Part shown: positions 1 through 64,000 of the stretch, one piece after another
How positions within the stretch are numbered: the first letter of the stretch is position 1
Layout of the letters: each line of letters starts with the position of its first letter
From: Allobosea sp.
GTDB lineage: Bacteria; Pseudomonadota; Alphaproteobacteria; Rhizobiales; Beijerinckiaceae
Direction of reading: 5' to 3'
DNA: 64,000 bases
Assembly (NCBI RefSeq): GCF_017308075.1
Contig: NZ_JAFKFX010000029.1
Span: 1 to 64,000, forward strand
Translations under genes and position numbers: made by a program
Notes under the pieces: model-generated
Databases searched by the model: none
Seen by the model: only the letters and a program-made list of their open reading frames with translations
Told to the model about the DNA's origin: nothing

Positions 1-1
1 C

Positions 2-115
2 TCCTCGCTCGGCTACAAGCCGCCAGCACCGGTCGCTGTGGTCTGGCCGGCTGCGCAAACCCAACCCGCTTCGCCGGCCATCTCAACCGTGGCCGCCAAG
101 CCCACCATGCACTAG
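2..115 (+). pseudogene. 3' remnant of an IS3-family transposase (integrase-core tail)
   Basis: The reading frame that enters from the window edge encodes SSLGYKPPAP, then a Pro/Ala-rich stretch, and ends TMH-stop at 113-115. The SSLGY-(R/K)-PPAP motif followed by a Pro/Ala-rich tail is characteristic of the extreme C-terminus of IS3-group integrase-core transposases. Only the tail is in the window, so whether the rest of the gene is intact cannot be seen. The sequence just after the stop (about 117-150, a GGGCCACCTAACGGGGG-type stretch) looks like the 3' terminus of such an element. It is a different element from the one starting at about 176. Confidence 0.65.
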
Positions 116-204
116 ATTAGAACCGGGCCACCTAACGGGGGCGGGCCACAGGGGTTTTCGGGAAGGGAGGATTTCTGGATCATCGCAGCCATTTTGGAGC
201 GCAG

Positions 205-579
205 ATGAGACACAACTCCGGGCCGGAGAAAGCACTGGCAGAACAGGTCGTGAAGGATATCCGCCGAGCGACGCGGCGACAGTTCTCGGCTGAAGAGAAA
301 ATCCGCATCGTGCTGGAAGGCGTACGCGGCGAGGAGAGTATCGCCGAGCTGTGTCGGCGCGAGGGGATCGCCTCGTCGATGTATTACGGCTGGTCGAAGG
401 AGTTCCTCGATGCCGGTAAGCGCCGTCTCGCCGGTGACACGGCCCGCGCCGCGACGTCGGACGAGGTCAAGGAGCTGCGTCGTGAGGCACAGGCGCTGAA
501 GGAAGCCGTGGCCGATCTGACCCTGGAAAACCGCCTGCTCAAAAAAAGCATGCTGGCGGATGGGGAAGACGACACATGA
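205..579 (+). CDS. IS3-family transposase OrfA (helix-turn-helix protein)
   Basis: This 124-residue protein is the DNA-binding half of an IS3 transposase. Residues about 25-70 form the helix-turn-helix (FSAEEKIRIVLEG ... IAELCRREGI ... YYGWSKEFL), and residues about 85-118 form a leucine-zipper-like helix (LRREAQALKEAVADLTLENR) used for OrfA/OrfAB oligomerisation. It ends LLKKSMLADGEDDT at a TGA that overlaps an ATG (576-579), the normal coupling point to orfB. An A7 run at 541-547 is a possible slippage site. OrfA itself looks intact, but its partner is broken. Confidence 0.88.
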   Translation: MRHNSGPEKALAEQVVKDIRRATRRQFSAEEKIRIVLEGVRGEESIAELCRREGIASSMYYGWSKEFLDAGKRRLAGDTARAATSDEVKELRREAQALKEAVADLTLENRLLKKSMLADGEDDT

Positions 580-1411
580 GATATCCCGCATCCGAGAAGG
601 CTTAAGATTGGAGAAGCTCGGCATTCCCCGCGCCACGTTCTATCGCTGGTACGATCGCTATCGCACCGGCGGGATCGAGGCGCTCGCCGATCATCGCTCG
701 CGGCCGGATCGTGTCTGGAACCGGATTCCTGACCCAATCCGGGCCGAGATCGTCGAGCTGGCGTTGCGCGAAACGGAGCTGAGCCCGCGCGAGCTGGCGG
801 TGCGCTTCACCGACGAGAAGAGCTACTTCGTCTCGGAGGCGTCGGTGTATCGGCTGCTGAAGGCGCATGATCTCATCACCAGTCCGGCCTACATCGTCAT
901 CAAGGCGGCGTACGAGTTCAAGGATAAGACCACGGCGCCCAACCAGCTCTGGCAGACCGACTTCACCTACCTGAAGATCACCGGCTGGGGCTGGTATTAT
1001 CTCTCGACCGTGCTCGACGACTTCTCGCGCCATATCGTCGCCTGGAAGCTCTGCGCCACGATGCGGGCGGACGACGTCACCGACCTCGCCACCTGGCTCG
1101 ATGGCAAGGGCATGCAGCATGTTCGCGGCGCGCCCTACCATCCCCAGACCCAGGGCAAGATCGAGCGCTGGCACCAGACCCTGAAGAACCGCATCCTGCT
1201 CGAGAACTACTATCTGCCCGGCAACCTCGAACGGCAGGTCGCCGCCTTCGTCGAGCATTACAACCAGGCCCGCTACCACGAGAGCCTCGGCAATCTCACG
1301 CCCGCCGATGTCTACTTCGGCCGCGGGCCGGCCATCCTCACCGAACGCGAAAGGATCAAGCGCCAGACCATCCAGAAAAGACGCTTGCAGCATCATCTGC
1401 AGGCCGCATAG
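576..1411 (+). pseudogene. IS3-family transposase OrfB, inactivated by two deletions
   Basis: The original start is probably the ATG at 576, overlapping the OrfA stop. It reads MRYPASEKA and then hits TAA at 603-605. The homologous frame resumes one phase away at about 608 (LEKLGIPRATFYRWYDRY), which implies a small deletion that removed part of the N-terminal HTH and shifted the frame. Downstream the protein is typical: HTH_21, then the rve integrase core with the first catalytic Asp in QTDFTY (about 959) and the Glu in GKIERWHQ (about 1162). The block that should carry the second Asp (family motif LLSDNG) is absent: DDVTD joins directly to LATWLDGKGM at about 1079-1090, about 33 residues short of the usual spacing. 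The DDE triad is therefore incomplete. Confidence 0.8.
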
Positions 1412-1484
1412 CCTCAAACCCAGATGAGCCAGAGCCTCCGTTCCTGAGACATCGAAACAGTCTCAAATCATCTGACGACGGACA

Positions 1485-2836
1485 GTCGTCGAGCCGGTCC
1501 ATGTGTTCGCGCTCTACGGGTGTCGTTTCGAATGTGCGCGTGCAGCGAAAGAACGCTTCGGGCATTTTCAGCTCCCGGTTGTCGTAGCAGCGGAAGCGCG
1601 AGGAGAACTCCGCCTTAAGCGCGGCGATGATGTCGCTTTCGCGCGGCGGCCGGCTGGTTTCCGACGCCGCGATCTCGATCCGGGCGGCAGCCAGCTGCTC
1701 GGCGGGGGCGAGCTCGTAGCCCGCCGCCACCTCCACGACATCGCTGCAGCCGAACTCGAAGAGATCGTTGATCTTGCACTCCGCGCGACGGGCCTTGATG
1801 GCGGCGTAGAGCGGCATTGGCTGGCCCGCGCGGCACTGCGACAGCGCCTCGAGCCAAGCTTCGCGGAATGCCGGCGTGCCTTGGGCGTGTCCGGTGCAAC
1901 TGGCCAGCTCCTTCGCCCGGTCCGCACCGTTGCGCGCGCAGGTCGCGTCCACCCCCAGTCCTCGGGCCAGGAAGATCCGGTCGACATTGGGGCAGTCGAG
2001 CGCCGGGTAGCGACGCCACATCCCGACCTGTAATGGGAAGTTGTGCGCGATCATCCGCCTGAGCGCCCGTAAAGGCCTCGCAGGTCGGGTGCTCCTGCGC
2101 GAGGCTGGTCACGGTCGTCTTCCAGTGGCCGAGGGCGGCCAGCCCGGAATAGCATTCGGGTGCCTTGACCGGATCGATCGCCAGGTAGGTGGACTCGCAG
2201 GCCTTGATCAGTTCCCGGTTCGCAAAGCGCCCCGACTGCTTCGCAGAATCGCCTATCCGCGGAGTATAGCGCACCATGTCGGCGCAATCGCTGCGGGCGC
2301 CGGCTGTCGGAAGGGTTTCGCAATCCTGCGAGCCTGGCTTGTCGTCCCCATCTCGCCCGCGCATGGCCCCGCTCGGCGCGGAGCCAGCTGTCGCCGGAGG
2401 CCGCGGCTGAGCCGCATCGACGGGTCTCGCATAGGCGAGCTCGATCGTGCCGCAGCGTCGATTGTCGAATGATCCTGCGAGGCGTTGCCAATCGGGCGAG
2501 CGACGGACCGTGAAGGCCAGCGAGGGATATCCCCTAGCCTGCACCAGCCAGCGCCCCGGCGATACGAGAAACTCGCCGCTCGGCAAGGCATGGGCCGTCA
2601 CGACAAAGCGACCGATCGGTGGTCCCGCAGGGGCCTGGTCCTCGAAACGAAAACTCGCCTCCAAGACCCCTGCCGGCATCATTCGCGAAGAGGACCGTGG
2701 CGCTCTGGAGCACATCGTCGCAGCTGAACGTCCCGGTTCATTCGCCGAGCAGCCCGCGGCCGCCGTTTTCCGCGATGGCGGGACCGCCCGGCATGAGGAC
2801 CGAGATTGCGAATGCGATGACACATGCTCCGCGCAT
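1485..2836 (-). pseudogene. Broken gene for an exported protein of unknown function, 3' end replaced by the IS
   Basis: The start at 2836 encodes a plausible signal peptide (MRGACVIAFAISVLMPGGPAIA), then GLLGE and an in-frame TGA at 2740-2738 where a Trp codon (TGG) would continue into TGTFSCDDVL. The plausible reading then changes frame near 2680 (into LEASFRFEDQAPAG ... FVVTAHALPSGEFLVSPGRW ... CYSGLAALGHW) and again near 2055 (into MIAHNFPLQVGMWRRYPALDCPNVDRIFLARG). It ends at 1485, where the frame runs into the IS right end (REHMDRLDD). The segments together suggest a secreted protein rich in Cys and Trp. No family was recognised. At least one nonsense change, two frameshifts and a truncation argue for an old pseudogene. 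Confidence 0.6.
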
Positions 2837-2868
2837 CGATCACTCCCGGGCCGGGTGCGAACGCTCCG

Positions 2869-3377
2869 TCACAGGCCGCAGACCCGGCGCATCAGCTGGG
2901 TGGCTTCCTCTGCGCCTCGCAGGTTGAAACCGGCCAGCTTCCGTCCCGCCGGATCGGAAATCGTCAGGAGGCCTCCCGCTTCGAAGGCGCTGAGGAAGTC
3001 CGATGGCATCGGCCCTTCAGACGGCCAGGAATCGCCAGGCGCCTCATATCGCATCCTGGCCTTGAAGGTCTGGGTGCCGAAACCGCCCGTGACGGCGAAA
3101 TTCATCGTAATTCGCCGACCGTCGACCGGGGCCGGCCGGGAGGATTGAACAGCGTCATCCAAAGCCCGGGGCTGAGCAGAGTCGTCGCGCATCCGCCGGT
3201 CAAACGGGCCGTGCCGCTTGAGGCGCGCGCCTCGATGCTGACACCGCGTGGATTAGTATCGACCTTTGCGGTCCAGGCTTGGCTGGCCGCCTGTGCCAAT
3301 ACGCGGGGTGCCTCCGTCGCGTTGGCCGAACCGGGAGTTGCTGTCATGGACATGGCCAACAGCAGGAGCACAGTCAT
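2869..3377 (-). pseudogene. Frameshifted small exported protein
   Basis: From ATG 3377 the frame gives a signal peptide (MTVLLLLAMSMTATPGSANA) followed by SQAWTAKVDTNPRGVSIEARASSGTA and GLWMTLFN. Near 3150 the coherent reading passes to another frame (DGRRITMNFAVTGGFGTQTFKARMRY ... FLSAFEAGGLLTISDPAGRKLAGFNLRGAEEATQLMRRVCGL) and ends at the TGA at 2869. The pair looks like one small periplasmic protein with a beta-rich core, split by a single frameshift. An upstream in-frame ATG at 3446 is possible. It lies 33 bp upstream of the broken gene at 1485-2836, in the same direction. Function unknown. Confidence 0.5.
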
Positions 3378-3669
3378 CGCATCCGTGCTGGATGACATCG
3401 CCATCGACCTCACCGCGCCCATGCAAGCCTCCAGCGTCGTCGACATCTCCAGCAGCGAGCAGTCGCGACGCTCTGCTCCAGCCCAAGAAATACGCCATAA
3501 TTACCTTACGTTAACTATGGGCATCAAGACATCCGTCTTCAGGCGGACGCCACGAAGACGGCTCAAGTTGCGCGCTAGCCGCGACAAGACCGAAACCACA
3601 GCGGCTGACTCCTCGGCATAAGACGGGGATGTCCGCTTTCCGGCAACGCACGCATGTCCAGAAGTGGCG

Positions 3670-4602
3670 CTACGCGGGCCTCCAATTCGGGCTTTCGCTT
3701 CGCAGAAAGTGCATGAACGCCTCGACGAGCTCGGTCCGTTGACTGTGGGAGGGAAACAGCACGCCGAAATTATAGGGCACGTCCGGCTCGAAACGGCGCC
3801 AGACGAGGCCTCGCGAAGTAAAGGCACCCGCAGTGAAGCGATCGGTGATCGTCACCCCGACGCCATTGGCGACCAACTCGCAAGCTACGGCGGCGATGGG
3901 AGTGTCGACGCGAATGTCCGGCATGGAGCCGGCATCATCCAGAGCGCGCTGCAGCGGCAGATGGGCAAAGCTGTCCCGTCCCTTTCCGACGAAAGCCAGC
4001 CCGTGCAGGTCTCGCGGAGTGATGACGTCGCGCGCCGCAAGCGGATGGTCGGGGAGCATCACGCAAACCCCGATCGCCGGATCGAACAGCTCGATATCGA
4101 CCCCCGGCTTCTCCATCGGCAGCATCGCGAAGCCGATGTCGAATTGGCGGGTCGAGACCCAGGATGCGATCGTCTCTGAGCGCTGGACCTGAAGGGCGGC
4201 CGCGACACCGTGGTGCTCCTTCAGGAAGCGAGCGAGCGCCGCCGGGAGGAACTGGTGGGCGAGCGCCGGCATGCTGACGATCCTGAGCTGCTCGACACGC
4301 TGGTCCTTGATCTGGGCGGCCCGCTCGGCGATGCGCTCCAGTCCAACGAAGCTGCGCTCGACCTCATCGTGCAGGGCCAGTGCCTCAGCCGTCGGCCAAC
4401 TGCGTCCATCCGCCCGCGTGAAAAGGGCGAAGCCCAAGCGCTCCTGCAGTTCCTTCAACAGCCGGGAAATTGAGGGCTGCGAGGTACGCAGCAGCCGCGC
4501 CGCCTGCGTGAAGCTGCCGACATGCAGCACGGCATTGAAGGCTTCCCAGTGCTTGTGGCCTATTTGCGACAAATCAAAGTACTCCGGGACGGAACGCCTC
4601 AT
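3670..4602 (-). CDS. LysR-family transcriptional regulator
   Basis: This 310-residue protein has a typical LysR layout. The N-terminal winged HTH (residues about 12-70; FNAVLHVGSFTQAARLLRTSQPSISRLLKELQERLG) is followed by a periplasmic-binding-like effector domain (LRIVSMPALAHQFLPAALARF ... FDIGFAML ... DHPLAARDVITPRDLHG). The ATG at 4602 was chosen because the longer frame (to 4797) would overlap the divergent gene and has no LysR-like residues. It is divergent from the importer operon at 4761 and most likely controls it. The effector is probably the imported amine or amino-acid derivative (inference). Confidence 0.9.
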   Translation of the reverse strand: MRRSVPEYFDLSQIGHKHWEAFNAVLHVGSFTQAARLLRTSQPSISRLLKELQERLGFALFTRADGRSWPTAEALALHDEVERSFVGLERIAERAAQIKDQRVEQLRIVSMPALAHQFLPAALARFLKEHHGVAAALQVQRSETIASWVSTRQFDIGFAMLPMEKPGVDIELFDPAIGVCVMLPDHPLAARDVITPRDLHGLAFVGKGRDSFAHLPLQRALDDAGSMPDIRVDTPIAAVACELVANGVGVTITDRFTAGAFTSRGLVWRRFEPDVPYNFGVLFPSHSQRTELVEAFMHFLRSESPNWRPA

Positions 4603-4621
4603 AATCCGGTTAAAGGGCGCT

Positions 4622-4702
4622 CGGCGAACGGCAACGTTCGCCGGACGAAGAGTTGCGCCCATATCAAATCCGGATCGACCGATCCATACTTCGTCAATTG
4701 AC
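4622..4702. promoter_or_regulatory. Divergent control region with three dyads
   Basis: The 158-bp gap between the LysR gene and the importer operon holds three inverted repeats. CGGCGAACG (4622-4630) and CGTTCGCCG (4635-4643) form a 9-bp hairpin in the LysR leader. GGATCG (4672-4677) pairs with CGATCC (4680-4685). GTCAATTGAC (4693-4702) is a perfect palindrome containing a TTGACA-like -35. The last two are candidate LysR recognition/activation sites for the 4761 operon. A clear -10 could not be assigned. Confidence 0.4.
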
Positions 4703-4760
4703 AGATGGCCCCTCCAATCGGAACCCTGACGGCAATCAGGAAAAGAGAGGGGTTGCCGAC

Positions 4761-5810
4761 ATGAAGTCTCCACATCATGGAATCTGCTCGATAGCACTGG
4801 GCATGGCCCTGTCGGCGACGGGCTGGATGGCGCCCGGCGCCCTTGCGCAGGACACCATGTATGTCGCCGGCTATGGCGGATCGTTCGAGCGCCTCATGCG
4901 GAACTCCGTGATCCCGCCTTTCGAGAAGGCCAACAACGTCAAGATCGAATATGTCGCCGGGCAGTCGACAGCGACGCTCGCGAAGTTGCAGGCTCAGCGC
5001 AGCAAGCAGGAGATCGACGTCGCGATCGTCGATGACGGACCGATGTATCAGGCCGTGCAGTTCGGCTTCTGCGCGCCGATCCAGAAGGCGCCGGTCCTGG
5101 ATGACATCTATCCGATCGCAAAACTCGCCGATCAGGCGATGGCGTTCGGCATCGGTGTCACGGCGCCGGTCTATAACACCAAGATTTTCAAGGAGAAGGG
5201 ACTGCCCGTCCCGACATCCTGGGGCGACCTCGGCAACAGCGCCTATAAGGGCCAGCTGGCTCTTCTGGGTGCCGCGAGCACGACCGGTCTGCATGGACTG
5301 ATCATGGTCGCGCGGGCCAAGGGCGGCGGAGAGGCCGCCATCGACCCCGGCTTCAAGGCCTTCAAGGACGAGATCCGCCCGAACATCGTGACCTTCGCCC
5401 CCTCTGCACCGAAGCTGGAGGAACTCCTGCAGAGCGGCGAGATCGCGATGACGGTGGTTGCGCGCTCGCGCGCCGTCGCACTGAAGAAGGAGGGGCTGCC
5501 GCTGCAGGCCGTCGAGCCCAAGGAAGGTGCGGCGGCGCTGATGGTGTCGATGTGCCCGGTCGTCGACAGCGACGTGTCGGCACAGGCGCAGAAATTCATC
5601 CAGCACATGCTGTCGCCCGAGATCCAGAAGATCTTCGCGCAGGCGGGCTATGGTCCCGTCAATCGAAAGACCGAGCTGAGCGAAGCCGAGAAGGAAGGGC
5701 TCGCCGTCGGTGACGAGGCTGTGGGCAAGCTTGCCAGGATCGACTGGCCGACCGTCAACCAGAACCGTGCAGCCTGGACGCAGCGCTGGAATCGCGAAGT
5801 CGAACGCTGA
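4761..5810 (+). CDS. ABC transporter substrate-binding protein, spermidine/putrescine (PotD) type
   Basis: This 349-residue periplasmic binding protein captures the ligand for the importer encoded by the next three genes. A signal peptide occupies residues 1-30 (cleavage after ALAQ), and the mature protein begins DTMYVAGYGGSFERLMR. It has a family-1/PotD fold, with characteristic YGGSFE, VDIAIVDDGP-like and TSWGDL blocks. GAGAGG about 10 nt upstream supports the ATG at 4761; a longer in-frame extension lacks a signal peptide. The coupled oxidase and opine dehydrogenase suggest an amino-acid conjugate or opine-like ligand rather than a polyamine (inference). Confidence 0.9.
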   Translation: MKSPHHGICSIALGMALSATGWMAPGALAQDTMYVAGYGGSFERLMRNSVIPPFEKANNVKIEYVAGQSTATLAKLQAQRSKQEIDVAIVDDGPMYQAVQFGFCAPIQKAPVLDDIYPIAKLADQAMAFGIGVTAPVYNTKIFKEKGLPVPTSWGDLGNSAYKGQLALLGAASTTGLHGLIMVARAKGGGEAAIDPGFKAFKDEIRPNIVTFAPSAPKLEELLQSGEIAMTVVARSRAVALKKEGLPLQAVEPKEGAAALMVSMCPVVDSDVSAQAQKFIQHMLSPEIQKIFAQAGYGPVNRKTELSEAEKEGLAVGDEAVGKLARIDWPTVNQNRAAWTQRWNREVER

Positions 5811-5870
5811 GCCATCCTGATCCGGCCGGCCTTGCCCGGCCGGACACCTCCCGAACGAGTTCTCCTATCA

Positions 5871-6944
5871 ATGGCCAAAATCGTGCTCGAGGCGCTGACC
5901 AAGCGCTTCGCAAGCTTCACGGCGCTCTCCGGCATCGACCTTTCGATCGAGCCGGGCGAGTTCGTCGGGCTTCTCGGGCCCTCCGGCTGCGGCAAGACCA
6001 CGACTCTGAACATCGTTGCCGGCTTCGAGGAGCCGAGCGGCGGGCGCGTCCTGCTCGACGGCCGCGACCTCGCGGGTGTGCCGGCGAACCGGCGCGGCAT
6101 GGGCATCGTCTTCCAGAGCTACGCGCTCTTTCCGCACATGACCGTGGCGGAGAACATCTCCTTTGGGCTGGAGATGCGCGGAATGGGCCGCGCCGAGCGG
6201 GATCAGACGATCCGCCGGGCGCTGGACCTCGTGCACCTATCGGCCATGAGCGAGCGCTATCCACGCCAGCTCTCCGGCGGCCAGCAGCAGCGCGTTGCGC
6301 TGGCGCGGGCACTCGCCATAGAACCCGCTCTGCTCCTGCTCGATGAACCCTTGTCGAACCTCGACGCCAAGCTGCGCGAGGAGATGCAGGTCGAGATTCG
6401 TGCGATCCAGCGTCGCGTCGGCACCACGACGATCATGGTCACGCATGACCAGGCGGAAGCGCTCGCGACCTGCGACAAGATCGCCGTGATGGATGCCGGC
6501 CGCATCGTGCAGCTCGCCGACCCGCTGACGCTTTACGATGCCCCTACGAGCCGGTTTGCAGCGGCCTTCGTCGGGCGTTCCTCGCAATTGCCGGCCACGG
6601 TCACTGCGGTGGACGGCTCGATCGCGCGCATGCGCATCGACGGACTCGCGGCCGAGGTTGGCGGGCGGCTTCATCGTCCCGTGCCGGTCGGCCAGGCCGT
6701 GCTGATCGCGCTGCGCCCGGAGAAGGTTCAGCTCGGGGCTCCGGGTACGGGCGCGGTCGACGGCCGTCTGCAATCGCGTGTCTTCCAGGGCAGTTCCTGG
6801 CTGTTCTCGATCCAGACGGAGCTCGGCAGCGTGCTGGTCTCCGAGCCGCATCGCGGCATACCCCATTTCCGGGAAGGTGACGCCGTCTCGATCGCCTGGA
6901 TGCCGGAGGATGCCGCCGTGGTTCCGGAGGCGCCCCGTGGCTAG
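5871..6944 (+). CDS. ABC transporter ATP-binding protein, PotA type
   Basis: This 357-residue ATPase energises the importer. Walker A is GPSGCGKT (residues 36-43), the signature LSGGQQQR is near residue 134 and Walker B LLLLDEP near 154, followed by the H-loop in MVTHDQAEA. The C-terminal third is a TOBE-type regulatory domain (LPATVTAVDGSIARMRIDG ... IALRPEKVQL), as in PotA/FbpC proteins. Its 3' end overlaps the next gene by 8 nt. The start at 5871 begins exactly at the family N-terminus (MAKIVLEALTKRF). Confidence 0.93.
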   Translation: MAKIVLEALTKRFASFTALSGIDLSIEPGEFVGLLGPSGCGKTTTLNIVAGFEEPSGGRVLLDGRDLAGVPANRRGMGIVFQSYALFPHMTVAENISFGLEMRGMGRAERDQTIRRALDLVHLSAMSERYPRQLSGGQQQRVALARALAIEPALLLLDEPLSNLDAKLREEMQVEIRAIQRRVGTTTIMVTHDQAEALATCDKIAVMDAGRIVQLADPLTLYDAPTSRFAAAFVGRSSQLPATVTAVDGSIARMRIDGLAAEVGGRLHRPVPVGQAVLIALRPEKVQLGAPGTGAVDGRLQSRVFQGSSWLFSIQTELGSVLVSEPHRGIPHFREGDAVSIAWMPEDAAVVPEAPRG

Positions 6945-7797
6945 CCGCAAGCGCCGCGCTCCCTATCTGTTGAGCCTGCCCGCGCTGCTCGTCTTCGCAG
7001 CGCTGCTGGTGACGCCTCTCGCCATGATCGCAGGTCTGAGCTTCCAGGCCTTCGACCTGAACACTGGACAGATCGGCGGCCTGACACTCGGCAATTACGC
7101 CGACACCCTGGGCGATCCCTACTACCATACGATCTTCCTGCGCACGGTCGGCATCGCGCTGGCGACGACGGCAATCTGCATCCTGATCGGCGCACCGGAA
7201 GCCTATTTCCTGTCGCGCATGCGCGCCCCATGGCGCTCGATCTTCCTGATCGTCACCTTGAGCCCGCTGCTGATCTCGGTGGTGGTCCGCACGCTGGGCT
7301 GGGCCCTGCTGTTCGGCCGCAACGGCGTGATCAACCAGGTCCTGGCGGCGCTCGGCCTCGCCTCGGGCCCGATACCGATGCTCTATACGGTCCAGGGCGT
7401 CGTCATCGCGCTTGTCCATGTCGCGGTGCCGTTCATGGTGATCTCGGTCTGGGCCGCGCTCCAGCGCCTCGATCCCAAGGTTATCCGCGCCGCGAGCTCG
7501 CTCGGAGCGAGCGAGTTCACGATCTTCCGCCGCATCGTGCTGCCGCAGATCATCCCCGGCATCCTCTCGGGCTCGCTGATCGTCTTCGCTCTCGCCGCCA
7601 GCGCTTTCGCGACACCGGCGATCATCGGCGGGCGCCAGCTCAAGGTGGTCGCGACCGCGACCTATGACGAGTTCCTGGGCACGCTGAACTGGCCGCTGGG
7701 CGCCGCCATCGCCATCGTCCTGCTGATCGTCAACGCGGCCATCATGCTGACCTACAACCGTATCGTCGAGCGGCGCTATGCGAGGTTCGCACAATGA
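6937..7797 (+). CDS. ABC transporter permease, PotB type
   Basis: This 286-residue inner-membrane permease starts at a GTG (6937) that overlaps the ATPase stop, giving VASRKRRAPYLLSLPALLVFAALLVTP with the first membrane segment at about residues 10-30. About six transmembrane segments are visible. The EAA loop that docks on the ATPase reads AASSLGASEFTIFRRIVLPQIIPGI. A longer in-frame start inside the ATPase gene was rejected. It couples to the second permease by an ATGA overlap. Confidence 0.9.
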   Translation: MASRKRRAPYLLSLPALLVFAALLVTPLAMIAGLSFQAFDLNTGQIGGLTLGNYADTLGDPYYHTIFLRTVGIALATTAICILIGAPEAYFLSRMRAPWRSIFLIVTLSPLLISVVVRTLGWALLFGRNGVINQVLAALGLASGPIPMLYTVQGVVIALVHVAVPFMVISVWAALQRLDPKVIRAASSLGASEFTIFRRIVLPQIIPGILSGSLIVFALAASAFATPAIIGGRQLKVVATATYDEFLGTLNWPLGAAIAIVLLIVNAAIMLTYNRIVERRYARFAQ

Positions 7798-8588
7798 GCC
7801 GAAACGGAACCTTCGCGATCGCGTTCCACACAGTGTTCGTCGCCTTCATGCTGGCGCCGTTGGTGGTGGTGATGTGGATGTCGCTGACGCCCTCGAACCT
7901 CTTGTCGCTGCCGACGACCTCGTTCTCGCTGCGCTGGTTCTGGGCGATCCTGCGCCACAGCCAGTTCATCGACGCCTTCTGGTTCAGCATCCTGCTCGGC
8001 GTCCTCTCGGCGAGCCTGGCGATGGTGCTGGCCGTGCCCGCAGCGCTCGCTTTGGCGCGCTACCGTTTCCCGGGGCGGGACGGCTTCGTCGCGCTCTTCC
8101 TGTCGCCGCTGATCATCCCGCATGTCGTGCTCGGCGTGGCATTCCTGCGCTTCTTCACCCAGATCGGCACGACCGGGTCCTTCATCGGGCTGCTCGGCGC
8201 CCATGTGCTGGTGATCTTCCCCTATGGGCTGCGGCTGGTGCTGGCGGCGCTGACGACGAGCGATCCGGCGATCGAGCGGGCGGCGATCTCGCTCGGAGCC
8301 TCGCAATGGACTGTGTTCCGGCGCGTGCTCTTCCCGCTGATGATCCCAGGCGTCGCCGGCGGCTGGGTCATCTCCTTCATCCAGAGCTTCGACGAGGTGA
8401 CGATGACCGTGTTCGTCGCGACCCCATCCTCGATGACGCTGCCGGTACGCATGTACCACTACATCGAGGAGTCGATCGATCCGCTGGTGGCCTCGGTCTC
8501 GACCGTCGTCATCCTCCTCACCTTCCTGCTCATGGCCATCGTGGACCGCATCTACGGGCTGGACCGCATCCTGGTCGGCAAGGGCTGA
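7794..8588 (+). CDS. ABC transporter permease, PotC type
   Basis: This 264-residue second permease has about six membrane segments. The EAA motif is ERAAISLGASQWTVFRRVLFPLMIPGV, and the next segment contains SFIQSFDEVTMTVFV, a typical PotC/YdcV block. The start ATG overlaps the stop of the first permease (ATGA), so the two are probably made in equal amounts. With the preceding three genes it completes a one-SBP, one-ATPase, two-permease importer. Confidence 0.92.
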   Translation: MSRNGTFAIAFHTVFVAFMLAPLVVVMWMSLTPSNLLSLPTTSFSLRWFWAILRHSQFIDAFWFSILLGVLSASLAMVLAVPAALALARYRFPGRDGFVALFLSPLIIPHVVLGVAFLRFFTQIGTTGSFIGLLGAHVLVIFPYGLRLVLAALTTSDPAIERAAISLGASQWTVFRRVLFPLMIPGVAGGWVISFIQSFDEVTMTVFVATPSSMTLPVRMYHYIEESIDPLVASVSTVVILLTFLLMAIVDRIYGLDRILVGKG

Positions 8589-8628
8589 ACGCCCGGCCGG
8601 CGCATCCTGACCTTTCGGGGATTGGACA

Positions 8629-9750
8629 ATGAAAGCAATCGTTGTGGGGGCCGGCATCGTCGGCTCATCGGTGGCCTATCGCCTGGCGCAGGCCGGAGCC
8701 GAGGTCACCATCGTCGAGGAAAGGCGGCCGGGCGGCGGCACCTCCAGCGTGACCTATGCCTGGGTCAATGCCTGCGAGAAGCTGACCTCGGAGGCCTATT
8801 TCCGGCTGAACTTCGCCGGCCGCCAGGCGCATGAGGACATCCTGGCCGAGTTTCCGGGCGCGGACTGGTACCACCGGCCCGGCGTGCTGCAATGGCAGGA
8901 CGCGGAAGCAGAAGCCGGCGGCCGCGACGGCACCGATCCGCTCGCCAAGCTGCAGCAGCTGATCGCCTGGGGCTATCCGGCCGAGGTCCTCAGCCTCGAC
9001 GACGTCCGCAAGCTCGAACCGGAGATCAATCCCGACGCGATCGGGAACGCCCCGGTCATCCACTATCCCCAGGACGGCTGGCTCGACCCTGTTCCCTATT
9101 CCGGCGCGTTGATCGCTGCTGCTGTGGAGCGGCATGACGCAACCGTCATCGAGGCCCGCGTCGACCGCCTCGTGCTAGCCGGCGAGCGCTGCACCGGCAT
9201 CGTGCTGGCCGATGGCCGAACGATCGAGGCCGACGTCGTGGTGAATTGCGCCGGCCGCTGGCTCAACGACGTCGTCCAGACGCCCCAGCATCGCATCCCG
9301 CTGGCGCCGACACTCGGCATCGTCGCCTATACCCCGCCGGCGGGCACGCCGCTCAGAAGCGCGCTGCGTACGCCCCTGGTGAACATGCGGCCCGATGGCG
9401 GCGGACGCTTCCTGTTGCGCTCGAACGAGCTCGATCGCCTGCTGACCTCCGACGAAGGCGCCGTGCCATCCCACCCGCAGGCGCAGGAGCTGATGCGCCG
9501 CGCCATCAAGACCGTTCCCGCGCTGAAGCATGTCGAGGTCGAGGCAGTCCGGATCGCGACGCGGCCGATCCCGAAGGACTCCTATTCCGCCGTCGGCCCG
9601 GTGCCCGGCCTGTCCGGCTATTATGCCGTGGTCAGCCATAGCGGTGTCACGCTCGGCGCCTTCCTCGGCGAGGTCGTCGCCGACGAGCTCGTCCATGGGC
9701 GTGAGCGCGACGAGCTTATCGAATTCCGCCCGAGCCGCTTCTTCAACTGA
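8629..9750 (+). CDS. FAD-dependent oxidoreductase (D-amino acid/glycine oxidase or opine oxidase type)
   Basis: This 373-residue protein of the DAO superfamily opens with the ADP-binding dinucleotide fold VVGAGIVGSSVAYRLAQAGAEVTIVEE (GxGxxG, residues 7-12) and ends with the second FAD contact GPVPGLSGYYAVVSHSGVTLGAFLGEVVADEL. Members oxidise C-N bonds of amino or imino acids, passing electrons to oxygen or a quinone. It lies 40 bp after the importer and 10 bp before an opine dehydrogenase-like gene, so it probably acts on the imported compound in the cytoplasm. Substrate not assignable from sequence. Confidence 0.88.
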   Translation: MKAIVVGAGIVGSSVAYRLAQAGAEVTIVEERRPGGGTSSVTYAWVNACEKLTSEAYFRLNFAGRQAHEDILAEFPGADWYHRPGVLQWQDAEAEAGGRDGTDPLAKLQQLIAWGYPAEVLSLDDVRKLEPEINPDAIGNAPVIHYPQDGWLDPVPYSGALIAAAVERHDATVIEARVDRLVLAGERCTGIVLADGRTIEADVVVNCAGRWLNDVVQTPQHRIPLAPTLGIVAYTPPAGTPLRSALRTPLVNMRPDGGGRFLLRSNELDRLLTSDEGAVPSHPQAQELMRRAIKTVPALKHVEVEAVRIATRPIPKDSYSAVGPVPGLSGYYAVVSHSGVTLGAFLGEVVADELVHGRERDELIEFRPSRFFN

Positions 9751-9760
9751 GGATACCCCG

Positions 9761-10813
9761 ATGCGTGTCGCCATCATGGGCGCGGGCGCAGCCGCCTTCG
9801 CCGCCACCGCATTTCTCGCCGAGAACGGGCATGAGGCCGTGCTCTGGTCGCCCTCGGGCAAGAGCACGGAGGCGCTTGCCGCCGGCGCCCCGCTTATCAG
9901 TGAAGGCAAGATCGCAGGAGAGTTCCGGCCCAACGTGGCGCCGAGCTGCGAGGCTGCTGTGATTGGTGCCGACGCCGTCCTGATCGCCCTACCGGCGAAC
10001 GGGCACAAGCATGTCATGGACGCGATGGCGCCGCTGCTGTCGCCCGGGCAGCCGGTCATCATCTCCTCGCACGCCTCGCTCGGTGCCTTCTACCTGTCGC
10101 GTTTGCTCACCGCGCGCGGCGTGGAAGTGCCGATCATCGCGCTCAGCACGACGATCCTGCGCTCGCGCCGTACCGGACCGAACACGGTCAAGATCGCAAC
10201 CATCCGCAGCAAGGTCGACATCGCCACTTTGCCGCGACGGCTCGCCGATCAGGGCCTCGATCTCTGCCGCAGGTTATTCGGCGATCGTTTCCGTGCCGTG
10301 GATGGCTTGCTCGCCGTCTCGCTGAGCAACGTCAACCCGCAAAGCCACATGGCTCTGGCGCTTGCCAACTTCACCCGCATGGAGAAGGGCGAAGCCTGGG
10401 GGCAGAGCGAGAATCTGACCATGGCGGTCGGCCGGTTGCTCGAAGCCATCGACGCCGAGCGGCTGGCTCTGGCCGCCGCGTTCGGCCTCAAGGTGCGGAC
10501 GATGCGCGAGCACTATTCGCTGACCTATGGCGTGCCGGACGCACCGCTCGGCGAGACCTCGCGGATGCTGGCGGAGACCCAGCCGACAACGCTCGGCCCG
10601 GCCACCATCGACACACGCTACACGCTGGAAGACGTCCCGTTCGGGCTCTTGCCGCTCGCCGAGCTCGGACGGCTGGCCGGCGCGCCGATGCCGCTGCATG
10701 AGGCCGGGCTTGCCATCTTCTCGGCGCTCTATGGCCGTGATCTAGCGCAGGACAATGACATTCTGCCCGAACTTACAAGCAACGGTCTTTCGCGCGAGCA
10801 GTTGCTGGCATGA
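9761..10813 (+). CDS. NAD(P)-dependent opine (octopine/nopaline) dehydrogenase-like protein
   Basis: This 350-residue protein has an N-terminal Rossmann domain (MRVAIMGAGAAAFAATAFLAENGHEAVLW, GxGxxA) and a helical C-terminal octopine-dehydrogenase domain (SLSNVNPQSHMALALANFTRMEKGEAWGQ, with the conserved Asn-Pro and the His of the catalytic region). Opine dehydrogenases interconvert an amino acid plus a 2-oxo acid with an N-(carboxyalkyl) amino acid. The ATG at 9761 follows the oxidase stop by 10 nt, and the residues above it in frame are not protein-like. It is probably the last gene of the 4761-10813 operon. Confidence 0.85.
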   Translation: MRVAIMGAGAAAFAATAFLAENGHEAVLWSPSGKSTEALAAGAPLISEGKIAGEFRPNVAPSCEAAVIGADAVLIALPANGHKHVMDAMAPLLSPGQPVIISSHASLGAFYLSRLLTARGVEVPIIALSTTILRSRRTGPNTVKIATIRSKVDIATLPRRLADQGLDLCRRLFGDRFRAVDGLLAVSLSNVNPQSHMALALANFTRMEKGEAWGQSENLTMAVGRLLEAIDAERLALAAAFGLKVRTMREHYSLTYGVPDAPLGETSRMLAETQPTTLGPATIDTRYTLEDVPFGLLPLAELGRLAGAPMPLHEAGLAIFSALYGRDLAQDNDILPELTSNGLSREQLLA

Positions 10814-11023
10814 GCTTCATGGCATTCGAGGCCCGGATCGAGGTCGAGGCTGGCAAGATCCGCTTTCGATGAACGTCCGTTTCCGACTTCGCGGACTGTC
10901 GGATGCTCCGTTTTCGGGCGAGCTGATCGATCGACGCCAAGGCGAAACTCGCTAGCGCGTTTCAATCCTAGATCGCGGCGCGCCCGTTCGGACGCGGTCA
11001 CGATGATCTATCTCATTGTTGCC

Positions 11024-11074
11024 GCATCGGAGTTTTCCGAAAACCGTAGTTCACTTTTCGGAAAACTCCGATGC
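11024..11074. repeat. Perfect 20-bp inverted repeat in the leader of the sugar-kinase gene
   Basis: GCATCGGAGTTTTCCGAAAA (11024-11043) and its exact complement (11055-11074) are separated by 11 nt (CCGTAGTTCAC). Each arm also carries a near-palindrome TTTTC(C/G)GAAAA, so the element could be a pair of operators as well as a long hairpin. It sits 65 bp before the kinase start at 11140. The remainder of the 326-bp gap (10814-11139) shows no gene or clear promoter. Confidence 0.75.
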
Positions 11075-11139
11075 TATGGGAATAGCCTTCGCAGCATGGA
11101 TGGTGCGATGTTCGCCTCGATGTCGCGGGGGGAACGACG

Positions 11140-12504
11140 ATGACTTCCGGTGTCACCGCCGTGTTGGATATAGGCAAGACCAACAGCAAGATCCTCGCCG
11201 TCGATCGCGATCTGAACGTCGTCGCCACTCATGGCATCGCGTCCATCAGTGATGGCCGGCACCTCGACACCATGCGCTGCTGGACGTTCATTCTGGCCAG
11301 CCTGAAGCAGATCGCGAGGCGCTTCGACCTTTCCGCCATCGTGCCGACCACACATGGAGCTGCCTTCGCCATCATGGGCGAAAGCGGGCTTGCCCATGGG
11401 ATCGTCGACTACGAACAGCGTGTGCCTGACACCATTTCGGCCGAGTACGACATTCTGCGGCCGGATTTCACGGAGAGCTTTTCGCCGAATCTGCCTTTGG
11501 GTCTCAATGCCGGACGGCAACTCTTCGCGCTCGATCGTTCCACGCCGCGTCTCTTCGACGAGGCTCGGGCGCTGATCGCCTATCCGCAGTACTGGGCCTG
11601 GAAACTCAGCGGCGAGTTGGTCTCGGAAGTCTCATCGCTCGGCTGCCACACCGACCTCTGGGCGCCCTTGAAAGCCGGCCCCTCCTCGCTGTCCAGCGCA
11701 ATGGGCTGGGACCGCCTGTTGCCGCCGATCGCCCCCGCCTGGGCGGTGCTCGGCAAGGCAGCGCCTGCGCTCGGCCTGCCCGCCGCATGCCGGGTCCTGG
11801 CCGGCGCGCATGACAGCAACGCCGCCTTCCTGCGCTATCTCGCCGGCTCGCGGGACCCCTTCGCGCTCGTCAGCACGGGCACCTGGTTCGTCTGCTTCAA
11901 CACCCAGGGTAATGTCCCCGGCCTTTCGGCCGAGCGCGATACGCTGGCGAATATCGATGTGCTCGGGCGCCCCGTGGCCTCGGCTCGCTTCATGGGCGGG
12001 CGGGAATATGCCGCAATAGCGGAGTTCAGCGGGCAAGCGAGCCTCGAGGATCTGCGCGCGGTCGTGGCGGCGCAGGTCTTCGCGCTGCCTTCCTTTGCGG
12101 CGGGCGGGCCGTTCGGCGGAAGAAGTGGGGCCATTCGCGGAACACCATCCGGGCCGGCGCAGAACGCGGCGCTGGCGGCGCTCTATTGCGCTCTGATGAC
12201 CTGCGAAAGCCTCGCCCTCACCGGCCGCGTTTCCAAGCTCTATGTCGACGGGCCCTTCGCCACCAATCCGCTCTATCTCGGGGCGCTCGCCACGCTTCTG
12301 CCGGACGTGCGCGTCCTCGCCTCGCGGGACCAGCACGGAACCGGCGTCGGCGCGGCGCTGCTCGCGCATTGGCCGTCGCAGGCCGGGCAGCTGCCGGACT
12401 ACGCGCTCGCCGCGCAGGAGATCGCCGCGCTCGACCTGGATCTAGAAGGCTATCGCAACACCTGGCAGGAGATGATCGCCGAAGCCCAGGATTCAGGACG
12501 CTGA
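11140..12504 (+). CDS. FGGY-family carbohydrate kinase (rhamnulokinase-type candidate)
   Basis: This 454-residue protein belongs to the actin-like FGGY kinases, which phosphorylate sugars or sugar alcohols with ATP. The N-terminal phosphate loop is AVLDIGKTNSKILAVD (residues about 7-22). The second domain carries AGAHDSNAAFLRYLAGS and the nucleotide-binding ALVSTGTWFVCF, and the C-terminal adenosine motif reads KLYVDGPFATNPLYLGALATLLPDV. The context (DeoR regulator, RhaD, RhaI) points to a ketose such as L-rhamnulose as substrate, matching the RhaK role in Rhizobium (inference). It converges with the DeoR gene, overlapping it by 12 bp. Confidence 0.85.
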   Translation: MTSGVTAVLDIGKTNSKILAVDRDLNVVATHGIASISDGRHLDTMRCWTFILASLKQIARRFDLSAIVPTTHGAAFAIMGESGLAHGIVDYEQRVPDTISAEYDILRPDFTESFSPNLPLGLNAGRQLFALDRSTPRLFDEARALIAYPQYWAWKLSGELVSEVSSLGCHTDLWAPLKAGPSSLSSAMGWDRLLPPIAPAWAVLGKAAPALGLPAACRVLAGAHDSNAAFLRYLAGSRDPFALVSTGTWFVCFNTQGNVPGLSAERDTLANIDVLGRPVASARFMGGREYAAIAEFSGQASLEDLRAVVAAQVFALPSFAAGGPFGGRSGAIRGTPSGPAQNAALAALYCALMTCESLALTGRVSKLYVDGPFATNPLYLGALATLLPDVRVLASRDQHGTGVGAALLAHWPSQAGQLPDYALAAQEIAALDLDLEGYRNTWQEMIAEAQDSGR

Positions 12505-13308
12505 GCGCAGGCTCGGCGGCTTGGTCGCAGTCGCCGCTTCCATGACACGGACATCGGGGCACAGACTGCGGAGCAGCTCGATCTCGGCCGCGCCGGCACC
12601 GCTATCGGTGATGATGATGTCGATCTCCTCGAGCGGAGCGACGATCATGGAAGAACGGACCTTGAGCTTCGCGCTGTCCGCCAGCACTACGACGCGCTCG
12701 GCCCGATGCGCCAGCTTCTGCGCCGCGCGGGCGATGAGCGGATCCCTCTCGGTCGCTCCAGCGCGGCCAAGCCCGTAGCAGCTCGTGAACAGCACCTCGC
12801 CGGCGAAGCTCTCGGTGCCGTCATGCTCGAAGGAACTCAGGATGATGTTGTGCTCGGGATAGACCGTCCCGCTCGGAATCGTCACGCGGCAGCCCGGGCG
12901 CACCGAGAGCAGTTCGCCTGCGATCGAGAATGAATTGGTCAGGACGTCGAGGTTGCGCCCGCGCAACAGGCGCGCCAGCTCGAAGGTCGTCGAGCCGGCA
13001 TTGAGGATGACGCTCATGCCGTCCTCGACCAGCCGGGCCGCCTCGCGCGCGATCGCCTGCTTTTGCGCGACATTGACGTCGCGGCTCATGGCGAAGGGCA
13101 CGCCCGCGAGCTGGTGCTGATGGCGCGGCCGCAGCGCCTCCGCCCCGCCGCGAACCCGGCGCAGCTCGCCATTGCGGTCGAGCGCCGCAATATCCCGCCG
13201 GATCGTCGCCTCCGATGCATCCAGCATGTCGACGAGATCGGAGAGCGCGATGATCGAGCGCTCGTTGGTCAGCTTGACGATCAGCCGGTGCCGTTCGCGT
13301 TCGAGCAT
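12493..13308 (-). CDS. DeoR-family transcriptional regulator of the sugar cluster
   Basis: This 271-residue repressor-type protein has an N-terminal DeoR winged HTH (MLERERHRLIVKLTNERSIIALSDLVDMLDASEATIRRDIAALDRNGELRRVRGGAEAL) and a C-terminal sugar-phosphate sensor domain (DGMSVILNAGSTTFELARLL, the GSTT phosphate-binding loop). The start at 13308 matches the family N-terminus; the upstream 17 in-frame residues are Pro/Arg-rich and unlikely. It is divergent from rhaD and presumably controls both rhaDI and the kinase, as the DeoR-type RhaR does in Rhizobium. Confidence 0.9.
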   Translation of the reverse strand: MLERERHRLIVKLTNERSIIALSDLVDMLDASEATIRRDIAALDRNGELRRVRGGAEALRPRHQHQLAGVPFAMSRDVNVAQKQAIAREAARLVEDGMSVILNAGSTTFELARLLRGRNLDVLTNSFSIAGELLSVRPGCRVTIPSGTVYPEHNIILSSFEHDGTESFAGEVLFTSCYGLGRAGATERDPLIARAAQKLAHRAERVVVLADSAKLKVRSSMIVAPLEEIDIIITDSGAGAAEIELLRSLCPDVRVMEAATATKPPSLRSAS

Positions 13309-13407
13309 CTTGTTTCCGTTTCCCCGCCTTGGCCCGGCGCCGGTCGCTGCCGGCTGCATCCTTCATTTTTTCAGGCGCACCGCAATGCCGCTTGCAAGAA
13401 AATGACA

Positions 13408-13427
13408 GAACTTGATCGAACTTGACA
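13408..13427. promoter_or_regulatory. Tandem direct repeat, candidate DeoR operator
   Basis: GAACTTGATC (13408-13417) is followed directly by GAACTTGACA (13418-13427): two copies of GAACTTGA exactly 10 bp apart, one helical turn. They lie in the 199-bp divergent gap between the DeoR gene and rhaD. The spacing and position fit a DeoR-type operator acting on one or both promoters. No clear -35/-10 pair was assigned. Confidence 0.45.
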
Positions 13428-13507
13428 ATGATTGAGAGTTCGCGATGAATTTATGAAAAGGCGGTCGATACGAGCCGCTCGCCGGAAACGCCGAAGTCGA
13501 GGATCTC

Positions 13508-15622
13508 ATGGCCGATCACGCCATTGCGGGCGGTTTGTCGCGTCTGCTCACCAGCTCATGGGATGAGAGGCTGGCGGAGACGCTCTCGCCACAGGATCTG
13601 CTGGTCTATCGCTCGAACCTGCTCGGCGCCGACAAGCGCATCACGAATTTCGGCGGCGGCAACACCTCCTCCAAGTTCGACATGCCCGATCCCCTGACCG
13701 GCGCCCCGGTCGAGGTGATGTGGGTCAAGGGCTCGGGCGGCGATCTCGGCTCGATCCGGCTCGACGGTTTCGCGACGCTCGACATGGCGCGTTTTCGCAG
13801 CGTCCGGCAGGCCTATACCGGTCCGGAAATGGAGGACGATGCCGTCGCCCTCTATCCGCACTGCACCTTCGGCCTGAACCCGCGCGCCGCCAGCATCGAC
13901 ACCCCGCTTCACGGCCTGATCGACCGTCCGCATGTCGACCATGTCCACCCCGATGCGATCATCGCCATCGCCGCCTCGGTCGATGGCGAGGCGATCACGC
14001 GCGAGATCTACGGCGACGAGATCGGCTGGCTGCCCTGGCGGCGGCCGGGCTTCGAACTCGGGCTGATGCTGGAGCGCTTCGTGCGCGACAATCCCCGCGC
14101 GCGCGGCGTCATTCTCGGCAGCCACGGGCTCTTTACCTGGGGCGATACCCAGCGTGGCTGTTATGAGACCACGGTCGAGGTGATCAATCGCGCGATCACC
14201 TGGCTGGTCGAGCAAGAGGCTGGCAAGCCGGCTTTCGGCGGCGCGGCCGTGGACATGTTGGCACCCGAGCAGCGCCGCATGACGGCGGCCCGCCTGATGC
14301 CGATCCTGCGCGGCCTCGTCTCGGAAGGGCGCGCGAAGGTCGGCCATTTCGACGATCAGGCGGCGGTGCTCGATTTCGTCTGCAGCCGCGACCTCGCCGC
14401 ATTGGCGCCGCTCGGAACCTCCTGCCCCGATCATTTCCTGCGCACCAAGATCCGCCCGCTGGTGCTGGAGATCGATGCCTCGCGCCTCGATGGCGAGGAA
14501 CTGCTGCCGACGCTACGACAGGCGATCGCAGCCTATCGCACCGACTATCTCGGCTATTACGAGCGCTGCAGGCGCCCGGACTCGCCGCCTGTGCGCGATA
14601 CCAACCCTGTCGTCATCCTCGTGCCCGGGATCGGCATGTTCACCTTCGCCGCCGACAAGGCGACGGCACGGATCGCCGGCGAGTTCTACGTCAACGCCAT
14701 CAACGTGATGCGCGGCGCCAGCGCGGCCTCGACCTATGCCGGGCTGCCGGAGCAGGAAGCCTTCGACATCGAATACTGGCTGCTCGAGGAAGCCAAGCTG
14801 CAGCGGCTGCCGAAGGACAAGCCGCTCGAGGGACGGATCGCACTGGTCACTGGCGGCGCCGGCGGCATCGGCCTCGCCACGGCCCGAAGGCTGCTCGGCG
14901 AAGGCGCCTGCGTCGTGATCTGCGACATCGACAGGGCGGCGCTGCGCGAGGCCGAAGCTGCGCTGGTCAAGAGCCACGGCCGTGACCGTGTCGCGGCCTT
15001 TCCCGTCGACGTGACCGATGAGCGGACCGTCATCGCCCTGTTCGGCGAGGCGGCGCTCGCCTTCGGCGGGCTCGACATCCTCGTATCGAATGCCGGAATC
15101 GCCTCGGCCGCGCCGCTCGAGGAAACCAGCCTCGAACTCTGGCAGCGCAATATCGACATTCTCGCAACCGGTTACTTTCTGGTCTCTCGCGAGGCGTTCC
15201 GGCTGATGAGGGCGCAGGCGCGCGGCGGCTCCATCGTCTTCATCGCCTCGAAGAACGCGCTGGTCGCCTCGCCCAACGCTTCGGCCTATTGCACGGCGAA
15301 GGCTGCCGAGATCCAGCTGGCCCGCTGCCTCGCCCTGGAAGGCGCGCCGCATGGCATCCGCGCCAATGTCGTCAACCCCGATGCCGTGCTGCGCGGCTCG
15401 CGCATCTGGGAAGGCGAATGGCGTGCGCAACGCGCAGGGGCCTACAATGTCGCCCCCGACGCGCTGGACGAAGTCTACCGCCAGCGCAGCATGCTGAAGC
15501 TCAACGTCTTTCCCGAGGACATTGCCGAAGCCGTCTATTTCTTCGCCTCGGACCTCTCAGCGAAGTCGACCGGCAACATTCTCAATGTCGATGCCGGGCA
15601 CGCGCCCGCCTTCACGAGATAG
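13508..15622 (+). CDS. rhaD: Bifunctional rhamnulose-1-phosphate aldolase / short-chain alcohol dehydrogenase
   Basis: This 704-residue fusion has a class II aldolase/adducin domain at residues about 15-430 (GGGNTSSKFDM, then the zinc-site region HPDAIIAIAA and ILGSHGLFTWG). It is followed by an SDR domain at about 440-704 with the NAD loop VTGGAGGIGLATARRL and the catalytic S...YxxxK in SKNALVASPNASAYCTAKAAE. In rhizobia the aldolase half cleaves L-rhamnulose-1-phosphate to DHAP and lactaldehyde, and the dehydrogenase half acts on the lactaldehyde. It is followed 3 nt later by rhaI, so the pair is co-transcribed. Length and domain order match the known fusion. Confidence 0.92.
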   Translation: MADHAIAGGLSRLLTSSWDERLAETLSPQDLLVYRSNLLGADKRITNFGGGNTSSKFDMPDPLTGAPVEVMWVKGSGGDLGSIRLDGFATLDMARFRSVRQAYTGPEMEDDAVALYPHCTFGLNPRAASIDTPLHGLIDRPHVDHVHPDAIIAIAASVDGEAITREIYGDEIGWLPWRRPGFELGLMLERFVRDNPRARGVILGSHGLFTWGDTQRGCYETTVEVINRAITWLVEQEAGKPAFGGAAVDMLAPEQRRMTAARLMPILRGLVSEGRAKVGHFDDQAAVLDFVCSRDLAALAPLGTSCPDHFLRTKIRPLVLEIDASRLDGEELLPTLRQAIAAYRTDYLGYYERCRRPDSPPVRDTNPVVILVPGIGMFTFAADKATARIAGEFYVNAINVMRGASAASTYAGLPEQEAFDIEYWLLEEAKLQRLPKDKPLEGRIALVTGGAGGIGLATARRLLGEGACVVICDIDRAALREAEAALVKSHGRDRVAAFPVDVTDERTVIALFGEAALAFGGLDILVSNAGIASAAPLEETSLELWQRNIDILATGYFLVSREAFRLMRAQARGGSIVFIASKNALVASPNASAYCTAKAAEIQLARCLALEGAPHGIRANVVNPDAVLRGSRIWEGEWRAQRAGAYNVAPDALDEVYRQRSMLKLNVFPEDIAEAVYFFASDLSAKSTGNILNVDAGHAPAFTR

Positions 15623-15625
15623 ATC

Positions 15626-16924
15626 ATGGCAGAGTTCCTGATCGATCCCGGCATCATCGAGGCGCATAACCGGCAGGAGGCCGACGGGCTCGCGCAGGAT
15701 TACGAGGCGCTTTCGCGCTCGCTGGCGCGACGGGGCATCGATTGCGAAGCGCTGCTGCACAAAGTCTCGGCGCTGGAGATCGCGGTCCCGTCATGGGGCG
15801 TCGGCACCGGCGGCACGCGTTTCGCGCGCTTCCCGGGACCGGGAGAGCCCGCCGACATCTTCGACAAGCTCGAGGATTGTGCCGTCATCCAGCAGCTCGG
15901 CCGGGCGACGCCACGCGTCTCGCTGCATTTCCCCTGGGACGCGGTCGCCGACATGGCGACGGTCAGGGCGCGTGGGCAGGAGCTCGGCCTCGGCTTCGAT
16001 GCGGTGAACTCCAACACCTTCCAGGACCAGCCCGGCCAGGCGCTCTCCTACAAGTTCGGCAGCCTGTCGCATGCCGACGCCGAGGTGCGGGCGCAGGCCA
16101 TCGCGCATAATATCGACTGCATCCACAAAGGCACGGCGCTGGGTGCACGGGCGCTGACGATCTGGCTGGCCGATGGCAGCAACTTCGCCGGCCAGTCCCA
16201 TCTGGCGCGCGCCTTCGAGCGCTATGTCGAATCCGTCTCCGCGATCGAGGCGGCTTTGCCCGATGAAAGCTGGCGGCTGCTCCTCGAGTACAAGAATTTC
16301 GAGCCCGCCTTCTATGCGACGGTGGTGCAGGACTGGGGCTCCTGCCTTCTGGCGGCCCAGGCCATCGGCCACCGGGCGCGTTGCCTGGTCGATCTCGGCC
16401 ATCACGCCCCTTCGACCAATATCGAGCTGATCGTCGCGCGCCTGATCTCGGCCGGAAAGCTCGGCGGCTTCCATCTCAACGATTCCCGCTTCGGCGACGA
16501 TGATCTCGATGCCGGCTCGGTCGATCCGTTCCGGCTCTTCCTGGTCTTCAACGAACTGGTCGATGCCGAGCAGCGCCGGGCCTGGGACGAGGCTCCGGCG
16601 TTGATGCTCGACCAGTCGCATAATCTCACCGACCCGATCGAAAGCCTGATGCTCAGCGCCGATGCCGCCAGGCGTGCCCATGCGCAGGCGCTGCTCGTCG
16701 ACCGGGTGCAACTCGCGGAGCTACAGGCGCGCAACGATGCCGCCATGGCCGCGGAGACCCTGCGCCGCGCCTTCCGCACCGATGTGACGCCGCTGCTCGC
16801 CGAGGCACGGCGCCGGGCCGGGGGGGCGATCGAGCCGGTCGGCGCCTATCGCCTGTCCGGCTACCGGAAGCGCGTCGCCGCGCGTCGCCCGCTCAGCACG
16901 GGAAGCGGTGGCGGCATCGTCTGA
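15626..16924 (+). CDS. rhaI: L-rhamnose catabolism isomerase (RhaI, xylose isomerase-like barrel)
   Basis: This 432-residue protein belongs to the AP-endonuclease-2/xylose-isomerase TIM-barrel family. Its start (MAEFLIDPGIIEAHNRQEADGLAQDYEAL) and the blocks VPSWGVGTGGTRFARFPGPGEP and FHLNDSRFGDDDLDAGSVDP are those of the Rhizobium RhaI subgroup, which converts L-rhamnose to L-rhamnulose. Metal ligands are expected among the conserved Glu/His/Asp residues near LLEYKNFEPAFY, DLGHHAPSTNIE and LNDSRFGDDD. It starts 3 nt after the rhaD stop. A related 6-deoxysugar could also be the true substrate. Confidence 0.9.
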   Translation: MAEFLIDPGIIEAHNRQEADGLAQDYEALSRSLARRGIDCEALLHKVSALEIAVPSWGVGTGGTRFARFPGPGEPADIFDKLEDCAVIQQLGRATPRVSLHFPWDAVADMATVRARGQELGLGFDAVNSNTFQDQPGQALSYKFGSLSHADAEVRAQAIAHNIDCIHKGTALGARALTIWLADGSNFAGQSHLARAFERYVESVSAIEAALPDESWRLLLEYKNFEPAFYATVVQDWGSCLLAAQAIGHRARCLVDLGHHAPSTNIELIVARLISAGKLGGFHLNDSRFGDDDLDAGSVDPFRLFLVFNELVDAEQRRAWDEAPALMLDQSHNLTDPIESLMLSADAARRAHAQALLVDRVQLAELQARNDAAMAAETLRRAFRTDVTPLLAEARRRAGGAIEPVGAYRLSGYRKRVAARRPLSTGSGGGIV

Positions 16925-17002
16925 GCCTCGAAGACCGAAAGCGCCGCCGGATCGTTCGGCCGGCAGGCGCAAAACGCAGAACGAACGCAGCGGAGGGAAC
17001 CC

Positions 17003-18013
17003 ATGAAGACACTCTTCAAATCACTGATGACCGGAGCCATGGCCTCGCTCGCCTTGGGAGCGGCGGCTTTCGCGCAGACTCCGGCCCATGAGGGCAAGCT
17101 CGTCGTCTATGCCTCCCACCCGTCCGAAATGGTCGACCATTTCACCAAGATGTTCGGCGACAAATACGGCATTCGCGTCACGACCGTGAAGGCTGGCACC
17201 GGCGAGCTGCTGAACCGCATCCGCGCCGAGCGCAACCGCCCGGCCGCCGACGTCATGTGGGGTGGCTTCTCCGATACCGGCGCCTCAGCGCCCGATCTCT
17301 TCGACAAGTACAGCTCGCCCGAGCTCGCCAAGGTCGAGCCCAAAATGCTCGATGCCAACGGCTACAACACGCCGTTCGCCGCCAGCACCATGGTGATGAT
17401 GTACAATAAGAGCCAGGTGAAGCCGGACCAGGCGCCCAAAACCTGGGCCGATCTCGCCAAGCCGGAATGGAAGGGCAAGATCGTCCATGCCGACCCGTCG
17501 AAGTCGAGCTCGGCGCTGGCCGCGCTCAACACCTGGCTGCTGATCTACGGCCGCGACGACAAGGGCTGGACGATGGTCGAGAACATGACCAAGAACATGA
17601 ACATCATCCTCAAATCGAGCCTGGTGTTCCAGCAGGTCGGCCGCGGCGAATACCCGATCGGCGTCACCTATGAGGAAGCTGCGATCAACTACGTCCTCGC
17701 CGGTACCGCCGGCATCGTCTACCCCGCCGACGGCACGCTGCTGGAGCCGGAGGGCATGTTCATCGTCAAGGGTGCGCCGAACCCGCAGGCCTCGAAGCTG
17801 TTCGCCGACTTCCTGCTCTCCGAGGAGGCTCAGAAGGAACTCACCGCGAAGTTCCCGGGCCGCCGGCCGACCCGCCAGGGCGTCCAGACCCATCCAGAGA
17901 TGAAGCCGGCAGGCGAGCTCAAGCTGATCGACTACGATGCGAAATGGGCCGCCACCAGCCGGGCCGAAGTGCTCGACAGGATGCAGAAGATCATCGTCAA
18001 GACGCAGCAGTAG
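17003..18013 (+). CDS. ABC transporter substrate-binding protein, AfuA/FbpA type
   Basis: This 336-residue periplasmic protein has a signal peptide at 1-24 (MKTLFKSLMTGAMASLALGAAAFA) and a mature start QTPAHEGKLVVYASHPSEMVDHFTKMFGDKYGI. The KLVVYA and GELLNRIRAERNRPAADVMWGG blocks are typical of the Fe(3+)/phosphosugar-binding AfuA group. The AfuABC branch is known to include hexose-phosphate importers, and this gene follows rhaDI by 78 bp. A carbohydrate ligand is therefore more likely than iron (inference). GGAGGG upstream supports the start. Confidence 0.88.
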   Translation: MKTLFKSLMTGAMASLALGAAAFAQTPAHEGKLVVYASHPSEMVDHFTKMFGDKYGIRVTTVKAGTGELLNRIRAERNRPAADVMWGGFSDTGASAPDLFDKYSSPELAKVEPKMLDANGYNTPFAASTMVMMYNKSQVKPDQAPKTWADLAKPEWKGKIVHADPSKSSSALAALNTWLLIYGRDDKGWTMVENMTKNMNIILKSSLVFQQVGRGEYPIGVTYEEAAINYVLAGTAGIVYPADGTLLEPEGMFIVKGAPNPQASKLFADFLLSEEAQKELTAKFPGRRPTRQGVQTHPEMKPAGELKLIDYDAKWAATSRAEVLDRMQKIIVKTQQ

Positions 18014-18096
18014 GCGCTCCCGCCGAGCCGATCGCGGGCGAGAGCACGACCTCTCGCCCGTCCCTCCGTGACAAGCGCGACCGACCGGATTTCCAG

Positions 18097-19179
18097 ATGG
18101 CCTCCACTTCCGTCCATATCGATCAGGTGACGAAACGCTATGGCGATTCCATCGCCGTCGACGGCGTCTCCCTCGATATCGCCAAGGGCGAGTTCTTCAC
18201 CCTGCTCGGCTCGTCCGGCTGCGGGAAGACGACGCTGCTGCGCATTATCGCCGGCTTTCTGAAGCAGACGAGCGGACGCATCCTGTTCGGCAACAGCTGC
18301 ATCGACGATCTGGCGCCGCAGCACCGCAATACGGGCATGGTGTTCCAGAGCTACGCGATCTTTCCGCATCTCAGCGTCGTCGACAACATCGCCTACGGCT
18401 TACGGGCCCGCGGCCTGAAGGCCGCCGAGGTCAAGCAGAAGGTCGACACCTATCTGGCGCTGACCCGTCTCTCCCATCTCGGCCACCGCAAGCCCCGCGA
18501 ACTCTCCGGCGGACAGCAGCAGCGCGTCGTGCTCGCACGCGCCATGGTGATCGAGCCCGACGTGCTGCTCATGGACGAACCGCTCTCCAATCTCGACACC
18601 GAGATGCGCATGCATCTGCGCACCGAGATCCGCGCGCTGCAGCGCAAGATCGGCGTGACCACGATCTATGTCACGCATGATCAGGAGGAAGCCCTGCTGA
18701 TGTCGGATCGGATCGCGGTGATGCGCGGCGGCCGACTGGAGCAGGTCGCCAGCCCGCACGACATCTACAACAAGCCGAGCACGCGCTTCGTTGCGAGCTT
18801 CATCGGCGAGAACAATTTCCTGCCGGCGGTCCATCGCGGCAATGCCGAGGCCGGTTTCGTCCGGATCGAGCTGCCGGGCGGCCAGTTCACGGCGAAGCTG
18901 CGCGGCGAGCTGCCGCAAGGCGCCCTCGAAGCCGCCTTCCGCCCGCAGGACATCGAATTGCGCCCGCTCGACGGCGATGGTGACGGGCTCGTCGGGACGC
19001 TGACCGACATTCAGTTCCTCGGCGGGACCGTGCGCTATGCCATCGATCTCGGTGGTGGCCATCTCGTCCAGGTCGCGGGGGCGAGCCGGACCGGCGTCAT
19101 GCTCCCCGAGATCGGAACCCGGCACCGCCTCGGCCTGTCGCCAGCTGCCATCGCCCTGTTCGCGCCCGAGGCTGCCTGA
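18097..19179 (+). CDS. ABC transporter ATP-binding protein, AfuC/FbpC type
   Basis: This 360-residue ATPase has Walker A GSSGCGKTT near residue 40, signature LSGGQQQR near 137, Walker B VLLMDEPLSNLD near 155 and H-loop YVTHDQEEA. The C-terminal TOBE-like domain reads ENNFLPAVHRGNAEAGFVRIELPGG ... FRPQDIELRPL. The ATG at 18097 starts at the family N-terminus; a longer frame that begins inside the binding-protein gene was rejected. It overlaps the permease start by one base (TGATG). Confidence 0.92.
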   Translation: MASTSVHIDQVTKRYGDSIAVDGVSLDIAKGEFFTLLGSSGCGKTTLLRIIAGFLKQTSGRILFGNSCIDDLAPQHRNTGMVFQSYAIFPHLSVVDNIAYGLRARGLKAAEVKQKVDTYLALTRLSHLGHRKPRELSGGQQQRVVLARAMVIEPDVLLMDEPLSNLDTEMRMHLRTEIRALQRKIGVTTIYVTHDQEEALLMSDRIAVMRGGRLEQVASPHDIYNKPSTRFVASFIGENNFLPAVHRGNAEAGFVRIELPGGQFTAKLRGELPQGALEAAFRPQDIELRPLDGDGDGLVGTLTDIQFLGGTVRYAIDLGGGHLVQVAGASRTGVMLPEIGTRHRLGLSPAAIALFAPEAA

Positions 19180-20873
19180 TGAGCGCCGTCACCGACACGG
19201 AGACCCCGCTGCGGCGCGGCGGCGGGCTCGCCCGTCATTTCGGCTTCTGGCCGGTGGTCACGGCCATCGTCCTCGTCCTCATCGTCGGGCTCCTGCTGGT
19301 GCCCGTCGCGAACATCGTCGGCGTCAGCCTCTCGGCCGGGGCCAAGACCGGCAGCATCTTCGAGAACTACGTCAACTTCTTCTCCGAACGCTTCTACTAC
19401 CAGACGCTGATCAACAGCTTCTGGGTCAGCATCTGGGCGATGATCTTCGCCGTCTGCCTCGGCGTTCCTGCCGCCTATTTCGTCAATCGCTACGAGATCT
19501 GGGGACGCGGCTTCGTGCGCGCCGCCGTCGTCCTGACTTTCGTCTCCCCACCCTTCATCGGTTCCTATTCCTGGGTCGTCCTGTTCGGGCGCAGCGGCGT
19601 CCTGACCCAGTTCTTCAATTCGATCGGCGTCTCGCTGCCCTCGATCTACGGGGCCTCGGGGATCATCTTCGTCTTCACGCTGCAGTTCTTCCCCTTCGTC
19701 TTCCTGCTCGTCTCCTCGGGCCTGAAGTCGATCGACCAGAGCGTCGAGGATGCCGCCCGCAATCTCGGCTCCAGCGAGTTCCGCACCTTCCGTACCGCGA
19801 TCGCCCCCTTGCTGGTGCCCTCGATCACCACGAGCGCCCTGCTGGTCTTCATCGCCTCCTTCACCGATCTCGGCACGCCGATCATTCTCGGCGAACGCTT
19901 CCGGGTCCTGCCCGTCCTGATCTATGGCGAGTTCGTCAACGAGTTCGGTGGCCGCCCGGTCCTTGCAAGCGCGCTCTCGGTGCTGCTCCTGTCGGTCACA
20001 ACGGGGGCGCTCCTGCTGCAACGCTGGCTTTCGGCGCGGTTTTCCTACGCGACCTCGGCGATCCGCCCGCTGCAGGTCCAGGAACAGCCGCTGGGCAAGC
20101 GCATCGCCGCGACGGCCTTCGTCTTCCTGCTGATCGGCTTCGCGCTCCTGCCGCTGGTGAACATCGTCGTCTCGTCATTCCTGCAGTCGAACGGGCCGGT
20201 CCTGGTCGCGAGCTTCACGCTCGACAATTACGCGCGCATCCTCGATCGGATCACGCTGCCGCTCTGGAACACGCTGTTCTACACCACGGTCGCGACGATG
20301 CTCTGCGCGATCATCGGGACGGCGATCGCCTACATCATCGTGCGCCGGCCGGGGCCGGTTTCGAGCCTGCTCGATACCGTGGTGATGTTCTCCTATGCGG
20401 TTCCGGGGATCGTGCTGGGCGTCGGCCTGGTCGTGACCTATCACGAACCGCCCTTCGCCCTGACCGGCACCGCGGCCATCATCATCTTGGCCTATTTCAT
20501 CCGCCGGCTGCCCTTCTCGGTCCGGTCCTCGGTCAGCATGCTGCAGCAGATCTCGCGCGATACCGAGGATGCCTCGATCAATCTCGGTGCGGGGCCGGGG
20601 CGAACCTTCGCCAAGATCACCGTGCCCTTGCTGGCGACGGCGATCCTTTCGGGCGCGCTGCTGACCTGGTCGAATACCATCCGCGAACTCAGTGCGACGC
20701 TGATCCTGCAGTCGGGAACGACGACGACGGTCGCGATCGAGATCTTCAACGAGGTCGTGAACGGCAATTTCGGCCTCGCATCGGCGCTGGGCACGGTGCT
20801 CATCCTGCTGACCTTCCTGCCGCTGGTCGTGCTGTTCACGCTGCTCGGCAAGAAGGAGGAGGCCCTTGTCTGA
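19179..20873 (+). CDS. ABC transporter permease, fused two-domain (AfuB/FbpB type)
   Basis: This 564-residue inner-membrane protein carries two permease domains in tandem, so one chain replaces two subunits. EAA loops occur in the first half (ARNLGSSEFRTFRTAIAPLLVPSI) and in the second (SINLGAGPGRTFAKITVPLLATAI). About 12 transmembrane segments are visible. The fused arrangement is usual for the FbpB/AfuB family. It closes the likely operon beginning at rhaD or at the binding protein. Confidence 0.92.
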   Translation: MSAVTDTETPLRRGGGLARHFGFWPVVTAIVLVLIVGLLLVPVANIVGVSLSAGAKTGSIFENYVNFFSERFYYQTLINSFWVSIWAMIFAVCLGVPAAYFVNRYEIWGRGFVRAAVVLTFVSPPFIGSYSWVVLFGRSGVLTQFFNSIGVSLPSIYGASGIIFVFTLQFFPFVFLLVSSGLKSIDQSVEDAARNLGSSEFRTFRTAIAPLLVPSITTSALLVFIASFTDLGTPIILGERFRVLPVLIYGEFVNEFGGRPVLASALSVLLLSVTTGALLLQRWLSARFSYATSAIRPLQVQEQPLGKRIAATAFVFLLIGFALLPLVNIVVSSFLQSNGPVLVASFTLDNYARILDRITLPLWNTLFYTTVATMLCAIIGTAIAYIIVRRPGPVSSLLDTVVMFSYAVPGIVLGVGLVVTYHEPPFALTGTAAIIILAYFIRRLPFSVRSSVSMLQQISRDTEDASINLGAGPGRTFAKITVPLLATAILSGALLTWSNTIRELSATLILQSGTTTTVAIEIFNEVVNGNFGLASALGTVLILLTFLPLVVLFTLLGKKEEALV

Positions 20874-20982
20874 GGCATGGCCCGAGATCGGGTAAGGAGC
20901 CAGTACCAGCCCCTGACGCACAGCGAGCGTTCGATGATGGGTTGGGCGCCAGAAGCTCAGCTGCTCCTGGCACCCAGGACGC

Positions 20983-22167
20983 CTACCGACCAGTTTGCGT
21001 ACCGAGCCGCAGCCTATCGCTTCGCGCAGCGTGTCCCATGCTGATGATGACCGCCACCAGACCGGCTGCCGAGGTCAGGGCCCCGGCCAGCGCGACCATC
21101 GGATAACCAAGCCCGGCGGCAATGACGCCGCCTCCAAGCGCAGCTCCAAATGCGTTGCCGAGGTTGAAGGCACCGATGTTCACGGCCGATGCGAGGTTCG
21201 GCGCGTCGGAGGCCGCCGACATCACCCGCACCTGCAGCGGTGGGACCAGCGCGAAGCTCGCGATACTCCAAAGGAAGATCAGCACGGCACTCACAGCCGC
21301 ATGCCCCATCAGGATCGCGAAACCGACGAGAACGGCCGATAGCGACGCCAGCGTCACGATCAGCGTCCGGTCGACCGAACGGTCGGCGAAGCGGCCGCCC
21401 AGCCAATTGCCGATGGTGAGGCCCACGCCATAGGTGAACAGCATCGCCGTCACGAAGGCGGACGAGGCCTGCGTCGCCTCCTGCAGGATCGGAGCGATAT
21501 AGGTGAAGACGGTGAACATGGCGCTCGACGCGATCACCGTCAGGGCCAGAGCGCCGAGCACGGCACCGCGTGTCAGCGCGCGCAACTCCGCCATTGCCTT
21601 CGCGTTCTTCGGTGCCGGCAGCGGCGGCAGGGTCAGCCGTAGCGCCGCCATGGTCGCCACGCCCAGTGCCGCGATACCCCAGAATGCCGCACGCCAGCCG
21701 AGATGCTCACCGGCCCAGCTGGCTAGCGGCACGCCGACGACATTGGCAATGGTCAGGCCCATGAACATTGCCGCTACCGCGCCCGCCTGCCGCTGCGGCG
21801 GGACAAGCCCGGCCGCGACGATCGAGCCCACGCCGAAGAAGGCGCCGTGGTTGAAGGAGGTCAGGATGCGCGCGGCCAGCAGCATCCCGTAGCTGTCCGA
21901 GACGCCTGCGAGCAAATTGCCGGCCGTGAAGATGCCGGCAAGGCCGATCAGGAGTGTGCGACGCGGCACGCGGCCCGTCGTCAGGGTCATCAGCGGGGCG
22001 CCGATCATCACGCCCAGCGCATAGGCGCTGATCAGCAGCCCCGCGCTGGGGATCGAAACGCCCAGATCGTTGGCGATGACGGGGAGCAGCCCCATCGGTG
22101 CAAACTCGGTGACGCCGATGCCGAAGGCGCCTACCGACAGCGCGATCAAGCCGGGATTGAGGTTCAT
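20983..22167 (-). CDS. Major facilitator superfamily transporter (AraJ-like efflux permease)
   Basis: This 394-residue protein has about 12 transmembrane segments and the DHA1/AraJ hallmark N-terminus (LIALSVGAFGIGVTEFAPMGLLPVIANDLGVS). The motif A-like loop after TM2 reads APLMTLTTGRVPRRTLL. Such proteins export sugars or small toxic molecules by proton antiport. It starts 9 bp after the aldo-keto reductase stop, so the two are probably co-transcribed. Its 3' end converges with the AfuB-type permease across a 109-bp gap with no strong terminator. Confidence 0.9.
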   Translation of the reverse strand: MNLNPGLIALSVGAFGIGVTEFAPMGLLPVIANDLGVSIPSAGLLISAYALGVMIGAPLMTLTTGRVPRRTLLIGLAGIFTAGNLLAGVSDSYGMLLAARILTSFNHGAFFGVGSIVAAGLVPPQRQAGAVAAMFMGLTIANVVGVPLASWAGEHLGWRAAFWGIAALGVATMAALRLTLPPLPAPKNAKAMAELRALTRGAVLGALALTVIASSAMFTVFTYIAPILQEATQASSAFVTAMLFTYGVGLTIGNWLGGRFADRSVDRTLIVTLASLSAVLVGFAILMGHAAVSAVLIFLWSIASFALVPPLQVRVMSAASDAPNLASAVNIGAFNLGNAFGAALGGGVIAAGLGYPMVALAGALTSAAGLVAVIISMGHAARSDRLRLGTQTGR

Positions 22168-22176
22168 GGCGACACC

Positions 22177-23211
22177 TCAGACAGCGCGCGGCGCCAGGCG
22201 GGCGAAGCCCTCCTGCTGCCGATAGGGCGTGTGAGGATAGGGTGGGAGCACCTCGCTCGCGGCATCGAGCGCCGCGACCTGATCGGCGGTCAGCGACCAG
22301 CCGATGGCGCCGAGATTCTGGCGCAATTGCTCTTCGTTGCGCGCGCCGATGATCACCGACGCGACGGTCGGACGCTGGAGAAGCCAGTTCAGTGCGATCT
22401 GCGGCACTGTGCGGCCGGTCTCGTCGGCGACGGCCTCGATTGCGTCGATGACGCGATAGAGAAGCTCGGTCTCGACGGGCGGAGCGAACTGCTCGGTTTC
22501 GTGCAGGCGACTGCCTTCGGGCACCGGCCGGTCGCGGCCGATCCTGCCCGTCAGGCGTCCCCACCCTAGCGGGCTCCAGACCAGCGCTCCGATGCCCTGG
22601 TCGAGGCCGAGCGGCATCAACTCGGTCTCATAGGCGCGTCCGATCAGCGAGTAATAGACCTGATGCGCGACGAGGCGCGGCCAGCCATGGCGATCGGCGA
22701 CGGCCTGCGCCTTCATCAACTGCCATCCGGGGTAGTTTGAGACACCGGCATAGCGCAGCTTGCCATCGACGATCAGCCGGTCGAGCGTGCCCATCAGCTC
22801 CTCGACCGGCGTCGACGCATCGAAGGCGTGAAGCTGGAGCAGGTCGATATGGTCGGTGCCGAGGCGCTTCAGCGAGGCTTCGACCGCGCGGACGAGCCGC
22901 GACCGCGACGCGCCCCAGTCCTGGGGGCCGTCGCCCATCGGCAGTCCGGTCTTGGTCGAGATCAGGACGTCGCCGCGCCGGCCGCGCACCGCCTCTCCGA
23001 GGATTTCCTCCGAGGCGCCGTTTGAATAGACGTCCGCGGTGTCGAACAGCGTGACGCCGGCCTCCAAGCAGATGTCGATCAGCCGCCGCGCCTCGCGGCT
23101 GTCGCTCTGTCCCCAGGCGCTGAACAGCGGGCCTTTGCCGCCGAAGGTGCCCGTTCCGAAACTCAAGGCCGGAACGCGCAGCCCCGACGACCCCAGTTGA
23201 CGATAGTCCAT
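22177..23211 (-). CDS. Aldo/keto reductase
   Basis: This 344-residue NADPH-dependent reductase has the AKR barrel. The catalytic tetrad region is FDTADVYSNGASEEILGEAV (Asp and Tyr), ISTKTGL (Lys) and DLLQLHAFD (His). The cofactor pocket is in SVIIGARNEEQLRQNLGA. The start MDYRQLGSSGLRVPALSFGTGTFGG with GAGAGAG upstream was chosen over a longer Arg-rich extension. It is divergent from a LysR gene. Reduction of an aldehyde coupled to MFS efflux is a plausible role. Confidence 0.9.
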   Translation of the reverse strand: MDYRQLGSSGLRVPALSFGTGTFGGKGPLFSAWGQSDSREARRLIDICLEAGVTLFDTADVYSNGASEEILGEAVRGRRGDVLISTKTGLPMGDGPQDWGASRSRLVRAVEASLKRLGTDHIDLLQLHAFDASTPVEELMGTLDRLIVDGKLRYAGVSNYPGWQLMKAQAVADRHGWPRLVAHQVYYSLIGRAYETELMPLGLDQGIGALVWSPLGWGRLTGRIGRDRPVPEGSRLHETEQFAPPVETELLYRVIDAIEAVADETGRTVPQIALNWLLQRPTVASVIIGARNEEQLRQNLGAIGWSLTADQVAALDAASEVLPPYPHTPYRQQEGFARLAPRAV

Positions 23212-23298
23212 GGCTCTCTCTTCTGTTGCTATGTTGATGCACAGATAGAGGTGAGGCAGGCACGGGATTACCCGGGTTGACCGGCGAGGATATCTGCG

Positions 23299-24201
23299 AT
23301 GGACGCAAAGACACCACCGAGCGCCGATCGGGCGCATTCGTTGGCGATGTTCGTAGCCGTGGTCGAGCAGGGCAGTTTCTCGGCGGCGGCGCGACTGCTG
23401 GGCTTGAGTCCTTCAGCGGTGAGCCGGACAATCGACCGCATCGAGGCCCGGCTCGGCGTGCGGCTCCTGCTGCGCTCGACGCGAGCGCTCTCGATCACCG
23501 CCGAGGGACAGGCCTATCTGCAGGCAGCACGGCGGATTCTCGCCGATCTCGACGATGCCGAGCAGCAGATCGCCGATCAGGGCGCCCCGCGCGGCCGCCT
23601 GCGGGTCAGCGCCGCACTGTCGCATGGGCGGCTCTGCGTCGTGCCGCTGCTCGGCGAGTTTGCGGCGCTCTATCCGCATATCCTTGTCGACATCGCGCTG
23701 ACCGACACGCTGGTGGACATCGCCGCCGGCCAGGCCGATGTCGCGATCCGCTTCGGACCGCTCGCCGACAGCGCGCTGACGGCGCGCAAGCTGGGCGAGA
23801 CCCGGCGGGTCATCGTGGCCTCGCCCGATTATCTGTGCCGCTTCGGCACGCCGCAGGTGCCGGAGGACCTTCACCATCACAACTGCCTGAACTTCAACTT
23901 CCGCCGTGTCGAGCCGGTCTGGCCCTTCTCTCGTGCCGGCCGCGACTTCGCCCTGACGGTGAAAGGCAGCATCGAAGCCAATAATGGCGAGACACTGGGC
24001 CAACTCGCGGCGATCGGCGTCGGCATCGCCCGCGTGGGCGCTTTCAGCGTCGTGCAGGAGATCGCCGATGGGCGGCTGGTCCCGATCCTGGAGGAGTTCA
24101 ACCCGGGCGATGTGGAGGTGATCCACGCCGTGTTCGTCGGCGGCGCCACCACGCCAGCGCGCATCAGAGCCTTTGTCGACTTCATGGCGGGACGGCTATA
24201 G
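23299..24201 (+). CDS. LysR-family transcriptional regulator
   Basis: This 300-residue regulator has the DNA-binding domain at residues about 12-70 (LAMFVAVVEQGSFSAAARLLGLSPSAVSRTIDRIEARLGVRLLLRSTRALSITAEG) and an effector domain of the CrgA/DhfR-like class (LRVSAALSHGRLCVVPLLGEFAALYPHI). It is transcribed away from the aldo-keto reductase/MFS pair across an 87-bp gap, the normal layout for a LysR controlling its neighbour. A short palindrome (ACCCGGGT) lies in the gap. Confidence 0.92.
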   Translation: MDAKTPPSADRAHSLAMFVAVVEQGSFSAAARLLGLSPSAVSRTIDRIEARLGVRLLLRSTRALSITAEGQAYLQAARRILADLDDAEQQIADQGAPRGRLRVSAALSHGRLCVVPLLGEFAALYPHILVDIALTDTLVDIAAGQADVAIRFGPLADSALTARKLGETRRVIVASPDYLCRFGTPQVPEDLHHHNCLNFNFRRVEPVWPFSRAGRDFALTVKGSIEANNGETLGQLAAIGVGIARVGAFSVVQEIADGRLVPILEEFNPGDVEVIHAVFVGGATTPARIRAFVDFMAGRL

Positions 24202-24240
24202 CGAGCCATGCCCACATGCGAACAGCCGGCGGCACGCAGG

Positions 24241-24275
24241 ACCCCCGTGACCGGCATCGCACCGGTCACGGGGGT
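24241..24275 (+). terminator. Strong hairpin after the LysR gene
   Basis: ACCCCCGTGACCGG (24241-24254) pairs perfectly with CCGGTCACGGGGGT (24262-24275) across a 7-nt loop, about 40 nt after the LysR stop. There is no U-tract after it, so it is either a factor-assisted terminator or an mRNA-stabilising hairpin. Confidence 0.5.
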
Positions 24276-24357
24276 CGCATCGATCTGTAGGCTCAGCACG
24301 CTACCCTCGCAACAAGGGGCGGGGCCGATGCCCGGCTTCAGAAGCCGCTGCGCGACC

Positions 24358-24384
24358 CGACCGGATTGTCGAGCAATCCGGTCG
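24358..24384 (-). terminator. Hairpin at the 3' end of the 24394 gene
   Basis: CGACCGGATTG (24358-24368) pairs with CAATCCGGTCG (24374-24384) across TCGAG, 10 bp beyond the stop of the minus-strand gene. The lack of a T-run makes the terminator call moderate. Together with the hairpin at 24241 it separates two convergent units. Confidence 0.45.
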
Positions 24385-24393
24385 CTGCGCGTG

Positions 24394-24975
24394 TCAGCGC
24401 TGGCCGTCGCCGACGCTGACCTTCTCCTTGAGCAGGCCGCCAAGGCGCGAATGGACGCGCCCGCCGGTGCCCATGACGAGCGAGAACAGGATCTCGCGCG
24501 GCTTCGGCGCGTCCTGGATACCGATCTCGATGCTGTTGAAGTGGCTGCGCACGTAGGAAGCGTGGATATAGTGCACCGGCACCATCATGCGATAGCCGGC
24601 CGAGGCCACGGCCTTGACGGCCGGAACCATCGCCTTGGGCTCGCCGAGGACGGTGCGCATCGCCCAGCCGCCGGCCTCGTGCCAGACCGCGCCATGCTCC
24701 ATCTCGCCATCGATGCCGACGATCGCGGCCTTGCTGTAGACCTCGATGTTCTCCTTGCCACCCAGCGTCTCGACGAGCTCGGTCGCCAGCAAGGTGCCGA
24801 GCGAGCGCAGTTCGGCCATGAAGGGCATGAGATCCGGCTCATAGCGGCCGGCATAGGGGTTGGCGATCACCGCGCTCGCGGCGGCGAGCTTGAGCGGCTT
24901 CTCCGGGGCCGGCCCGCCCTCGTGATAGATCGTCTCGACGATCAGGCTGCGCTTGCGAATGGCGATGAGCGACAT
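24394..24975 (-). CDS. Amino acid synthesis (AA_synth) family protein
   Basis: This 193-residue protein matches the AA_synth family by its start (MSLIAIRKRSLIVETIYHEGGPAPEKPLKLAAASAVIANPYAGRY) and the blocks EVYSKAAIVGIDGEMEHGAVWHEAGGW and AGYRMMVPVHYIHASYVRSHFNSIEIGIQDAP. The biochemical role of the family is not established. It recurs beside LIV-type transporters and amidases in Rhizobiales, as here. It is the last gene of the unit running from livM at 29287. Confidence 0.8.
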   Translation of the reverse strand: MSLIAIRKRSLIVETIYHEGGPAPEKPLKLAAASAVIANPYAGRYEPDLMPFMAELRSLGTLLATELVETLGGKENIEVYSKAAIVGIDGEMEHGAVWHEAGGWAMRTVLGEPKAMVPAVKAVASAGYRMMVPVHYIHASYVRSHFNSIEIGIQDAPKPREILFSLVMGTGGRVHSRLGGLLKEKVSVGDGQR

Positions 24976-25008
24976 GGTCTATCTCCGATTGGCGTCGTGC
25001 GGTACGTT

Positions 25009-25923
25009 TCAGGAGCGGGTCGCGGCGCTTCGCCGTGCGACATGCCGGTAGATGCTGGTATTGTCAGCGCCCGGCTCGGCCTCGTCGACAGCTTCTTTCC
25101 AGACGCTGTCACACAGCCGCAGCAGCCGCCCGTCGACGCCGGTGACGCCCTGCAGCTTAGCGGCGGTCGCGATGTCCTTGGCCTGCAGCGCGAGCGCGAA
25201 GCCGCCGGCGAAATCGCGCGGGATGATAAATTGCTTGAGCTTGGTCTCGCTGGCGACGTTGCGGCCGCTCGAGGCGTTCAGCACATCGGCGAAGATGCCG
25301 GGATCGAGTTCCATGCGCTCGGCGATCGCCAGCGCTTCCGAGACCGCGAGCAGCCCGGCGGCGTAGACGTAGTTGTTGAGCGCTTTCATCGCATGGGCGG
25401 AGCCGATGGCGCCGGTGCGGATCAATGTCGCGCCCATCCGCGCCAGGATCGGCTCGATGCGCGCGAAAGTCGCCTCGTCAGTGCCGGCCATGATCGCCAG
25501 CGTTCCCGCACGCGCCTTGGCGACAGCGCCGGAGACGGGGGCATCGACGAAGCCGATGCCCGCCGCTGCCAGGACCGGCGCCAGGCGGATGGTCTCGGTC
25601 GGGTCGGACGAGCCCATGTCGATGATGGTGCTGCCCCGCCGCAGGATCCGGACCAGGCCGGGCTCGCCGTCAGCACCCTCGATCACGCGCGAGGTGATCG
25701 CGCTGTTCGGCAACATGGTGATCACGACGTCGCAGCCGGCGAGATCCTCCAACCTGGTGCTCGTCGATAATGCGTTGCCGTATGAGGGCAGGCTCGTCAG
25801 GGCCTCAAGCGCCGCGGGTGCGCGGTCGAAGGCGATGACGGCGAGCCCGTCGCGGCTCGCCAGATTCTCGACCATCGGGCGTCCCATCATCCCGAGGCCG
25901 ATAAAACCGATCGTGGTGGTCAC
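25009..25923 (-). CDS. NAD(P)-dependent oxidoreductase, 3-hydroxyisobutyrate dehydrogenase family
   Basis: This 304-residue beta-hydroxyacid dehydrogenase has the Rossmann motif IGFIGLGMMGRPMVENLAS at the N-terminus and the substrate loop FVDAPVSGAVAKARAGTLAIMAG. The catalytic Lys region reads GSAHAMKALNNYVYAAGLLAVSEALA, followed by ASSGRN. Members oxidise 3-hydroxyisobutyrate, tartronate semialdehyde or similar 3-hydroxy acids. Its place between an AA_synth gene and livF suggests degradation of the compound imported by the adjacent transporter. Confidence 0.9.
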   Translation of the reverse strand: MTTTIGFIGLGMMGRPMVENLASRDGLAVIAFDRAPAALEALTSLPSYGNALSTSTRLEDLAGCDVVITMLPNSAITSRVIEGADGEPGLVRILRRGSTIIDMGSSDPTETIRLAPVLAAAGIGFVDAPVSGAVAKARAGTLAIMAGTDEATFARIEPILARMGATLIRTGAIGSAHAMKALNNYVYAAGLLAVSEALAIAERMELDPGIFADVLNASSGRNVASETKLKQFIIPRDFAGGFALALQAKDIATAAKLQGVTGVDGRLLRLCDSVWKEAVDEAEPGADNTSIYRHVARRSAATRS

Positions 25924-25941
25924 CTGTCACGCGCTCCCGGG

Positions 25942-26682
25942 TCAGTCGATCTTGTAGTCCATCCAGGCTGCGACCATGTCGCGCAGCGCGGAGCCTTCCT
26001 GGAACTGTTCGCGGCTGCCGTCAGCCTTGTTGCGCCCCAGTTCGAGGATGTAGAGGTGGTCGGAAATCTCGGCGCAGCGACGCACGTTCTGGTCGACGAG
26101 GATGACCGTCATCCCCTCATCCGCGAAGGAGCGGATCAAGGTGTAGAACTCGCGCGAGATCTTCGGTGCCAGCATCGCCGTCGGCTCGTCGAGCAAGATG
26201 ACGGACGGCTCGAGCAGAAGTGCGCGACCGAACTCGACGAAACGCTGCTGGCCGCCGCTCATGCTGGAAACCGGATCGTTGCGCTTGTCCCTGAGAATCG
26301 GGAAACGGTCGTAGATCGCATCGATGCGCCGCCGGACGCGCGCCTTGTCGTGGCGGAACACCCAGCAGCCCAGCACGAGATTGTCCTCGACCGAGAGATC
26401 GGCGAACAGGCTGCGATGCTGCGGGACGAAGGCGACGCCTTCTCCGGCGCGGTCATGCGGCTTCTGCCGGCTGATATCGCGCCCGTGCAGGGTGACCGAG
26501 CCCGAGCGCAAGGGCAGCAGACCGAAGAAGGTCTTCAGCGCGGTCGATTTGCCGGCGCCGTTGGGGCCGATGATGCCGGTGACCTGTCCGGCCCGCGCTT
26601 CGATGCTGACCTTGTTCAGGATGGTGATGTCACCGTGATAGGCGACGGTGACGTCCTTGATGGCCATGGTGGGGCTGGACAT
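25942..26682 (-). CDS. livF: LIV-type ABC transporter ATP-binding protein LivF
   Basis: This 246-residue ATPase has Walker A GPNGAGKST, signature MSGGQQRFVEFGRAL and Walker B VILLDEPTAML. The short C-terminus without a regulatory domain is typical of LivF. It starts one base after the LivG stop, so the two ATPases are translationally coupled. With livG, livH and livM it forms the inner-membrane part of an importer for amino acids, amides or similar small acids. Confidence 0.92.
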   Translation of the reverse strand: MSSPTMAIKDVTVAYHGDITILNKVSIEARAGQVTGIIGPNGAGKSTALKTFFGLLPLRSGSVTLHGRDISRQKPHDRAGEGVAFVPQHRSLFADLSVEDNLVLGCWVFRHDKARVRRRIDAIYDRFPILRDKRNDPVSSMSGGQQRFVEFGRALLLEPSVILLDEPTAMLAPKISREFYTLIRSFADEGMTVILVDQNVRRCAEISDHLYILELGRNKADGSREQFQEGSALRDMVAAWMDYKID

Positions 26683-26683
26683 G

Positions 26684-27391
26684 TCAGGCTCCCAGATAGG
26701 CTTCGATCACAGCAGGATCGTTGCGCACCGTGTTGGCGTCCCCCTCGCAGAGCAGGGTCCCCTCGTTGAGTACGATCACATGGCCCGAAAGCTGGTAGAT
26801 CGAGGTCAGGTCGTGGGAGACCAGAACCACCGAGCAGTCGTGCTCGCGCGGCAGCTCGGCGATGATCGCGATCAGAAGCTGGGCGAGGCCGGGGTTCACG
26901 CCGGCGAAGGGCTCGTCGAGCAGGATGACCTTCGGCTTCGCGACCATGATCCGGGCGAGCTCCAGCAATTTCTGCTGTCCGCCCGACAGTTCCTCGGCGA
27001 AATTATGCCTCAGCCCGAAGAGCTGGACCTTGTTCAGCCAGTAGGAGGATGCCTCGTAGCGCTCCGCCGCGCTCAAGCCCATCTGGCCCTGCGCGACATC
27101 GAGATTGTCGAGCAGCGACAGGTGCGAGAAGACGCGCGGCACCTGGAAGGTACGCCCGATACCTCGCCGGGCGATGGTGTGGACCGGCAGGCCCCCGATC
27201 TCCTTGCCGTCGAGCCGGATGCTGCCGCTATCGGGCTGGTAGATGCCGTTGATGCAGTTCAGCATCGTGGTCTTGCCCGAGCCGTTCATGCCGATCACGC
27301 CCAGGATCGCGCGGCGCGGCAGATGGAAACCGACGCCGCGCAGCGCGGCGACGCCGCCAAAGCGCTTCTGAAGTCCTTCAACCTTCAACAT
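26684..27391 (-). CDS. livG: LIV-type ABC transporter ATP-binding protein LivG
   Basis: This 235-residue ATPase has Walker A GMNGSGKTT, signature LSGGQQKLLELARIM and Walker B VILLDEPFAGVNP, and the LivG-style C-terminus CEGDANTVRNDPAVIEAYLGA. It precedes livF and follows livH by 13 bp. The Met in place of the usual Pro of GPNG is a small variation that leaves the loop intact. Confidence 0.92.
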   Translation of the reverse strand: MLKVEGLQKRFGGVAALRGVGFHLPRRAILGVIGMNGSGKTTMLNCINGIYQPDSGSIRLDGKEIGGLPVHTIARRGIGRTFQVPRVFSHLSLLDNLDVAQGQMGLSAAERYEASSYWLNKVQLFGLRHNFAEELSGGQQKLLELARIMVAKPKVILLDEPFAGVNPGLAQLLIAIIAELPREHDCSVVLVSHDLTSIYQLSGHVIVLNEGTLLCEGDANTVRNDPAVIEAYLGA

Positions 27392-27404
27392 GACGATGCC
27401 CCGG

Positions 27405-28286
27405 TCAGCGCAGCGCCTGCCGGCCGAGCAGGCCGGTCGGGCGGACGAAGATGGTCGCGACCATCAGTACGAAGCCGCAGATCGTCGCGATCGACGGGTT
27501 GAAATAGATCGACGCGACCTGCTCGGTGACGGCGAAGAGAATGGCGCCGAGCATCGCCCCGATCGGATGGCCAAGACCGCCGAGCACGATGACGACGAAG
27601 CCGATCAGCGTGTAGTCCGCACCGACGAAAGGCGAGAAGGATGGGAAGACGAGCGCCGTCAGGATGCCGGTCACGCCGGCGAGGCCGATGCCGAGGCCGA
27701 AAGCGATCGCCGAGAGCTGTTCGACCTTGATTCCGACGATGCGCACGGCGTCGCGATTCATGATGATCGCTCGCAGAGCCTTGCCGGTATGGGTCCGGTA
27801 CAGGAAGTAGGCCAACCCGGCGACGATCATCAACGCGGCGGCGAGCGCGACCAGCCTTACGGTCGGCACGACGACCGGTCCGAACGTCAGGAAGACCGGC
27901 TCCATTTCGAAGGACAGCGAGCGGGCATCGGCGTCGAAGACGAGCAGCATCAGAGCGCCCATGGAGATCGAGACGCCGAACATCAGCAGAAGCGACGAGA
28001 TCTCGGGGTCGTCAGCCTTGGCCAAGGGCGGGATCAGCACGAAATAGAGCAGGTAGCTGACACCGAAGAACACGGCGAAGGTCAGAGGCATCGCCAGGAA
28101 GGGCTGGATGCCGAGCGCCTGCAACAGGAACCAGGCGAAATAGGCGCCCAGGATGACGAACTCGCCATGGGCGAAGTTCACGACGCGCAGCACGCCGAAT
28201 ACGATGTTCAGGCCGGCACCGATCAGACCGTAGATCACGCCCATGATCAGGCCGTTGATGATGCCTTGAAGGAGAAGTCCGCTCAC
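27405..28286 (-). CDS. livH: LIV-type ABC transporter permease LivH
   Basis: This 293-residue inner-membrane protein has about eight hydrophobic segments. Its N-terminus LLLQGIINGLIMGVIYGLIGAGLNIVFGVLRVVNFAHGEFVILGAYFAW carries the NFAHGE block diagnostic of LivH. The start is a GTG at 28286 preceded by a GGGGAAA Shine-Dalgarno-like stretch. It follows livM by 11 bp. Confidence 0.93.
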   Translation of the reverse strand: MSGLLLQGIINGLIMGVIYGLIGAGLNIVFGVLRVVNFAHGEFVILGAYFAWFLLQALGIQPFLAMPLTFAVFFGVSYLLYFVLIPPLAKADDPEISSLLLMFGVSISMGALMLLVFDADARSLSFEMEPVFLTFGPVVVPTVRLVALAAALMIVAGLAYFLYRTHTGKALRAIIMNRDAVRIVGIKVEQLSAIAFGLGIGLAGVTGILTALVFPSFSPFVGADYTLIGFVVIVLGGLGHPIGAMLGAILFAVTEQVASIYFNPSIATICGFVLMVATIFVRPTGLLGRQALR

Positions 28287-28297
28287 GATGTTTCCCC

Positions 28298-29287
28298 TCA
28301 GGCGATGAAGCGCCGCAGCTGCGGCCGCCGCTTCAGCACGGTTCCGACGATCCCGCGCGGCAGGAAGAGCATCAGCGCGATGATGACGAGACCGAGCAGG
28401 AGCAGGTTGATCAGCGGGAATTTCTGCCAGATCACATGGTCGATCCCGAGCAGCACTGCGGCGCCGACCACCGGGCCGATAATCGTGCCGAAACCGCCCG
28501 CCATCGCGTAGACGATGCTCTTCGCGGTGATCAGCACGTGGAAGGCGTATTCGGGATCGATGATATTGGTGTGCCAGGCCTCGACGCCCCCGGCGAGCGC
28601 CGGGAACAGCGCCGCAAGCAGCCAGGCCACGAGGCGGGTACGCGGCACGTCGATGCCGATGCAGGCGGCCGCTCCATCGTCGTCACGGATCGCCTTGAGC
28701 GCCTTGCCGAGCGCCGACTGCGCCAGCCAGAGCACGCTGAGCAGCGTCGCCGCCATGACGAGGAGCATGGCATAGTAGCTGGCGAAGGGGTTGTTCGAGG
28801 AGGACAGGATCAGCCCCATGCTGCCGCCGGTGATGTCGGAGGGCAGGTTGGCGATGATCAGGCGCATGATCGTGGCCAGCGCCAGACTGACGATGCCGAA
28901 ATAGACGCCCTTGAGCCGCAGCGTCGGCGCGAGCAGGAGCGCCAGGCAGATGCCGGCGACCCCGGATGCCACGAGAGCCAGCGGGATCGGCCAACCGAGG
29001 ACCTTGTAGCAGATGCCGGCCGCATAGGCGCCAACGCCGTAGAAGACGACATAGCCAAAGGGCAGGTAGCCGGTGAAACCGACCACGATGTTGAGCGCGC
29101 TCGCCATCGTGATCCACAGCATGAGGTAGAAGGCGAAGGAGGTATTGCCGGTCAGCACCGGCACGAGCGCAAGCGCCGCAATGACCGCAGCAAAGAACGC
29201 TGCCGCCATGCGCGCGCGCAGTCGCTCGCCACCCTCATCCTGTCTGCGACTGGCCTCGACCGCCGCCGCGTGATCCGCCGACTGCAT
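28298..29287 (-). CDS. livM: LIV-type ABC transporter permease LivM
   Basis: This 329-residue permease has the LivM blocks NIVVGFTGYLPFGYVVFYGVGAYAAGI, LKGVYFGIVSLALATIMR and FLPRGIVGTVLKRR. It has a hydrophilic N-terminus of about 30 residues before the first membrane segment. It is the first gene of the unit livM-livH-livG-livF-oxidoreductase-AA_synth and has its own promoter candidate at 29340-29368. Confidence 0.92.
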   Translation of the reverse strand: MQSADHAAAVEASRRQDEGGERLRARMAAAFFAAVIAALALVPVLTGNTSFAFYLMLWITMASALNIVVGFTGYLPFGYVVFYGVGAYAAGICYKVLGWPIPLALVASGVAGICLALLLAPTLRLKGVYFGIVSLALATIMRLIIANLPSDITGGSMGLILSSSNNPFASYYAMLLVMAATLLSVLWLAQSALGKALKAIRDDDGAAACIGIDVPRTRLVAWLLAALFPALAGGVEAWHTNIIDPEYAFHVLITAKSIVYAMAGGFGTIIGPVVGAAVLLGIDHVIWQKFPLINLLLLGLVIIALMLFLPRGIVGTVLKRRPQLRRFIA

Positions 29288-29339
29288 GTCACCTCCCTGA
29301 TGGCCGAGCGCGAGCTGCCCGACTCCTTATCCGGAGGCA

Positions 29340-29368
29340 TCATAACTACAGGTTACTTCCTGTGTCCA
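29340..29368 (-). promoter_or_regulatory. Promoter of the livMHGF unit overlapped by a LysR-type box
   Basis: On the minus strand TGGACA (29368-29363) and TTATGA (29345-29340) are separated by exactly 17 bp, a sigma-70-like pair 52 bp before livM. On top of it lies TAAC-TACAG-GTTA (29343-29355), a perfect T-N11-A dyad of the LysR class. A second dyad, ACAGG (29348-29352)/CCTGT (29359-29363), overlaps it. The LysR gene at 29450 is the obvious candidate regulator. Confidence 0.5.
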
Positions 29369-29449
29369 TTTTCTTTGCAGAGCCTCGGCCGAAAATTGCG
29401 CCCTTGCCCGACGAGGAGAGCCGGCCGACCCCGCGACAGGCTCCGCGGA

Positions 29450-30325
29450 TCACTGGCGGAGCAAGGCGATGAACCGCTTCGCCAACGGCCCCGGCGGCCG
29501 ATTACGGCTGTGGACAATGCTGGTCCGCAGCGAGATTTTTTCCTTGAGCGGCCGGGTCACGACGTTCAGCCAGGACAGGTTCCGCGCCGTGAACTCGTCA
29601 ACGAGCGCGACACCAACGCCTGCATCGACCAGCGCACAGGCCTGCAGGCTGTTCGTCACGTCGGCGCAGACCCGGCAGGGCAAGCCGGCCTGCTCGAAGG
29701 CGCTACTCGTGAGCATGCCGAACGGCATGCGGCTGCCGACGAGAATATGCGGATAAGGAGACAGATCCGCGAGCGATACCAACGGCTTGACGGCCAGTGG
29801 ATGATTCCGCGGAAGCGCCGCGAGCATACGCCCTTCGAACAGCGGCAGAACGGTCAGGAGCGGATGATCCGTCAACATGACCAGAAGACCAAGCTCAGCC
29901 TCGCCCTGAAGCACGCTCTCGATCATCTCCGGCACGGCGCCGGTTTCCAAGCGCACGACAATTTCGGGGTTTTCCAGCCGGAAACGCGCGATAACGCCGG
30001 GAACAATGGCGTAGGCCAGGCTGGGAATCGATGCCAGGGACAGCGCGCCGCCGCCCTCTTTCGTCAGACTGTCGGCGATATCGTTGACGCGGCGCATGAT
30101 CTTCTGCGCCTTGGCGATCTCGTCGAAAAGCAGCCGCACCTGCTCGGTCGGCTGCAACTTGCCGCGCACGCGCTCGAACAAGCTGCTGCCGAGCTGGGCC
30201 TCGATTTGCGAGAGCATCTTGCTGACGGCGGGCTGACTGACATTCAGCAGCCGGGCAGCCCCGCTCGATGACCCAGCCATGACGATGGCCCACAGGATTT
30301 CCGTCTGCCTGAAATTCAGCGCCAT
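29450..30325 (-). CDS. LysR-family transcriptional regulator (CbbR/GbpR-like)
   Basis: This 291-residue regulator begins MALNFRQTEILWAIVMAGSSSGAARLLNVSQPAVSKMLSQIEAQLGSSLFERVRGKLQPTEQ (winged HTH). The effector domain is ALSLASIPSLAYAIVPGVIARFRLENPEIVVRLETG. It sits between the livM unit (same strand, downstream) and the divergent binding-protein/amidase pair, so it can control both. A weaker LysR-like box, TTAC-TTGAC-GTTA (30340-30352), lies in its divergent gap. Confidence 0.9.
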   Translation of the reverse strand: MALNFRQTEILWAIVMAGSSSGAARLLNVSQPAVSKMLSQIEAQLGSSLFERVRGKLQPTEQVRLLFDEIAKAQKIMRRVNDIADSLTKEGGGALSLASIPSLAYAIVPGVIARFRLENPEIVVRLETGAVPEMIESVLQGEAELGLLVMLTDHPLLTVLPLFEGRMLAALPRNHPLAVKPLVSLADLSPYPHILVGSRMPFGMLTSSAFEQAGLPCRVCADVTNSLQACALVDAGVGVALVDEFTARNLSWLNVVTRPLKEKISLRTSIVHSRNRPPGPLAKRFIALLRQ

Positions 30326-30439
30326 GGCCCGCTCGCCTGTTACTTGACGTTATAGGTGGATTGGATCAGCTTGCGGATCAAGCCATGAAGGCTCGCGCCG
30401 GCGGACGCTGGCGTCACGCGATAGCAGGGAGGAATGTTC

Positions 30440-31663
30440 ATGAGGTCAACACTGTTTCGGACGGTGAGCGTCGGTGCACTTGGCGCGCTCATCATGGCCG
30501 GCGCGGCCGAGGCCGCCGAAAAGCTCCGCGTCGGCATGACCGTCTCGTCGACCGGCAGCTTCGCGCTCGCCTCGCAGTCAGGCGCACGCGGCATCGATAT
30601 CTGGGTGGACGACGTCAACAAGCGCGGCGGCATCGAGATCGGCGGCAAGAAGGTCCCGGTCGAGATCGTCAAGCTGGACGATCGCAGCGACAAGCAGATG
30701 GTCACGCGCGTCTACGAGAACCTGATCTCCGACGAGAAGGTGGATTTGGTCTTCGCGCCGTTCGGCTCGACGCTGACCGCTGCGGCCGCGACCGTGACCG
30801 AGCGTCACGGGAAATACATGATGGTCTGGTCGGCCGCCAGCAATGATCTCTATCGCCAGGGCTTCAAATATATGGTGTCCGGCACGCAGATGCCGGTGTC
30901 GGCCATCCTGCGGGCGTCGACGGAACTGGCCAAGGATCTCGGCGTCAAGAAGGTCGCGATCATCCACTCCGACGAACCCTATCCGGCCGGCGAGGCGGAA
31001 GGCGGGCGCGAGCTCGTCAAGGAGGCGGGCATGGAGCTCGTCCTGCTCGAGAAATTCCCCAAGGGACAGAAGGACTTCAGCACGATCCTGCAGAAGGTCC
31101 GCGCCAGCGGTGCCGAAGCGCTGTTCCCGGCGGCCTATGAGGGCGACCAGATCAGCATTCTGCGCCAGATGAAGCAGCTCAACATCCATTTCCCGTTCGT
31201 GTTCATGGAATATGCCTCGACGCCGCAGTTCGCGGCCGCCGTGGGCAAGGATGGCGCCTATATCTTCAGCCACACCAACTACCATCCGGCGATCAACTGG
31301 GCGGTCACGGCCGGGTTGAACCGCCAGCAGTTCGCCGACGCCTACAAGGCGAAATTCCCGAACGCCGAGTTCGCGCCGGACTATCAGACCGTCCTGGCCT
31401 ATGGCGCGGGCGTGCTGACCGAGGAAATCATCAAGAAGGCCGGGAGCACCGATGCGGCGGCCCTGAAGAAGGCCTCGCTCGATCTCTCCGACAAGGTGAC
31501 GGTCCTCGCCGGCCCCTATGCGATCGACGAGACCGGCAAGCAGCTGAAGATGCCTTTCCCGGTCCTCCAGGCGCAGACCGACGGGCGGCTCGAAACCGTC
31601 TGGCCGAAGGATGTCGCCACCGTGAAGCCGGTCTTCCCGATCCCGGCCTGGAACAAGCGCTGA
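30440..31663 (+). CDS. LIV-type ABC transporter substrate-binding protein
   Basis: This 407-residue periplasmic-binding-fold I protein has a signal peptide of about 25 residues (MRSTLFRTVSVGALGALIMAGAAEA), and the mature protein starts AEKLRVGMTVSSTGSFALASQSGARG. The ATG at 30440 lies 7-8 nt after GGGAGGA; the in-frame ATG at 30434 is too close to it. It should feed the divergent livMHGF permease/ATPases, which lack a binding protein of their own. The amidase that follows suggests an amide or N-acyl amino compound as ligand. Confidence 0.9.
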   Translation: MRSTLFRTVSVGALGALIMAGAAEAAEKLRVGMTVSSTGSFALASQSGARGIDIWVDDVNKRGGIEIGGKKVPVEIVKLDDRSDKQMVTRVYENLISDEKVDLVFAPFGSTLTAAAATVTERHGKYMMVWSAASNDLYRQGFKYMVSGTQMPVSAILRASTELAKDLGVKKVAIIHSDEPYPAGEAEGGRELVKEAGMELVLLEKFPKGQKDFSTILQKVRASGAEALFPAAYEGDQISILRQMKQLNIHFPFVFMEYASTPQFAAAVGKDGAYIFSHTNYHPAINWAVTAGLNRQQFADAYKAKFPNAEFAPDYQTVLAYGAGVLTEEIIKKAGSTDAAALKKASLDLSDKVTVLAGPYAIDETGKQLKMPFPVLQAQTDGRLETVWPKDVATVKPVFPIPAWNKR

Positions 31664-31671
31664 TCCTGAAC

Positions 31672-31708
31672 GGGACCGGCTCCGCGATGGAGCCGGTCCC
31701 CAATTTTT
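31672..31708 (+). terminator. Intrinsic terminator between binding protein and amidase
   Basis: GGGACCGGCTCC (31672-31683) and GGAGCCGGTCCC (31689-31700) form a perfect 12-bp stem with a 5-nt loop, followed by CAATTTTT. It starts 8 bp after the binding-protein stop and ends 9 bp before the amidase ATG. There is no room for a separate promoter between them. Confidence 0.85.
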
Positions 31709-31717
31709 GAGTCATTC

Positions 31718-33112
31718 ATGCCCGACCTGACCTCGGCCACGCTTTCGACGCTGGCCGCCGGCCTCGAAGCCGGAACCTATTCAAGCCGCTCCCTGACCGA
31801 ATATTATCTCGACCGCATCCGGCGGCTCGATGGAGCGCTGAACGCCTTCGCCTCGGTCGACGAGGTGGCCGCGCTCGATCTGGCCGATGCAGCCGACCGG
31901 CGTCGCGCGGCGGCCTACGGGCTGGGCCCGCTGGATGGCCTGCCGATTGCGGTCAAGGATCTCTGCGACATCAAGGGACGTGTCACCACAGCCGGTTCGC
32001 GTGTCTGGAGCGAGCGTCGCGCAGATGCGACAGCCCCGGTGGTCCAGCGCCTGATCGAGGCCGGCATGGTGGTTCTCGGCAAGACGCAGATGGTCGAATT
32101 CGCCTTTGGCGGCTGGGGAACCAACCCGCATCTCGGCACGCCGCTCAACCCGTGGGATCTGAGCGAACCGCGGATTCCGGGTGGCTCGTCGAGCGGATCC
32201 GGCGTCGCGGTGGCCGCAGGCCTCGTTCCTGCCGCGCTCGGCTCGGATACAGGCGGGTCCGTGCGAATCCCGGCTGCGGCGAATGGCGTGACCGGCCTGA
32301 AGACCTCGCGCGGCCGGATCGATCTGGCCGGCACCGTCCCGCTGTCCTCGACGCTCGACACGATCGGGTTTCTCGCCCGGACCGCCGAGGATGCGCTTCT
32401 CCTGACCCGGGCCGTCGGTGACGCCCCCCGGCATGGCGATCAGGCCAGCTGGCCCGGGACGGAACGTGCACGCCCGCTCGCAGGCATCCGCATCGCGACC
32501 ATGGACCCGCGCCATTATCCCGTGCCGGTTGCCGACGATGTCCAAACGGCAACGGAAGCGGCGATCGCAACCTTTCGCGAGCTGGGCGCCACCATCGAGA
32601 TAGCGACCGTCCCCTTCGATTTCATGCGCCTCATGCAGGCGAACGGGGTGATCATCGCCTCGGAGGCCTATGCCTATCACCGCCACCATATCGAGGATGA
32701 GGCACTCCCCTTCGGGCCAGGCGTCCGGAGCCGCGTGCTCAGCGGCAAGGCGATCTCCGCCTCGGCCTATCTCGACGCGCTGGGCTATCATCGTGAGATG
32801 CAGCTGGTCTGGCAGCGCTGGAGCAAGGAGTATCACGCGCTGCTGACGCCCTGCCTGGCGGATCCTGCCATCCCCGTGTCGGAGGTTACCGAGGACTTCT
32901 CCTCGCCCGCGGTCTTCACCCGCGCCGGAAACTTCGTCGATGCGACGGGCCTTGCCCTTCCCGCCGGCTTTTCGGGTTCCGGGCTGCCGGTCGGCATCCA
33001 GCTGCTTTCGGCCCCCGCTTCGGAGGCGTTCATTGCCCGCCTTGGCGCTGTCTTCCAGCAGGTGACGGAATGGCACAATTGCGCGCCGGATCTTTCAGCC
33101 CTCGATTCGTAG
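31718..33112 (+). CDS. Amidase (amidase signature family)
   Basis: This 464-residue hydrolase carries the full amidase signature: catalytic Lys80 in GLPIAVKDLCDIKG, the cis-Ser region PGGSSSGSGVAVAAGLVPAALGSDTGG (Ser157/158) and the nucleophile Ser181 in TGGSVRIPAA. Such enzymes hydrolyse carboxamides or N-acyl bonds to acid plus ammonia or amine. No signal peptide is visible, so it is cytoplasmic and probably acts on what the LIV importer brings in. Its transcript must read through the terminator just upstream. The final TAG is supplied by the junction with a repeat-like sequence (TAGAGCATTT). Confidence 0.92.
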   Translation: MPDLTSATLSTLAAGLEAGTYSSRSLTEYYLDRIRRLDGALNAFASVDEVAALDLADAADRRRAAAYGLGPLDGLPIAVKDLCDIKGRVTTAGSRVWSERRADATAPVVQRLIEAGMVVLGKTQMVEFAFGGWGTNPHLGTPLNPWDLSEPRIPGGSSSGSGVAVAAGLVPAALGSDTGGSVRIPAAANGVTGLKTSRGRIDLAGTVPLSSTLDTIGFLARTAEDALLLTRAVGDAPRHGDQASWPGTERARPLAGIRIATMDPRHYPVPVADDVQTATEAAIATFRELGATIEIATVPFDFMRLMQANGVIIASEAYAYHRHHIEDEALPFGPGVRSRVLSGKAISASAYLDALGYHREMQLVWQRWSKEYHALLTPCLADPAIPVSEVTEDFSSPAVFTRAGNFVDATGLALPAGFSGSGLPVGIQLLSAPASEAFIARLGAVFQQVTEWHNCAPDLSALDS

Positions 33113-33298
33113 AGCATTTCCGGGCGAAGCGGATACCGCCCCCCCTCCCCCGCGGTGGGGGCGCGGAGGCTCGCGCCGACCGCATCGGCCGGGTCCGCAC
33201 GCGGCAACTGACGATCCTCTGGTTCTCGTTCTTTTCGATGCTCTACGGAGTTGGAATTGGCCCGCTTCCGTAACAGTCGACGGAAGCGGATCAACTCC
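33111..33298. repeat. Palindromic intergenic repeat in the amidase/IclR gap
   Basis: The 380-bp gap 33113-33492 contains no convincing gene. AGAGCAT (33111-33117) and ATGCTCT (33238-33244) flank a GC-rich segment and resemble interspersed Rhizobiales repeats that begin AGAGCATTTTCGAGCGAAG. Just beyond is a strong compound hairpin: GGAGTTG (33247-33253)/CAACTCC (33292-33298) outside and CCGCTTCCGT (33262-33271)/ACGGAAGCGG (33280-33289) inside. It could terminate both convergent genes. The rest of the gap (33299-33492) shows nothing recognisable. Confidence 0.5.
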
Positions 33299-33492
33299 AT
33301 GCCGTCACTGCCGCGAGCCCCGGCGCTTCAGGATCGCCGGGGTGCAGGGCCCGCCGAGCCAGCCGACAACCACACATGTGCGGTTCGGCAGCGCAGCCGA
33401 GCCCAATGTCCGCGCATGCCATGTCAGCTATGGCGGCCCGCATCGTCCCTTCATCCGCTCCAAGCCTTCCCGAAACGGCAACCCAAGCAATA

Positions 33493-34284
33493 TCAACGCC
33501 CGAGCCGCGCGCTGATTTCGGCAGCGGCCTCCAGTACCAGCGGAAGATCGCGCGGCTTGCCATCCTGCATGACGAATTGCGGGGTCAGGGCGGTGATGCT
33601 GATGCTGCCGGCGAGTGCGCCTGCATGGTCGAAGACTGGTGCACCGAGGCCCGACAGGCCGAGCGTGTAGTCATCCACGGCGAATTCCCAGCCGCGCTGC
33701 CTGATATCGTCCGCGGCAGCCTCAAGCGCAGCCGGATCCGTCACGGTATGCACGGTGTGGCGCGGCAGCGGCCCGCTCAACACATGCGCACGCTCCTCGC
33801 GCGGCAGGAAGGCGAGCAGGACGCGTGGGCCGCCGGCGCAGTTCATGGCGATGCGGGTACCGATGGCGGACCAGGGCGTGACGATATGGAGATCGGGCCC
33901 TTTGACACGGTCGAGGCACAGGGCAAAGCCCCGAAAATACGTCCAGATGAACGAGGTCGCCCCGGTCCGTTCGGAGAGGCGGGCCAGAATCGGCGCCGCG
34001 ATATCGCGCAGGTCGCTGCCATAGCGTACGCCCGGAACGAGCAGGAGAATGCCCGGCCCAAGGGCGTAGGTCTTGGTGCTGTCGTCAAACTCGATGAACT
34101 CGGCCGTGGCGAGTGTCTGCAGCAGCCGCCGCGTGGTGCTCTTGTCGAGGCCAGTATGTCGCGTCAGCTCCGCAAGCGACAGCCGTGAGGCGGCAGGGCT
34201 GAAGGCGCGCAGAATCGCCATGGCCCGCTCGACGGCACGCACTTTGGACAGTCCGTCTCTTGCTTCCATCGCAGCCTCTTTCAC
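33493..34284 (-). CDS. IclR-family transcriptional regulator
   Basis: This 263-residue regulator has an N-terminal winged HTH (VERAMAILRAFSPAASRLSLAELTRHTGLDKSTTRRLLQTLATAEFIEFDDSTKTYALGPGI) and a C-terminal IclR effector domain (LRDIAAPILARLSERTGATSFIWTYFRGFALCLDRVKG ... LGLSGLGAPVFDHAGALAGSISITAL). It is divergent from the M20/LIV operon at 34464 and probably controls it through the dyad at 34324-34350. A start at the inner Met (MEARDGLSK) is also possible. Confidence 0.92.
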   Translation of the reverse strand: MKEAAMEARDGLSKVRAVERAMAILRAFSPAASRLSLAELTRHTGLDKSTTRRLLQTLATAEFIEFDDSTKTYALGPGILLLVPGVRYGSDLRDIAAPILARLSERTGATSFIWTYFRGFALCLDRVKGPDLHIVTPWSAIGTRIAMNCAGGPRVLLAFLPREERAHVLSGPLPRHTVHTVTDPAALEAAADDIRQRGWEFAVDDYTLGLSGLGAPVFDHAGALAGSISITALTPQFVMQDGKPRDLPLVLEAAAEISARLGR

Positions 34285-34323
34285 GACCTGTTTCGCGAAC
34301 GGGCAAGCCTGCTAATGCTCACG

Positions 34324-34387
34324 ACGACGTATCGCCTGATGATACCTCGTGACACAGCTTGACACCATCGCAAAGTGCTTTTCCTAT
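34324..34387 (+). promoter_or_regulatory. Promoter and IclR-type operator of the M20/LIV operon
   Basis: ACGACGTATC (34324-34333) and GATACCTCGT (34341-34350) form a 10-bp inverted repeat with one mismatch around a 7-nt centre. Immediately downstream lie TTGACA (34359-34364) and TCCTAT (34382-34387) with 17-bp spacing. The operator ends 8 bp before the -35, a place where an IclR protein could either activate or repress. Confidence 0.55.
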
Positions 34388-34463
34388 TGCAGCGTCGAAC
34401 CGAAGCTCGCTCATAAGAAGCGCGCCGGAAGCTCAGGCGGGCAACCTGCCAGGGCGAGGAGGG

Positions 34464-35762
34464 ATGATGGCACTGGCGCCCGAACTGCAGAACGCCATTA
34501 TTGCGTCGGTCGAGAAGGGTTTCGACGACCAGATCGCCTATACTCGCAAGCTGGTCTCGTTTGCCTCGGTGCGTGGCGCAGAACATGCCGTGCAGGATTT
34601 CACCTATCGCGAATTGAGCAGCCGCGGCTACGTCATGGACCGATTCGCGATGGACCGAGCGGCGATCGAAGCCCATCCCGGCGGCTCGCCCTGGTCGGAA
34701 CACCATTCGAAGGCGCCGATCGTCGTCGCGATCCATCATCCGCGCAAGGAAACCGGACGGTCGCTGATCCTCCAGTCGCATCTCGACGTGGTGCCGCCTG
34801 GGCCCGAAGCGATGTGGCAGCACAAGCCGTATGGCGGCGAAATCGTGGGCGACTGGATGTTCGGCCGCGGCGCGGGCGACATGAAGGCAGGCGCTGCCGC
34901 CAATGTCTTCGCGCTCGATGCGCTGCGTCGTCTCGGCCTGCAGCCGGCGGCGACGGTTTACGTGCAGTCGGTCGTCGAGGAAGAATCGACCGGCAACGGC
35001 GCCCTGATGACGCATCTGCGCGGCTACAAGGCCGATGCGGTGCTGATCCCCGAGCCGGAGGACAACAAGCTGGTCCGGGCCAATGCCGGCGTGATCTGGT
35101 TCCAGGTCGAGGTGCGCGGCGTGCCGGTGCATGTGCGTGAGATGGGCCAGGGCGCCAATGCCATCGATGCCGCCTACCGGGTGATCGGCCGGTTGCGCCA
35201 ACTCGAAGCAGAGTGGAACACGCGCAAGGCACAGCATCCGCATTTCGAGAATGAGGCGCACCCGATCAACCTGAACATCGGCAAGATCGAGGGCGGCGAC
35301 TGGGCCTCCTCGGTGCCGTGCTGGTGCGTGTTCGATTGCCGGATCGCGATTTACCCTGGCGTGCGCGCCGCCGACGCCGCCAGAGAAATTCGCGAAACGA
35401 TCGAGAACTTCGCCCGTGGCGATGCATATTTCTCCAATAACGCGCCGCGCATCACCTTCAACGGCTTCCACACCGAAGGCTCTGTGCTGGAGCCGGGCTC
35501 GGATGCGGAAGCCGTGCTCGGCCGGGCCCACGAAGCGGTTTTCGCGGCCCCGCTCGAGACCTTCATGACGCCCGCCTATCTCGATACGCGGGTTTACGCG
35601 CTGTACGATCAGATTCCGTCACTGTGCTACGGGCCAATTTCCAAAAACATTCATGGCTTCGACGAATGCGTCAGCCTGTCGTCGGTGAAAAGCATCACCA
35701 AGGCCATGGCGCTGTTCATCGCGGAGTGGTGCGGAACCGAGCCGCTGGCCGAACCGGCCTAG
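34464..35762 (+). CDS. M20-family metallopeptidase (ArgE/DapE-type deacylase)
   Basis: This 432-residue dinuclear zinc hydrolase shows the metal-site blocks LILQSHLDVVPPGP (His and Asp), GRGAGDMKAG (bridging Asp), VVEEESTGNGAL (catalytic Glu plus ligand) and a late HGFDECVSLSS (His). The dimerisation insert is present (RGVPVHVREMGQGANAIDAAYRVI). Such enzymes deacylate or deformylate N-acyl amino compounds in the cytoplasm. GAGGAGGG precedes the ATG at 34464. It is a clear paralogue of the enzyme at 40560. Confidence 0.9.
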   Translation: MMALAPELQNAIIASVEKGFDDQIAYTRKLVSFASVRGAEHAVQDFTYRELSSRGYVMDRFAMDRAAIEAHPGGSPWSEHHSKAPIVVAIHHPRKETGRSLILQSHLDVVPPGPEAMWQHKPYGGEIVGDWMFGRGAGDMKAGAAANVFALDALRRLGLQPAATVYVQSVVEEESTGNGALMTHLRGYKADAVLIPEPEDNKLVRANAGVIWFQVEVRGVPVHVREMGQGANAIDAAYRVIGRLRQLEAEWNTRKAQHPHFENEAHPINLNIGKIEGGDWASSVPCWCVFDCRIAIYPGVRAADAAREIRETIENFARGDAYFSNNAPRITFNGFHTEGSVLEPGSDAEAVLGRAHEAVFAAPLETFMTPAYLDTRVYALYDQIPSLCYGPISKNIHGFDECVSLSSVKSITKAMALFIAEWCGTEPLAEPA

Positions 35763-35819
35763 AAGCGTCGCAGCCGTGTGGCGGCTCCCGATAAGCAAAC
35801 CAGGAACAGGGGGAATATC

Positions 35820-37064
35820 ATGGCAGTCACAGACAAGATCCTCCGCTATTCGTTTGCGGCAACGCTCATCGGCGCCACGACCGCAGGCATGGCGGGGAGC
35901 GTTTCGGCGCGCGACATCACCATCGGCGTGATCGGCCCCCTGAGCGGCCCGGCGGCGAATTCCGGCATTTCGATGCGGCAGGCCTATGAGGTCGCGGCCG
36001 AACAGGCCAACAAGGCCGGCGGCATCGAGATCGGCGGCGCGAAGAGCAAGATCAAGCTGATCTTCGAGGACAGTGCCTCGCGTCCGGAGGTCGGCGTCAG
36101 CGCGGCGCAGAAGCTCCTGACCCGCGACAATGTCGATATCCTGGTCGGCGATACGATCGCGAGCTCGGTCACGCTGGCGCTGATGGAAGTCGCGCCAAGC
36201 TTCGGCAAGTTCATGATGAGCGGACAGCCCGTCTCCATCGAAATCGCCAAGAAGATCAAGAGCGATCCGGCGCGGTTCGGCAATTTCTGGAAGGCGAGCT
36301 TCAACAGCGATGCCTATGCCGATGCGCTGTTCAGCTCGGTGCAGGACCTGATCAAGCAGGGCGCCGTCAAGGCCGACAAGAAGAAGGTCGCCTTCATCGT
36401 AGAGGACACCGACTACGGCAAGTCGAACGTCGAATATACCGAGCCGCTGTTCAAAAAGGATGGCTGGTCGGTGTCGTCGAGCGAGACCGTGCCGCTCGGC
36501 TATGCCGATTTCTATCCACAGCTCTCCAAGCTGCGTGGCAACGAGCCCGACGTGCTGATCTCGATCTTCACCTCGGTCAATTCCGGCATCGCGCTGGTCA
36601 AGCAGATCAAGGAGCAGGGCCTCAAATCACTCCATCTGGCGGTCTACTACCCGATCCGCCCGGAATTCCTGAAGGGCGCGGGTGCCGCCGCCAACGGGCT
36701 GTTGTGGACGCCGCTGTTCTTCGACCCCGTCAACAACCCGAAGCACAAGGGCTTCGCGGAGATGTTCAAGACGGAGGCCAAGGTCGAGGGCAATGGCGAC
36801 CACGCCCAAGGCTACTGCCAGATGACGATGCTCCTCGACAACATCAAGAAGGCCGGCTCGATCGAACCCGCCAAGCTGTCGGAAGCTTTCGCAAAGACGG
36901 ATTCGCAATGCGTCATCGCCCGGCTGGTCTATGATACCGAAATCCATACGCCCAAGACCGGCGCGGATTATTTCCCGGTGCCGATCGCCCAGATCCAGGA
37001 TGGCGTGAGCCGCGCGATCTGGCCCTCGACCGCTGCGACGTCCACGTTCAAGCCGGCCAAATAG
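35820..37064 (+). CDS. LIV-type ABC transporter substrate-binding protein
   Basis: This 414-residue periplasmic-binding-fold I protein has a signal peptide of about 31 residues (FAATLIGATTAGMAGSVSA) and a mature start RDITIGVIGPLSGPAANSGISMRQAYEVAAEQANKAGGIEIGG. It differs clearly from the binding protein at 30440, so the two LIV systems probably take different ligands. The ATG at 35820 follows a CAGGGGG stretch. It lies 57 bp after the M20 gene and precedes its own ATPases and permeases. Confidence 0.92.
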   Translation: MAVTDKILRYSFAATLIGATTAGMAGSVSARDITIGVIGPLSGPAANSGISMRQAYEVAAEQANKAGGIEIGGAKSKIKLIFEDSASRPEVGVSAAQKLLTRDNVDILVGDTIASSVTLALMEVAPSFGKFMMSGQPVSIEIAKKIKSDPARFGNFWKASFNSDAYADALFSSVQDLIKQGAVKADKKKVAFIVEDTDYGKSNVEYTEPLFKKDGWSVSSSETVPLGYADFYPQLSKLRGNEPDVLISIFTSVNSGIALVKQIKEQGLKSLHLAVYYPIRPEFLKGAGAAANGLLWTPLFFDPVNNPKHKGFAEMFKTEAKVEGNGDHAQGYCQMTMLLDNIKKAGSIEPAKLSEAFAKTDSQCVIARLVYDTEIHTPKTGADYFPVPIAQIQDGVSRAIWPSTAATSTFKPAK

Positions 37065-37155
37065 GACACGGCAGGCGCGTCGGGACCAGTCAACGGTACC
37101 CCGGCGCGCCGTTTCATTGCGTGATCGTTTCGTGGCAGCGGCGGGGTCCGACTCT

Positions 37156-37902
37156 ATGCAAAATCCGGCGCCCGTGACGCCCTTGTTGAAGGTCGAGGGC
37201 ATCACGATGGCTTTCGGCGGCATCGTCGCCGTCGATAATCTGAGCTTTTCCGTGCAACCTGGCGAGATCCTCGCGCTGATGGGGCCAAACGGGGCCGGCA
37301 AGACCACGACCTTCCACGTCATCGCCGGGGTGCACGCGCCGACCAAGGGCAGGATCACCTTCGATGGGCACGAGATCACGGACACCAGGCCCGATCGGCG
37401 CTGCCGGGCAGGCCTGGCGCGCACCTTCCAGATCACCCAGCCCTTCGACGAACTCACCGTCGTCGAGAATGTCATGGTCGGCGCCATCGCCCATCACCGT
37501 TCCATGGCCGATGCGCGCGTCGAGGCCCGGCGCTATGTGGACATGGTTGGCTTGAGCGAACGGGCCGACATTCTCGCCAAGGGGCTGAGTACCGGCCAGC
37601 GCAAGCGGCTGGAAATGGCGCGCGCCATGGCGACGCGGCCGAAGCTGCTGCTGCTCGACGAGGTGACGGGCGGCGTCGACATGGCGAGCGTGCCCGGACT
37701 GATCGAACTGGTGAAGCGACTGCGCGGCGAAGGGCTGACGCTGATCATCATCGAGCACAACATGAAGGTGATCACCGAGCTTGCCGACCGCGCGATCTTC
37801 ATGAATCGCGGCGTGCGCATGGCCGAGGGCACGCCGGCCGAGATCGCGCGTCACCCGGAGGTCATCGAACTCTATCTCGGCGACGGTGACGGTCATGGCT
37901 GA
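37156..37902 (+). CDS. livG: LIV-type ABC transporter ATP-binding protein LivG
   Basis: This 248-residue ATPase has Walker A GPNGAGKTTTFHVIAG, signature LSTGQRKRLEMARAM and Walker B LLLLDEVTGGVD. The ATG at 37156 was preferred over a TTG at 37117 that would add 13 residues. It overlaps the start of the following livF by 8 bases. Confidence 0.9.
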   Translation: MQNPAPVTPLLKVEGITMAFGGIVAVDNLSFSVQPGEILALMGPNGAGKTTTFHVIAGVHAPTKGRITFDGHEITDTRPDRRCRAGLARTFQITQPFDELTVVENVMVGAIAHHRSMADARVEARRYVDMVGLSERADILAKGLSTGQRKRLEMARAMATRPKLLLLDEVTGGVDMASVPGLIELVKRLRGEGLTLIIIEHNMKVITELADRAIFMNRGVRMAEGTPAEIARHPEVIELYLGDGDGHG

Positions 37903-38614
37903 TACCCCCATACTGACGGTCGAGGGCCTCAACGTCCTTTATGGCGACTACCAGGTCCTCTGGGACGTCTCCATGCAGGTCGGCCAGAGCGAGGTGGTCG
38001 CCGTGCTCGGCCCCAACGGCTCGGGTAAAAGCACCGTGCTCAAGGCGATCATGGGCCTGGCGCCGGCCAAATCCGGCAAGGTGATGTTCGAGGGCCAGGA
38101 CATCACCCGCGTGCCGACGCATGAGATGGTGGGCCTCGGCATCGCGATGGTGCTGGAGCGCCGCCGCCTGTTTTCGGCGATGACCGTGCGCGAGAACGTG
38201 CTGCTGGGCGCCTATCACCGCAGCGTCAGCAAGGAGGCGCGCAACCGGCTCGAATGGGTGGAGAGCCTGTTTCCGATCCTGGCGGAGCGGCGCGACCAGA
38301 TCGCCGGCAAGATGAGCGGCGGCGAACAGCAGATGGTCGCGATCGCACGCAGCCTGATGTCGAAGCCACGCCTGCTGCTGATGGACGAGCCTTATCTCGG
38401 CCTCTCGCCGCGGGTCGTCAAACAGATCGGCGAGATCATCAAGCGCATCAACCAGGACGGCGTCGCGGTGATCTTCAACGAGCAGAATGTGCAGCTCTCC
38501 TTCGGCCTGTCCAACCATGGCTACCTGCTCGAAGGCGGGCGCGTCGTGCTGTCGGGGACAGGAGACGAGATGATCCATTCCGATGTGATCCGCCGCGTCT
38601 ATCTCGGCGTTTGA
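37895..38614 (+). CDS. livF: LIV-type ABC transporter ATP-binding protein LivF
   Basis: This 239-residue ATPase has Walker A GPNGSGKST, signature MSGGEQQMVAIARSLM and Walker B LLLMDEPYLGLSP, the usual LivF form. The ATG at 37895 gives MADTPILTVEGLNVLYGDYQVLWDVS. A GTG nine bases upstream is possible. It overlaps livG, consistent with coupled synthesis of the heterodimer. Confidence 0.92.
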   Translation: MADTPILTVEGLNVLYGDYQVLWDVSMQVGQSEVVAVLGPNGSGKSTVLKAIMGLAPAKSGKVMFEGQDITRVPTHEMVGLGIAMVLERRRLFSAMTVRENVLLGAYHRSVSKEARNRLEWVESLFPILAERRDQIAGKMSGGEQQMVAIARSLMSKPRLLLMDEPYLGLSPRVVKQIGEIIKRINQDGVAVIFNEQNVQLSFGLSNHGYLLEGGRVVLSGTGDEMIHSDVIRRVYLGV

Positions 38615-38624
38615 GGGGAAGCCT

Positions 38625-39500
38625 GTGACCTTCGCGATCTTCCTCGAACAGATCATCAACGGCCTGATCATCGGCTCGATGTACGCGCTGATCGGCAGCG
38701 GCATCGCGCTGGTCTACGGCACGATGCGCGTGCTGAACCTCGCCCATGGCGAGTTCTACATGCTCGGCGGCTATTTCGTGTTCTTCCTGGCGGTGACCTA
38801 TGGGGTGCCGTCCTATCTCGCCATTCCGGTGGCGGTCGTCGCGACCTTCATCCTCGGCATGCTGATCCAGCGCCTGACGGTCCATTACCTGATGGGCAAG
38901 GAAGCCTGGATGTTCTCGACGATCGCAGCGACATTGGGACTGTCGATCTTCCTGCAGAACGCCGCCTTGCTGACCTTCGGCGAGCAGTTCCAGAGCGTGC
39001 CCTATTATCTCGACGGCATGATCGAGATCGGCAGCGTCCGCCTGCCGCTGCAGCGCCTGCTGATCCTCGTGGTCGCCATCGTGACGATCGGGGCGATGAC
39101 CTTCATCCTGAAGAAGACGCGGCTGGGCTGGGCGATCCGCGCCACTGCGCAGGACCGCGACGCGGCTGCCGTCGTCGGCATTCCGGCGCAGCACATCTAT
39201 CTGATCACCTTCGGCATCGCCGGTGCGCTCGGCGCGGTCGCGGCCGCCATGCTGGCGCCGATCTATGCGATCAACCCGTGGAGCGGCATGCCGATCCTGC
39301 TCAAGGGGTTCGTCGTGGTCATTCTCGGCGGGCTCGGCAGTTTCCCGGGCGCGATCGCCGGCGGCCTGCTGCTCGGCGTCGTCGAGGCGATTGGCGTGCA
39401 GCTGACCTCGTCGGAATGGCGCGACGTCATCGGCTTCGCGATGATGATCGCCGTGATCTGGTGGCGGCCATGGGGCCTGTTCGGCAAGAAGCCGTCATGA
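38625..39500 (+). CDS. livH: LIV-type ABC transporter permease LivH
   Basis: This 291-residue permease has the LivH blocks FLEQIINGLIIGSMYALIGSGIALVYGTMRVLNLAHGEFYMLGGY (NLAHGE) and VVILGGLGSFPGAIAGGLLLGVVEA. It starts at a GTG preceded by AGGGGAAG. About eight membrane segments are visible. Confidence 0.93.
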   Translation: MTFAIFLEQIINGLIIGSMYALIGSGIALVYGTMRVLNLAHGEFYMLGGYFVFFLAVTYGVPSYLAIPVAVVATFILGMLIQRLTVHYLMGKEAWMFSTIAATLGLSIFLQNAALLTFGEQFQSVPYYLDGMIEIGSVRLPLQRLLILVVAIVTIGAMTFILKKTRLGWAIRATAQDRDAAAVVGIPAQHIYLITFGIAGALGAVAAAMLAPIYAINPWSGMPILLKGFVVVILGGLGSFPGAIAGGLLLGVVEAIGVQLTSSEWRDVIGFAMMIAVIWWRPWGLFGKKPS

Positions 39501-39549
39501 GAGCCAGCACCACCATGCCAACACTCCCGCCGACCGTTTGGAGAGACGC

Positions 39550-40542
39550 ATGTTCCAACCGGTAAAGCCGTCGCAATGGCTCATCATCGCAGTCGCCCTC
39601 CTGGGGATGGTCGCGGTGCCGCTGGTCACGCGCAATCCCTATCTGCTGCATGTGCTGATCCTGTCGATGATCTTCGGCATCTTCGCCTCGGCCTGGAATC
39701 TGGTGGCGGGATTTGGCGGGATGAAGACCTTCGGCCATCACGCCTTTTTCGGCATCGGGGCCTATGTCTCGGCGCTGCTCAGCATCAAGCTGGGCCTGAG
39801 CCCCTGGCTGACGATCTGGCTCGGCGCGCTGGCTGCGACCGCAACGGGCCTGTTCATCGGGCTGCCGATCCTGCGGATCCGGTCGATGGCGCATGTCGCG
39901 ATCGTGACGCTGGGCTTTGCCGAGATCGTGCGCATCGTGATCTCGAACCTGCAGACGATCACGCGCGGCGAGCTCGGCCTGTGGGGCATCCGGCCGTTCG
40001 AAGGCTTCACCCTGCCGCTGCTCGGCAAGGTCGTGTTCTCGCCGGCCGACAAGGTACCGTATTACTATCTCATCCTGCTGCTGCTGATCGCCTCGACCGC
40101 GGTGATCATGCTGCTGATGCGCTCCCGGACGGGGCTCTCGATCATCGCGATGCGCGATGCCGAGGATGCCGCGGAGAGCCTCGGCGTCAACCTCACCCGC
40201 CAGAAGCTGCTGGTCTTCGGGATCAGCGCCTTCCTGGTCGGCATCTCCGGCGCCTTCTACGCGCATTACATCAGCATCCTCACGCCGACGGCGGCGGTCG
40301 GCATCGACCTGATGATCCTGGTGATCGCGATGGCACTGGTCGGCGGGCTCAGCACCTTCAGCGGCCCGCTGATCGGGGCGCTGATCCTGACCGGCATCGT
40401 CGAGCTGCTGCGCGATCTCGATCAGTACCGGCTGCTGGTCTATGGCGCGATCATCATCCTCATCGTGATGTTCCTGCCCAAGGGACTGACCACGCTCGGT
40501 CCGGTGTTCAGGCGGCGCTTCGCGTCGCGCTCCTCGTCCTGA
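39550..40542 (+). CDS. livM: LIV-type ABC transporter permease LivM
   Basis: This 330-residue permease has the LivM signature SAWNLVAGFGGMKTFGHHAFFGIGAYVSALLSIKLG and LRIRSMAHVAIVTLGFAEIVRIV, and it ends with the KGLTTLGPVFRRR tail. The ATG at 39550 was preferred to an in-frame TTG at 39538. It completes a full LIV importer encoded on one strand. Confidence 0.92.
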   Translation: MFQPVKPSQWLIIAVALLGMVAVPLVTRNPYLLHVLILSMIFGIFASAWNLVAGFGGMKTFGHHAFFGIGAYVSALLSIKLGLSPWLTIWLGALAATATGLFIGLPILRIRSMAHVAIVTLGFAEIVRIVISNLQTITRGELGLWGIRPFEGFTLPLLGKVVFSPADKVPYYYLILLLLIASTAVIMLLMRSRTGLSIIAMRDAEDAAESLGVNLTRQKLLVFGISAFLVGISGAFYAHYISILTPTAAVGIDLMILVIAMALVGGLSTFSGPLIGALILTGIVELLRDLDQYRLLVYGAIIILIVMFLPKGLTTLGPVFRRRFASRSSS

Positions 40543-40559
40543 GGTCAAAGGGAACGATC

Positions 40560-41849
40560 ATGCTGGATAAGGATATCGCCGCCGCGATCACGGCGGCAGT
40601 CGATCGTGGTTTCGACGAGCAGGTCCGCTTCACCCAAGAGATGGTGCGCTGCCCGTCGGTGCGCGGTCATGAGCATACCGTGCAGGACCTGATGGCGAGC
40701 GCGATGGCCAAGCGCGGCCTGGCGGTCGACCACTGGAAGGTCCAGGTCGAGGACATCAAGGACCTGCCCGGCTTCGCGCCCGTGGTCGATGCAAGCTATG
40801 AGAACGCCTACAATGTGGTCGGCACCTATCGTCCGGCACAGCGCAAGGGCCGCTCGCTGATCTTCAATGGCCATATCGACGTGGTGCCGACGGGCGCCTG
40901 GGAACGCTGGACGACACCGCCCTTCGAGCCGCGCATCGATGGCAAATGGATGTATGGCCGAGGCGCCGGCGACATGAAATCGGGCCTGGCGGGCACGCTG
41001 TTCGCGTTCGATGCCGTGCGCGCGGCGGGCTTTGCGCCGACGGCGCCGATCCATTTCCAGTCGGTCGTCGAAGAGGAATGCACCGGCAACGGCACGCTTG
41101 CCTGCCTGCAACGCGGCTACCGCGCCGATTGCGCCTTCGTGCCGGAGCCGCTGGAACCGAAGCTGATGCGGGCCGAGGTCGGCCTGATCTGGTTCCGCGT
41201 CCATGTCGAAGGCGATCCGCAGCATGCTTCGGCGGGCTTCAACAATGTCGGCTCCAACGCCATCGAGAAGGCGCTCCTGCTGTGGCCGCCGATCAAGCAG
41301 CTCGAGGATGAGTGGAACGCCCGCAAGGTTCACCACCCGCTCTACAAGGACCACCCGCATCCGATCCGGGTCAATCTCGGCGAGATCTCGGGCGGCGAGT
41401 GGACCTCGAGCGTCCCGTCCAAGGCCGTGCTCAACATCCGGGTCGGCGTGCTGCCCGGCGTGAAGCTCTCCGATATCCAGCGCGAGATCGAGGCGCGGGT
41501 GCACGAGGCGGCGCTGGCCGATCCCTATCTGTCGAACCACCAGCCGCGCATCGAGTATCATGGCCATATGGCGGAAGGGTATGTGCTGGAGAATGCGGAG
41601 GGCCCGGAAGCCGTGCTCGGTCGTGCCCATCAGGCGGTATTCAATGCGGTCCTGCAGGAGGAGATCACCTCGGCGGCGACCGATGCCCGCTTCTTCGGCC
41701 TCTACCAGAATACGCCCGGCCTGGTTTACGGGCCGATCTGCGAAAGGCCTCATGGCTTCGATGAGCGGGTCGACCTCGACTCGGTCAAGGCCGTGACCAA
41801 GACCATGGCGCTGTTCCTGGCGGAATGGTGCGGAATCGAGCGCCTGTAG
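40560..41849 (+). CDS. M20-family metallopeptidase (ArgE/DapE-type deacylase), second paralogue
   Basis: This 429-residue enzyme has zinc-site blocks FNGHIDVVPTGAWERW, GRGAGDMKSGLAG, VVEEECTGNG and a late HGFDERVDLDS. Residues DRGFDEQVRFTQEMVRCPSVRGHEHTVQDL match the N-terminus of the enzyme at 34464 (KGFDDQIAYTRKLVSFASVRGAEHAVQDF), so the two flank the transporter as diverged duplicates. The ATG at 40560 starts at the family N-terminus. A much longer frame extending back through livM is a shadow. Confidence 0.9.
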   Translation: MLDKDIAAAITAAVDRGFDEQVRFTQEMVRCPSVRGHEHTVQDLMASAMAKRGLAVDHWKVQVEDIKDLPGFAPVVDASYENAYNVVGTYRPAQRKGRSLIFNGHIDVVPTGAWERWTTPPFEPRIDGKWMYGRGAGDMKSGLAGTLFAFDAVRAAGFAPTAPIHFQSVVEEECTGNGTLACLQRGYRADCAFVPEPLEPKLMRAEVGLIWFRVHVEGDPQHASAGFNNVGSNAIEKALLLWPPIKQLEDEWNARKVHHPLYKDHPHPIRVNLGEISGGEWTSSVPSKAVLNIRVGVLPGVKLSDIQREIEARVHEAALADPYLSNHQPRIEYHGHMAEGYVLENAEGPEAVLGRAHQAVFNAVLQEEITSAATDARFFGLYQNTPGLVYGPICERPHGFDERVDLDSVKAVTKTMALFLAEWCGIERL

Positions 41850-41868
41850 GCCTTTGGGAGTTTGTGCC

Positions 41869-43098
41869 GTGAGCATGCTGCGCGTGAATGGCGACCGGCT
41901 GTGGTCCGCATTGATGGAGATCGGCGAGATCGGCGGAACGCCCGGAGGCGGGTGTCGCCGTCTGGCATTGTCGGAAGAAGACGGGCGCGCCCGCGACCTG
42001 TTCCGCAAATGGGCGGAGGAGGCCGGCTGTAGCGTCACGGTGGACGGCATCGGCAACATCTTCGCCCGCCGCGAGGGTACGGACCACGCCGCCGCGCCGG
42101 TGGCAATCGGCAGTCACCTCGACACCGTGCCGACGGGCGGAAAGTTCGATGGCGTCTATGGCGTGATGGCCGGCCTCGAGGTGCTGCGCCGGCTGCGCGA
42201 CCTGGATCTGCAGACGCGCCTGCCGATCGAAGTGATCGCCTGGACCAACGAGGAGGGCGCGCGCTTCTCGCCGATGACCATGGGCTCCTCGGTGTTCACG
42301 GGCGACATGACGCTCGACTTCGCCCTGTCGCGGCAGGACCCGTCAGGCCTGAGTGTCGGCGAGGCGCTGAAGCGCATCGGATATGCCGGCAACATGGCAG
42401 TCGGGGGGCGCCCCTTCACGGCTTATCTCGAGGTTCATGTCGAGCAAGGGCCGCTGCTGAAGGAAGGCGGCGAACAGATCGGCGTGGTGACCGGCTCGTT
42501 CAAGGCGCGCTATTTCGTGGCGACGATCAAGGGTCAGGCGGCGCATGTCGGGCCGACTTTGATGGAGCAGCGCCATGATGCGCTGGTCGGCGCGGCGGCG
42601 CTGACGCTGGAGATCGACCGGATCGGCCGGTCGCGCGGGCGTGACGGGCGCTCGAACGCGCCCTATCTTGAAGTTTATCCCAATGTACGCGGCGTCATTC
42701 CCCAAGAGGTCCGGCTGAGCTGCGACGTGCGCCACCCGGATGCCGACATGGCGCTCGCCATGGAAATGGAATTGCGCGACGCCTGCCGCCGCATTGCGCA
42801 GGAGCGCGGCGTATCGATCGATCTTGAGCAATATTTCGAGTTCGGCCCGATCAACTGCGATCCGGCGATGAGCACCCTGATCCGCGACACGGCCGAGAGG
42901 TTGGGCTTTTCCCAGCGGGATATTCTTACCGTGGCCAGCCATGACGCGGTGCCGATGATGGATTATTGCCCTTCAGCGCTGTTCTTCGTCCCGAGCGATA
43001 CAGGCATCAGCCACAACGAGACGGAATACAGCACGCCCGAGCAATGCCGGGATGGCGCGGACGTGCTGCTCAATGCGGTGCTGAAACTGACCGCCTGA
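41869..43098 (+). CDS. Zn-dependent hydrolase, N-carbamoyl-L-amino-acid hydrolase / allantoate amidohydrolase family
   Basis: This 409-residue member of the amidase/hydantoinase/carbamoylase branch of M20 has metal-site blocks IGSHLDTVPTGGKFDGVYGVMAGLEVL and WTNEEGARFSP, the dimer/substrate loop EVHVEQGPLLKEGGEQIGVV and the ending ASHDAVPMMDYCPSALFFVPSDTGISHNETEYS. It hydrolyses N-carbamoyl or ureido groups. A GTG at 41869, with GGGAG upstream, is the favoured start; ATG 41875 is an alternative. It is probably the last gene of the operon. Confidence 0.9.
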   Translation: MSMLRVNGDRLWSALMEIGEIGGTPGGGCRRLALSEEDGRARDLFRKWAEEAGCSVTVDGIGNIFARREGTDHAAAPVAIGSHLDTVPTGGKFDGVYGVMAGLEVLRRLRDLDLQTRLPIEVIAWTNEEGARFSPMTMGSSVFTGDMTLDFALSRQDPSGLSVGEALKRIGYAGNMAVGGRPFTAYLEVHVEQGPLLKEGGEQIGVVTGSFKARYFVATIKGQAAHVGPTLMEQRHDALVGAAALTLEIDRIGRSRGRDGRSNAPYLEVYPNVRGVIPQEVRLSCDVRHPDADMALAMEMELRDACRRIAQERGVSIDLEQYFEFGPINCDPAMSTLIRDTAERLGFSQRDILTVASHDAVPMMDYCPSALFFVPSDTGISHNETEYSTPEQCRDGADVLLNAVLKLTA

Positions 43099-43100
43099 GG

Positions 43101-44819
43101 TCAATCCGCCTCCAGCGTGACATTCGGTGCGTCGGGCCAGAAGCGCGTGCCGGCCCGCGCCAGGCCGCCGCCGAGGCCCATGGCCAAACCGTCGGCACGC
43201 CAGCAGGCCGCGCCCGTGGTGGCACCACCCGGGCCGAAGGCGATGGCCGTCATGCCACCACCGACATGGGCGACCGGCAGCACGTTCCAGCCGCGCGCGG
43301 CGAGCCCGTCACGCTGGGCAGCGGGTACGGCCTCTTCCACCTCCAGCGCCTCGCCTTGCGTCCACAGCCTGGGCGCCTCGACCGCTTCCTGCAGGCTCAT
43401 GCCATGATCGATCAGGTTGACGAGGGCCTGCATCACCGAGCCGAATATCCGCAAGCCCCCCGGCAGCCCGAGCGCGAAAGCGGGTTGGCCGTCGCGGAAG
43501 ACGATGGTCGGCGCCATCGAGGTGGTGACGCGCTTGCCCGGCGCGATCGACAACGCGTGGCCGGGATGGGGATCGAACAGCGCCATGTAGTTGTTCGGCA
43601 CGATGCCGGTGCCGGGAATGATGAAGCGGGCGCCGAACAATCCGTTGATCGTCTGCGTGCTGGCGACGATGTTGCCCTCGGCGTCGGCCACGGTGACATG
43701 CGTGGTATTGGCCGATTCCGATGAGACCACGCCGGGGGCCCAACTGGCGGTGCGCCTGGTGTCGATGCGGCCACGCCGCTCCCCGGCATAGGCCTTCGAC
43801 ATGAGCTGCTCGACCGGCACCTGAACGAAAGCGGGATCGGCAGTGGCTGCGGCGCGATCGGCGAAGGCGATCTTCAGGGCCTCGCCGAGCAGATGCATGC
43901 TCTCGACCGACCCGAAGCCGAGACCGGCCATATCGTAGTGCTCGAGTATGTTGAGCATCTGCGCGACATGCACGCCACCGGCCGAAGGCGGCGGCGGCCC
44001 GTAAATGTCGAAGCCGCGATAACTGCCGTAAACCGGAGGGCGATCGATCGTCCTGACGGCCATGAGATCGTCGAGCCCGATCAGGCCGCCGGCCCTGGCC
44101 ATGTGATCGCTGATATGCCGGCCGAGCGCGCCGCCATAGAGTGCATCCGGTCCCTCGGCGGCGATGCTGGCGAGCGTGTCCGCGTAATCGCCCGTCACCA
44201 GGCGGTGGCCGGCGGCGAGCGGCGTGCCGCCGGGCAGGTACAGGCGTGCAATTTCGGGGTCCCCGGCCAGATCGGCGGCGGCCTCCGCGATGCAGGCGGC
44301 GAGATAGGGCGTGACGGCAAAGCCGCGCCGGGCATGGCGGATCGCCGGCTCCATGACGTCGGCAAGCGAGAGCCGTCCGAAGCGCCGGTTCGCGTCGCAC
44401 CAACCGCGCAGCGTGCCGGGCGTCGCAACCGCCTTTGCTCCGATCGTGTTCTCGCGATCCACCGTCTCCATATAGGCGGGCATGCGGTCCGAGACCGGGC
44501 GATACATATCGGGCGTGGCGGCACGCGGCGCCGCGCTCAGACCGTCAAGCACGACATGGGTGCCGTCATGCAGGCGGATATGGGAGAGACCGCCGCCGAA
44601 AATGCCGACCATCATCGGCTCGACGACCGTAAGCGTGAACAGGGCCGCGATCGCCGCATCGATGGCGTTTCCGCCGGCCGCCAGCATTTCGGCACCGGCC
44701 GCCGAGGCAAGCGGATGGTTGGTGACGACCATGCCGCGCGAGCCATGCGCCGGCTGCTTTTCCGCGGTGAAACTCACCGCCGCCCTGTCGCGCCAGCCCT
44801 GCATCTGTCTCGCCGTCAT
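43101..44819 (-). CDS. ggt: Gamma-glutamyltransferase family protein (Ntn hydrolase)
   Basis: This 572-residue proenzyme is expected to cleave itself before the catalytic Thr372 in ANTTHVTVADAEGN, giving large and small chains. Other family blocks are VVTNHPLASAAGAEMLAAGGNAIDAAIA near the start and RVTTSMAPTIVFRDGQPAFALGLPGG near the end. The usual GGT periplasmic signal peptide is absent from the start used here (MTARQMQGWRDRAAVSFTAEKQPAH), which suggests a cytoplasmic enzyme, as in related acylases. It converges with the carbamoylase gene, only 2 bp apart. Confidence 0.87.
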   Translation of the reverse strand: MTARQMQGWRDRAAVSFTAEKQPAHGSRGMVVTNHPLASAAGAEMLAAGGNAIDAAIAALFTLTVVEPMMVGIFGGGLSHIRLHDGTHVVLDGLSAAPRAATPDMYRPVSDRMPAYMETVDRENTIGAKAVATPGTLRGWCDANRRFGRLSLADVMEPAIRHARRGFAVTPYLAACIAEAAADLAGDPEIARLYLPGGTPLAAGHRLVTGDYADTLASIAAEGPDALYGGALGRHISDHMARAGGLIGLDDLMAVRTIDRPPVYGSYRGFDIYGPPPPSAGGVHVAQMLNILEHYDMAGLGFGSVESMHLLGEALKIAFADRAAATADPAFVQVPVEQLMSKAYAGERRGRIDTRRTASWAPGVVSSESANTTHVTVADAEGNIVASTQTINGLFGARFIIPGTGIVPNNYMALFDPHPGHALSIAPGKRVTTSMAPTIVFRDGQPAFALGLPGGLRIFGSVMQALVNLIDHGMSLQEAVEAPRLWTQGEALEVEEAVPAAQRDGLAARGWNVLPVAHVGGGMTAIAFGPGGATTGAACWRADGLAMGLGGGLARAGTRFWPDAPNVTLEAD

Positions 44820-45273
44820 CGCTTCCCCCAATTGCCCAAGAGATCTGTTTCCCGCCGACCATAGGCCGAGCCACAATCTGAGCAATGCGATAGCGCTGTC
44901 ACAGTCTGGACTTGTGCGCCCCCCAACCCTTGGAGCGATAGCGGCTTTATCGCCATGCCGAAGTCGGCCTGATGGCCGTAGCTCTCGTGGTAGCGAAGAG
45001 GTCGCAGCGCGGCTTGATCAGGGTCAGGATGATATCGTCCTGCAAGCGCGCACGGCTCAACCGGCGGACCTACCAGGACCTCGCTGACCTGGTTGCGCTC
45101 ATACATCGCAACCTCGATCGAAGCCGCAATGCTCAGCTACACGATTGAAGCGTCAAGCTCGGCTTCCTTTTGCCGTTGCGAATGGCGGCCGCCAATTCTC
45201 GGAGCGCCCTCCGCTTCCGCAGCTGACATCCAGGCGAAGACCCTCACGGCCGCCGCCATTAATCGCATTCTCC
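44820..45273. other. Intergenic region with no convincing gene
   Basis: The gap between ggt and tctC is about 550 bp. Short frames on both strands in 44900-45170 do not resemble a recognised family and lack ribosome-binding sites. One plus-strand stretch near 45030-45140 (CKRARLNRRTYQDLADLVALIHRNL) has the look of a transposase tail but is too short to call. The last 100 bp hold the tct promoter. Confidence 0.4.
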
Positions 45274-45314
45274 ATGCAATATGCATTGACGTTGCAAGGG
45301 GCCGTTTGTAGCTT
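45274..45314 (+). promoter_or_regulatory. Promoter and dyad operator of the tct operon
   Basis: TTGACG (45286-45291) and TAGCTT (45309-45314) are 17 bp apart, 57 bp before tctC. The dyad ATGCA-ATA-TGCAT (45274-45286) touches the -35, the position of a repressor or class II activator site. A GntR/FCD protein is encoded at 51793. Confidence 0.5.
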
Positions 45315-45371
45315 CGCGGAAACCAGGCGCGGCTCGCCGACCCGAACAATCACGCCGTCAGGGAGGTACAA

Positions 45372-46340
45372 ATGCTCAAACGAATGACACTGGCCGCCGT
45401 CGCGCTCGCCGCCTCGGTCCTCGCCGTCCAGGCCAAATATCCGGAACGTCCCATCACGCTGATCGTGCCTTGGGCGGCGGGCGGCGGCACCGATGCGGTG
45501 GCGCGGCTGATCGCGGGAGGGCTGGAACAGGAGCTCGGCACGCCCGTCAACGTCGTCAACCGCGTCGGCGCGGGCGGCGTCATCGCTCATGCCGAAATCG
45601 CGAAGGCGGCACCGGACGGCTACACCATCGGTCTCGCGACGACCGAACTCTCGACCTATTACTGGGGCGCCACCGGCGACATCACCTGGAAGAATTTCAC
45701 GCCGATCGCGCTGGTGAACTTCGACCCGAGCGCCATTCACGTGAATGCGACCTCGCAATGGAAAGCGGCGAAGGAGGTCGTCGAGGCGATCCGCGCCGGC
45801 CAGCCCGGCACCTACAAGATGTCGGGAGTGCCGATCGGCGGCGCCGCCCATCTCGCCTTCGGCGGGCTGCTGCACTCGATTGGCATCGACCCCAACAAGG
45901 TGACGCTCGTCCCGACGCAAGGCGCCGCGCCGGGCTTCCAGCAACTGGCCGCCGGCGGCGTCCATATCGTTGCCTCCTCGCTGCCCGAGGGTGCCTCGAT
46001 GGTCGAAGCCGGCAAAGTGCGCGCGCTCGCGACCATCGGCAAAGAGCGCACCGCAGCCTTTCCGAACGTGCCGACGGCGAACGAGGCACTCGGCGCCAAT
46101 TACAGCGCGGGCGCCTGGCGCGGCATCGTCGCCCCTCCCAAGCTGCCGGCGGATGTCCGTGAGCGGCTGACGAGCAGCCTGAAGAAAGTCTATGAATCCG
46201 AGAACTTCACCAAGACGATGAAGGGCCGCGGCTTCGGCCTGGTCTGGGCCGCCGGTGACGATTTCGCCACCTATCTCGACAAGGACTTCACGCAGACCGG
46301 CGACGTCATGAAGGCGATCGGCATCCGACAGCGCGATTGA
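45372..46340 (+). CDS. tctC: Tripartite tricarboxylate transporter substrate-binding protein TctC
   Basis: This 322-residue extracytoplasmic receptor has a signal peptide at 1-21 (MLKRMTLAAVALAASVLAVQA), and the mature start KYPERPITLIVPWAAGGGTDAVAR carries the Bug-family PITLIVP-AAGGGTD motif. It binds a carboxylate and delivers it to TctAB. AGGGAGGTA precedes the ATG. Bug proteins take many di- and tricarboxylates and aromatic acids; the enzymes downstream favour a sugar acid. Confidence 0.92.
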   Translation: MLKRMTLAAVALAASVLAVQAKYPERPITLIVPWAAGGGTDAVARLIAGGLEQELGTPVNVVNRVGAGGVIAHAEIAKAAPDGYTIGLATTELSTYYWGATGDITWKNFTPIALVNFDPSAIHVNATSQWKAAKEVVEAIRAGQPGTYKMSGVPIGGAAHLAFGGLLHSIGIDPNKVTLVPTQGAAPGFQQLAAGGVHIVASSLPEGASMVEAGKVRALATIGKERTAAFPNVPTANEALGANYSAGAWRGIVAPPKLPADVRERLTSSLKKVYESENFTKTMKGRGFGLVWAAGDDFATYLDKDFTQTGDVMKAIGIRQRD

Positions 46341-46401
46341 ACCCGATCTCTGCCGCGCCGGTCCGATCGCCGGCGCGGCCCGCCGCCGCGCGGAGTGTGC
46401 G

Positions 46402-46872
46402 ATGAAGGTGAATAATCTAGGCCTCGGAATCATCGCCGCATTTGCGGCGCTGTGCCTGGGGATCGCCGGGATACAACTGCCCAATCCCAGCAAGCAGATC
46501 TATGGCCCGGGCTTTTTTCCGCTGCTTCTGGCCGTTCTGCTCGGCGTGACCGCCGTCGCACTGGTCGTCGAGGGTGGCCGCCAGCGCGCGGCGCCGCTCA
46601 TCAGCCTCCAGCCCTGGACCCGCAATCCGGTGTTCCTGCTGCGCTTCGCCGCGATCCCGATCGGCGTGGCCTTCTATGTGCTCTGCGTCGGCACGCTCGG
46701 CTTCCTGCCGACCGTCTCAGTGCTGCTGCTGGCGCTGTTCCTTTCGCTCGGAGTGCGCTGGCAACTGGCCCTCGCTGTCGCCGTCGGCGCCGCACTGCTC
46801 ATGCACAGCCTGTTCCATCTCGGCCTGAGGGTGCAGCTGCCCTGGGGCCTGCTAGAACCGATCCGCTGGTGA
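46402..46872 (+). CDS. tctB: Tripartite tricarboxylate transporter small membrane subunit TctB
   Basis: This 156-residue protein has four transmembrane segments: at the N-terminus (LGLGIIAAFAALCLGIAGIQL), FFPLLLAVLLGVTAVALVVEG, FAAIPIGVAFYVLCVGTLGFLPTVSVLLLALFLSLGV and a C-terminal one ending VQLPWGLLEPIRW. YGPGFFP is the TctB hallmark. It ends 4 bp before tctA. Confidence 0.9.
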   Translation: MKVNNLGLGIIAAFAALCLGIAGIQLPNPSKQIYGPGFFPLLLAVLLGVTAVALVVEGGRQRAAPLISLQPWTRNPVFLLRFAAIPIGVAFYVLCVGTLGFLPTVSVLLLALFLSLGVRWQLALAVAVGAALLMHSLFHLGLRVQLPWGLLEPIRW

Positions 46873-46876
46873 CCCC

Positions 46877-48367
46877 GTGCTCGATGCTTACCTCACCGCA
46901 CTCGAGATGGTGCTCGCCCCGAGCGTCCTTCTCGTCATCATCGCCTCGGCGGCCTATGGCCTCCTGGTCGGAGCGATCCCCGGACTCTCGGCGACCATGG
47001 CGGTCGCCCTTCTCGTCCCGCTGACGTTCTTCATGCCGGCGGTGCCGGCGGTGGCCGCCATCGTCACCGCGTCCTCGATGGCGATCTTCGCCGGCGATAT
47101 CCCCGGCTGCCTGCTGCGCATCCCCGGTACGCCCGCCTCGGCGGCCTATGTCGAGGATTCCTATCGGATGAGCCTGAAGGGCGAGCCGGAGAAGGCGCTC
47201 GGCATCAGCCTCGTCTTCTCGGTGATGGGCGGCCTCTTCGGGAGCGCCGTGCTGATGGCGGCCGCGCCGGCGATCGCCGATTACGCCCTCAAATTCGGGG
47301 CGGTCGAGTTCTTCTGGATTTCGCTGCTCGGCCTGAGCGCGGCCGTATTCATCGGCTCGTCCAGTCCGAGCAAGGGCGTGCTGTCGCTCTTGCTCGGGCT
47401 CATCGTGGCAATGGTGGGCATGAACAATCCGGGCGCGGTGCCGCGGCTGACCTTCGGCTCCACCGACCTGATGGCCGGCATTTCGTTGATCCCGGTCATC
47501 GTCGGCATGTTCGCCCTGTCCGAGGTGCTGCGCCACATGATCAGCCCCTCGGGGTCGCTCGAGATCGTGCAGAAGAAGATCGGCGGCATCTTCGCCAGCA
47601 TGTGGCGCCTCACCAAGCAGTATCCCTGGCAGATACTTCGCGGCAGCACGCTCGGCACCGCGGTCGGGATCCTGCCGGGCGCGGGAGCCGACATGGCGGC
47701 CTGGCTGTCCTATGCCATGAGCAAGCGCTTTTCGAAGGAGCCGGAGAAGTTCGGCACGGGCCATCCCGAAGGCCTGATCGAGGCCGGCGCCTCCAACAAC
47801 AGCGCGGTATCGGGCGCCTGGATCCCGGCACTGGTCTTTGGAATTCCCGGCGACTCCATCACCGCGATCGCCATTGGCGTGCTCTTCATGAAGAATATGA
47901 ACCCGGGCCCGACGATCTTCCTCAATTCGCCGGAGAACGTCTATGCGCTGTTCATCGTCTTCATCCTCGCCAATCTGATCATGCTTCCGCTCGGCTGGGC
48001 CTTGATCAAGGTCTCGGCGAAGATCCTCAAAGCGCCGCGCGATCTGCTCATGCCCGTGATCCTGGTTCTGTCGATCCTGGGAGCCTATGCGATCAACAAC
48101 TCGCTTTTCGACATCTGGGTGATGCTCGGCTTCGGCGTGCTCGCCTTCTTCATGGAGGAGAACGACATCCCGCTCGCGCCGGCCATTCTCGGGCTCGTCC
48201 TCGGGCCGATGATCGAGGAGAACTTCGTGAACTCCATGATCATGTCGGGCGGCAGCTTCGTCGGCCTTGTCGACCGGCCGATCGCGGGCACGCTCGCGCT
48301 GGTGACCGGCACCGTCATCCTGTGGCCGATCGTGGCCGGGCTGCGCAGCCGCAGCCAGCCGGCCTGA
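46877..48367 (+). CDS. tctA: Tripartite tricarboxylate transporter large permease TctA
   Basis: This 496-residue protein has about 11-12 transmembrane segments. It has the duplicated TctA motifs GLLVGAIPGLSATMAVALLVPLTFFMP and GTAVGILPGAGADMAAWLSYAMSKRFSK, followed by FGTGHPEGLIEAGASNNSAVSGAWIPALVFGIPGDS. It transports the carboxylate using the sodium or proton gradient. It starts at a GTG (46877). A 19-bp hairpin terminator follows at 48398. Confidence 0.95.
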   Translation: MLDAYLTALEMVLAPSVLLVIIASAAYGLLVGAIPGLSATMAVALLVPLTFFMPAVPAVAAIVTASSMAIFAGDIPGCLLRIPGTPASAAYVEDSYRMSLKGEPEKALGISLVFSVMGGLFGSAVLMAAAPAIADYALKFGAVEFFWISLLGLSAAVFIGSSSPSKGVLSLLLGLIVAMVGMNNPGAVPRLTFGSTDLMAGISLIPVIVGMFALSEVLRHMISPSGSLEIVQKKIGGIFASMWRLTKQYPWQILRGSTLGTAVGILPGAGADMAAWLSYAMSKRFSKEPEKFGTGHPEGLIEAGASNNSAVSGAWIPALVFGIPGDSITAIAIGVLFMKNMNPGPTIFLNSPENVYALFIVFILANLIMLPLGWALIKVSAKILKAPRDLLMPVILVLSILGAYAINNSLFDIWVMLGFGVLAFFMEENDIPLAPAILGLVLGPMIEENFVNSMIMSGGSFVGLVDRPIAGTLALVTGTVILWPIVAGLRSRSQPA

Positions 48368-48397
48368 GCGCTCGGCGCGCCGGCTATCCCGGATCCC

Positions 48398-48438
48398 AAT
48401 GAAGAAGGCCGGCATCGATGATGCCGGCCTTCTTCATT
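48398..48438. terminator. Bidirectional terminator between tctA and the minus-strand racemase gene
   Basis: AATGAAGAAGGCCGGCATC (48398-48416) pairs perfectly with GATGCCGGCCTTCTTCATT (48420-48438) over a 3-nt loop: 19 bp with AT-rich feet, so either strand gives a GC stem followed by a U-containing tail. It lies 31 bp after tctA and 30 bp beyond the converging gene. Confidence 0.85.
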
Positions 48439-48467
48439 GTCCGCAGTTCGCGCAGGGACGCGATCCG

Positions 48468-49577
48468 TCACCAGTTGCCGTGGGCCTGCCTTGCGCTCAC
48501 CGTGCGGTCAAGCGCTTCCCAGTTCCAGTCGATGCCCAGCCCTGGTTGCTCGGACGGGAAGGCGACCCCGTTCTCGATACGGATGCCGGTATGGGTCACG
48601 AGATCGAGCTGCGGGATGAACTCCAGCCAGCGGCTGTTGGGCACGGCGCAGCACAGGCCGAGGTGGATCTCCATCAGAAAGTGCGGACAAACCGGGATGT
48701 TGAAGCCCTCGGCCATATGCGCGACCTTCAGCCAGGGCGTGATGCCGCCGATACGCGCGACATCGGTCTGCACGATCGAACAGGCACCCGCCTGCATGTA
48801 GTCCTTGAACTGCGACAGGCTGTACATCGATTCGCCGACCGCGATCGGGATCGAGGTCGACTGGCAGAGCCGGCGATGCGCGGCGACGTCATCGGCATGG
48901 ATAGGCTCCTCGAACCAAGCGATATCAAAGGGCTCGAACGCCTTCGCCCGCCGGATCGCCTCGTCCATATGGAACCCTTGGTTGGCATCGGTCATGATGT
49001 CCCATTCGGCTCCGACCGCCTCGCGCACCGCGGCGATGCGGCGCGCATCTTCAGCCGCGTGCGGGCGCCCGAGCTTCAGCTTGGAAGCGCCGAAACCGTC
49101 CTCCTTGGCGCGGATCGCCTCCTCGACCAATTCGGACTGGTCAAGATGCAGCCAGCCATTCTCGGTGTTGTAGAGCTTGATCCGGTCCTTGGCGCCACCG
49201 GCCAGGCGGTGCAATGGCAGGCCGGTCCGGCGCCCGCGCAGGTCCCAGAGCGCGGTGTCGACTGCCGCAAGCGCGAGCGAGGTCACGGGCCCCACGGTGG
49301 TTGCATGGACGCGATACATCAGGTCGCGCCAGATCGCTTCGATGTCGTCGGCCTCGCGGCCGAGCAGCACGGGGACGAGGTGGTCATTCAGCATGTGGAT
49401 CACCGACGAGCCGCCGGTGCCGATCGTGTAGCTGTAGCCGGTCCCGATCACGCCGTCGGCATCCCGGATACGAACGATCGGGGTCTCCTGCAGCTCGAAG
49501 CTCTGGACCGCATCGGTCCGCTTCACCTTGGGCTTCAGGTCCGCCTGCAGCACCTGCACTCCGACGATCTTAGCCAT
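48468..49577 (-). CDS. Mandelate racemase/muconate lactonizing enzyme (enolase superfamily)
   Basis: This 369-residue TIM-barrel enzyme has the catalytic set of the mandelate racemase subgroup: KLK (Lys166, Lys168), metal ligands Asp197 (TDANQGF), Glu223/224 (WFEEP) and Glu249 (GES), and His299 (CPHF). Members abstract the proton next to a carboxylate, usually as sugar-acid dehydratases or racemases. The start MAKIVGVQ was chosen because GGGAGG precedes it. It is divergent from the hydroxyacid dehydrogenase operon and shares its control region. Confidence 0.9.
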   Translation of the reverse strand: MAKIVGVQVLQADLKPKVKRTDAVQSFELQETPIVRIRDADGVIGTGYSYTIGTGGSSVIHMLNDHLVPVLLGREADDIEAIWRDLMYRVHATTVGPVTSLALAAVDTALWDLRGRRTGLPLHRLAGGAKDRIKLYNTENGWLHLDQSELVEEAIRAKEDGFGASKLKLGRPHAAEDARRIAAVREAVGAEWDIMTDANQGFHMDEAIRRAKAFEPFDIAWFEEPIHADDVAAHRRLCQSTSIPIAVGESMYSLSQFKDYMQAGACSIVQTDVARIGGITPWLKVAHMAEGFNIPVCPHFLMEIHLGLCCAVPNSRWLEFIPQLDLVTHTGIRIENGVAFPSEQPGLGIDWNWEALDRTVSARQAHGNW

Positions 49578-49602
49578 TCCGCAACAGCCTCCCATTGACT
49601 TC

Positions 49603-49644
49603 TTGCGCCGTGTCTCGGCTTGGAATAATGAACTTCGTATGCAT
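49603..49644 (+). promoter_or_regulatory. Promoter candidate for the hydroxyacid dehydrogenase operon
   Basis: TTGCGC (49603-49608) and TAATGA (49626-49631) are spaced 17 bp, followed by a palindromic ATGCAT (49639-49644), the half-motif also seen at the tct promoter. A strong GGGAGGAG ribosome-binding site precedes the ATG at 49670. Confidence 0.4.
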
Positions 49645-49669
49645 TAAGCGTTTTTGGGAGGAGCGCGCA

Positions 49670-50626
49670 ATGACTAATCGAGAGGTGAAGGTCGCGCTGT
49701 GCGGCGATTGGCCCGACGCCCTGGTCGATCGGCTGGAGCGGCTGCTGCCGGACTGCCGGATCGTGAACCGCGCCCATCTCGATCACGCCGCGGCGCGCGC
49801 TTGCGAGGTGCTGATTCCGCTGGGCATGGCCGTCACCGAGGAGTTGCTCGCCGGCAGCGCGATCAAGCTCGTCCACCAGTTCGGCGTCGGCTACGACAAG
49901 GTCGACACCGCCGCCGCCAAGCGCCATGGCGTGCAGGTCGCCAACGCGCCCTCGGAGTTCTCGGGAATGGCCGCCTCCGTGGCCGAGCACGCAGTGATGC
50001 TCGTCCTGGCCTGCGCGCGCCTGCCTTCCGAGTCGGCCGAGAAGATCGAGACCCGGCGCTGGGTCTGGACCGAGCACCTCAATCTCGGCCTGGCCGGCAA
50101 ATGCGCCGGGCTGATCGGCCTCGGAAACATCGGCTCGGCCGTGGCGCAGCGGCTGCGCGCCTTCGACATGAGGCTCGTCGGCGTCAAGCGGACCGCGCCG
50201 GAGACGACGCCTGACGGCTTCGCCTGGGTCGGCGGGCTAGACCGGCTCGACGCCCTCTGCGCGGAAGCGGACTTCATCGTCGTGACGGCGCCCCACAACG
50301 CCCAGTCGGACGCTCTGGTCGATGCCGCCTTCCTCGCCCGGATGAAGCCGAACGCCTCCCTGATCAATGTCGGCCGGGGTGCGATCGTCGACGAAGAGGC
50401 CTTGATCGGCGCCCTCGATCAGGGGCGCATCCGCGCGGCCGGTCTCGACACCGTACGCCAGGAGCCTCCGGCCGAAGGCAGCCGCCTCGTCGGCCATCCG
50501 CGCATCGCGCTGACGCCGCACATCGCCGGCGTGACAGAAATTGCCTTCGACGGCACCACTGCGATGATCGGCGAGAATATTCGCAGGCTTCGCGCCGGCG
50601 AAGCACTCCGCTTCCGCGTCGCCTGA
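49670..50626 (+). CDS. D-2-hydroxyacid dehydrogenase (NAD-binding)
   Basis: This 318-residue enzyme of the D-isomer-specific 2-hydroxyacid dehydrogenase family has the cofactor loop [19 protein letters not shown] near residue 145, catalytic Arg in [13 protein letters not shown], Glu in [12 protein letters not shown] and His in [12 protein letters not shown]. The family reduces 2-oxo acids to D-2-hydroxy acids or oxidises them in reverse. It begins the unit with the second enolase-superfamily gene (9 bp downstream) and the GntR regulator. A longer in-frame extension to 49595 lacks family residues. Confidence 0.92.
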
Positions 50627-50634
50627 GGCACACC

Positions 50635-51750
50635 ATGAAGATCATCAAGGTCGAGCCCTTTATCCTGCATATCCCGGTCACGAGCGGGCAGATCTCCGAT
50701 TCGACCCATACGATCTCGCATTGGGGCGTGGTCGGCTGCCGCATCGAGACGGAGACCGGCCTTTCCGGCTACGGTTTCACCGGAACTCATGCGCATCTGC
50801 CGTCGGACAGGCTGATCACCGCCTGCATACGCGACTGCTATGCACCGCTGCTGCTCGGCGAGGACGCCGGCGAAATCACGCGGCTCTGGCACCGTCTGGC
50901 CCGATCGCCGGCACTGCAGTGGATCGGCCGCGCCGGCATCACCCAGCTCGCCCTTGCGGCGGTCGACGTGGCGCTCTGGGATCTCAAGGCCAAGGCGGCG
51001 GAGCAACCGCTCTGGCATGTCCTCGGCGGCGCGACCAGTACGGTCCTCGACGCCTACAACACCGACATCGGCTGGCTCTCGATTCCGGACGACGCATTGG
51101 TCGCGGGCAGCGTCGCCGCCGTCGAAAAAGGCGGTTTCCGGCGCATCAAGCTCAAGGTCGGCCATGCCGACCCGAACACCGACCTCACGCGCATCGAGAA
51201 GGTGCGCAGGGCGGTTGGCGACAGCGTCACCATTGCGGTGGACGGCAACGGGAAATGGGATCTCCCGACCTGCATGCGCTTCTGCGCCCGGGCCGAGGCC
51301 TATGATTTGCTCTGGTTCGAGGAGCCGCTCTGGTACGACGACGTCGCCTCCCACGGCGCACTGGCCCGGGCGACCACGATCCCGGTTGCGCTCGGCGAGC
51401 AGCTCTACACGCTCGACGCCTTCAACGCCTTCCTCGACGCCGGAGCGATCCATTATGTCCAGCCGGACGTGACCCGCCTCGGGGGCATCACCGAATACAT
51501 TCAAGTGACGGATGCAGCCCATGCCCGGCGCCTGCCGGTCGCCCCGCATGCCGGCGACATGTCTCAGGTTCACGTCCACCTCGCCTTCTGGCATCCCGCC
51601 TCGACGATTCTGGAGTATATCCCCTGGATCAAGGACTGGTTCGAAGAGCCCGCCGCGGTCGAGGCCGGCGCCTTTCGGCGCCCACAACGGCCGGGCGCGA
51701 GTTCGACACCAAGCGAGGAGGCGTTCAGGCGGTTCGCCCAGCCCGCCTGA
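50635..51750 (+). CDS. Mandelate racemase/muconate lactonizing enzyme, second copy
   Basis: This 371-residue enolase-superfamily enzyme has Lys172/Lys174 (RIKLKVG), Asp203 (VDGNGKWD), Glu229/230 (WFEEP), Glu255 (LGEQ) and His305 (APHAGDMSQ). It resembles the enzyme at 48468 only in the fold and active site, so it is a distant paralogue and probably handles a different stereoisomer or step. It ends 42 bp before the GntR gene and is likely co-transcribed with it. Confidence 0.9.
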
Positions 51751-51792
51751 ACGCATCGACTGATGTGAGCGGCTTTGAAAGGCGCAGGCAGC

Positions 51793-52812
51793 ATGACGAG
51801 AGCTTCGGCGTCTCCGGCTGGCAAGGTCGGCGAAACCCTGGTCGGCCTGCCGATGTACAGGCTCATCGCCGACACACTCCAGAGCAACATTCGCGACGGC
51901 ACGCTGCCGGACGGCACCGTGGTGAACGAGACTTCCGTCGCGAAGGCATTCGGCACCAGTCGCGTGCCGGCCGCGGCGGCATTGCGGGAGCTTGAAGAAG
52001 CGGGGCTGGTCAGCCGTCTGGCGCGGCGCGGCTTCCAGGTCGGGCAGGGAGCCGGCAAGCTGCACCGGGTCGATCTGCTCGAAGCCGGACTCGTCCTGCC
52101 GGAGGGGTTCGACACCGCCGGCGGCTCGCGCAGCCACCGCGCACGGCTCTATCCGGAGGTCGAGCGCGAAATTTCCGCCTGCCTCGCCTATGGCAAGTTC
52201 ACCGTCAACGAGAGCGGGCTGGCGCGCGCCTACGGCGTCAGCCGGACCATCGCGCACGAGATCCTGGTGCGATTGGAGCGGCTCGATATCGCGCGGCTCG
52301 AAGGCTCGCGCTGGTATGTGGGGCCTCTGTCCATGGACGATCTGCGCAACCGCTACGAGATGCGCTGGCTGCTCGAGCCCGCCGCCCTTATGCGCGCAGC
52401 CCCCCTCCTCGGCCGCCCCGCCGTTACGCGTGCCCTGCGCAGGGTCGAACGCTATGTCGATGCCGAAACCCGCCCGGCCGCGACGACGATCCTCGAACTC
52501 GAACAGGACCTCCATCTCGACATGGTGCTCAAGAGCCCCAACAGCGAGATGTGCTCGGCAATCTACCGCTCGCAACTGCCCCTGCTGTCGACGCACTACA
52601 CCTTCCAGAAGGGCACCAGCGTGGAAGAGATACGCAGCATGGCGCGCGAACACGTCGCGGTGTTCCGCCGCCTGCTGGCGGGGGACGCGGCGGGCGCAGC
52701 GGAAGCGCTGGAGCAGCATCTTCGCTCGGCCTTCGACGTCGTGATCGAGCGCTATCAAGCCTCGCCGCCGGACGATTTCGTGGCGCCGGAATACATGTCG
52801 CGCGAGGCCTAG
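51793..52812 (+). CDS. GntR/FCD-family regulator with two winged-helix domains
   Basis: This 339-residue regulator is about 100 residues longer than a standard FadR-type GntR protein. Residues about 20-85 form a first winged HTH (LIADTLQSNIRDGTLPDGTVVNETSVAKAFGTSRVPAAAALRELEEAGLVSRLARRGFQVG). Residues about 115-175 form a second, with KFTVNESGLARAYGVSRTIAHEILVRLERLDIARLEGSRWYVGPL. The FCD ligand domain follows (MRWLLEPAALMRAAPLL ... ELEQDLHLDMVLKSPNSEM ... REHVAVFRRLLAGDAAGAAEALEQHL). It probably controls the sugar-acid genes upstream. ATG 51793 was preferred to a TTG at 51775. Confidence 0.87.
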   Translation: MTRASASPAGKVGETLVGLPMYRLIADTLQSNIRDGTLPDGTVVNETSVAKAFGTSRVPAAAALRELEEAGLVSRLARRGFQVGQGAGKLHRVDLLEAGLVLPEGFDTAGGSRSHRARLYPEVEREISACLAYGKFTVNESGLARAYGVSRTIAHEILVRLERLDIARLEGSRWYVGPLSMDDLRNRYEMRWLLEPAALMRAAPLLGRPAVTRALRRVERYVDAETRPAATTILELEQDLHLDMVLKSPNSEMCSAIYRSQLPLLSTHYTFQKGTSVEEIRSMAREHVAVFRRLLAGDAAGAAEALEQHLRSAFDVVIERYQASPPDDFVAPEYMSREA

Positions 52813-52829
52813 AGCTTTTTCGAGCGACG
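52811..52829 (+). repeat. Repeat-end-like sequence overlapping the GntR stop codon
   Basis: AGAGCTTTTTCGAGCGACG begins inside the TAG stop of the GntR gene and resembles the AGAGCATTTC... sequence that likewise overlaps the amidase stop at 33110. Both look like ends of the same interspersed repeat class. The surrounding gap 52813-53153 holds an apparent IS relic and a hairpin but no gene. Confidence 0.35.
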
Positions 52830-52958
52830 CAGCAGCCGGAACGATGCCGGGCCGAATACAGCTGCGGCGGCACATTCTCGGCCTCGCACCGCGCCCTGAT
52901 GAGCTCTGTTGAGCTGGTCCCTACCGAGCCCTGTCTTTTGACGGCCAGCAGGACCGCA

Positions 52959-52988
52959 ATGCCGAGGAAACGCCACGAGCCGGAAGAA
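52959..52988 (+). pseudogene. Start of an IS3-family orfA, relic
   Basis: ATG at 52959 encodes MPRKRHEPEE, the characteristic beginning of a common proteobacterial IS3-family OrfA, in a context resembling that element's leader (CAGCAGGACCGCA before the ATG). Homology stops after about ten codons (TLKHCSIDF...), so only the left end of the element remains. Short match; moderate confidence. Confidence 0.45.
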
Positions 52989-53047
52989 ACCCTGAAGCAC
53001 TGTTCGATCGATTTTCGGATTCCGATCTCGTCATCAATCAGCATCCC

Positions 53048-53083
53048 CTGTCATGCGGCAGCCGGCGCAGCCGCATGACAGGA
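53048..53083 (-). terminator. Hairpin beyond the 3' end of the giant gene
   Basis: CCTGTCATGCGGC (53048-53060) pairs with GCCGCATGACAGG (53071-53083) over a 10-nt loop, 71 bp past the stop of the minus-strand giant gene. There is no T-run. It may end transcription from either side of this convergent gap. Confidence 0.5.
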
Positions 53084-53153
53084 CTGGCGGCATCGATTTC
53101 CGTCGAACGCCATGGCTGGATCGGACCTAGATGTCGGCCTATGCGATCCGCGC

Positions 53154-56100
53154 CTATGTCTTCAGCACCCCATCATGCGAAATGATCGGGATCGGCGGCG
53201 AGACCGCGACGATGCGCGCCTGCGCCTCGACCATCTGGCGCAAGGCCTGCGGCGTCACCTCGAGCGCCGGCTCATCCCCGCCGGCCCGGCCAAACAGCCA
53301 ATCGAATTCGAAAGCGCCCGAGAGTGGCTTCGGGACATGCAGCAACGAAACGTCGGCCCAGAACTCGCCGGAGCCGCCCTGCGCCGCGATATGCAGGAAA
53401 AAGCCGGAATTCCCGTCGATCACTGGCGGCATCGCGAAATCGTCGCCACTGACATGGTTCGAGGCCGGACGTACCTCTCCGTCGGACCGCAATTGCAGCA
53501 CGGACGCGACCTTAGCCCCCTCCATCCGAAGCTCGAGCGCCTTGATGAACCCCTCCGTGCTGTGGTCGAGCTGGATCTTGATCTCGCGGCGCTTCTTGTT
53601 CGCATCGGTCAGCACGAGCACCAGGCTCGTGAAACCGCGAAGATGCGTGGGCGATCCGACCAGGCGCAGCAGCAGCCGCATGCCCTTGATTTCCGATCCG
53701 AAGCCGGTCCCGGTCAGGTCGAAATAGGCCTTGTGGTATGTCAGCGGGATCGCCTCCGACGGGGTCCCGCACAGGATCGCGGCCGGCGTCTCGAACTCGA
53801 CGACTCGCACGCGGTCTTCGGCAGAGGGGGATTTGATGGCGCCCGACGGCAAGACAAGCGCGTTGACCGCGCCAGCGAGCAGCGACGAACGGCAGAAAGT
53901 CTCGACCGGCCGCCCCGGCTCGTCGAGATAGCGGGTGGTGAGCGCCGCAAGATGGCGGTGGACGTGGAGCGGAAACGGGCTGAGGAGGGTCGACGAGATC
54001 AGCCAGGCGGGCTGGCCATTGCTGCCGCTGCGCATCAGCTGGATCTTCTCGTGGTTCGCCGTGAGCATGGCGACGAGTTCCGTTGTCTGCACCGGTACCG
54101 CGGCAAAGTCATTCTGATCGCCCGAACCGTTCGGCTGCTTCTGCTCGGCGACATGCACGAAGTCGAAATCGCGGCTGGTCCGTGTCCAGGCCAGGAAGGT
54201 CGACAAGCTCGCCATCGCGGCACGGGCAGTAGCGCTTTCCGCTGCCGTCAAAGTGACGGCGACCGGCAGCTCCTTCTTGCCCTTGCCCTTGTCCTTGGCG
54301 GGCGGCGACCATTCGAAGCTTGCCAGCATCAGCGGCGCGCTGCTGCGGCCGGCGGCTGTGTCGACCCAGTTCGCTGTCGGAACCGCGAATACGGAAAGCG
54401 AATAGCGTCCGGCGGAGACCGGCTGATGCAGGACGGCGAGCTTCGCGAAATCGCGTTCCTCCGGCGAGCCCGTCTGGATCGACGGCAAGCGTGCAATGTC
54501 GACATGCTTGTCCTTGGCTCCCGCGACATGGCCGTCGACGGCGAGCTTGAGGGTACGCAGGACGAGGGCGCCGCCGGCTTCAGCGCTCAGCAGCAGATCC
54601 GCTTCGGCCCCGTCGGCGCCGTATCGCAGCAGCTTTTCAGGCATCCCCTTCTGCAGATCCAGCTCGATCCACCAGCCGCGCTCGGCGTCGAGGCCGATGG
54701 ACGCGACGGTCTCTTCCGTCGTCCATGCCGGATCGAGGTGACGGCGTAGCGAAACGCCGAGGAAGTGCTCCTCGAGCGAAACGGCGTCGGAGGCCGCATC
54801 GCCGATATCGCGTGGCGAGAGCATGACGAGGCTGTTCGGGAAGGCCGGCGCCGTGGCGTTGGCATGGTCGAAGGTCAGGCCGACCGGGCCTTCTGCCATC
54901 AGCGTCATGCCGAGCGCCCGCGTCTTGTCCATGGGGCGGTAGTCCAGATAGGGGGTCGGTCCGATCTCCTTGCGCGCGTCGAGGATCTCGACGGTTGCGA
55001 CCTGCTTGCCCGAGCCCGATTGTGGGAGCGCTTCAAAGCCGTAGCCGAAGCCGGTCTTGATCTCCGAAGCGATCCGATCGGCGAGCCCACCGCGGGCGAA
55101 AGGCGGCTCCTGCAGCACGCCGATCACCGGCGGCCCGGGATGCCTGTCGGCCCCGCCGCCCGGCGCCGTCGTCAGGGGGATCAGCGCGCGCAATTGCGGC
55201 CGGGTCAGCATGATGCGCGACTGGTCGGCGAGCATTGCGACGCGCATCGTCCAGCCCGTCTCCGGCCTCGCCTCCTCCGCCGACCAGGAAATGAGCTCGC
55301 GGCCGGCCCGCAAGGCGCCAGCATAGCGCGAGCGCAGGGTGAAGCGATGACGGAAATAGGTGGCGGAAGGCTGGTCCCAGAAATGCGGTTGCAGCACCGT
55401 GCGCGAGGGCAAGGGCAGCAGCTTCTGGGTGATGCTCTGAGCGTCGAGATTCGAGCGGTCGAAAAACGCCTCCCCCTCGAAACGAGCCAGCCGACCAGCC
55501 TGATCGAGCCGGAGCTCCACGGCCGGGTCGAGCGGGGTGTCCGCCTTCTGGCCGTCCTCGCGAAAATCTCTCGGGTTGATGTGATGATAGATCGGGCGCC
55601 CGCTCGGGCGCCAGCGCTGCGACGTCACGTCGATTTCGCCGATCAGTCGCCAGAAGCGTGTCCGCTCGGCGTGCAATGGACCTTTCGGCAGCTGGTCCCT
55701 GGTGACGATCTCATAGCGGCGGGAGCTACGGATCGGCTGAACCGTGATCATCTCGGCGGCAAGCCGGTTCCGAGCCTCCCTGTCCTGCTGCGCGGGCGTG
55801 AAGGCCAGCATCGTCTCGACCCGAACCGCCGCGGCCGGGAAAGCGAGGTGCTTGCCGGCGATGGCGCGTGTCGTGAATTGCAGAAGGCCGGAGTCGAACA
55901 CGGGCGGATGGATAACCTGCCCGGCGAAGTGCTCGGCCGGGACGAGCGCATCGACAGACAGGCGCGCGACATGGCCGGCCGGGATGATCGCCCTGAAATC
56001 GCTGGCTTTGCCAGCAAGCCTCAGCGAAGGGCCCGGACCGATAGTGACCGTGCAGCAGAATGCCTGCGCGATCGGGGCGAAAATCTTGGCGTGCAGACGC

Positions 56101-59100
56101 TCGGGCGTCCAGAGCGTGTTGTCCTTCAGGTTCTCGGCGATCTTCCGCAGCGCTTCCGCGACGTCGAAGGTCTCGCTGTCGGGCTTCGCCGGCATACTGG
56201 CGAGTTGATCGAGCAGGATGAGCTCGATCCGCAGCTGCTCCACGGCCGGATCGGGCAACCGGTCGAGCGCGGCCGCGAGGCTCTCATCCTGGTGACGCAT
56301 CAGATAGGCGGCGAGCAGCGCGCCCTCGAAGCGCCGGGCGATGGCGTCATCCTTGAAGATCCGCTTGCGCAGATCGGCATTGCCGAGCCAACGGTCGAAA
56401 TCGAGATAGCCGATCCGCGGCGTATGCAGCGTGACGGTGACCTCGTCGCTCAGCCCGCCATTCCAGCCATCCTTTTCCGGGGCCAGAAGCAGCAGCGGTG
56501 CATCCACTCCGTCCGGTGCGCGGGCCCCCGTATCCGTGAAGCTCATCGCGGCCGATCCGCCTGCGGCTTTCAGCACGAGGCGCAGCCGCAGCGTGTCGGA
56601 CCGGCTCTGGAACGTGCGCCTTTCCTTGACACCGCCGCAGCTCACCGTCAGCACCACGTCGAGCGGGCTGGCGGCATCATACGGGTCGCTACGCGTCGCA
56701 CTGGAGCTGATCTCGATCGCGTCCACCGCTGCGAGATCGACAGCGTTCGACTTGCCCTCATTGGCCGCGCCCAACTGCTCGAAGCTGACATTGGCGATGC
56801 CGGGATGGTCCGGGTGCGCGGCCGGGCCATCGAAGAAGCGCAAATCGAGCGCGGAGGGCGCGCCGATCCAGCGGATATCGGCGAGTTGCCAGCTGTTCGT
56901 CATGTGCGAGGCGGTGGCGCTGCCGATCACCAGGGCCCCGCGTCCGTCGGATTCGCGGAACAGATCGCGCGCGCCGTCGGCGGATTGCTCAGCGTAAACT
57001 CCGATGCGCGGATAGTCGGCGGCGAGCGGCGCGACCCCGGCAAGCGGAGCACCGATGCGCAGGGGCTTTCCGTTCCGGCGCTTCTCCTCCACCGCCGTCT
57101 GGCCGATCGCGGTGCGACGGCTGTAAGGGACGCGTGCGATCAGTGTGCCCTGCGTCGTCTCGCTTGGCGCCTGCAGCTTGTGCTTCGGCATCCAAGGCTG
57201 CGCGGCAGAGTGCTGCAGAATGAGCGGCAAGGTACCGGCATTGGTCGTGACGAAGGACAGGCTCTCGACCCAACGCCCATAGGCGAGACGTGGGACCCTG
57301 GCGAAACCGGGCGCCGTGGAGGAGCCGTGGCGATAGAACGGCGTGTAGCTGCGTTCTCCTTCCGCGGTGCCGTTCGGCAGCCGCGTTTCCAGGAGCTCGG
57401 TGCTGGCGAAGGGAAAGCCCTGAAAGTCGATGAACATCGGGGCCCGGCCGTCGCTCACCGCTGGCAGCATTGGATGGATCGCAGCTTCGACGGTCGTGAC
57501 GGATGCGGGCTTGTCAGGATCGTGCGGCCAGGTCAGCTCGGCCAGATTGGCATGTGCCCAGAGGTTCTTGCTGTCATCGGTGCTGTCGATGCGCCGCAGG
57601 CAGACGCCGATGCCATTCAGATGCTGCGCGAAAACGTCGACCCTGGCTCCGTCCATATCGGCTGCAATCTGGATAGGCAGCGGGTGCGGCGCATTCTCAG
57701 GGATGAAATGCGCCAGCGGATCGAGGAGGCGGTCGAGCCCCGCGATCGAGGCAGCATAGGCTCGCGCGAGATGCGCGTGGACCAGCCGCCTGTCCTCGGG
57801 CGTTCCCGGAAACGCCGGCGTCGGCAGCGCCTCGATCAACGTGGCGAAACATCCCGGCTCTGCCGTAGCGCCGTCCTCGCCGAGCAGACGCCTGCCGAAA
57901 TAATCGACTTCCCTGGCGAGCTCGCGAAATTGCGTCGATCTGCTTCGCTCCGTGCCGTCCAGCCGCTCCAGCACCAGTTTGAGGAACTCGCTGCCGGCAG
58001 CACGCCTGGCCGCCTCGGCGCCGTTGAAAGCGCCGTCGAGCAGGGCTCGGAAGGCGGCCCAGGCCGACGGGACCACATCGCTCTCGATGGCGCCGATGAG
58101 CGCCTCATCGCCGGGCCGCCCGATCGCCTTCGCATAGTTTTTGGCGATCAGCCGCGCCGGTGGTCCGTTGAAAGCCGGTGCGCTGGTCTCGATCAGCCGC
58201 AATGTCGCCGCTTCCAGCCCCGCTTCGTCCTGCAGACGCTGTTCGGCGGCGGCGAGGCCCCGCATCAGCATCGCGAGCCCCTGCTCCTCGGTGACCGAGA
58301 GCCGGGCGGGGTCGAGCACCACTCCCGACGCGCCCTCATAAATGCGCAGCAAGGTCTCGATATAGGCTGCTTCAGGCGAAGCATCGGATCCGGGTTTGCC
58401 GATGCCGTGCACATGGCGCAGGGCTGCGGCAAGCTGCGCGCGATCGGCATTACGCTGCGCAAGCGGACTGTGCCGCAACGTATCGCGCAGCGCGCCCGTC
58501 ACGAACGGCGCGCGCAAATTCTCCGGGGTGAGCTTATGCGCGTCTTGGAACGCCGGCCGTTCGAGCTCTTCGAGCAGCGCCGTGACCAATGGCGCGAGGA
58601 TCGGCCCCTCGCTGTCATCGCCAGAGGCAGGTTTCAGGAGACCGATGACGAGGGTGTCGAGCGCAGCGCAGAGTCCCGCGGCCGCGGCCCAGACGGCGAT
58701 CGGCGACGGCGTTTCCGGCTCGGCGGGAACTGAACTCGGCTCGAACAATGCTTCGTACGGCCTGTCCGCCTCGCCGACAGACGAAGCCAGCGCAGGGCCG
58801 ACCGCCAGCAACGTGGCGGCACGTTCCTCGAACCAGCGCGCGACGCGCCACAGATTGACGGCGTCGCAATCGACCTTGAGAAAGCCCTCTGAGCCGATGA
58901 TGTCGTCGACTTCCCCGGGAAGGTCGAGCGGCAGGGCCGCCTCGCTCAGCAGCTCGGTCCTGCAAGTGACTTTGCCGAGTTTGCCAAGCGAATCATAGCT
59001 GACATCCCAGTTCGGATCGGCGACGGTGCCAGCGGTCGTCGGCACCTCCGGATGCTCGCCCGGGTCGGCGAAATACGGCAGCACCAGATAGTGCCCGAGC

Positions 59101-59618
59101 CCCTTGCTCGCCGGGCGTAGCAGATGCGTCAGCCCGAATTTGTGGGCGATCGGCGCGTTCCACGACTGGGCCGCCCGCAGCCGGTCGGCCGCTCCGGCAG
59201 CTTGGACGGTGATCTCCGTCGGCTCTTGCGTGTTGGCAGCTGCGCTGGCCGACCAGTACCGCGACGAGGATGTCGAGGTTGGCCGCTCTTCCTTGTCGAG
59301 CCATGCCAGGAGTTCCCCGGCCGCACCGAGCGAAGTCTCGGAAATCTGGTCGTCGACCTTGCCGACCCATGCCAGCCCCTGGCCGGTGACGTATTTCCAG
59401 ACATGGAACCGGACCTGCTGCACGGCCTGCAGAAATCTATCGAAGAGGCGCCGCGCCGCGGCCTCCTCGTCATCGATCGGCGCGGCCGATCCGGAAACCG
59501 ACGGGCATTCCAGACTGAGATTGACCGCGAAGACGATCGGCTTCTCGGCGCTGGCGGGGTGGAACGAGGCCGGCTCGCGATCCAGCAGGCAATGGAGGAC
59601 GGGGTCTTGCAAGGCCAT
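53154..59618 (-). CDS. Giant protein of unknown function (2154 aa)
   Basis: No family was recognised. The protein begins MALQDPVLHCLLDREPASFH without a signal peptide, and no transmembrane segments are evident, so it is probably cytoplasmic or released by another route. Residues 1-330 include Trp-rich blocks (RFHVWKYVTGQGLAWVG, NLWRVARWFEERAATLL), and about 330-700 looks mainly helical. From about residue 750 it appears beta-rich with many short repeats of aromatic and Gly residues (YTPFYRHGSSTAPGF, YIEPHF-like turns). A Lys-rich linker KDKGKGKK lies near 1773-1782. The last 250 residues (RGFTSLVLVLTDANKKRREIKIQL ... GGSGEFWADVSLLHV) resemble a jelly-roll-like module. It starts 3 nt after the upstream giant gene stop, with GGAG inside that gene, so the two are translationally coupled. 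Confidence 0.8.
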   Translation of the reverse strand: MALQDPVLHCLLDREPASFHPASAEKPIVFAVNLSLECPSVSGSAAPIDDEEAAARRLFDRFLQAVQQVRFHVWKYVTGQGLAWVGKVDDQISETSLGAAGELLAWLDKEERPTSTSSSRYWSASAAANTQEPTEITVQAAGAADRLRAAQSWNAPIAHKFGLTHLLRPASKGLGHYLVLPYFADPGEHPEVPTTAGTVADPNWDVSYDSLGKLGKVTCRTELLSEAALPLDLPGEVDDIIGSEGFLKVDCDAVNLWRVARWFEERAATLLAVGPALASSVGEADRPYEALFEPSSVPAEPETPSPIAVWAAAAGLCAALDTLVIGLLKPASGDDSEGPILAPLVTALLEELERPAFQDAHKLTPENLRAPFVTGALRDTLRHSPLAQRNADRAQLAAALRHVHGIGKPGSDASPEAAYIETLLRIYEGASGVVLDPARLSVTEEQGLAMLMRGLAAAEQRLQDEAGLEAATLRLIETSAPAFNGPPARLIAKNYAKAIGRPGDEALIGAIESDVVPSAWAAFRALLDGAFNGAEAARRAAGSEFLKLVLERLDGTERSRSTQFRELAREVDYFGRRLLGEDGATAEPGCFATLIEALPTPAFPGTPEDRRLVHAHLARAYAASIAGLDRLLDPLAHFIPENAPHPLPIQIAADMDGARVDVFAQHLNGIGVCLRRIDSTDDSKNLWAHANLAELTWPHDPDKPASVTTVEAAIHPMLPAVSDGRAPMFIDFQGFPFASTELLETRLPNGTAEGERSYTPFYRHGSSTAPGFARVPRLAYGRWVESLSFVTTNAGTLPLILQHSAAQPWMPKHKLQAPSETTQGTLIARVPYSRRTAIGQTAVEEKRRNGKPLRIGAPLAGVAPLAADYPRIGVYAEQSADGARDLFRESDGRGALVIGSATASHMTNSWQLADIRWIGAPSALDLRFFDGPAAHPDHPGIANVSFEQLGAANEGKSNAVDLAAVDAIEISSSATRSDPYDAASPLDVVLTVSCGGVKERRTFQSRSDTLRLRLVLKAAGGSAAMSFTDTGARAPDGVDAPLLLLAPEKDGWNGGLSDEVTVTLHTPRIGYLDFDRWLGNADLRKRIFKDDAIARRFEGALLAAYLMRHQDESLAAALDRLPDPAVEQLRIELILLDQLASMPAKPDSETFDVAEALRKIAENLKDNTLWTPERLHAKIFAPIAQAFCCTVTIGPGPSLRLAGKASDFRAIIPAGHVARLSVDALVPAEHFAGQVIHPPVFDSGLLQFTTRAIAGKHLAFPAAAVRVETMLAFTPAQQDREARNRLAAEMITVQPIRSSRRYEIVTRDQLPKGPLHAERTRFWRLIGEIDVTSQRWRPSGRPIYHHINPRDFREDGQKADTPLDPAVELRLDQAGRLARFEGEAFFDRSNLDAQSITQKLLPLPSRTVLQPHFWDQPSATYFRHRFTLRSRYAGALRAGRELISWSAEEARPETGWTMRVAMLADQSRIMLTRPQLRALIPLTTAPGGGADRHPGPPVIGVLQEPPFARGGLADRIASEIKTGFGYGFEALPQSGSGKQVATVEILDARKEIGPTPYLDYRPMDKTRALGMTLMAEGPVGLTFDHANATAPAFPNSLVMLSPRDIGDAASDAVSLEEHFLGVSLRRHLDPAWTTEETVASIGLDAERGWWIELDLQKGMPEKLLRYGADGAEADLLLSAEAGGALVLRTLKLAVDGHVAGAKDKHVDIARLPSIQTGSPEERDFAKLAVLHQPVSAGRYSLSVFAVPTANWVDTAAGRSSAPLMLASFEWSPPAKDKGKGKKELPVAVTLTAAESATARAAMASLSTFLAWTRTSRDFDFVHVAEQKQPNGSGDQNDFAAVPVQTTELVAMLTANHEKIQLMRSGSNGQPAWLISSTLLSPFPLHVHRHLAALTTRYLDEPGRPVETFCRSSLLAGAVNALVLPSGAIKSPSAEDRVRVVEFETPAAILCGTPSEAIPLTYHKAYFDLTGTGFGSEIKGMRLLLRLVGSPTHLRGFTSLVLVLTDANKKRREIKIQLDHSTEGFIKALELRMEGAKVASVLQLRSDGEVRPASNHVSGDDFAMPPVIDGNSGFFLHIAAQGGSGEFWADVSLLHVPKPLSGAFEFDWLFGRAGGDEPALEVTPQALRQMVEAQARIVAVSPPIPIISHDGVLKT

Positions 59619-59621
59619 GGC

Positions 59622-62600
59622 TCAGCTCCTCGCTCCCTGCAATTTCCTGGCTTGCGTCTGGAATTCAGGCTCCGATCTTGGATTGGCTGCCGTTGCGGCG
59701 ACGCTCAGGCTCGTGGCGGTCTCGGCCTTGCCGTCGCGCAGCTTGTATCGGACGCCGGCGCGCGCCGTGATCTTGAAGAACCTCGAAATGCGGATGGTCA
59801 CGGAAAGCGTGCCGTCGGCGTCGATCTGGCCGGAGTCGCGATAGGTCATCCGCAGCATCAGCACGATGCCGACCGTGGCGATGCCGGCGACATTGACGTG
59901 GCCGGCGACCACCAGCACCAAGGCGATCGAGAGCCCGCCGCCGGGACGGCCGATCAGCTTGCGGTAGCTCAGCACTCCGGAAAGCGTGATGAAGACCTGG
60001 CCGGAGAACGGGCCGACGGCGAAGGCGAGCGACGCCGACCCGCCCGCGCCGGCCTCGACCGCGACCATCAGCTCGGAGTCGAAGGGCCGGTATTCGGCTT
60101 CGACCTGGATGTAGCCAGTGCCGCCGATGATGAAGATCGAGAAGATGAAGGGCCGCTCCACCGTCGACAGGTTGAAGCGGTCGGCGAGCATGAAGTCCGG
60201 ATAGGCGAGCAGCTTGAAGCGGTTCTCGATCGAAAGGTTCGAGATGCCGCTGGTGCCGAAGTTCAGAGCGAGCGGCGGGATCGCAAATTCGTGCTCGATG
60301 CCGACCGGGACGCCATCGCGCTTGACGAGCTTCAGCCCACCGATCTCGTCCGTAAAGAGGGTCGAAAGGAAGTCCTGGATGAATTTGAAGCTCGGATTGA
60401 GCCGGATGTTCTTCGGATCGAACTCGATCTCGAGCCCCTTCTCGCGCGTGAAGGCGAGCGCGAACTTGTCGAAGCGCAGCATCGACTGGCCGCCGACGAC
60501 GATGTCGATGCTGGTGTCGATGCGGCCGAAGCCGCTTTCCGTCGGCCGATCCTCGTCCTTGGAGGCTTCCAGCCGCACGCGGCCGGTGAGCCCCATGTCG
60601 ACGAAATCGGCGCTGAACGGACCGACCGAGAACAGGCTGCGACGCCCCGGCATGGGCGCGTTGATGTCGAGCTGTACCCAGGCGCGCGCCTGAGCCTTGT
60701 CGAAGTCGTGCGTGACCTTGATGGCGTCGCGAACGCCGGCAGGCAATTTGAAGCCCTTGAACAGGCCGTCGAGCTTGGCGCCGCCGAGATTGCGGAACAC
60801 CGCGCCGATATCGAGCCCGGACAGGTCGGAGGGCAGCAGCCGGTCGCCGATCCTGTCGAAGGGCAGCGACAGGCCGAGCGCCTTCAGCTCGTCGCCGAGC
60901 CGGTTGAACAGCGCCTTCGTCTCGGTGGTGTCGATGATGTCCGAAAGCTCGTCATAGCCTGACCGGATACGGTCGATATCGGCCTTGAGAGCGGCAAGCT
61001 CGGGCGCCGAGGTGACCGCCGAATAGAGCTTCAGGACATTGGACGGGGCCGCCATCGGCCCGCCCGTGGTGAGCCGGCTCGCTGCGCCGAAGGCGCGCTC
61101 GCCATACATGCGCGCTGTTTCGGTCGAGCAGGCAAGGTCGTTCTGCAGGCCGCGCACCGAATGATCCAGCGCGTTCACCGTGGCGAGCAGCGCGTCTGCC
61201 TTCCTGCCAAAATCCTCGATACTGCCGCCGATGGCATCCTCGATGCGCTTCGTGACCGTACCGAATGCGGCCTTCAGCTCCTCGGCCTTCGTATCGAGAT
61301 ATTTCTCCGCATCGGTCGCCAGGGCCTGGAGATAGGATCTGGCCTTGTCCACGCCTTCGAAGACCGCCCCGCAGGCGAGCGAGACTTCGTCCAGCGCTCC
61401 GAGCGTCGCGGCCGAGAGCTCGCCGATCGGCTCCTGGATCGCCTCGCCCAAGGCGCGCATCTGCTGGCGGATCCGTGCGAGCGCCTCGTCGGGCTTTCCG
61501 AGTTCCGCTTCGGTCAGCGATCTGAGCAGCTCTTCGAGCGCCGGACGCAGCACCTTTTCGCGCACCACGGTCGCCAGCAGGCCTTGCGGCGCCAGCGCGA
61601 GCTGAGCCGCCTTGAGGGCACCGGCCACATCGTCGACGATTGCGGTGATCCGGGCTTCGACCTCGTCGACATCGCCGCGGAGCTCTTCGAGCACGCCGTC
61701 GAGGCGCGCGAGCGCCGACGCGATCAGGAAGTCGAGCAGCTTGCCGAGATCCGCCAATTCCTTTTCGAGTGGCGCAAGCTTCGTCTCGACCCAGCCGGCG
61801 AGTTCACCGATCTCGCTCTCGACATCCGGCCAGATCGCCTTGAACGCATTCGCGATCGCATCGAAGCCCAGATCGGAGAGCTCCTTTGCAAAGGCAATGA
61901 CCTCATCGGCCGTCCCGGCCAGGGCCGTGACGACGGATGACAGTGCCTCGGAGAGGCTGGCGACCGTGGCCGCCGCCCGGTCCAGCGCCTCGTCGCCCTG
62001 CGCTTCCATCTTGTCGAGCTGCTGGCGCGTGTTCGATACCGTCGTCTTGGCGTCGCTCGCGGCGGTCCGCAGCGCCTGCAACGCCGTCAGGACCTTGCCC
62101 TTCAGCGCTGCGTCGATCTTGCCCTCATTGGCGACGCTGACGATTGCGGCATTGATCCTGACGATCGCCGTATCGATCTGGCCGGGCTTTCCGTCAGGCG
62201 CGAGTCGGTCCAGCGCGGCCCGCGCCGTGTGAAGTTCAAGCTTGTTGGCGAACGAACCGAGGCCGGACAATGCGCCGGCGCGCTGCTCTGCGATTTCGCT
62301 CAGGGCCTTCGCCAAATAGCCGCCGATCGCCTGGCTCGCGTCATCGAGCTCCGAGGCGAAACGCTGCTGTGCCTCGCCGATCAGCGCGCTGATGTCGGCC
62401 GCGATATTGCCGGTGCAGGCGCGCAACCCGGCGTGAAGGCTCCTGATGCGTCCTGCCGACCAGGGCTTGTCGCGATCATAGCCCGCGACGAACTCCTCGA
62501 CGCGCTGACGGGCGCGCGTGACCATCGCCGCGAATTCGGAATCGAGGTCGCGGATGATGGCGCGCGCCTTCTCGGCGCCTTCGCCGGCCTTGCCGACATC

Positions 62601-64000
62601 CTGGCTCGCTTCGCGGAAATGCGGCTCGATATAGGCCGTGCTGCGATCGAGCAGCGCCTCGATCAACGCTGCCTTCGTCGTGAACTCGAAGTTGTCCGGC
62701 AGCACCGCTCGCGCATCGTCCGCCCACTCGCTGAGCGCGCTGCGGATCAGCATCTGCTTGCGCCGGATCATGCCGACGGCATCGGACTTCATCTTCTCGC
62801 AGGGGCTCTCCTGGTCGGCGAAGCTGCCGAGCGCCCCTTTCAGCCCGTCGAGAAAACCCTGAGCATCCTTGGCGCGCGGCTTGAGATTGTCCGCCACGAT
62901 CTGCGCATAGCTGCCGGGGTGTTGTGCCCATTTGGCCTTGAGCGCCGCCAGCGCCGTGCCGGTCCTGCCCGGGTCCTCGGCCGCGAGCGCGTCGCGCAGA
63001 TCCTTGACCAATCCCGAAAACGCAGCGCCGTCCGGCACGCTGCTGTCATTGCCCACAGCATCCCAGTAGGTCAGTTCCCTGATCGCCGGGGGCTCCTTGT
63101 CCGGCGTCAGTTCGGCCAGGCCGGCGAGCAATTTGCCGAGATCCGCGTGGAGAGGTTTCTCCACCGCCGCGACATGCGAGGCGCGCATGAAGGTGACGGT
63201 GTCGAGACTGACATAGACCGGCTTGCTGGCCCGGCCGGCATTGATCGCGGTCTTCTGTGCCGCCGGCGCCAGTCGCCAGGTGAAGCGGCGCAGCCCGGGG
63301 AGGAAGCGGCTGACGGATGCCTGCCGCGGGTCGCCGCCGCCGGAAACGGTAGGGTTCTGCGGGCGCGCGGGGGCGAGCGCTTTCATCATCGCCTGGGCGG
63401 CGGGGATATTGGCAAAATCGAGATCGATGCGGGCAGGCCAGGCATCGGTGTCGGAGGTGATCGCCTTGAAATCCGCGAAGAAGAACAGAAAGTCCGGATC
63501 GCGGCATTCCTGCGCCGCCACCGGCTTCTCGCCCTCGCCTTCCGCCACCGTGACGAAAGCGATGTCCGGCATCGGATAGACCTGCGGCCGTTCGCGTGCG
63601 CTCAGCCGGTTCCACAGCGGAATCTGCCAGCCATAGTCGCCGACCTCACTGCTCCAGGCGCTGTCGACATTGATGATCCTCGAATTGAAGCGCACCCGTT
63701 CGAGGAAGCCGGCGCTGCGCGCGGCCGCATTGTCGAAATCGGGATAGGCTCGCTCCGGCTCGAGCAGCTCGATATATTCGCGGACCTTGCGCAGGATCGG
63801 CCGGCGCGACCTCGTTCTGCCCGGGTCGTCCTCATATTTCGGCGCGAACTGCGCCGAAGCGTTGACCGTGCGCTCATAGACCACGACATGCTTGGCCCGG
63901 TGCCAGAGCGCGCAGATGCGGCCGAGCACCTCGACCTTCTGCCGTTCGATGAAGCCGTTGCGGGTCTCGCTCAGGATCGTGACGATGCCGTTGAGGAACT
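59622..64000 (-). CDS. Giant coiled-coil/beta protein of unknown function (partial, more than 1459 aa)
   Basis: The frame is open to the window edge (FLNGIVTILSETRNGFIERQKVEV precedes a possible GTG at 63929), so the N-terminus lies outside. The first 300 visible residues are globular (FNSRIINVDSAWSSEVGDYGWQIPLWNRL; FLFFFADFKAITSDTDAWPARIDLDFANIP). The centre, about 61.0-62.9 kb, is long and helical with heptad-like Ala/Leu/Glu patterns (IGELAGWVETKLAPLEKELADLGKLLDFLIASALARL; LEELRGDVDEVEARITAIVDDVAGALKAAQ), as in tape-measure or scaffold proteins. The C-terminal 400 residues are beta-rich and Gly-rich (GLTGRVRLEASKDEDRP ... GAGGSASLAFAVGPFSGQVFITLSGVLSYRKLIG) and end in amphipathic strands. 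No enzyme motif, signal peptide or clear membrane helix was found. Family not recognised. Confidence 0.75.
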   Translation of the reverse strand, partial: FLNGIVTILSETRNGFIERQKVEVLGRICALWHRAKHVVVYERTVNASAQFAPKYEDDPGRTRSRRPILRKVREYIELLEPERAYPDFDNAAARSAGFLERVRFNSRIINVDSAWSSEVGDYGWQIPLWNRLSARERPQVYPMPDIAFVTVAEGEGEKPVAAQECRDPDFLFFFADFKAITSDTDAWPARIDLDFANIPAAQAMMKALAPARPQNPTVSGGGDPRQASVSRFLPGLRRFTWRLAPAAQKTAINAGRASKPVYVSLDTVTFMRASHVAAVEKPLHADLGKLLAGLAELTPDKEPPAIRELTYWDAVGNDSSVPDGAAFSGLVKDLRDALAAEDPGRTGTALAALKAKWAQHPGSYAQIVADNLKPRAKDAQGFLDGLKGALGSFADQESPCEKMKSDAVGMIRRKQMLIRSALSEWADDARAVLPDNFEFTTKAALIEALLDRSTAYIEPHFREASQDVGKAGEGAEKARAIIRDLDSEFAAMVTRARQRVEEFVAGYDRDKPWSAGRIRSLHAGLRACTGNIAADISALIGEAQQRFASELDDASQAIGGYLAKALSEIAEQRAGALSGLGSFANKLELHTARAALDRLAPDGKPGQIDTAIVRINAAIVSVANEGKIDAALKGKVLTALQALRTAASDAKTTVSNTRQQLDKMEAQGDEALDRAAATVASLSEALSSVVTALAGTADEVIAFAKELSDLGFDAIANAFKAIWPDVESEIGELAGWVETKLAPLEKELADLGKLLDFLIASALARLDGVLEELRGDVDEVEARITAIVDDVAGALKAAQLALAPQGLLATVVREKVLRPALEELLRSLTEAELGKPDEALARIRQQMRALGEAIQEPIGELSAATLGALDEVSLACGAVFEGVDKARSYLQALATDAEKYLDTKAEELKAAFGTVTKRIEDAIGGSIEDFGRKADALLATVNALDHSVRGLQNDLACSTETARMYGERAFGAASRLTTGGPMAAPSNVLKLYSAVTSAPELAALKADIDRIRSGYDELSDIIDTTETKALFNRLGDELKALGLSLPFDRIGDRLLPSDLSGLDIGAVFRNLGGAKLDGLFKGFKLPAGVRDAIKVTHDFDKAQARAWVQLDINAPMPGRRSLFSVGPFSADFVDMGLTGRVRLEASKDEDRPTESGFGRIDTSIDIVVGGQSMLRFDKFALAFTREKGLEIEFDPKNIRLNPSFKFIQDFLSTLFTDEIGGLKLVKRDGVPVGIEHEFAIPPLALNFGTSGISNLSIENRFKLLAYPDFMLADRFNLSTVERPFIFSIFIIGGTGYIQVEAEYRPFDSELMVAVEAGAGGSASLAFAVGPFSGQVFITLSGVLSYRKLIGRPGGGLSIALVLVVAGHVNVAGIATVGIVLMLRMTYRDSGQIDADGTLSVTIRISRFFKITARAGVRYKLRDGKAETATSLSVAATAANPRSEPEFQTQARKLQGARS

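Follow-up and report, generated by a model that had tools for sequence, protein, structure and literature searches.

A tightly linked pair of giant genes of no recognised family, frequently adjoined by wall-enzyme genes, in Allobosea sp. and distant bacteria

We analysed a window of 64,000 nucleotides, positions 1-64000 of contig NZ_JAFKFX010000029.1 of Allobosea sp., which runs on past the window edge to a total of 225,690 bp. Two giant genes were located at the end of this window on the (-) strand. The first-translated gene, A, spans 59622..64000 in the window, where it forms an open reading frame of 1458 aa that is not closed at the window edge, and continues to 67127 in contig numbering. 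When the contig was extended upstream, A was completed at 2501 aa and a putative wall-enzyme gene was found just upstream of it, outside the window. Gene B (53154..59618, (-) strand) starts with ATG, encodes 2154 aa and lies 3 nt downstream of A: the junction reads TGA (the stop of A, which ends at 59622), GCC and ATG (the start of B), and a GAGGAG ribosome-binding-like stretch precedes B inside the 3′ end of gene A. A sequence-only reading of the window had described two giant unrecognised genes, 3 nt apart on one strand, and this was confirmed. A strong palindromic hairpin without a T run was found just 3′ of B (53046..53083, (-) strand); the 121-nt stretch bearing it had a folding z-score of -3.2, with 0 of 200 shuffles equally stable, and it is possibly an end-of-transcript structure. 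On the other side of the pair, the Amidase_6-like protein P0004 (194 aa, read from the second ATG) is encoded beyond the window at contig 67257-67841 on the (-) strand, and 129 nt separate its stop from the start of A.

The pairing of A and B was examined across genomes. Among 44 loci found through A, B was next on the same strand in 40, and in the remaining four at most 0.6 kb of contig is left. The A-B gap had a median of 1.5 nt and lay between -10 and +40 nt in 34 of the 40 loci, a 4-nt overlap was found in eight loci, and the pairwise identities of A correlated with those of B (r 0.97, 39 loci). A and B may form one assembly with fixed stoichiometry. Within 385 genomes of the class, B was found only in G000 and G208, both of which also have strong A matches, and the B match in G050 likewise adjoins A. 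B-only matches came from six Bradyrhizobium plasmid records, were restricted to the C-terminal 204 residues of B, and were accompanied by no A match in any record. In the one record examined the fragment was split over two frames; it is apparently a remnant, and it is the sole exception to the joint occurrence of the two genes. The spread of the pair is patchy: none of 36 further genomes from the genus contains B, and pairs occur in Alphaproteobacteria, Betaproteobacteria and Gammaproteobacteria, in Chryseobacterium and in planctomycetes. A scan of viral contigs with the A alignment identified three loci, and scans with B or with the amidase identified no relative. Moreover, dN/dS was 0.13-0.38 in 13 close comparisons (seven of A and six of B), indicating that the reading frames are not chance and are under purifying selection.

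Protein A carries a conserved core (residues ~620-1330 in a 40-sequence alignment; in-window end at 63138..64000, (-) strand), a helical, coiled-coil-like centre (~residues 1331-2024; 61056..63137, (-) strand) with coiled-coil-type matches only, and a C-terminal beta domain (residues 2025-2501; 59625..61055, (-) strand) predicted as an amphipathic antiparallel meander. The profile matches and two structure models agree with the globular part, long helical centre and beta-rich C-terminus proposed from the letters. The densest invariant residues of the core were W1075, K1079, H1080, Y1084, R1086, R1113, K1114 and E1117, followed by W1158, W1172 and D1237. The predicted structure of the homologous core from locus L018 was confident (pLDDT 83.7, pTM 0.84) and gave no Foldseek match at E<=1e-3 in PDB or BFVD, the best being a non-significant one to YenB/RHS2 (E 0.013, prob 0.05). 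Our best guess from this model is that the core may represent a new fold. The model of the C-terminus was mediocre (pTM 0.46). Its last eight strands alternate (p<=0.03 each), the amphipathic beta pattern was also seen in the sequence profile, and a hydrophobic stretch lies at ~residues 2396-2425. The domain is a putative membrane-seeking or membrane-inserting element.

Searches of A against Pfam, NCBIfam and PHROG gave weak matches only, mostly of coiled-coil type and falling between ~residues 1590 and 1990. The Apolipoprotein A1/A4/E profile (PF01442) scored 40.5 bits with whole A and 43.3 bits with the in-window part, below its curated cut-off of 90, and A was not assigned to this family. 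RefSeq protein WP_130818723.1, named 'apolipoprotein A1/A4/E domain-containing protein', is an A homologue; its name was presumably assigned from the helical stretch. The same stretch matched tape measure proteins (9g8s, E 3e-20; phrog_1272, E 2.9e-4), which would fit a phage tail, a tape measure or the remnant of a tail-like particle, as the sequence-only reading had considered. However, apolipoproteins and myosins match this stretch too, the tape-measure similarity is confined to it, and A joins it to an unrelated core and a beta C-terminus. No phage record was matched by B, no significant BFVD match was found for the A core, and no tail, sheath or baseplate family was present among the best 25 of 112 neighbour families, with no phage context seen. 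A tail origin is therefore very improbable.

Protein B gave no family match in Pfam (E<=1), NCBIfam or PHROG, and a sequence search of PDB found no relative (lowest E 0.043). Its conserved core, defined from alignments, covers residues 560-1660 (54642..57941, (-) strand), and the predicted Lys-rich linker was located at residue 1775. Relationship of A and B as paralogues was unsupported (hhalign probability 0.1). Assuming that the DUF6603 profile is present in the Pfam copy searched, 0 of 40 A C-termini matched it at E<=0.5 and neither full A nor B at E<=1, and membership was rejected. Of the earlier interpretation, the unrecognised, tightly linked and co-occurring giants thus stand, and the DUF6603 and tail-particle suggestions do not. 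Hydropathy, the sole criterion used, agrees with the earlier reading that a signal peptide is absent: among ORFs >1900 aa (duplicates included), one of 46 from A and none of 35 from B had a strong hydrophobic segment that begins within the first 60 residues.

The neighbours of the pair were then considered. At 20 of 53 loci the pair adjoins a gene of peptidoglycan- or polysaccharide-active type, from one of several unrelated families, and in 15 of the 20 this gene is on the same strand and within 320 nt. Related loci (L018/L025/L036, L045/L046/L052 and L033/L034) raise the figure of 20 artificially. The types found at pairs elsewhere were M23, M15/Hedgehog-type, CHAP, Rv2525c-like, Extensin-like and YkuD; the YkuD matches and most of the peptidoglycan-binding matches come from the same proteins. 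Four loci were examined after the wall-enzyme idea had arisen, and both of those belonging to the A-B family carried such an enzyme, Extensin-like_C 22 nt downstream of B in G208 and M23 105 nt upstream of A in G050; upstream of the distant G153 pair lies a gene with a guanylate-cyclase domain. Wall-enzyme families with at least two members numbered five among 125 near ORFs versus none among 140 far-flank ORFs, taking the best 25 of 112 near families and the best 25 of 131 far-flank families, the latter with single-member families mostly outside.

P0004 itself had no Pfam match, and its homologue in L030 matched Amidase_6 (E 1e-5). Cys80 and His154 were invariant in four of four aligned amidase-like sequences and may be catalytic. 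Relatives of P0004 flank the pairs in L063 and L030, there downstream of B and here upstream of A. The closest plasmid relative, from Cupriavidus (69% identical), lies 1.5 kb before another giant pair with no detectable homology to A-B, and the Ensifer relative has no giant pair within 18 kb.

It is unlikely, in our estimate, that the wall enzymes are partly coincidental island cargo and that A-B has an unrelated role, such as an intracellular scaffold or defence complex. A recognised wall enzyme was absent from 33 of 53 loci in a scan that covered part of the neighbours (two of the 33 have no neighbour on the contig), relatives of P0005 in two further records had no giant pair within 18 kb, and other neighbours recur as well. 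Among the 25 largest neighbour clusters listed, which span 4-7 loci, no universally conserved third gene was seen, and the biggest (seven loci) is a regulator-like protein rather than a wall enzyme. Coincidence is harder to reconcile with the tight same-strand placement of the enzyme in 15 loci, with the findings in G208, G050 and Cupriavidus, and with the outcome of the far-flank control.

Constant pairing, distant hosts and frequent, varied wall-enzyme neighbours suggest a previously undescribed large molecular machine that needs to pass a cell wall. The reading that we tentatively put first, with well under even confidence, is that A and B are two subunits of one giant complex that would be made in the cytoplasm and cross the envelope with a dedicated wall enzyme. 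A would contribute a body of novel fold, its helical centre as a long stalk and, at the C-terminus, a beta domain that seeks membranes, with B as partner subunit, and the complex would be released or exposed through the producer's own envelope, aided by the peptidoglycan enzyme encoded next to it. Exit through the own envelope appears most likely because neither A nor B has a Sec-like start. The wall to be crossed would be the producer's, and the end may be a role against other cells. The linkage, gap spacing and identity correlation count for one complex with enzyme-aided exit. The wall-type neighbours in 20 loci, with the G208 and G050 enzymes among them, the L063, L030 and Cupriavidus amidases and the far-flank control count for it as well, as do the invariant Cys80 and His154, the alternating C-terminal strands and the finding that 12 of 18 neighbour enzymes tested by hydropathy have an N-terminus that is neither hydrophobic nor TAT-like; P0004 likewise has no signal-like start. 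Against it count the deacetylases and L,D-transpeptidases, which are not lysins, the loci with no recognised enzyme, the related loci, the enzymes on the opposite strand (L018/L025/L036, L021 and L026), the pTM of the C-terminal model, the P0005 and Ensifer relatives with no pair, the G153 cyclase-domain neighbour, the regulator-like largest cluster, and the lack of a recognised holin among the larger neighbouring ORFs scanned, where no spanin was recognised either.

The swapping of many unrelated wall-targeting families at one place, mostly with no signal-like start, would also fit an injection or delivery particle whose load, an exchangeable wall enzyme, enters the periplasm of a competing cell or of prey, a possibility that we rate slightly below the first reading. 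Non-lytic enzymes (deacetylase, YkuD-like) are included among them, and the amidase changes sides between this locus and L063 and L030. But the membrane-anchored M23/M15 versions are poorly suited as cargo, no small immunity-like partner of at least 80 aa recurs among the 25 largest clusters listed, although cognate genes would vary by locus, and between the amidase gene and the asparagine synthase gene there is no ORF of at least 150 aa, only three of 40-80 aa. The missing immunity gene is a weaker argument than first held, which moves the assessment slightly towards cargo. Five of the 18 enzymes tested (M23/M15, five loci) have N-terminal membrane segments by hydropathy. These membrane-anchored enzymes and the porin-like amphipathic strands at the A C-terminus would suit a structure that sits on the surface or spans the envelope, like an adhesin, an S-layer or a channel, with the enzyme making room for it in the producer's peptidoglycan. 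This we hold to be quite improbable: all A but one have no signal-like start by hydropathy, and the porin matches to the C-terminal model are local only (TMq ~0.2).

The logic of enzyme-aided exit resembles a Tc toxin with its lysis cassette. Release of the Yersinia entomophaga Tc toxin YenTc is described, in the parts of the reports covered, as dependent on a lysis system, type 10 secretion (PMC10847048, PMC10847046). A giant multi-protein complex may be shared with A-B, which often has a wall enzyme beside it. In contrast, A-B belongs to no Tc or RHS Pfam family (for TcA/TcB/RHS, B gave none at E<=1 and A weak matches mostly of helical type), the core of A has no significant fold match, and no holin was recognised among the neighbours scanned. 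Type VI secretion has wall-targeting effectors without signal peptide, and the diverse amidase, peptidase and transpeptidase-like neighbours with no signal-like start are similar in this respect, whereas the scanned neighbours of the pair included no recognised secretion-system gene or immunity partner.

Together, some 14 kb of coding DNA of no known family, closely linked, under selection and patchy in its distribution, with a confident core fold lacking a significant PDB or BFVD match, point to a large machine. It is plausible, though at less than even confidence, that A-B forms the conserved body of giant two-subunit machines of a class not yet described, with a new core fold, a membrane-inserting beta tip and exchangeable wall-enzyme modules across Pseudomonadota, Bacteroidota and Planctomycetota, the design being broad through the deeper relatives G153 and G690 and the Cupriavidus pair as possible functional analogue. 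If true, a widespread kind of giant-protein system would have gone unnoticed. The interchangeable wall-enzyme linkage offers a concrete, testable way in to its function. No description of the pair was found in literature judged mostly by titles and the starts of abstracts, nor in the passages covered of an eLife paper (PMC12419801), and no literature was found on DUF6603 or YLATT. Consecutive giant genes, like A-B, are also present as Giant1-5 of Apilactobacillus kunkeei, described in the part of the source covered as extracellular surface proteins (PMC12863079) and compared here by description only.

The two giant genes lie on the minus strand of a 225,690-bp contig, of which the window is the first 64,000 bases, in a genome of 5.55 Mb (62 contigs). 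The sequence-only reading had described them as a coupled, unrecognised pair, and its layout was correct: gene B (53154-59618, minus strand) encodes 2154 aa and starts three bases after the stop codon of gene A. Extension of the contig beyond position 64000 completed the first-translated gene A, which encodes 2501 aa and occupies 59622-67127 (minus strand, window numbering, past the window edge). The GC content of the pair region equals that of the flank, and no tRNA was found in a search of 59501-99500. Immediately 3′ of B lies a palindrome with a 14-bp stem (53046-53083, minus strand); the 121 nt around it fold far more stably than shuffled sequences, and it is a possible transcript end lacking a T run. 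An 818-aa ORF at 50419-52875 (minus strand), which has no Pfam match and overlaps plausible plus-strand ORFs, is probably not a gene.

We found that A and B occur together. Scanning 84,980 genomes with an A-seeded profile identified 44 loci, of which 40 carried B after A on the same strand, while in the other four the contig stops 0-531 bases past A. The A-B gap was -10 to +40 in 34 of these 40 loci; in the other six, the first possible start codon of B falls inside A. Since the A-seeded scan could not show a lone B, a B query was used separately in 61 genomes, where it matched the source genome and G050, and in 385 genomes of the class, where it matched the source genome and G208; each of these three B-bearing genomes also holds A. 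B was detected in none of 36 other genomes of the genus. A was present in four of the 385 class genomes (strong in the source genome and G208, weak in G153 and G240) and in three of 299 genomes drawn from the phylum (the source genome, and weakly G690 and G480). On plasmids, tblastn identified A in Sinorhizobium sojae and five Rhizobium records, and the adjacent pair was seen in all four A-bearing plasmid loci opened (L006, L008, L009, L010). B was identified in S. sojae, and six Bradyrhizobium records held a 204-residue piece only. This piece is the C-terminal end of B without A, and it looks like a remnant because it is split over two frames in the single record opened (L007:13141-13992).

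According to record titles, hosts from the A scan include Rhizobium, Novosphingobium, Sphingopyxis, Hoeflea, Bradyrhizobium, Pseudomonas, Variovorax, Chryseobacterium and planctomycete MAGs. The divergence of A tracks that of B (r 0.97, 39 loci), and dN/dS is 0.13-0.38. Some copies are broken into several ORFs (A in L009, L023, L025, L036 and L054; B in L025 and L036), an indication that cells can do without the system. Between two Pseudomonas strains (L029 and L039), A is near-identical (dS 0.008) and B divergent (dS 0.113), a pattern that would fit recombination of part of the pair.

B had no match in Pfam, NCBIfam or PHROGs, and a 40-member B profile gave nothing convincing against PDB sequences (best E 0.043). 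A had only weak Pfam matches below the cut-off, mostly of coiled-coil type, a single NCBIfam match far under the cut-off, and a weak PHROG tape-measure match confined to its helical stretch. A 40-member A profile matched 603 PDB sequences, and the best 60 of these fell on the helical part (profile positions ~1250-1820) and included tape measure, apolipoproteins, myosins and similar proteins. The C-terminal domain, searched in 40 A homologues, gave no convincing family match, and DUF6603, proposed earlier as a match that could place the pair, was not among its hits. Profile comparison showed no relationship between A and B.

The core of A was modelled from the L018 homologue (36 rows; pLDDT 83.7, pTM 0.84); its alignment is dense in invariant polar and aromatic residues, and Foldseek found no match at E<=1e-3 among 350,542 PDB chains or in BFVD. 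The C-terminal domain model (37 rows; pLDDT 71.6, pTM 0.46), less certain than the core, forms a long-stranded antiparallel meander whose top PDB matches are porins, eight of them at E<=1e-3 with TMq of only 0.2-0.24. Hydrophobic/polar alternation was significant in each of its last eight strands (p<=0.03), whereas p<0.05 was reached by 2 of 13 earlier C-terminal strands and 2 of 19 core strands; mean z was 1.90 for all C-terminal strands versus 0.44 for core strands. In addition, 37 of 46 A ORFs (duplicates included) carry a hydrophobic stretch over threshold near the C-terminus. The predicted domain would fit a membrane- or lipid-facing sheet, and a soluble amphipathic sheet is also conceivable. 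The same domain is present in the first proteins of two adjacent giant pairs, in G690 (L065:3720-18244, 2992+1871 aa; hhalign 99.1%) and G153 (L066:5978-15222, 1503+1587 aa; hhalign 98.9%), and their likeness to A-B is limited to it. Between these two pairs, both genes are homologous (blastp 4e-29 and 3e-13), and neither partner protein convincingly matched B (E 8e-4 for the G690 partner with a profile of the B core). Since the domain is shared and the partner is not, the linkage of two giants around it seems to predate the recognisable B family.

We further studied the neighbours of the pair. A 194-aa protein is encoded 129 nt upstream of A on the same strand; it has no Pfam match itself, a homologue flanking the pair in Hoeflea (L030) matches Amidase_6 (E 1e-5), and a 65% identical homologue follows B on metagenome contig L063. 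We surveyed 53 loci (the source genome, 4 plasmid and 44 genome loci, L063 and L064, G208 and G050), with neighbour ORFs picked automatically, so that some may be spurious. IMG/VR contig L062, identical in match and coordinates to L020 on a Novosphingobium AP12 genome contig, was left out as a repeat, and its viral label is doubtful. A wall- or polysaccharide-active type adjoins the pair in 20 of the 53 loci, in 15 of them on the same strand and within 320 nt. These are the amidase (source genome, L063, L030), polysaccharide deacetylase (L024, L032), Hedgehog-N/M15 type (L033, L034), M23 (L045, L052, G050, and L046 via near identity with L045), Rv2525c-like (L064), Extensin-like_C (G208), YkuD-like (L021, weak Pfam E 0.0026; L008, whose homologue P0005 has no Pfam match, besides a peptidoglycan-binding protein), YkuD plus peptidoglycan-binding (L018, scanned singly; L025 and L036, by count and motif), CHAP plus peptidoglycan-binding (L026), and a homologue of the L008 peptidoglycan-binding protein (L058, own Pfam E 0.095). 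Four loci were opened after the wall-enzyme idea had formed (G208, G050, G153, G690), and neighbours were scanned in the first three: G208 and G050 had such an enzyme, and upstream of the distant G153 pair lies a gene with a guanylate-cyclase domain. In 33 of the 53 loci, no wall enzyme was recognised; their neighbour genes include subtilases in L009 and, weakly, in L061, pantoate ligase in the L010 group and a methionine sulfoxide reductase in L037, while L035 and L049 have no neighbour gene.

As a control, near and far ORFs were compared. Of 156 near ORFs picked in 48 loci, 34 were left out because they were doubtful or duplicated one from a near-identical locus; with the amidase, P0006 and the L021 enzyme added, the scan comprised 125 proteins. 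At least two members were seen for five wall families (peptidoglycan-binding 5, YkuD 3, Hedgehog-N 2, deacetylase 2, M23 2), counts that overlap, being partly the same proteins or related loci. No wall family had two or more members among 140 far ORFs, drawn from 294 lying >1.5 kb away; 25 of 131 families were listed there, with single-member families mostly outside, so lone wall enzymes are possible. Reciprocally, the amidase query matched one of the 385 class genomes, the source genome itself, and two plasmid relatives, in Cupriavidus oxalaticus and, partially, in an Ensifer record that has no giant genes. On the C. oxalaticus plasmid, this close relative precedes a pair of adjacent giant genes by 1.5 kb, all on one strand (L076:20026-36546 / L080:6645-23898; 3441 + 2304 aa, 13-nt gap); for these giants, no homology to A or B was detected and Pfam gave no family. 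The strongest hint that enzyme and giant pair are functionally linked is that this rare amidase turns up close to two pairs so unlike each other. However, relatives of the L008 YkuD-like protein count against it, as two further records opened (of three) had no giant pair within 18 kb.

By hydropathy, neither A nor B begins with a signal-like segment. Tc toxins are reported to be released by type 10 secretion lysis (PMC10847048, PMC10847046); a giant A-B complex lacking such a start would likewise need an exit route, which the neighbouring wall enzyme would open, and an exit enzyme is therefore slightly favoured. Alternatively, the enzyme might be carried into a target cell as cargo or act as a remodelling factor, as the deacetylases and transpeptidases would suggest. 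Hydropathy showed no signal-like or membrane start in 12 of the 18 wall-enzyme neighbours tested, N-terminal membrane segments in those of L033, L034, L045, L046 and L052, and a weak TAT-like start in that of L018. The membrane anchoring of several enzymes, and the finding of no recurrent immunity gene among the clustered neighbours, speak for exit, which is preferred over cargo only slightly; the coupling of the wall enzyme with A-B is more secure than either direction.

Other neighbours also recur. The largest cluster spans seven loci (L018, L025, L028, L030, L034, L036, L061; e.g. L028:3582-5234) and by eye looks like TPR-type transcription regulators. A 196-202 aa protein divergent from A is shared by Novosphingobium, Variovorax and two Pseudomonas loci (L020:9091-9690, L022:9244-9852, L029:5035-5625, L039:9209-9799, all minus strand); its L029 copy has no PHROG match. 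Directly after B, a conserved 441-466 aa protein (L027:22473-23798, L029:19180-20580, L039:23424-24755) shows, by eye, a signal-like start and membrane segments.
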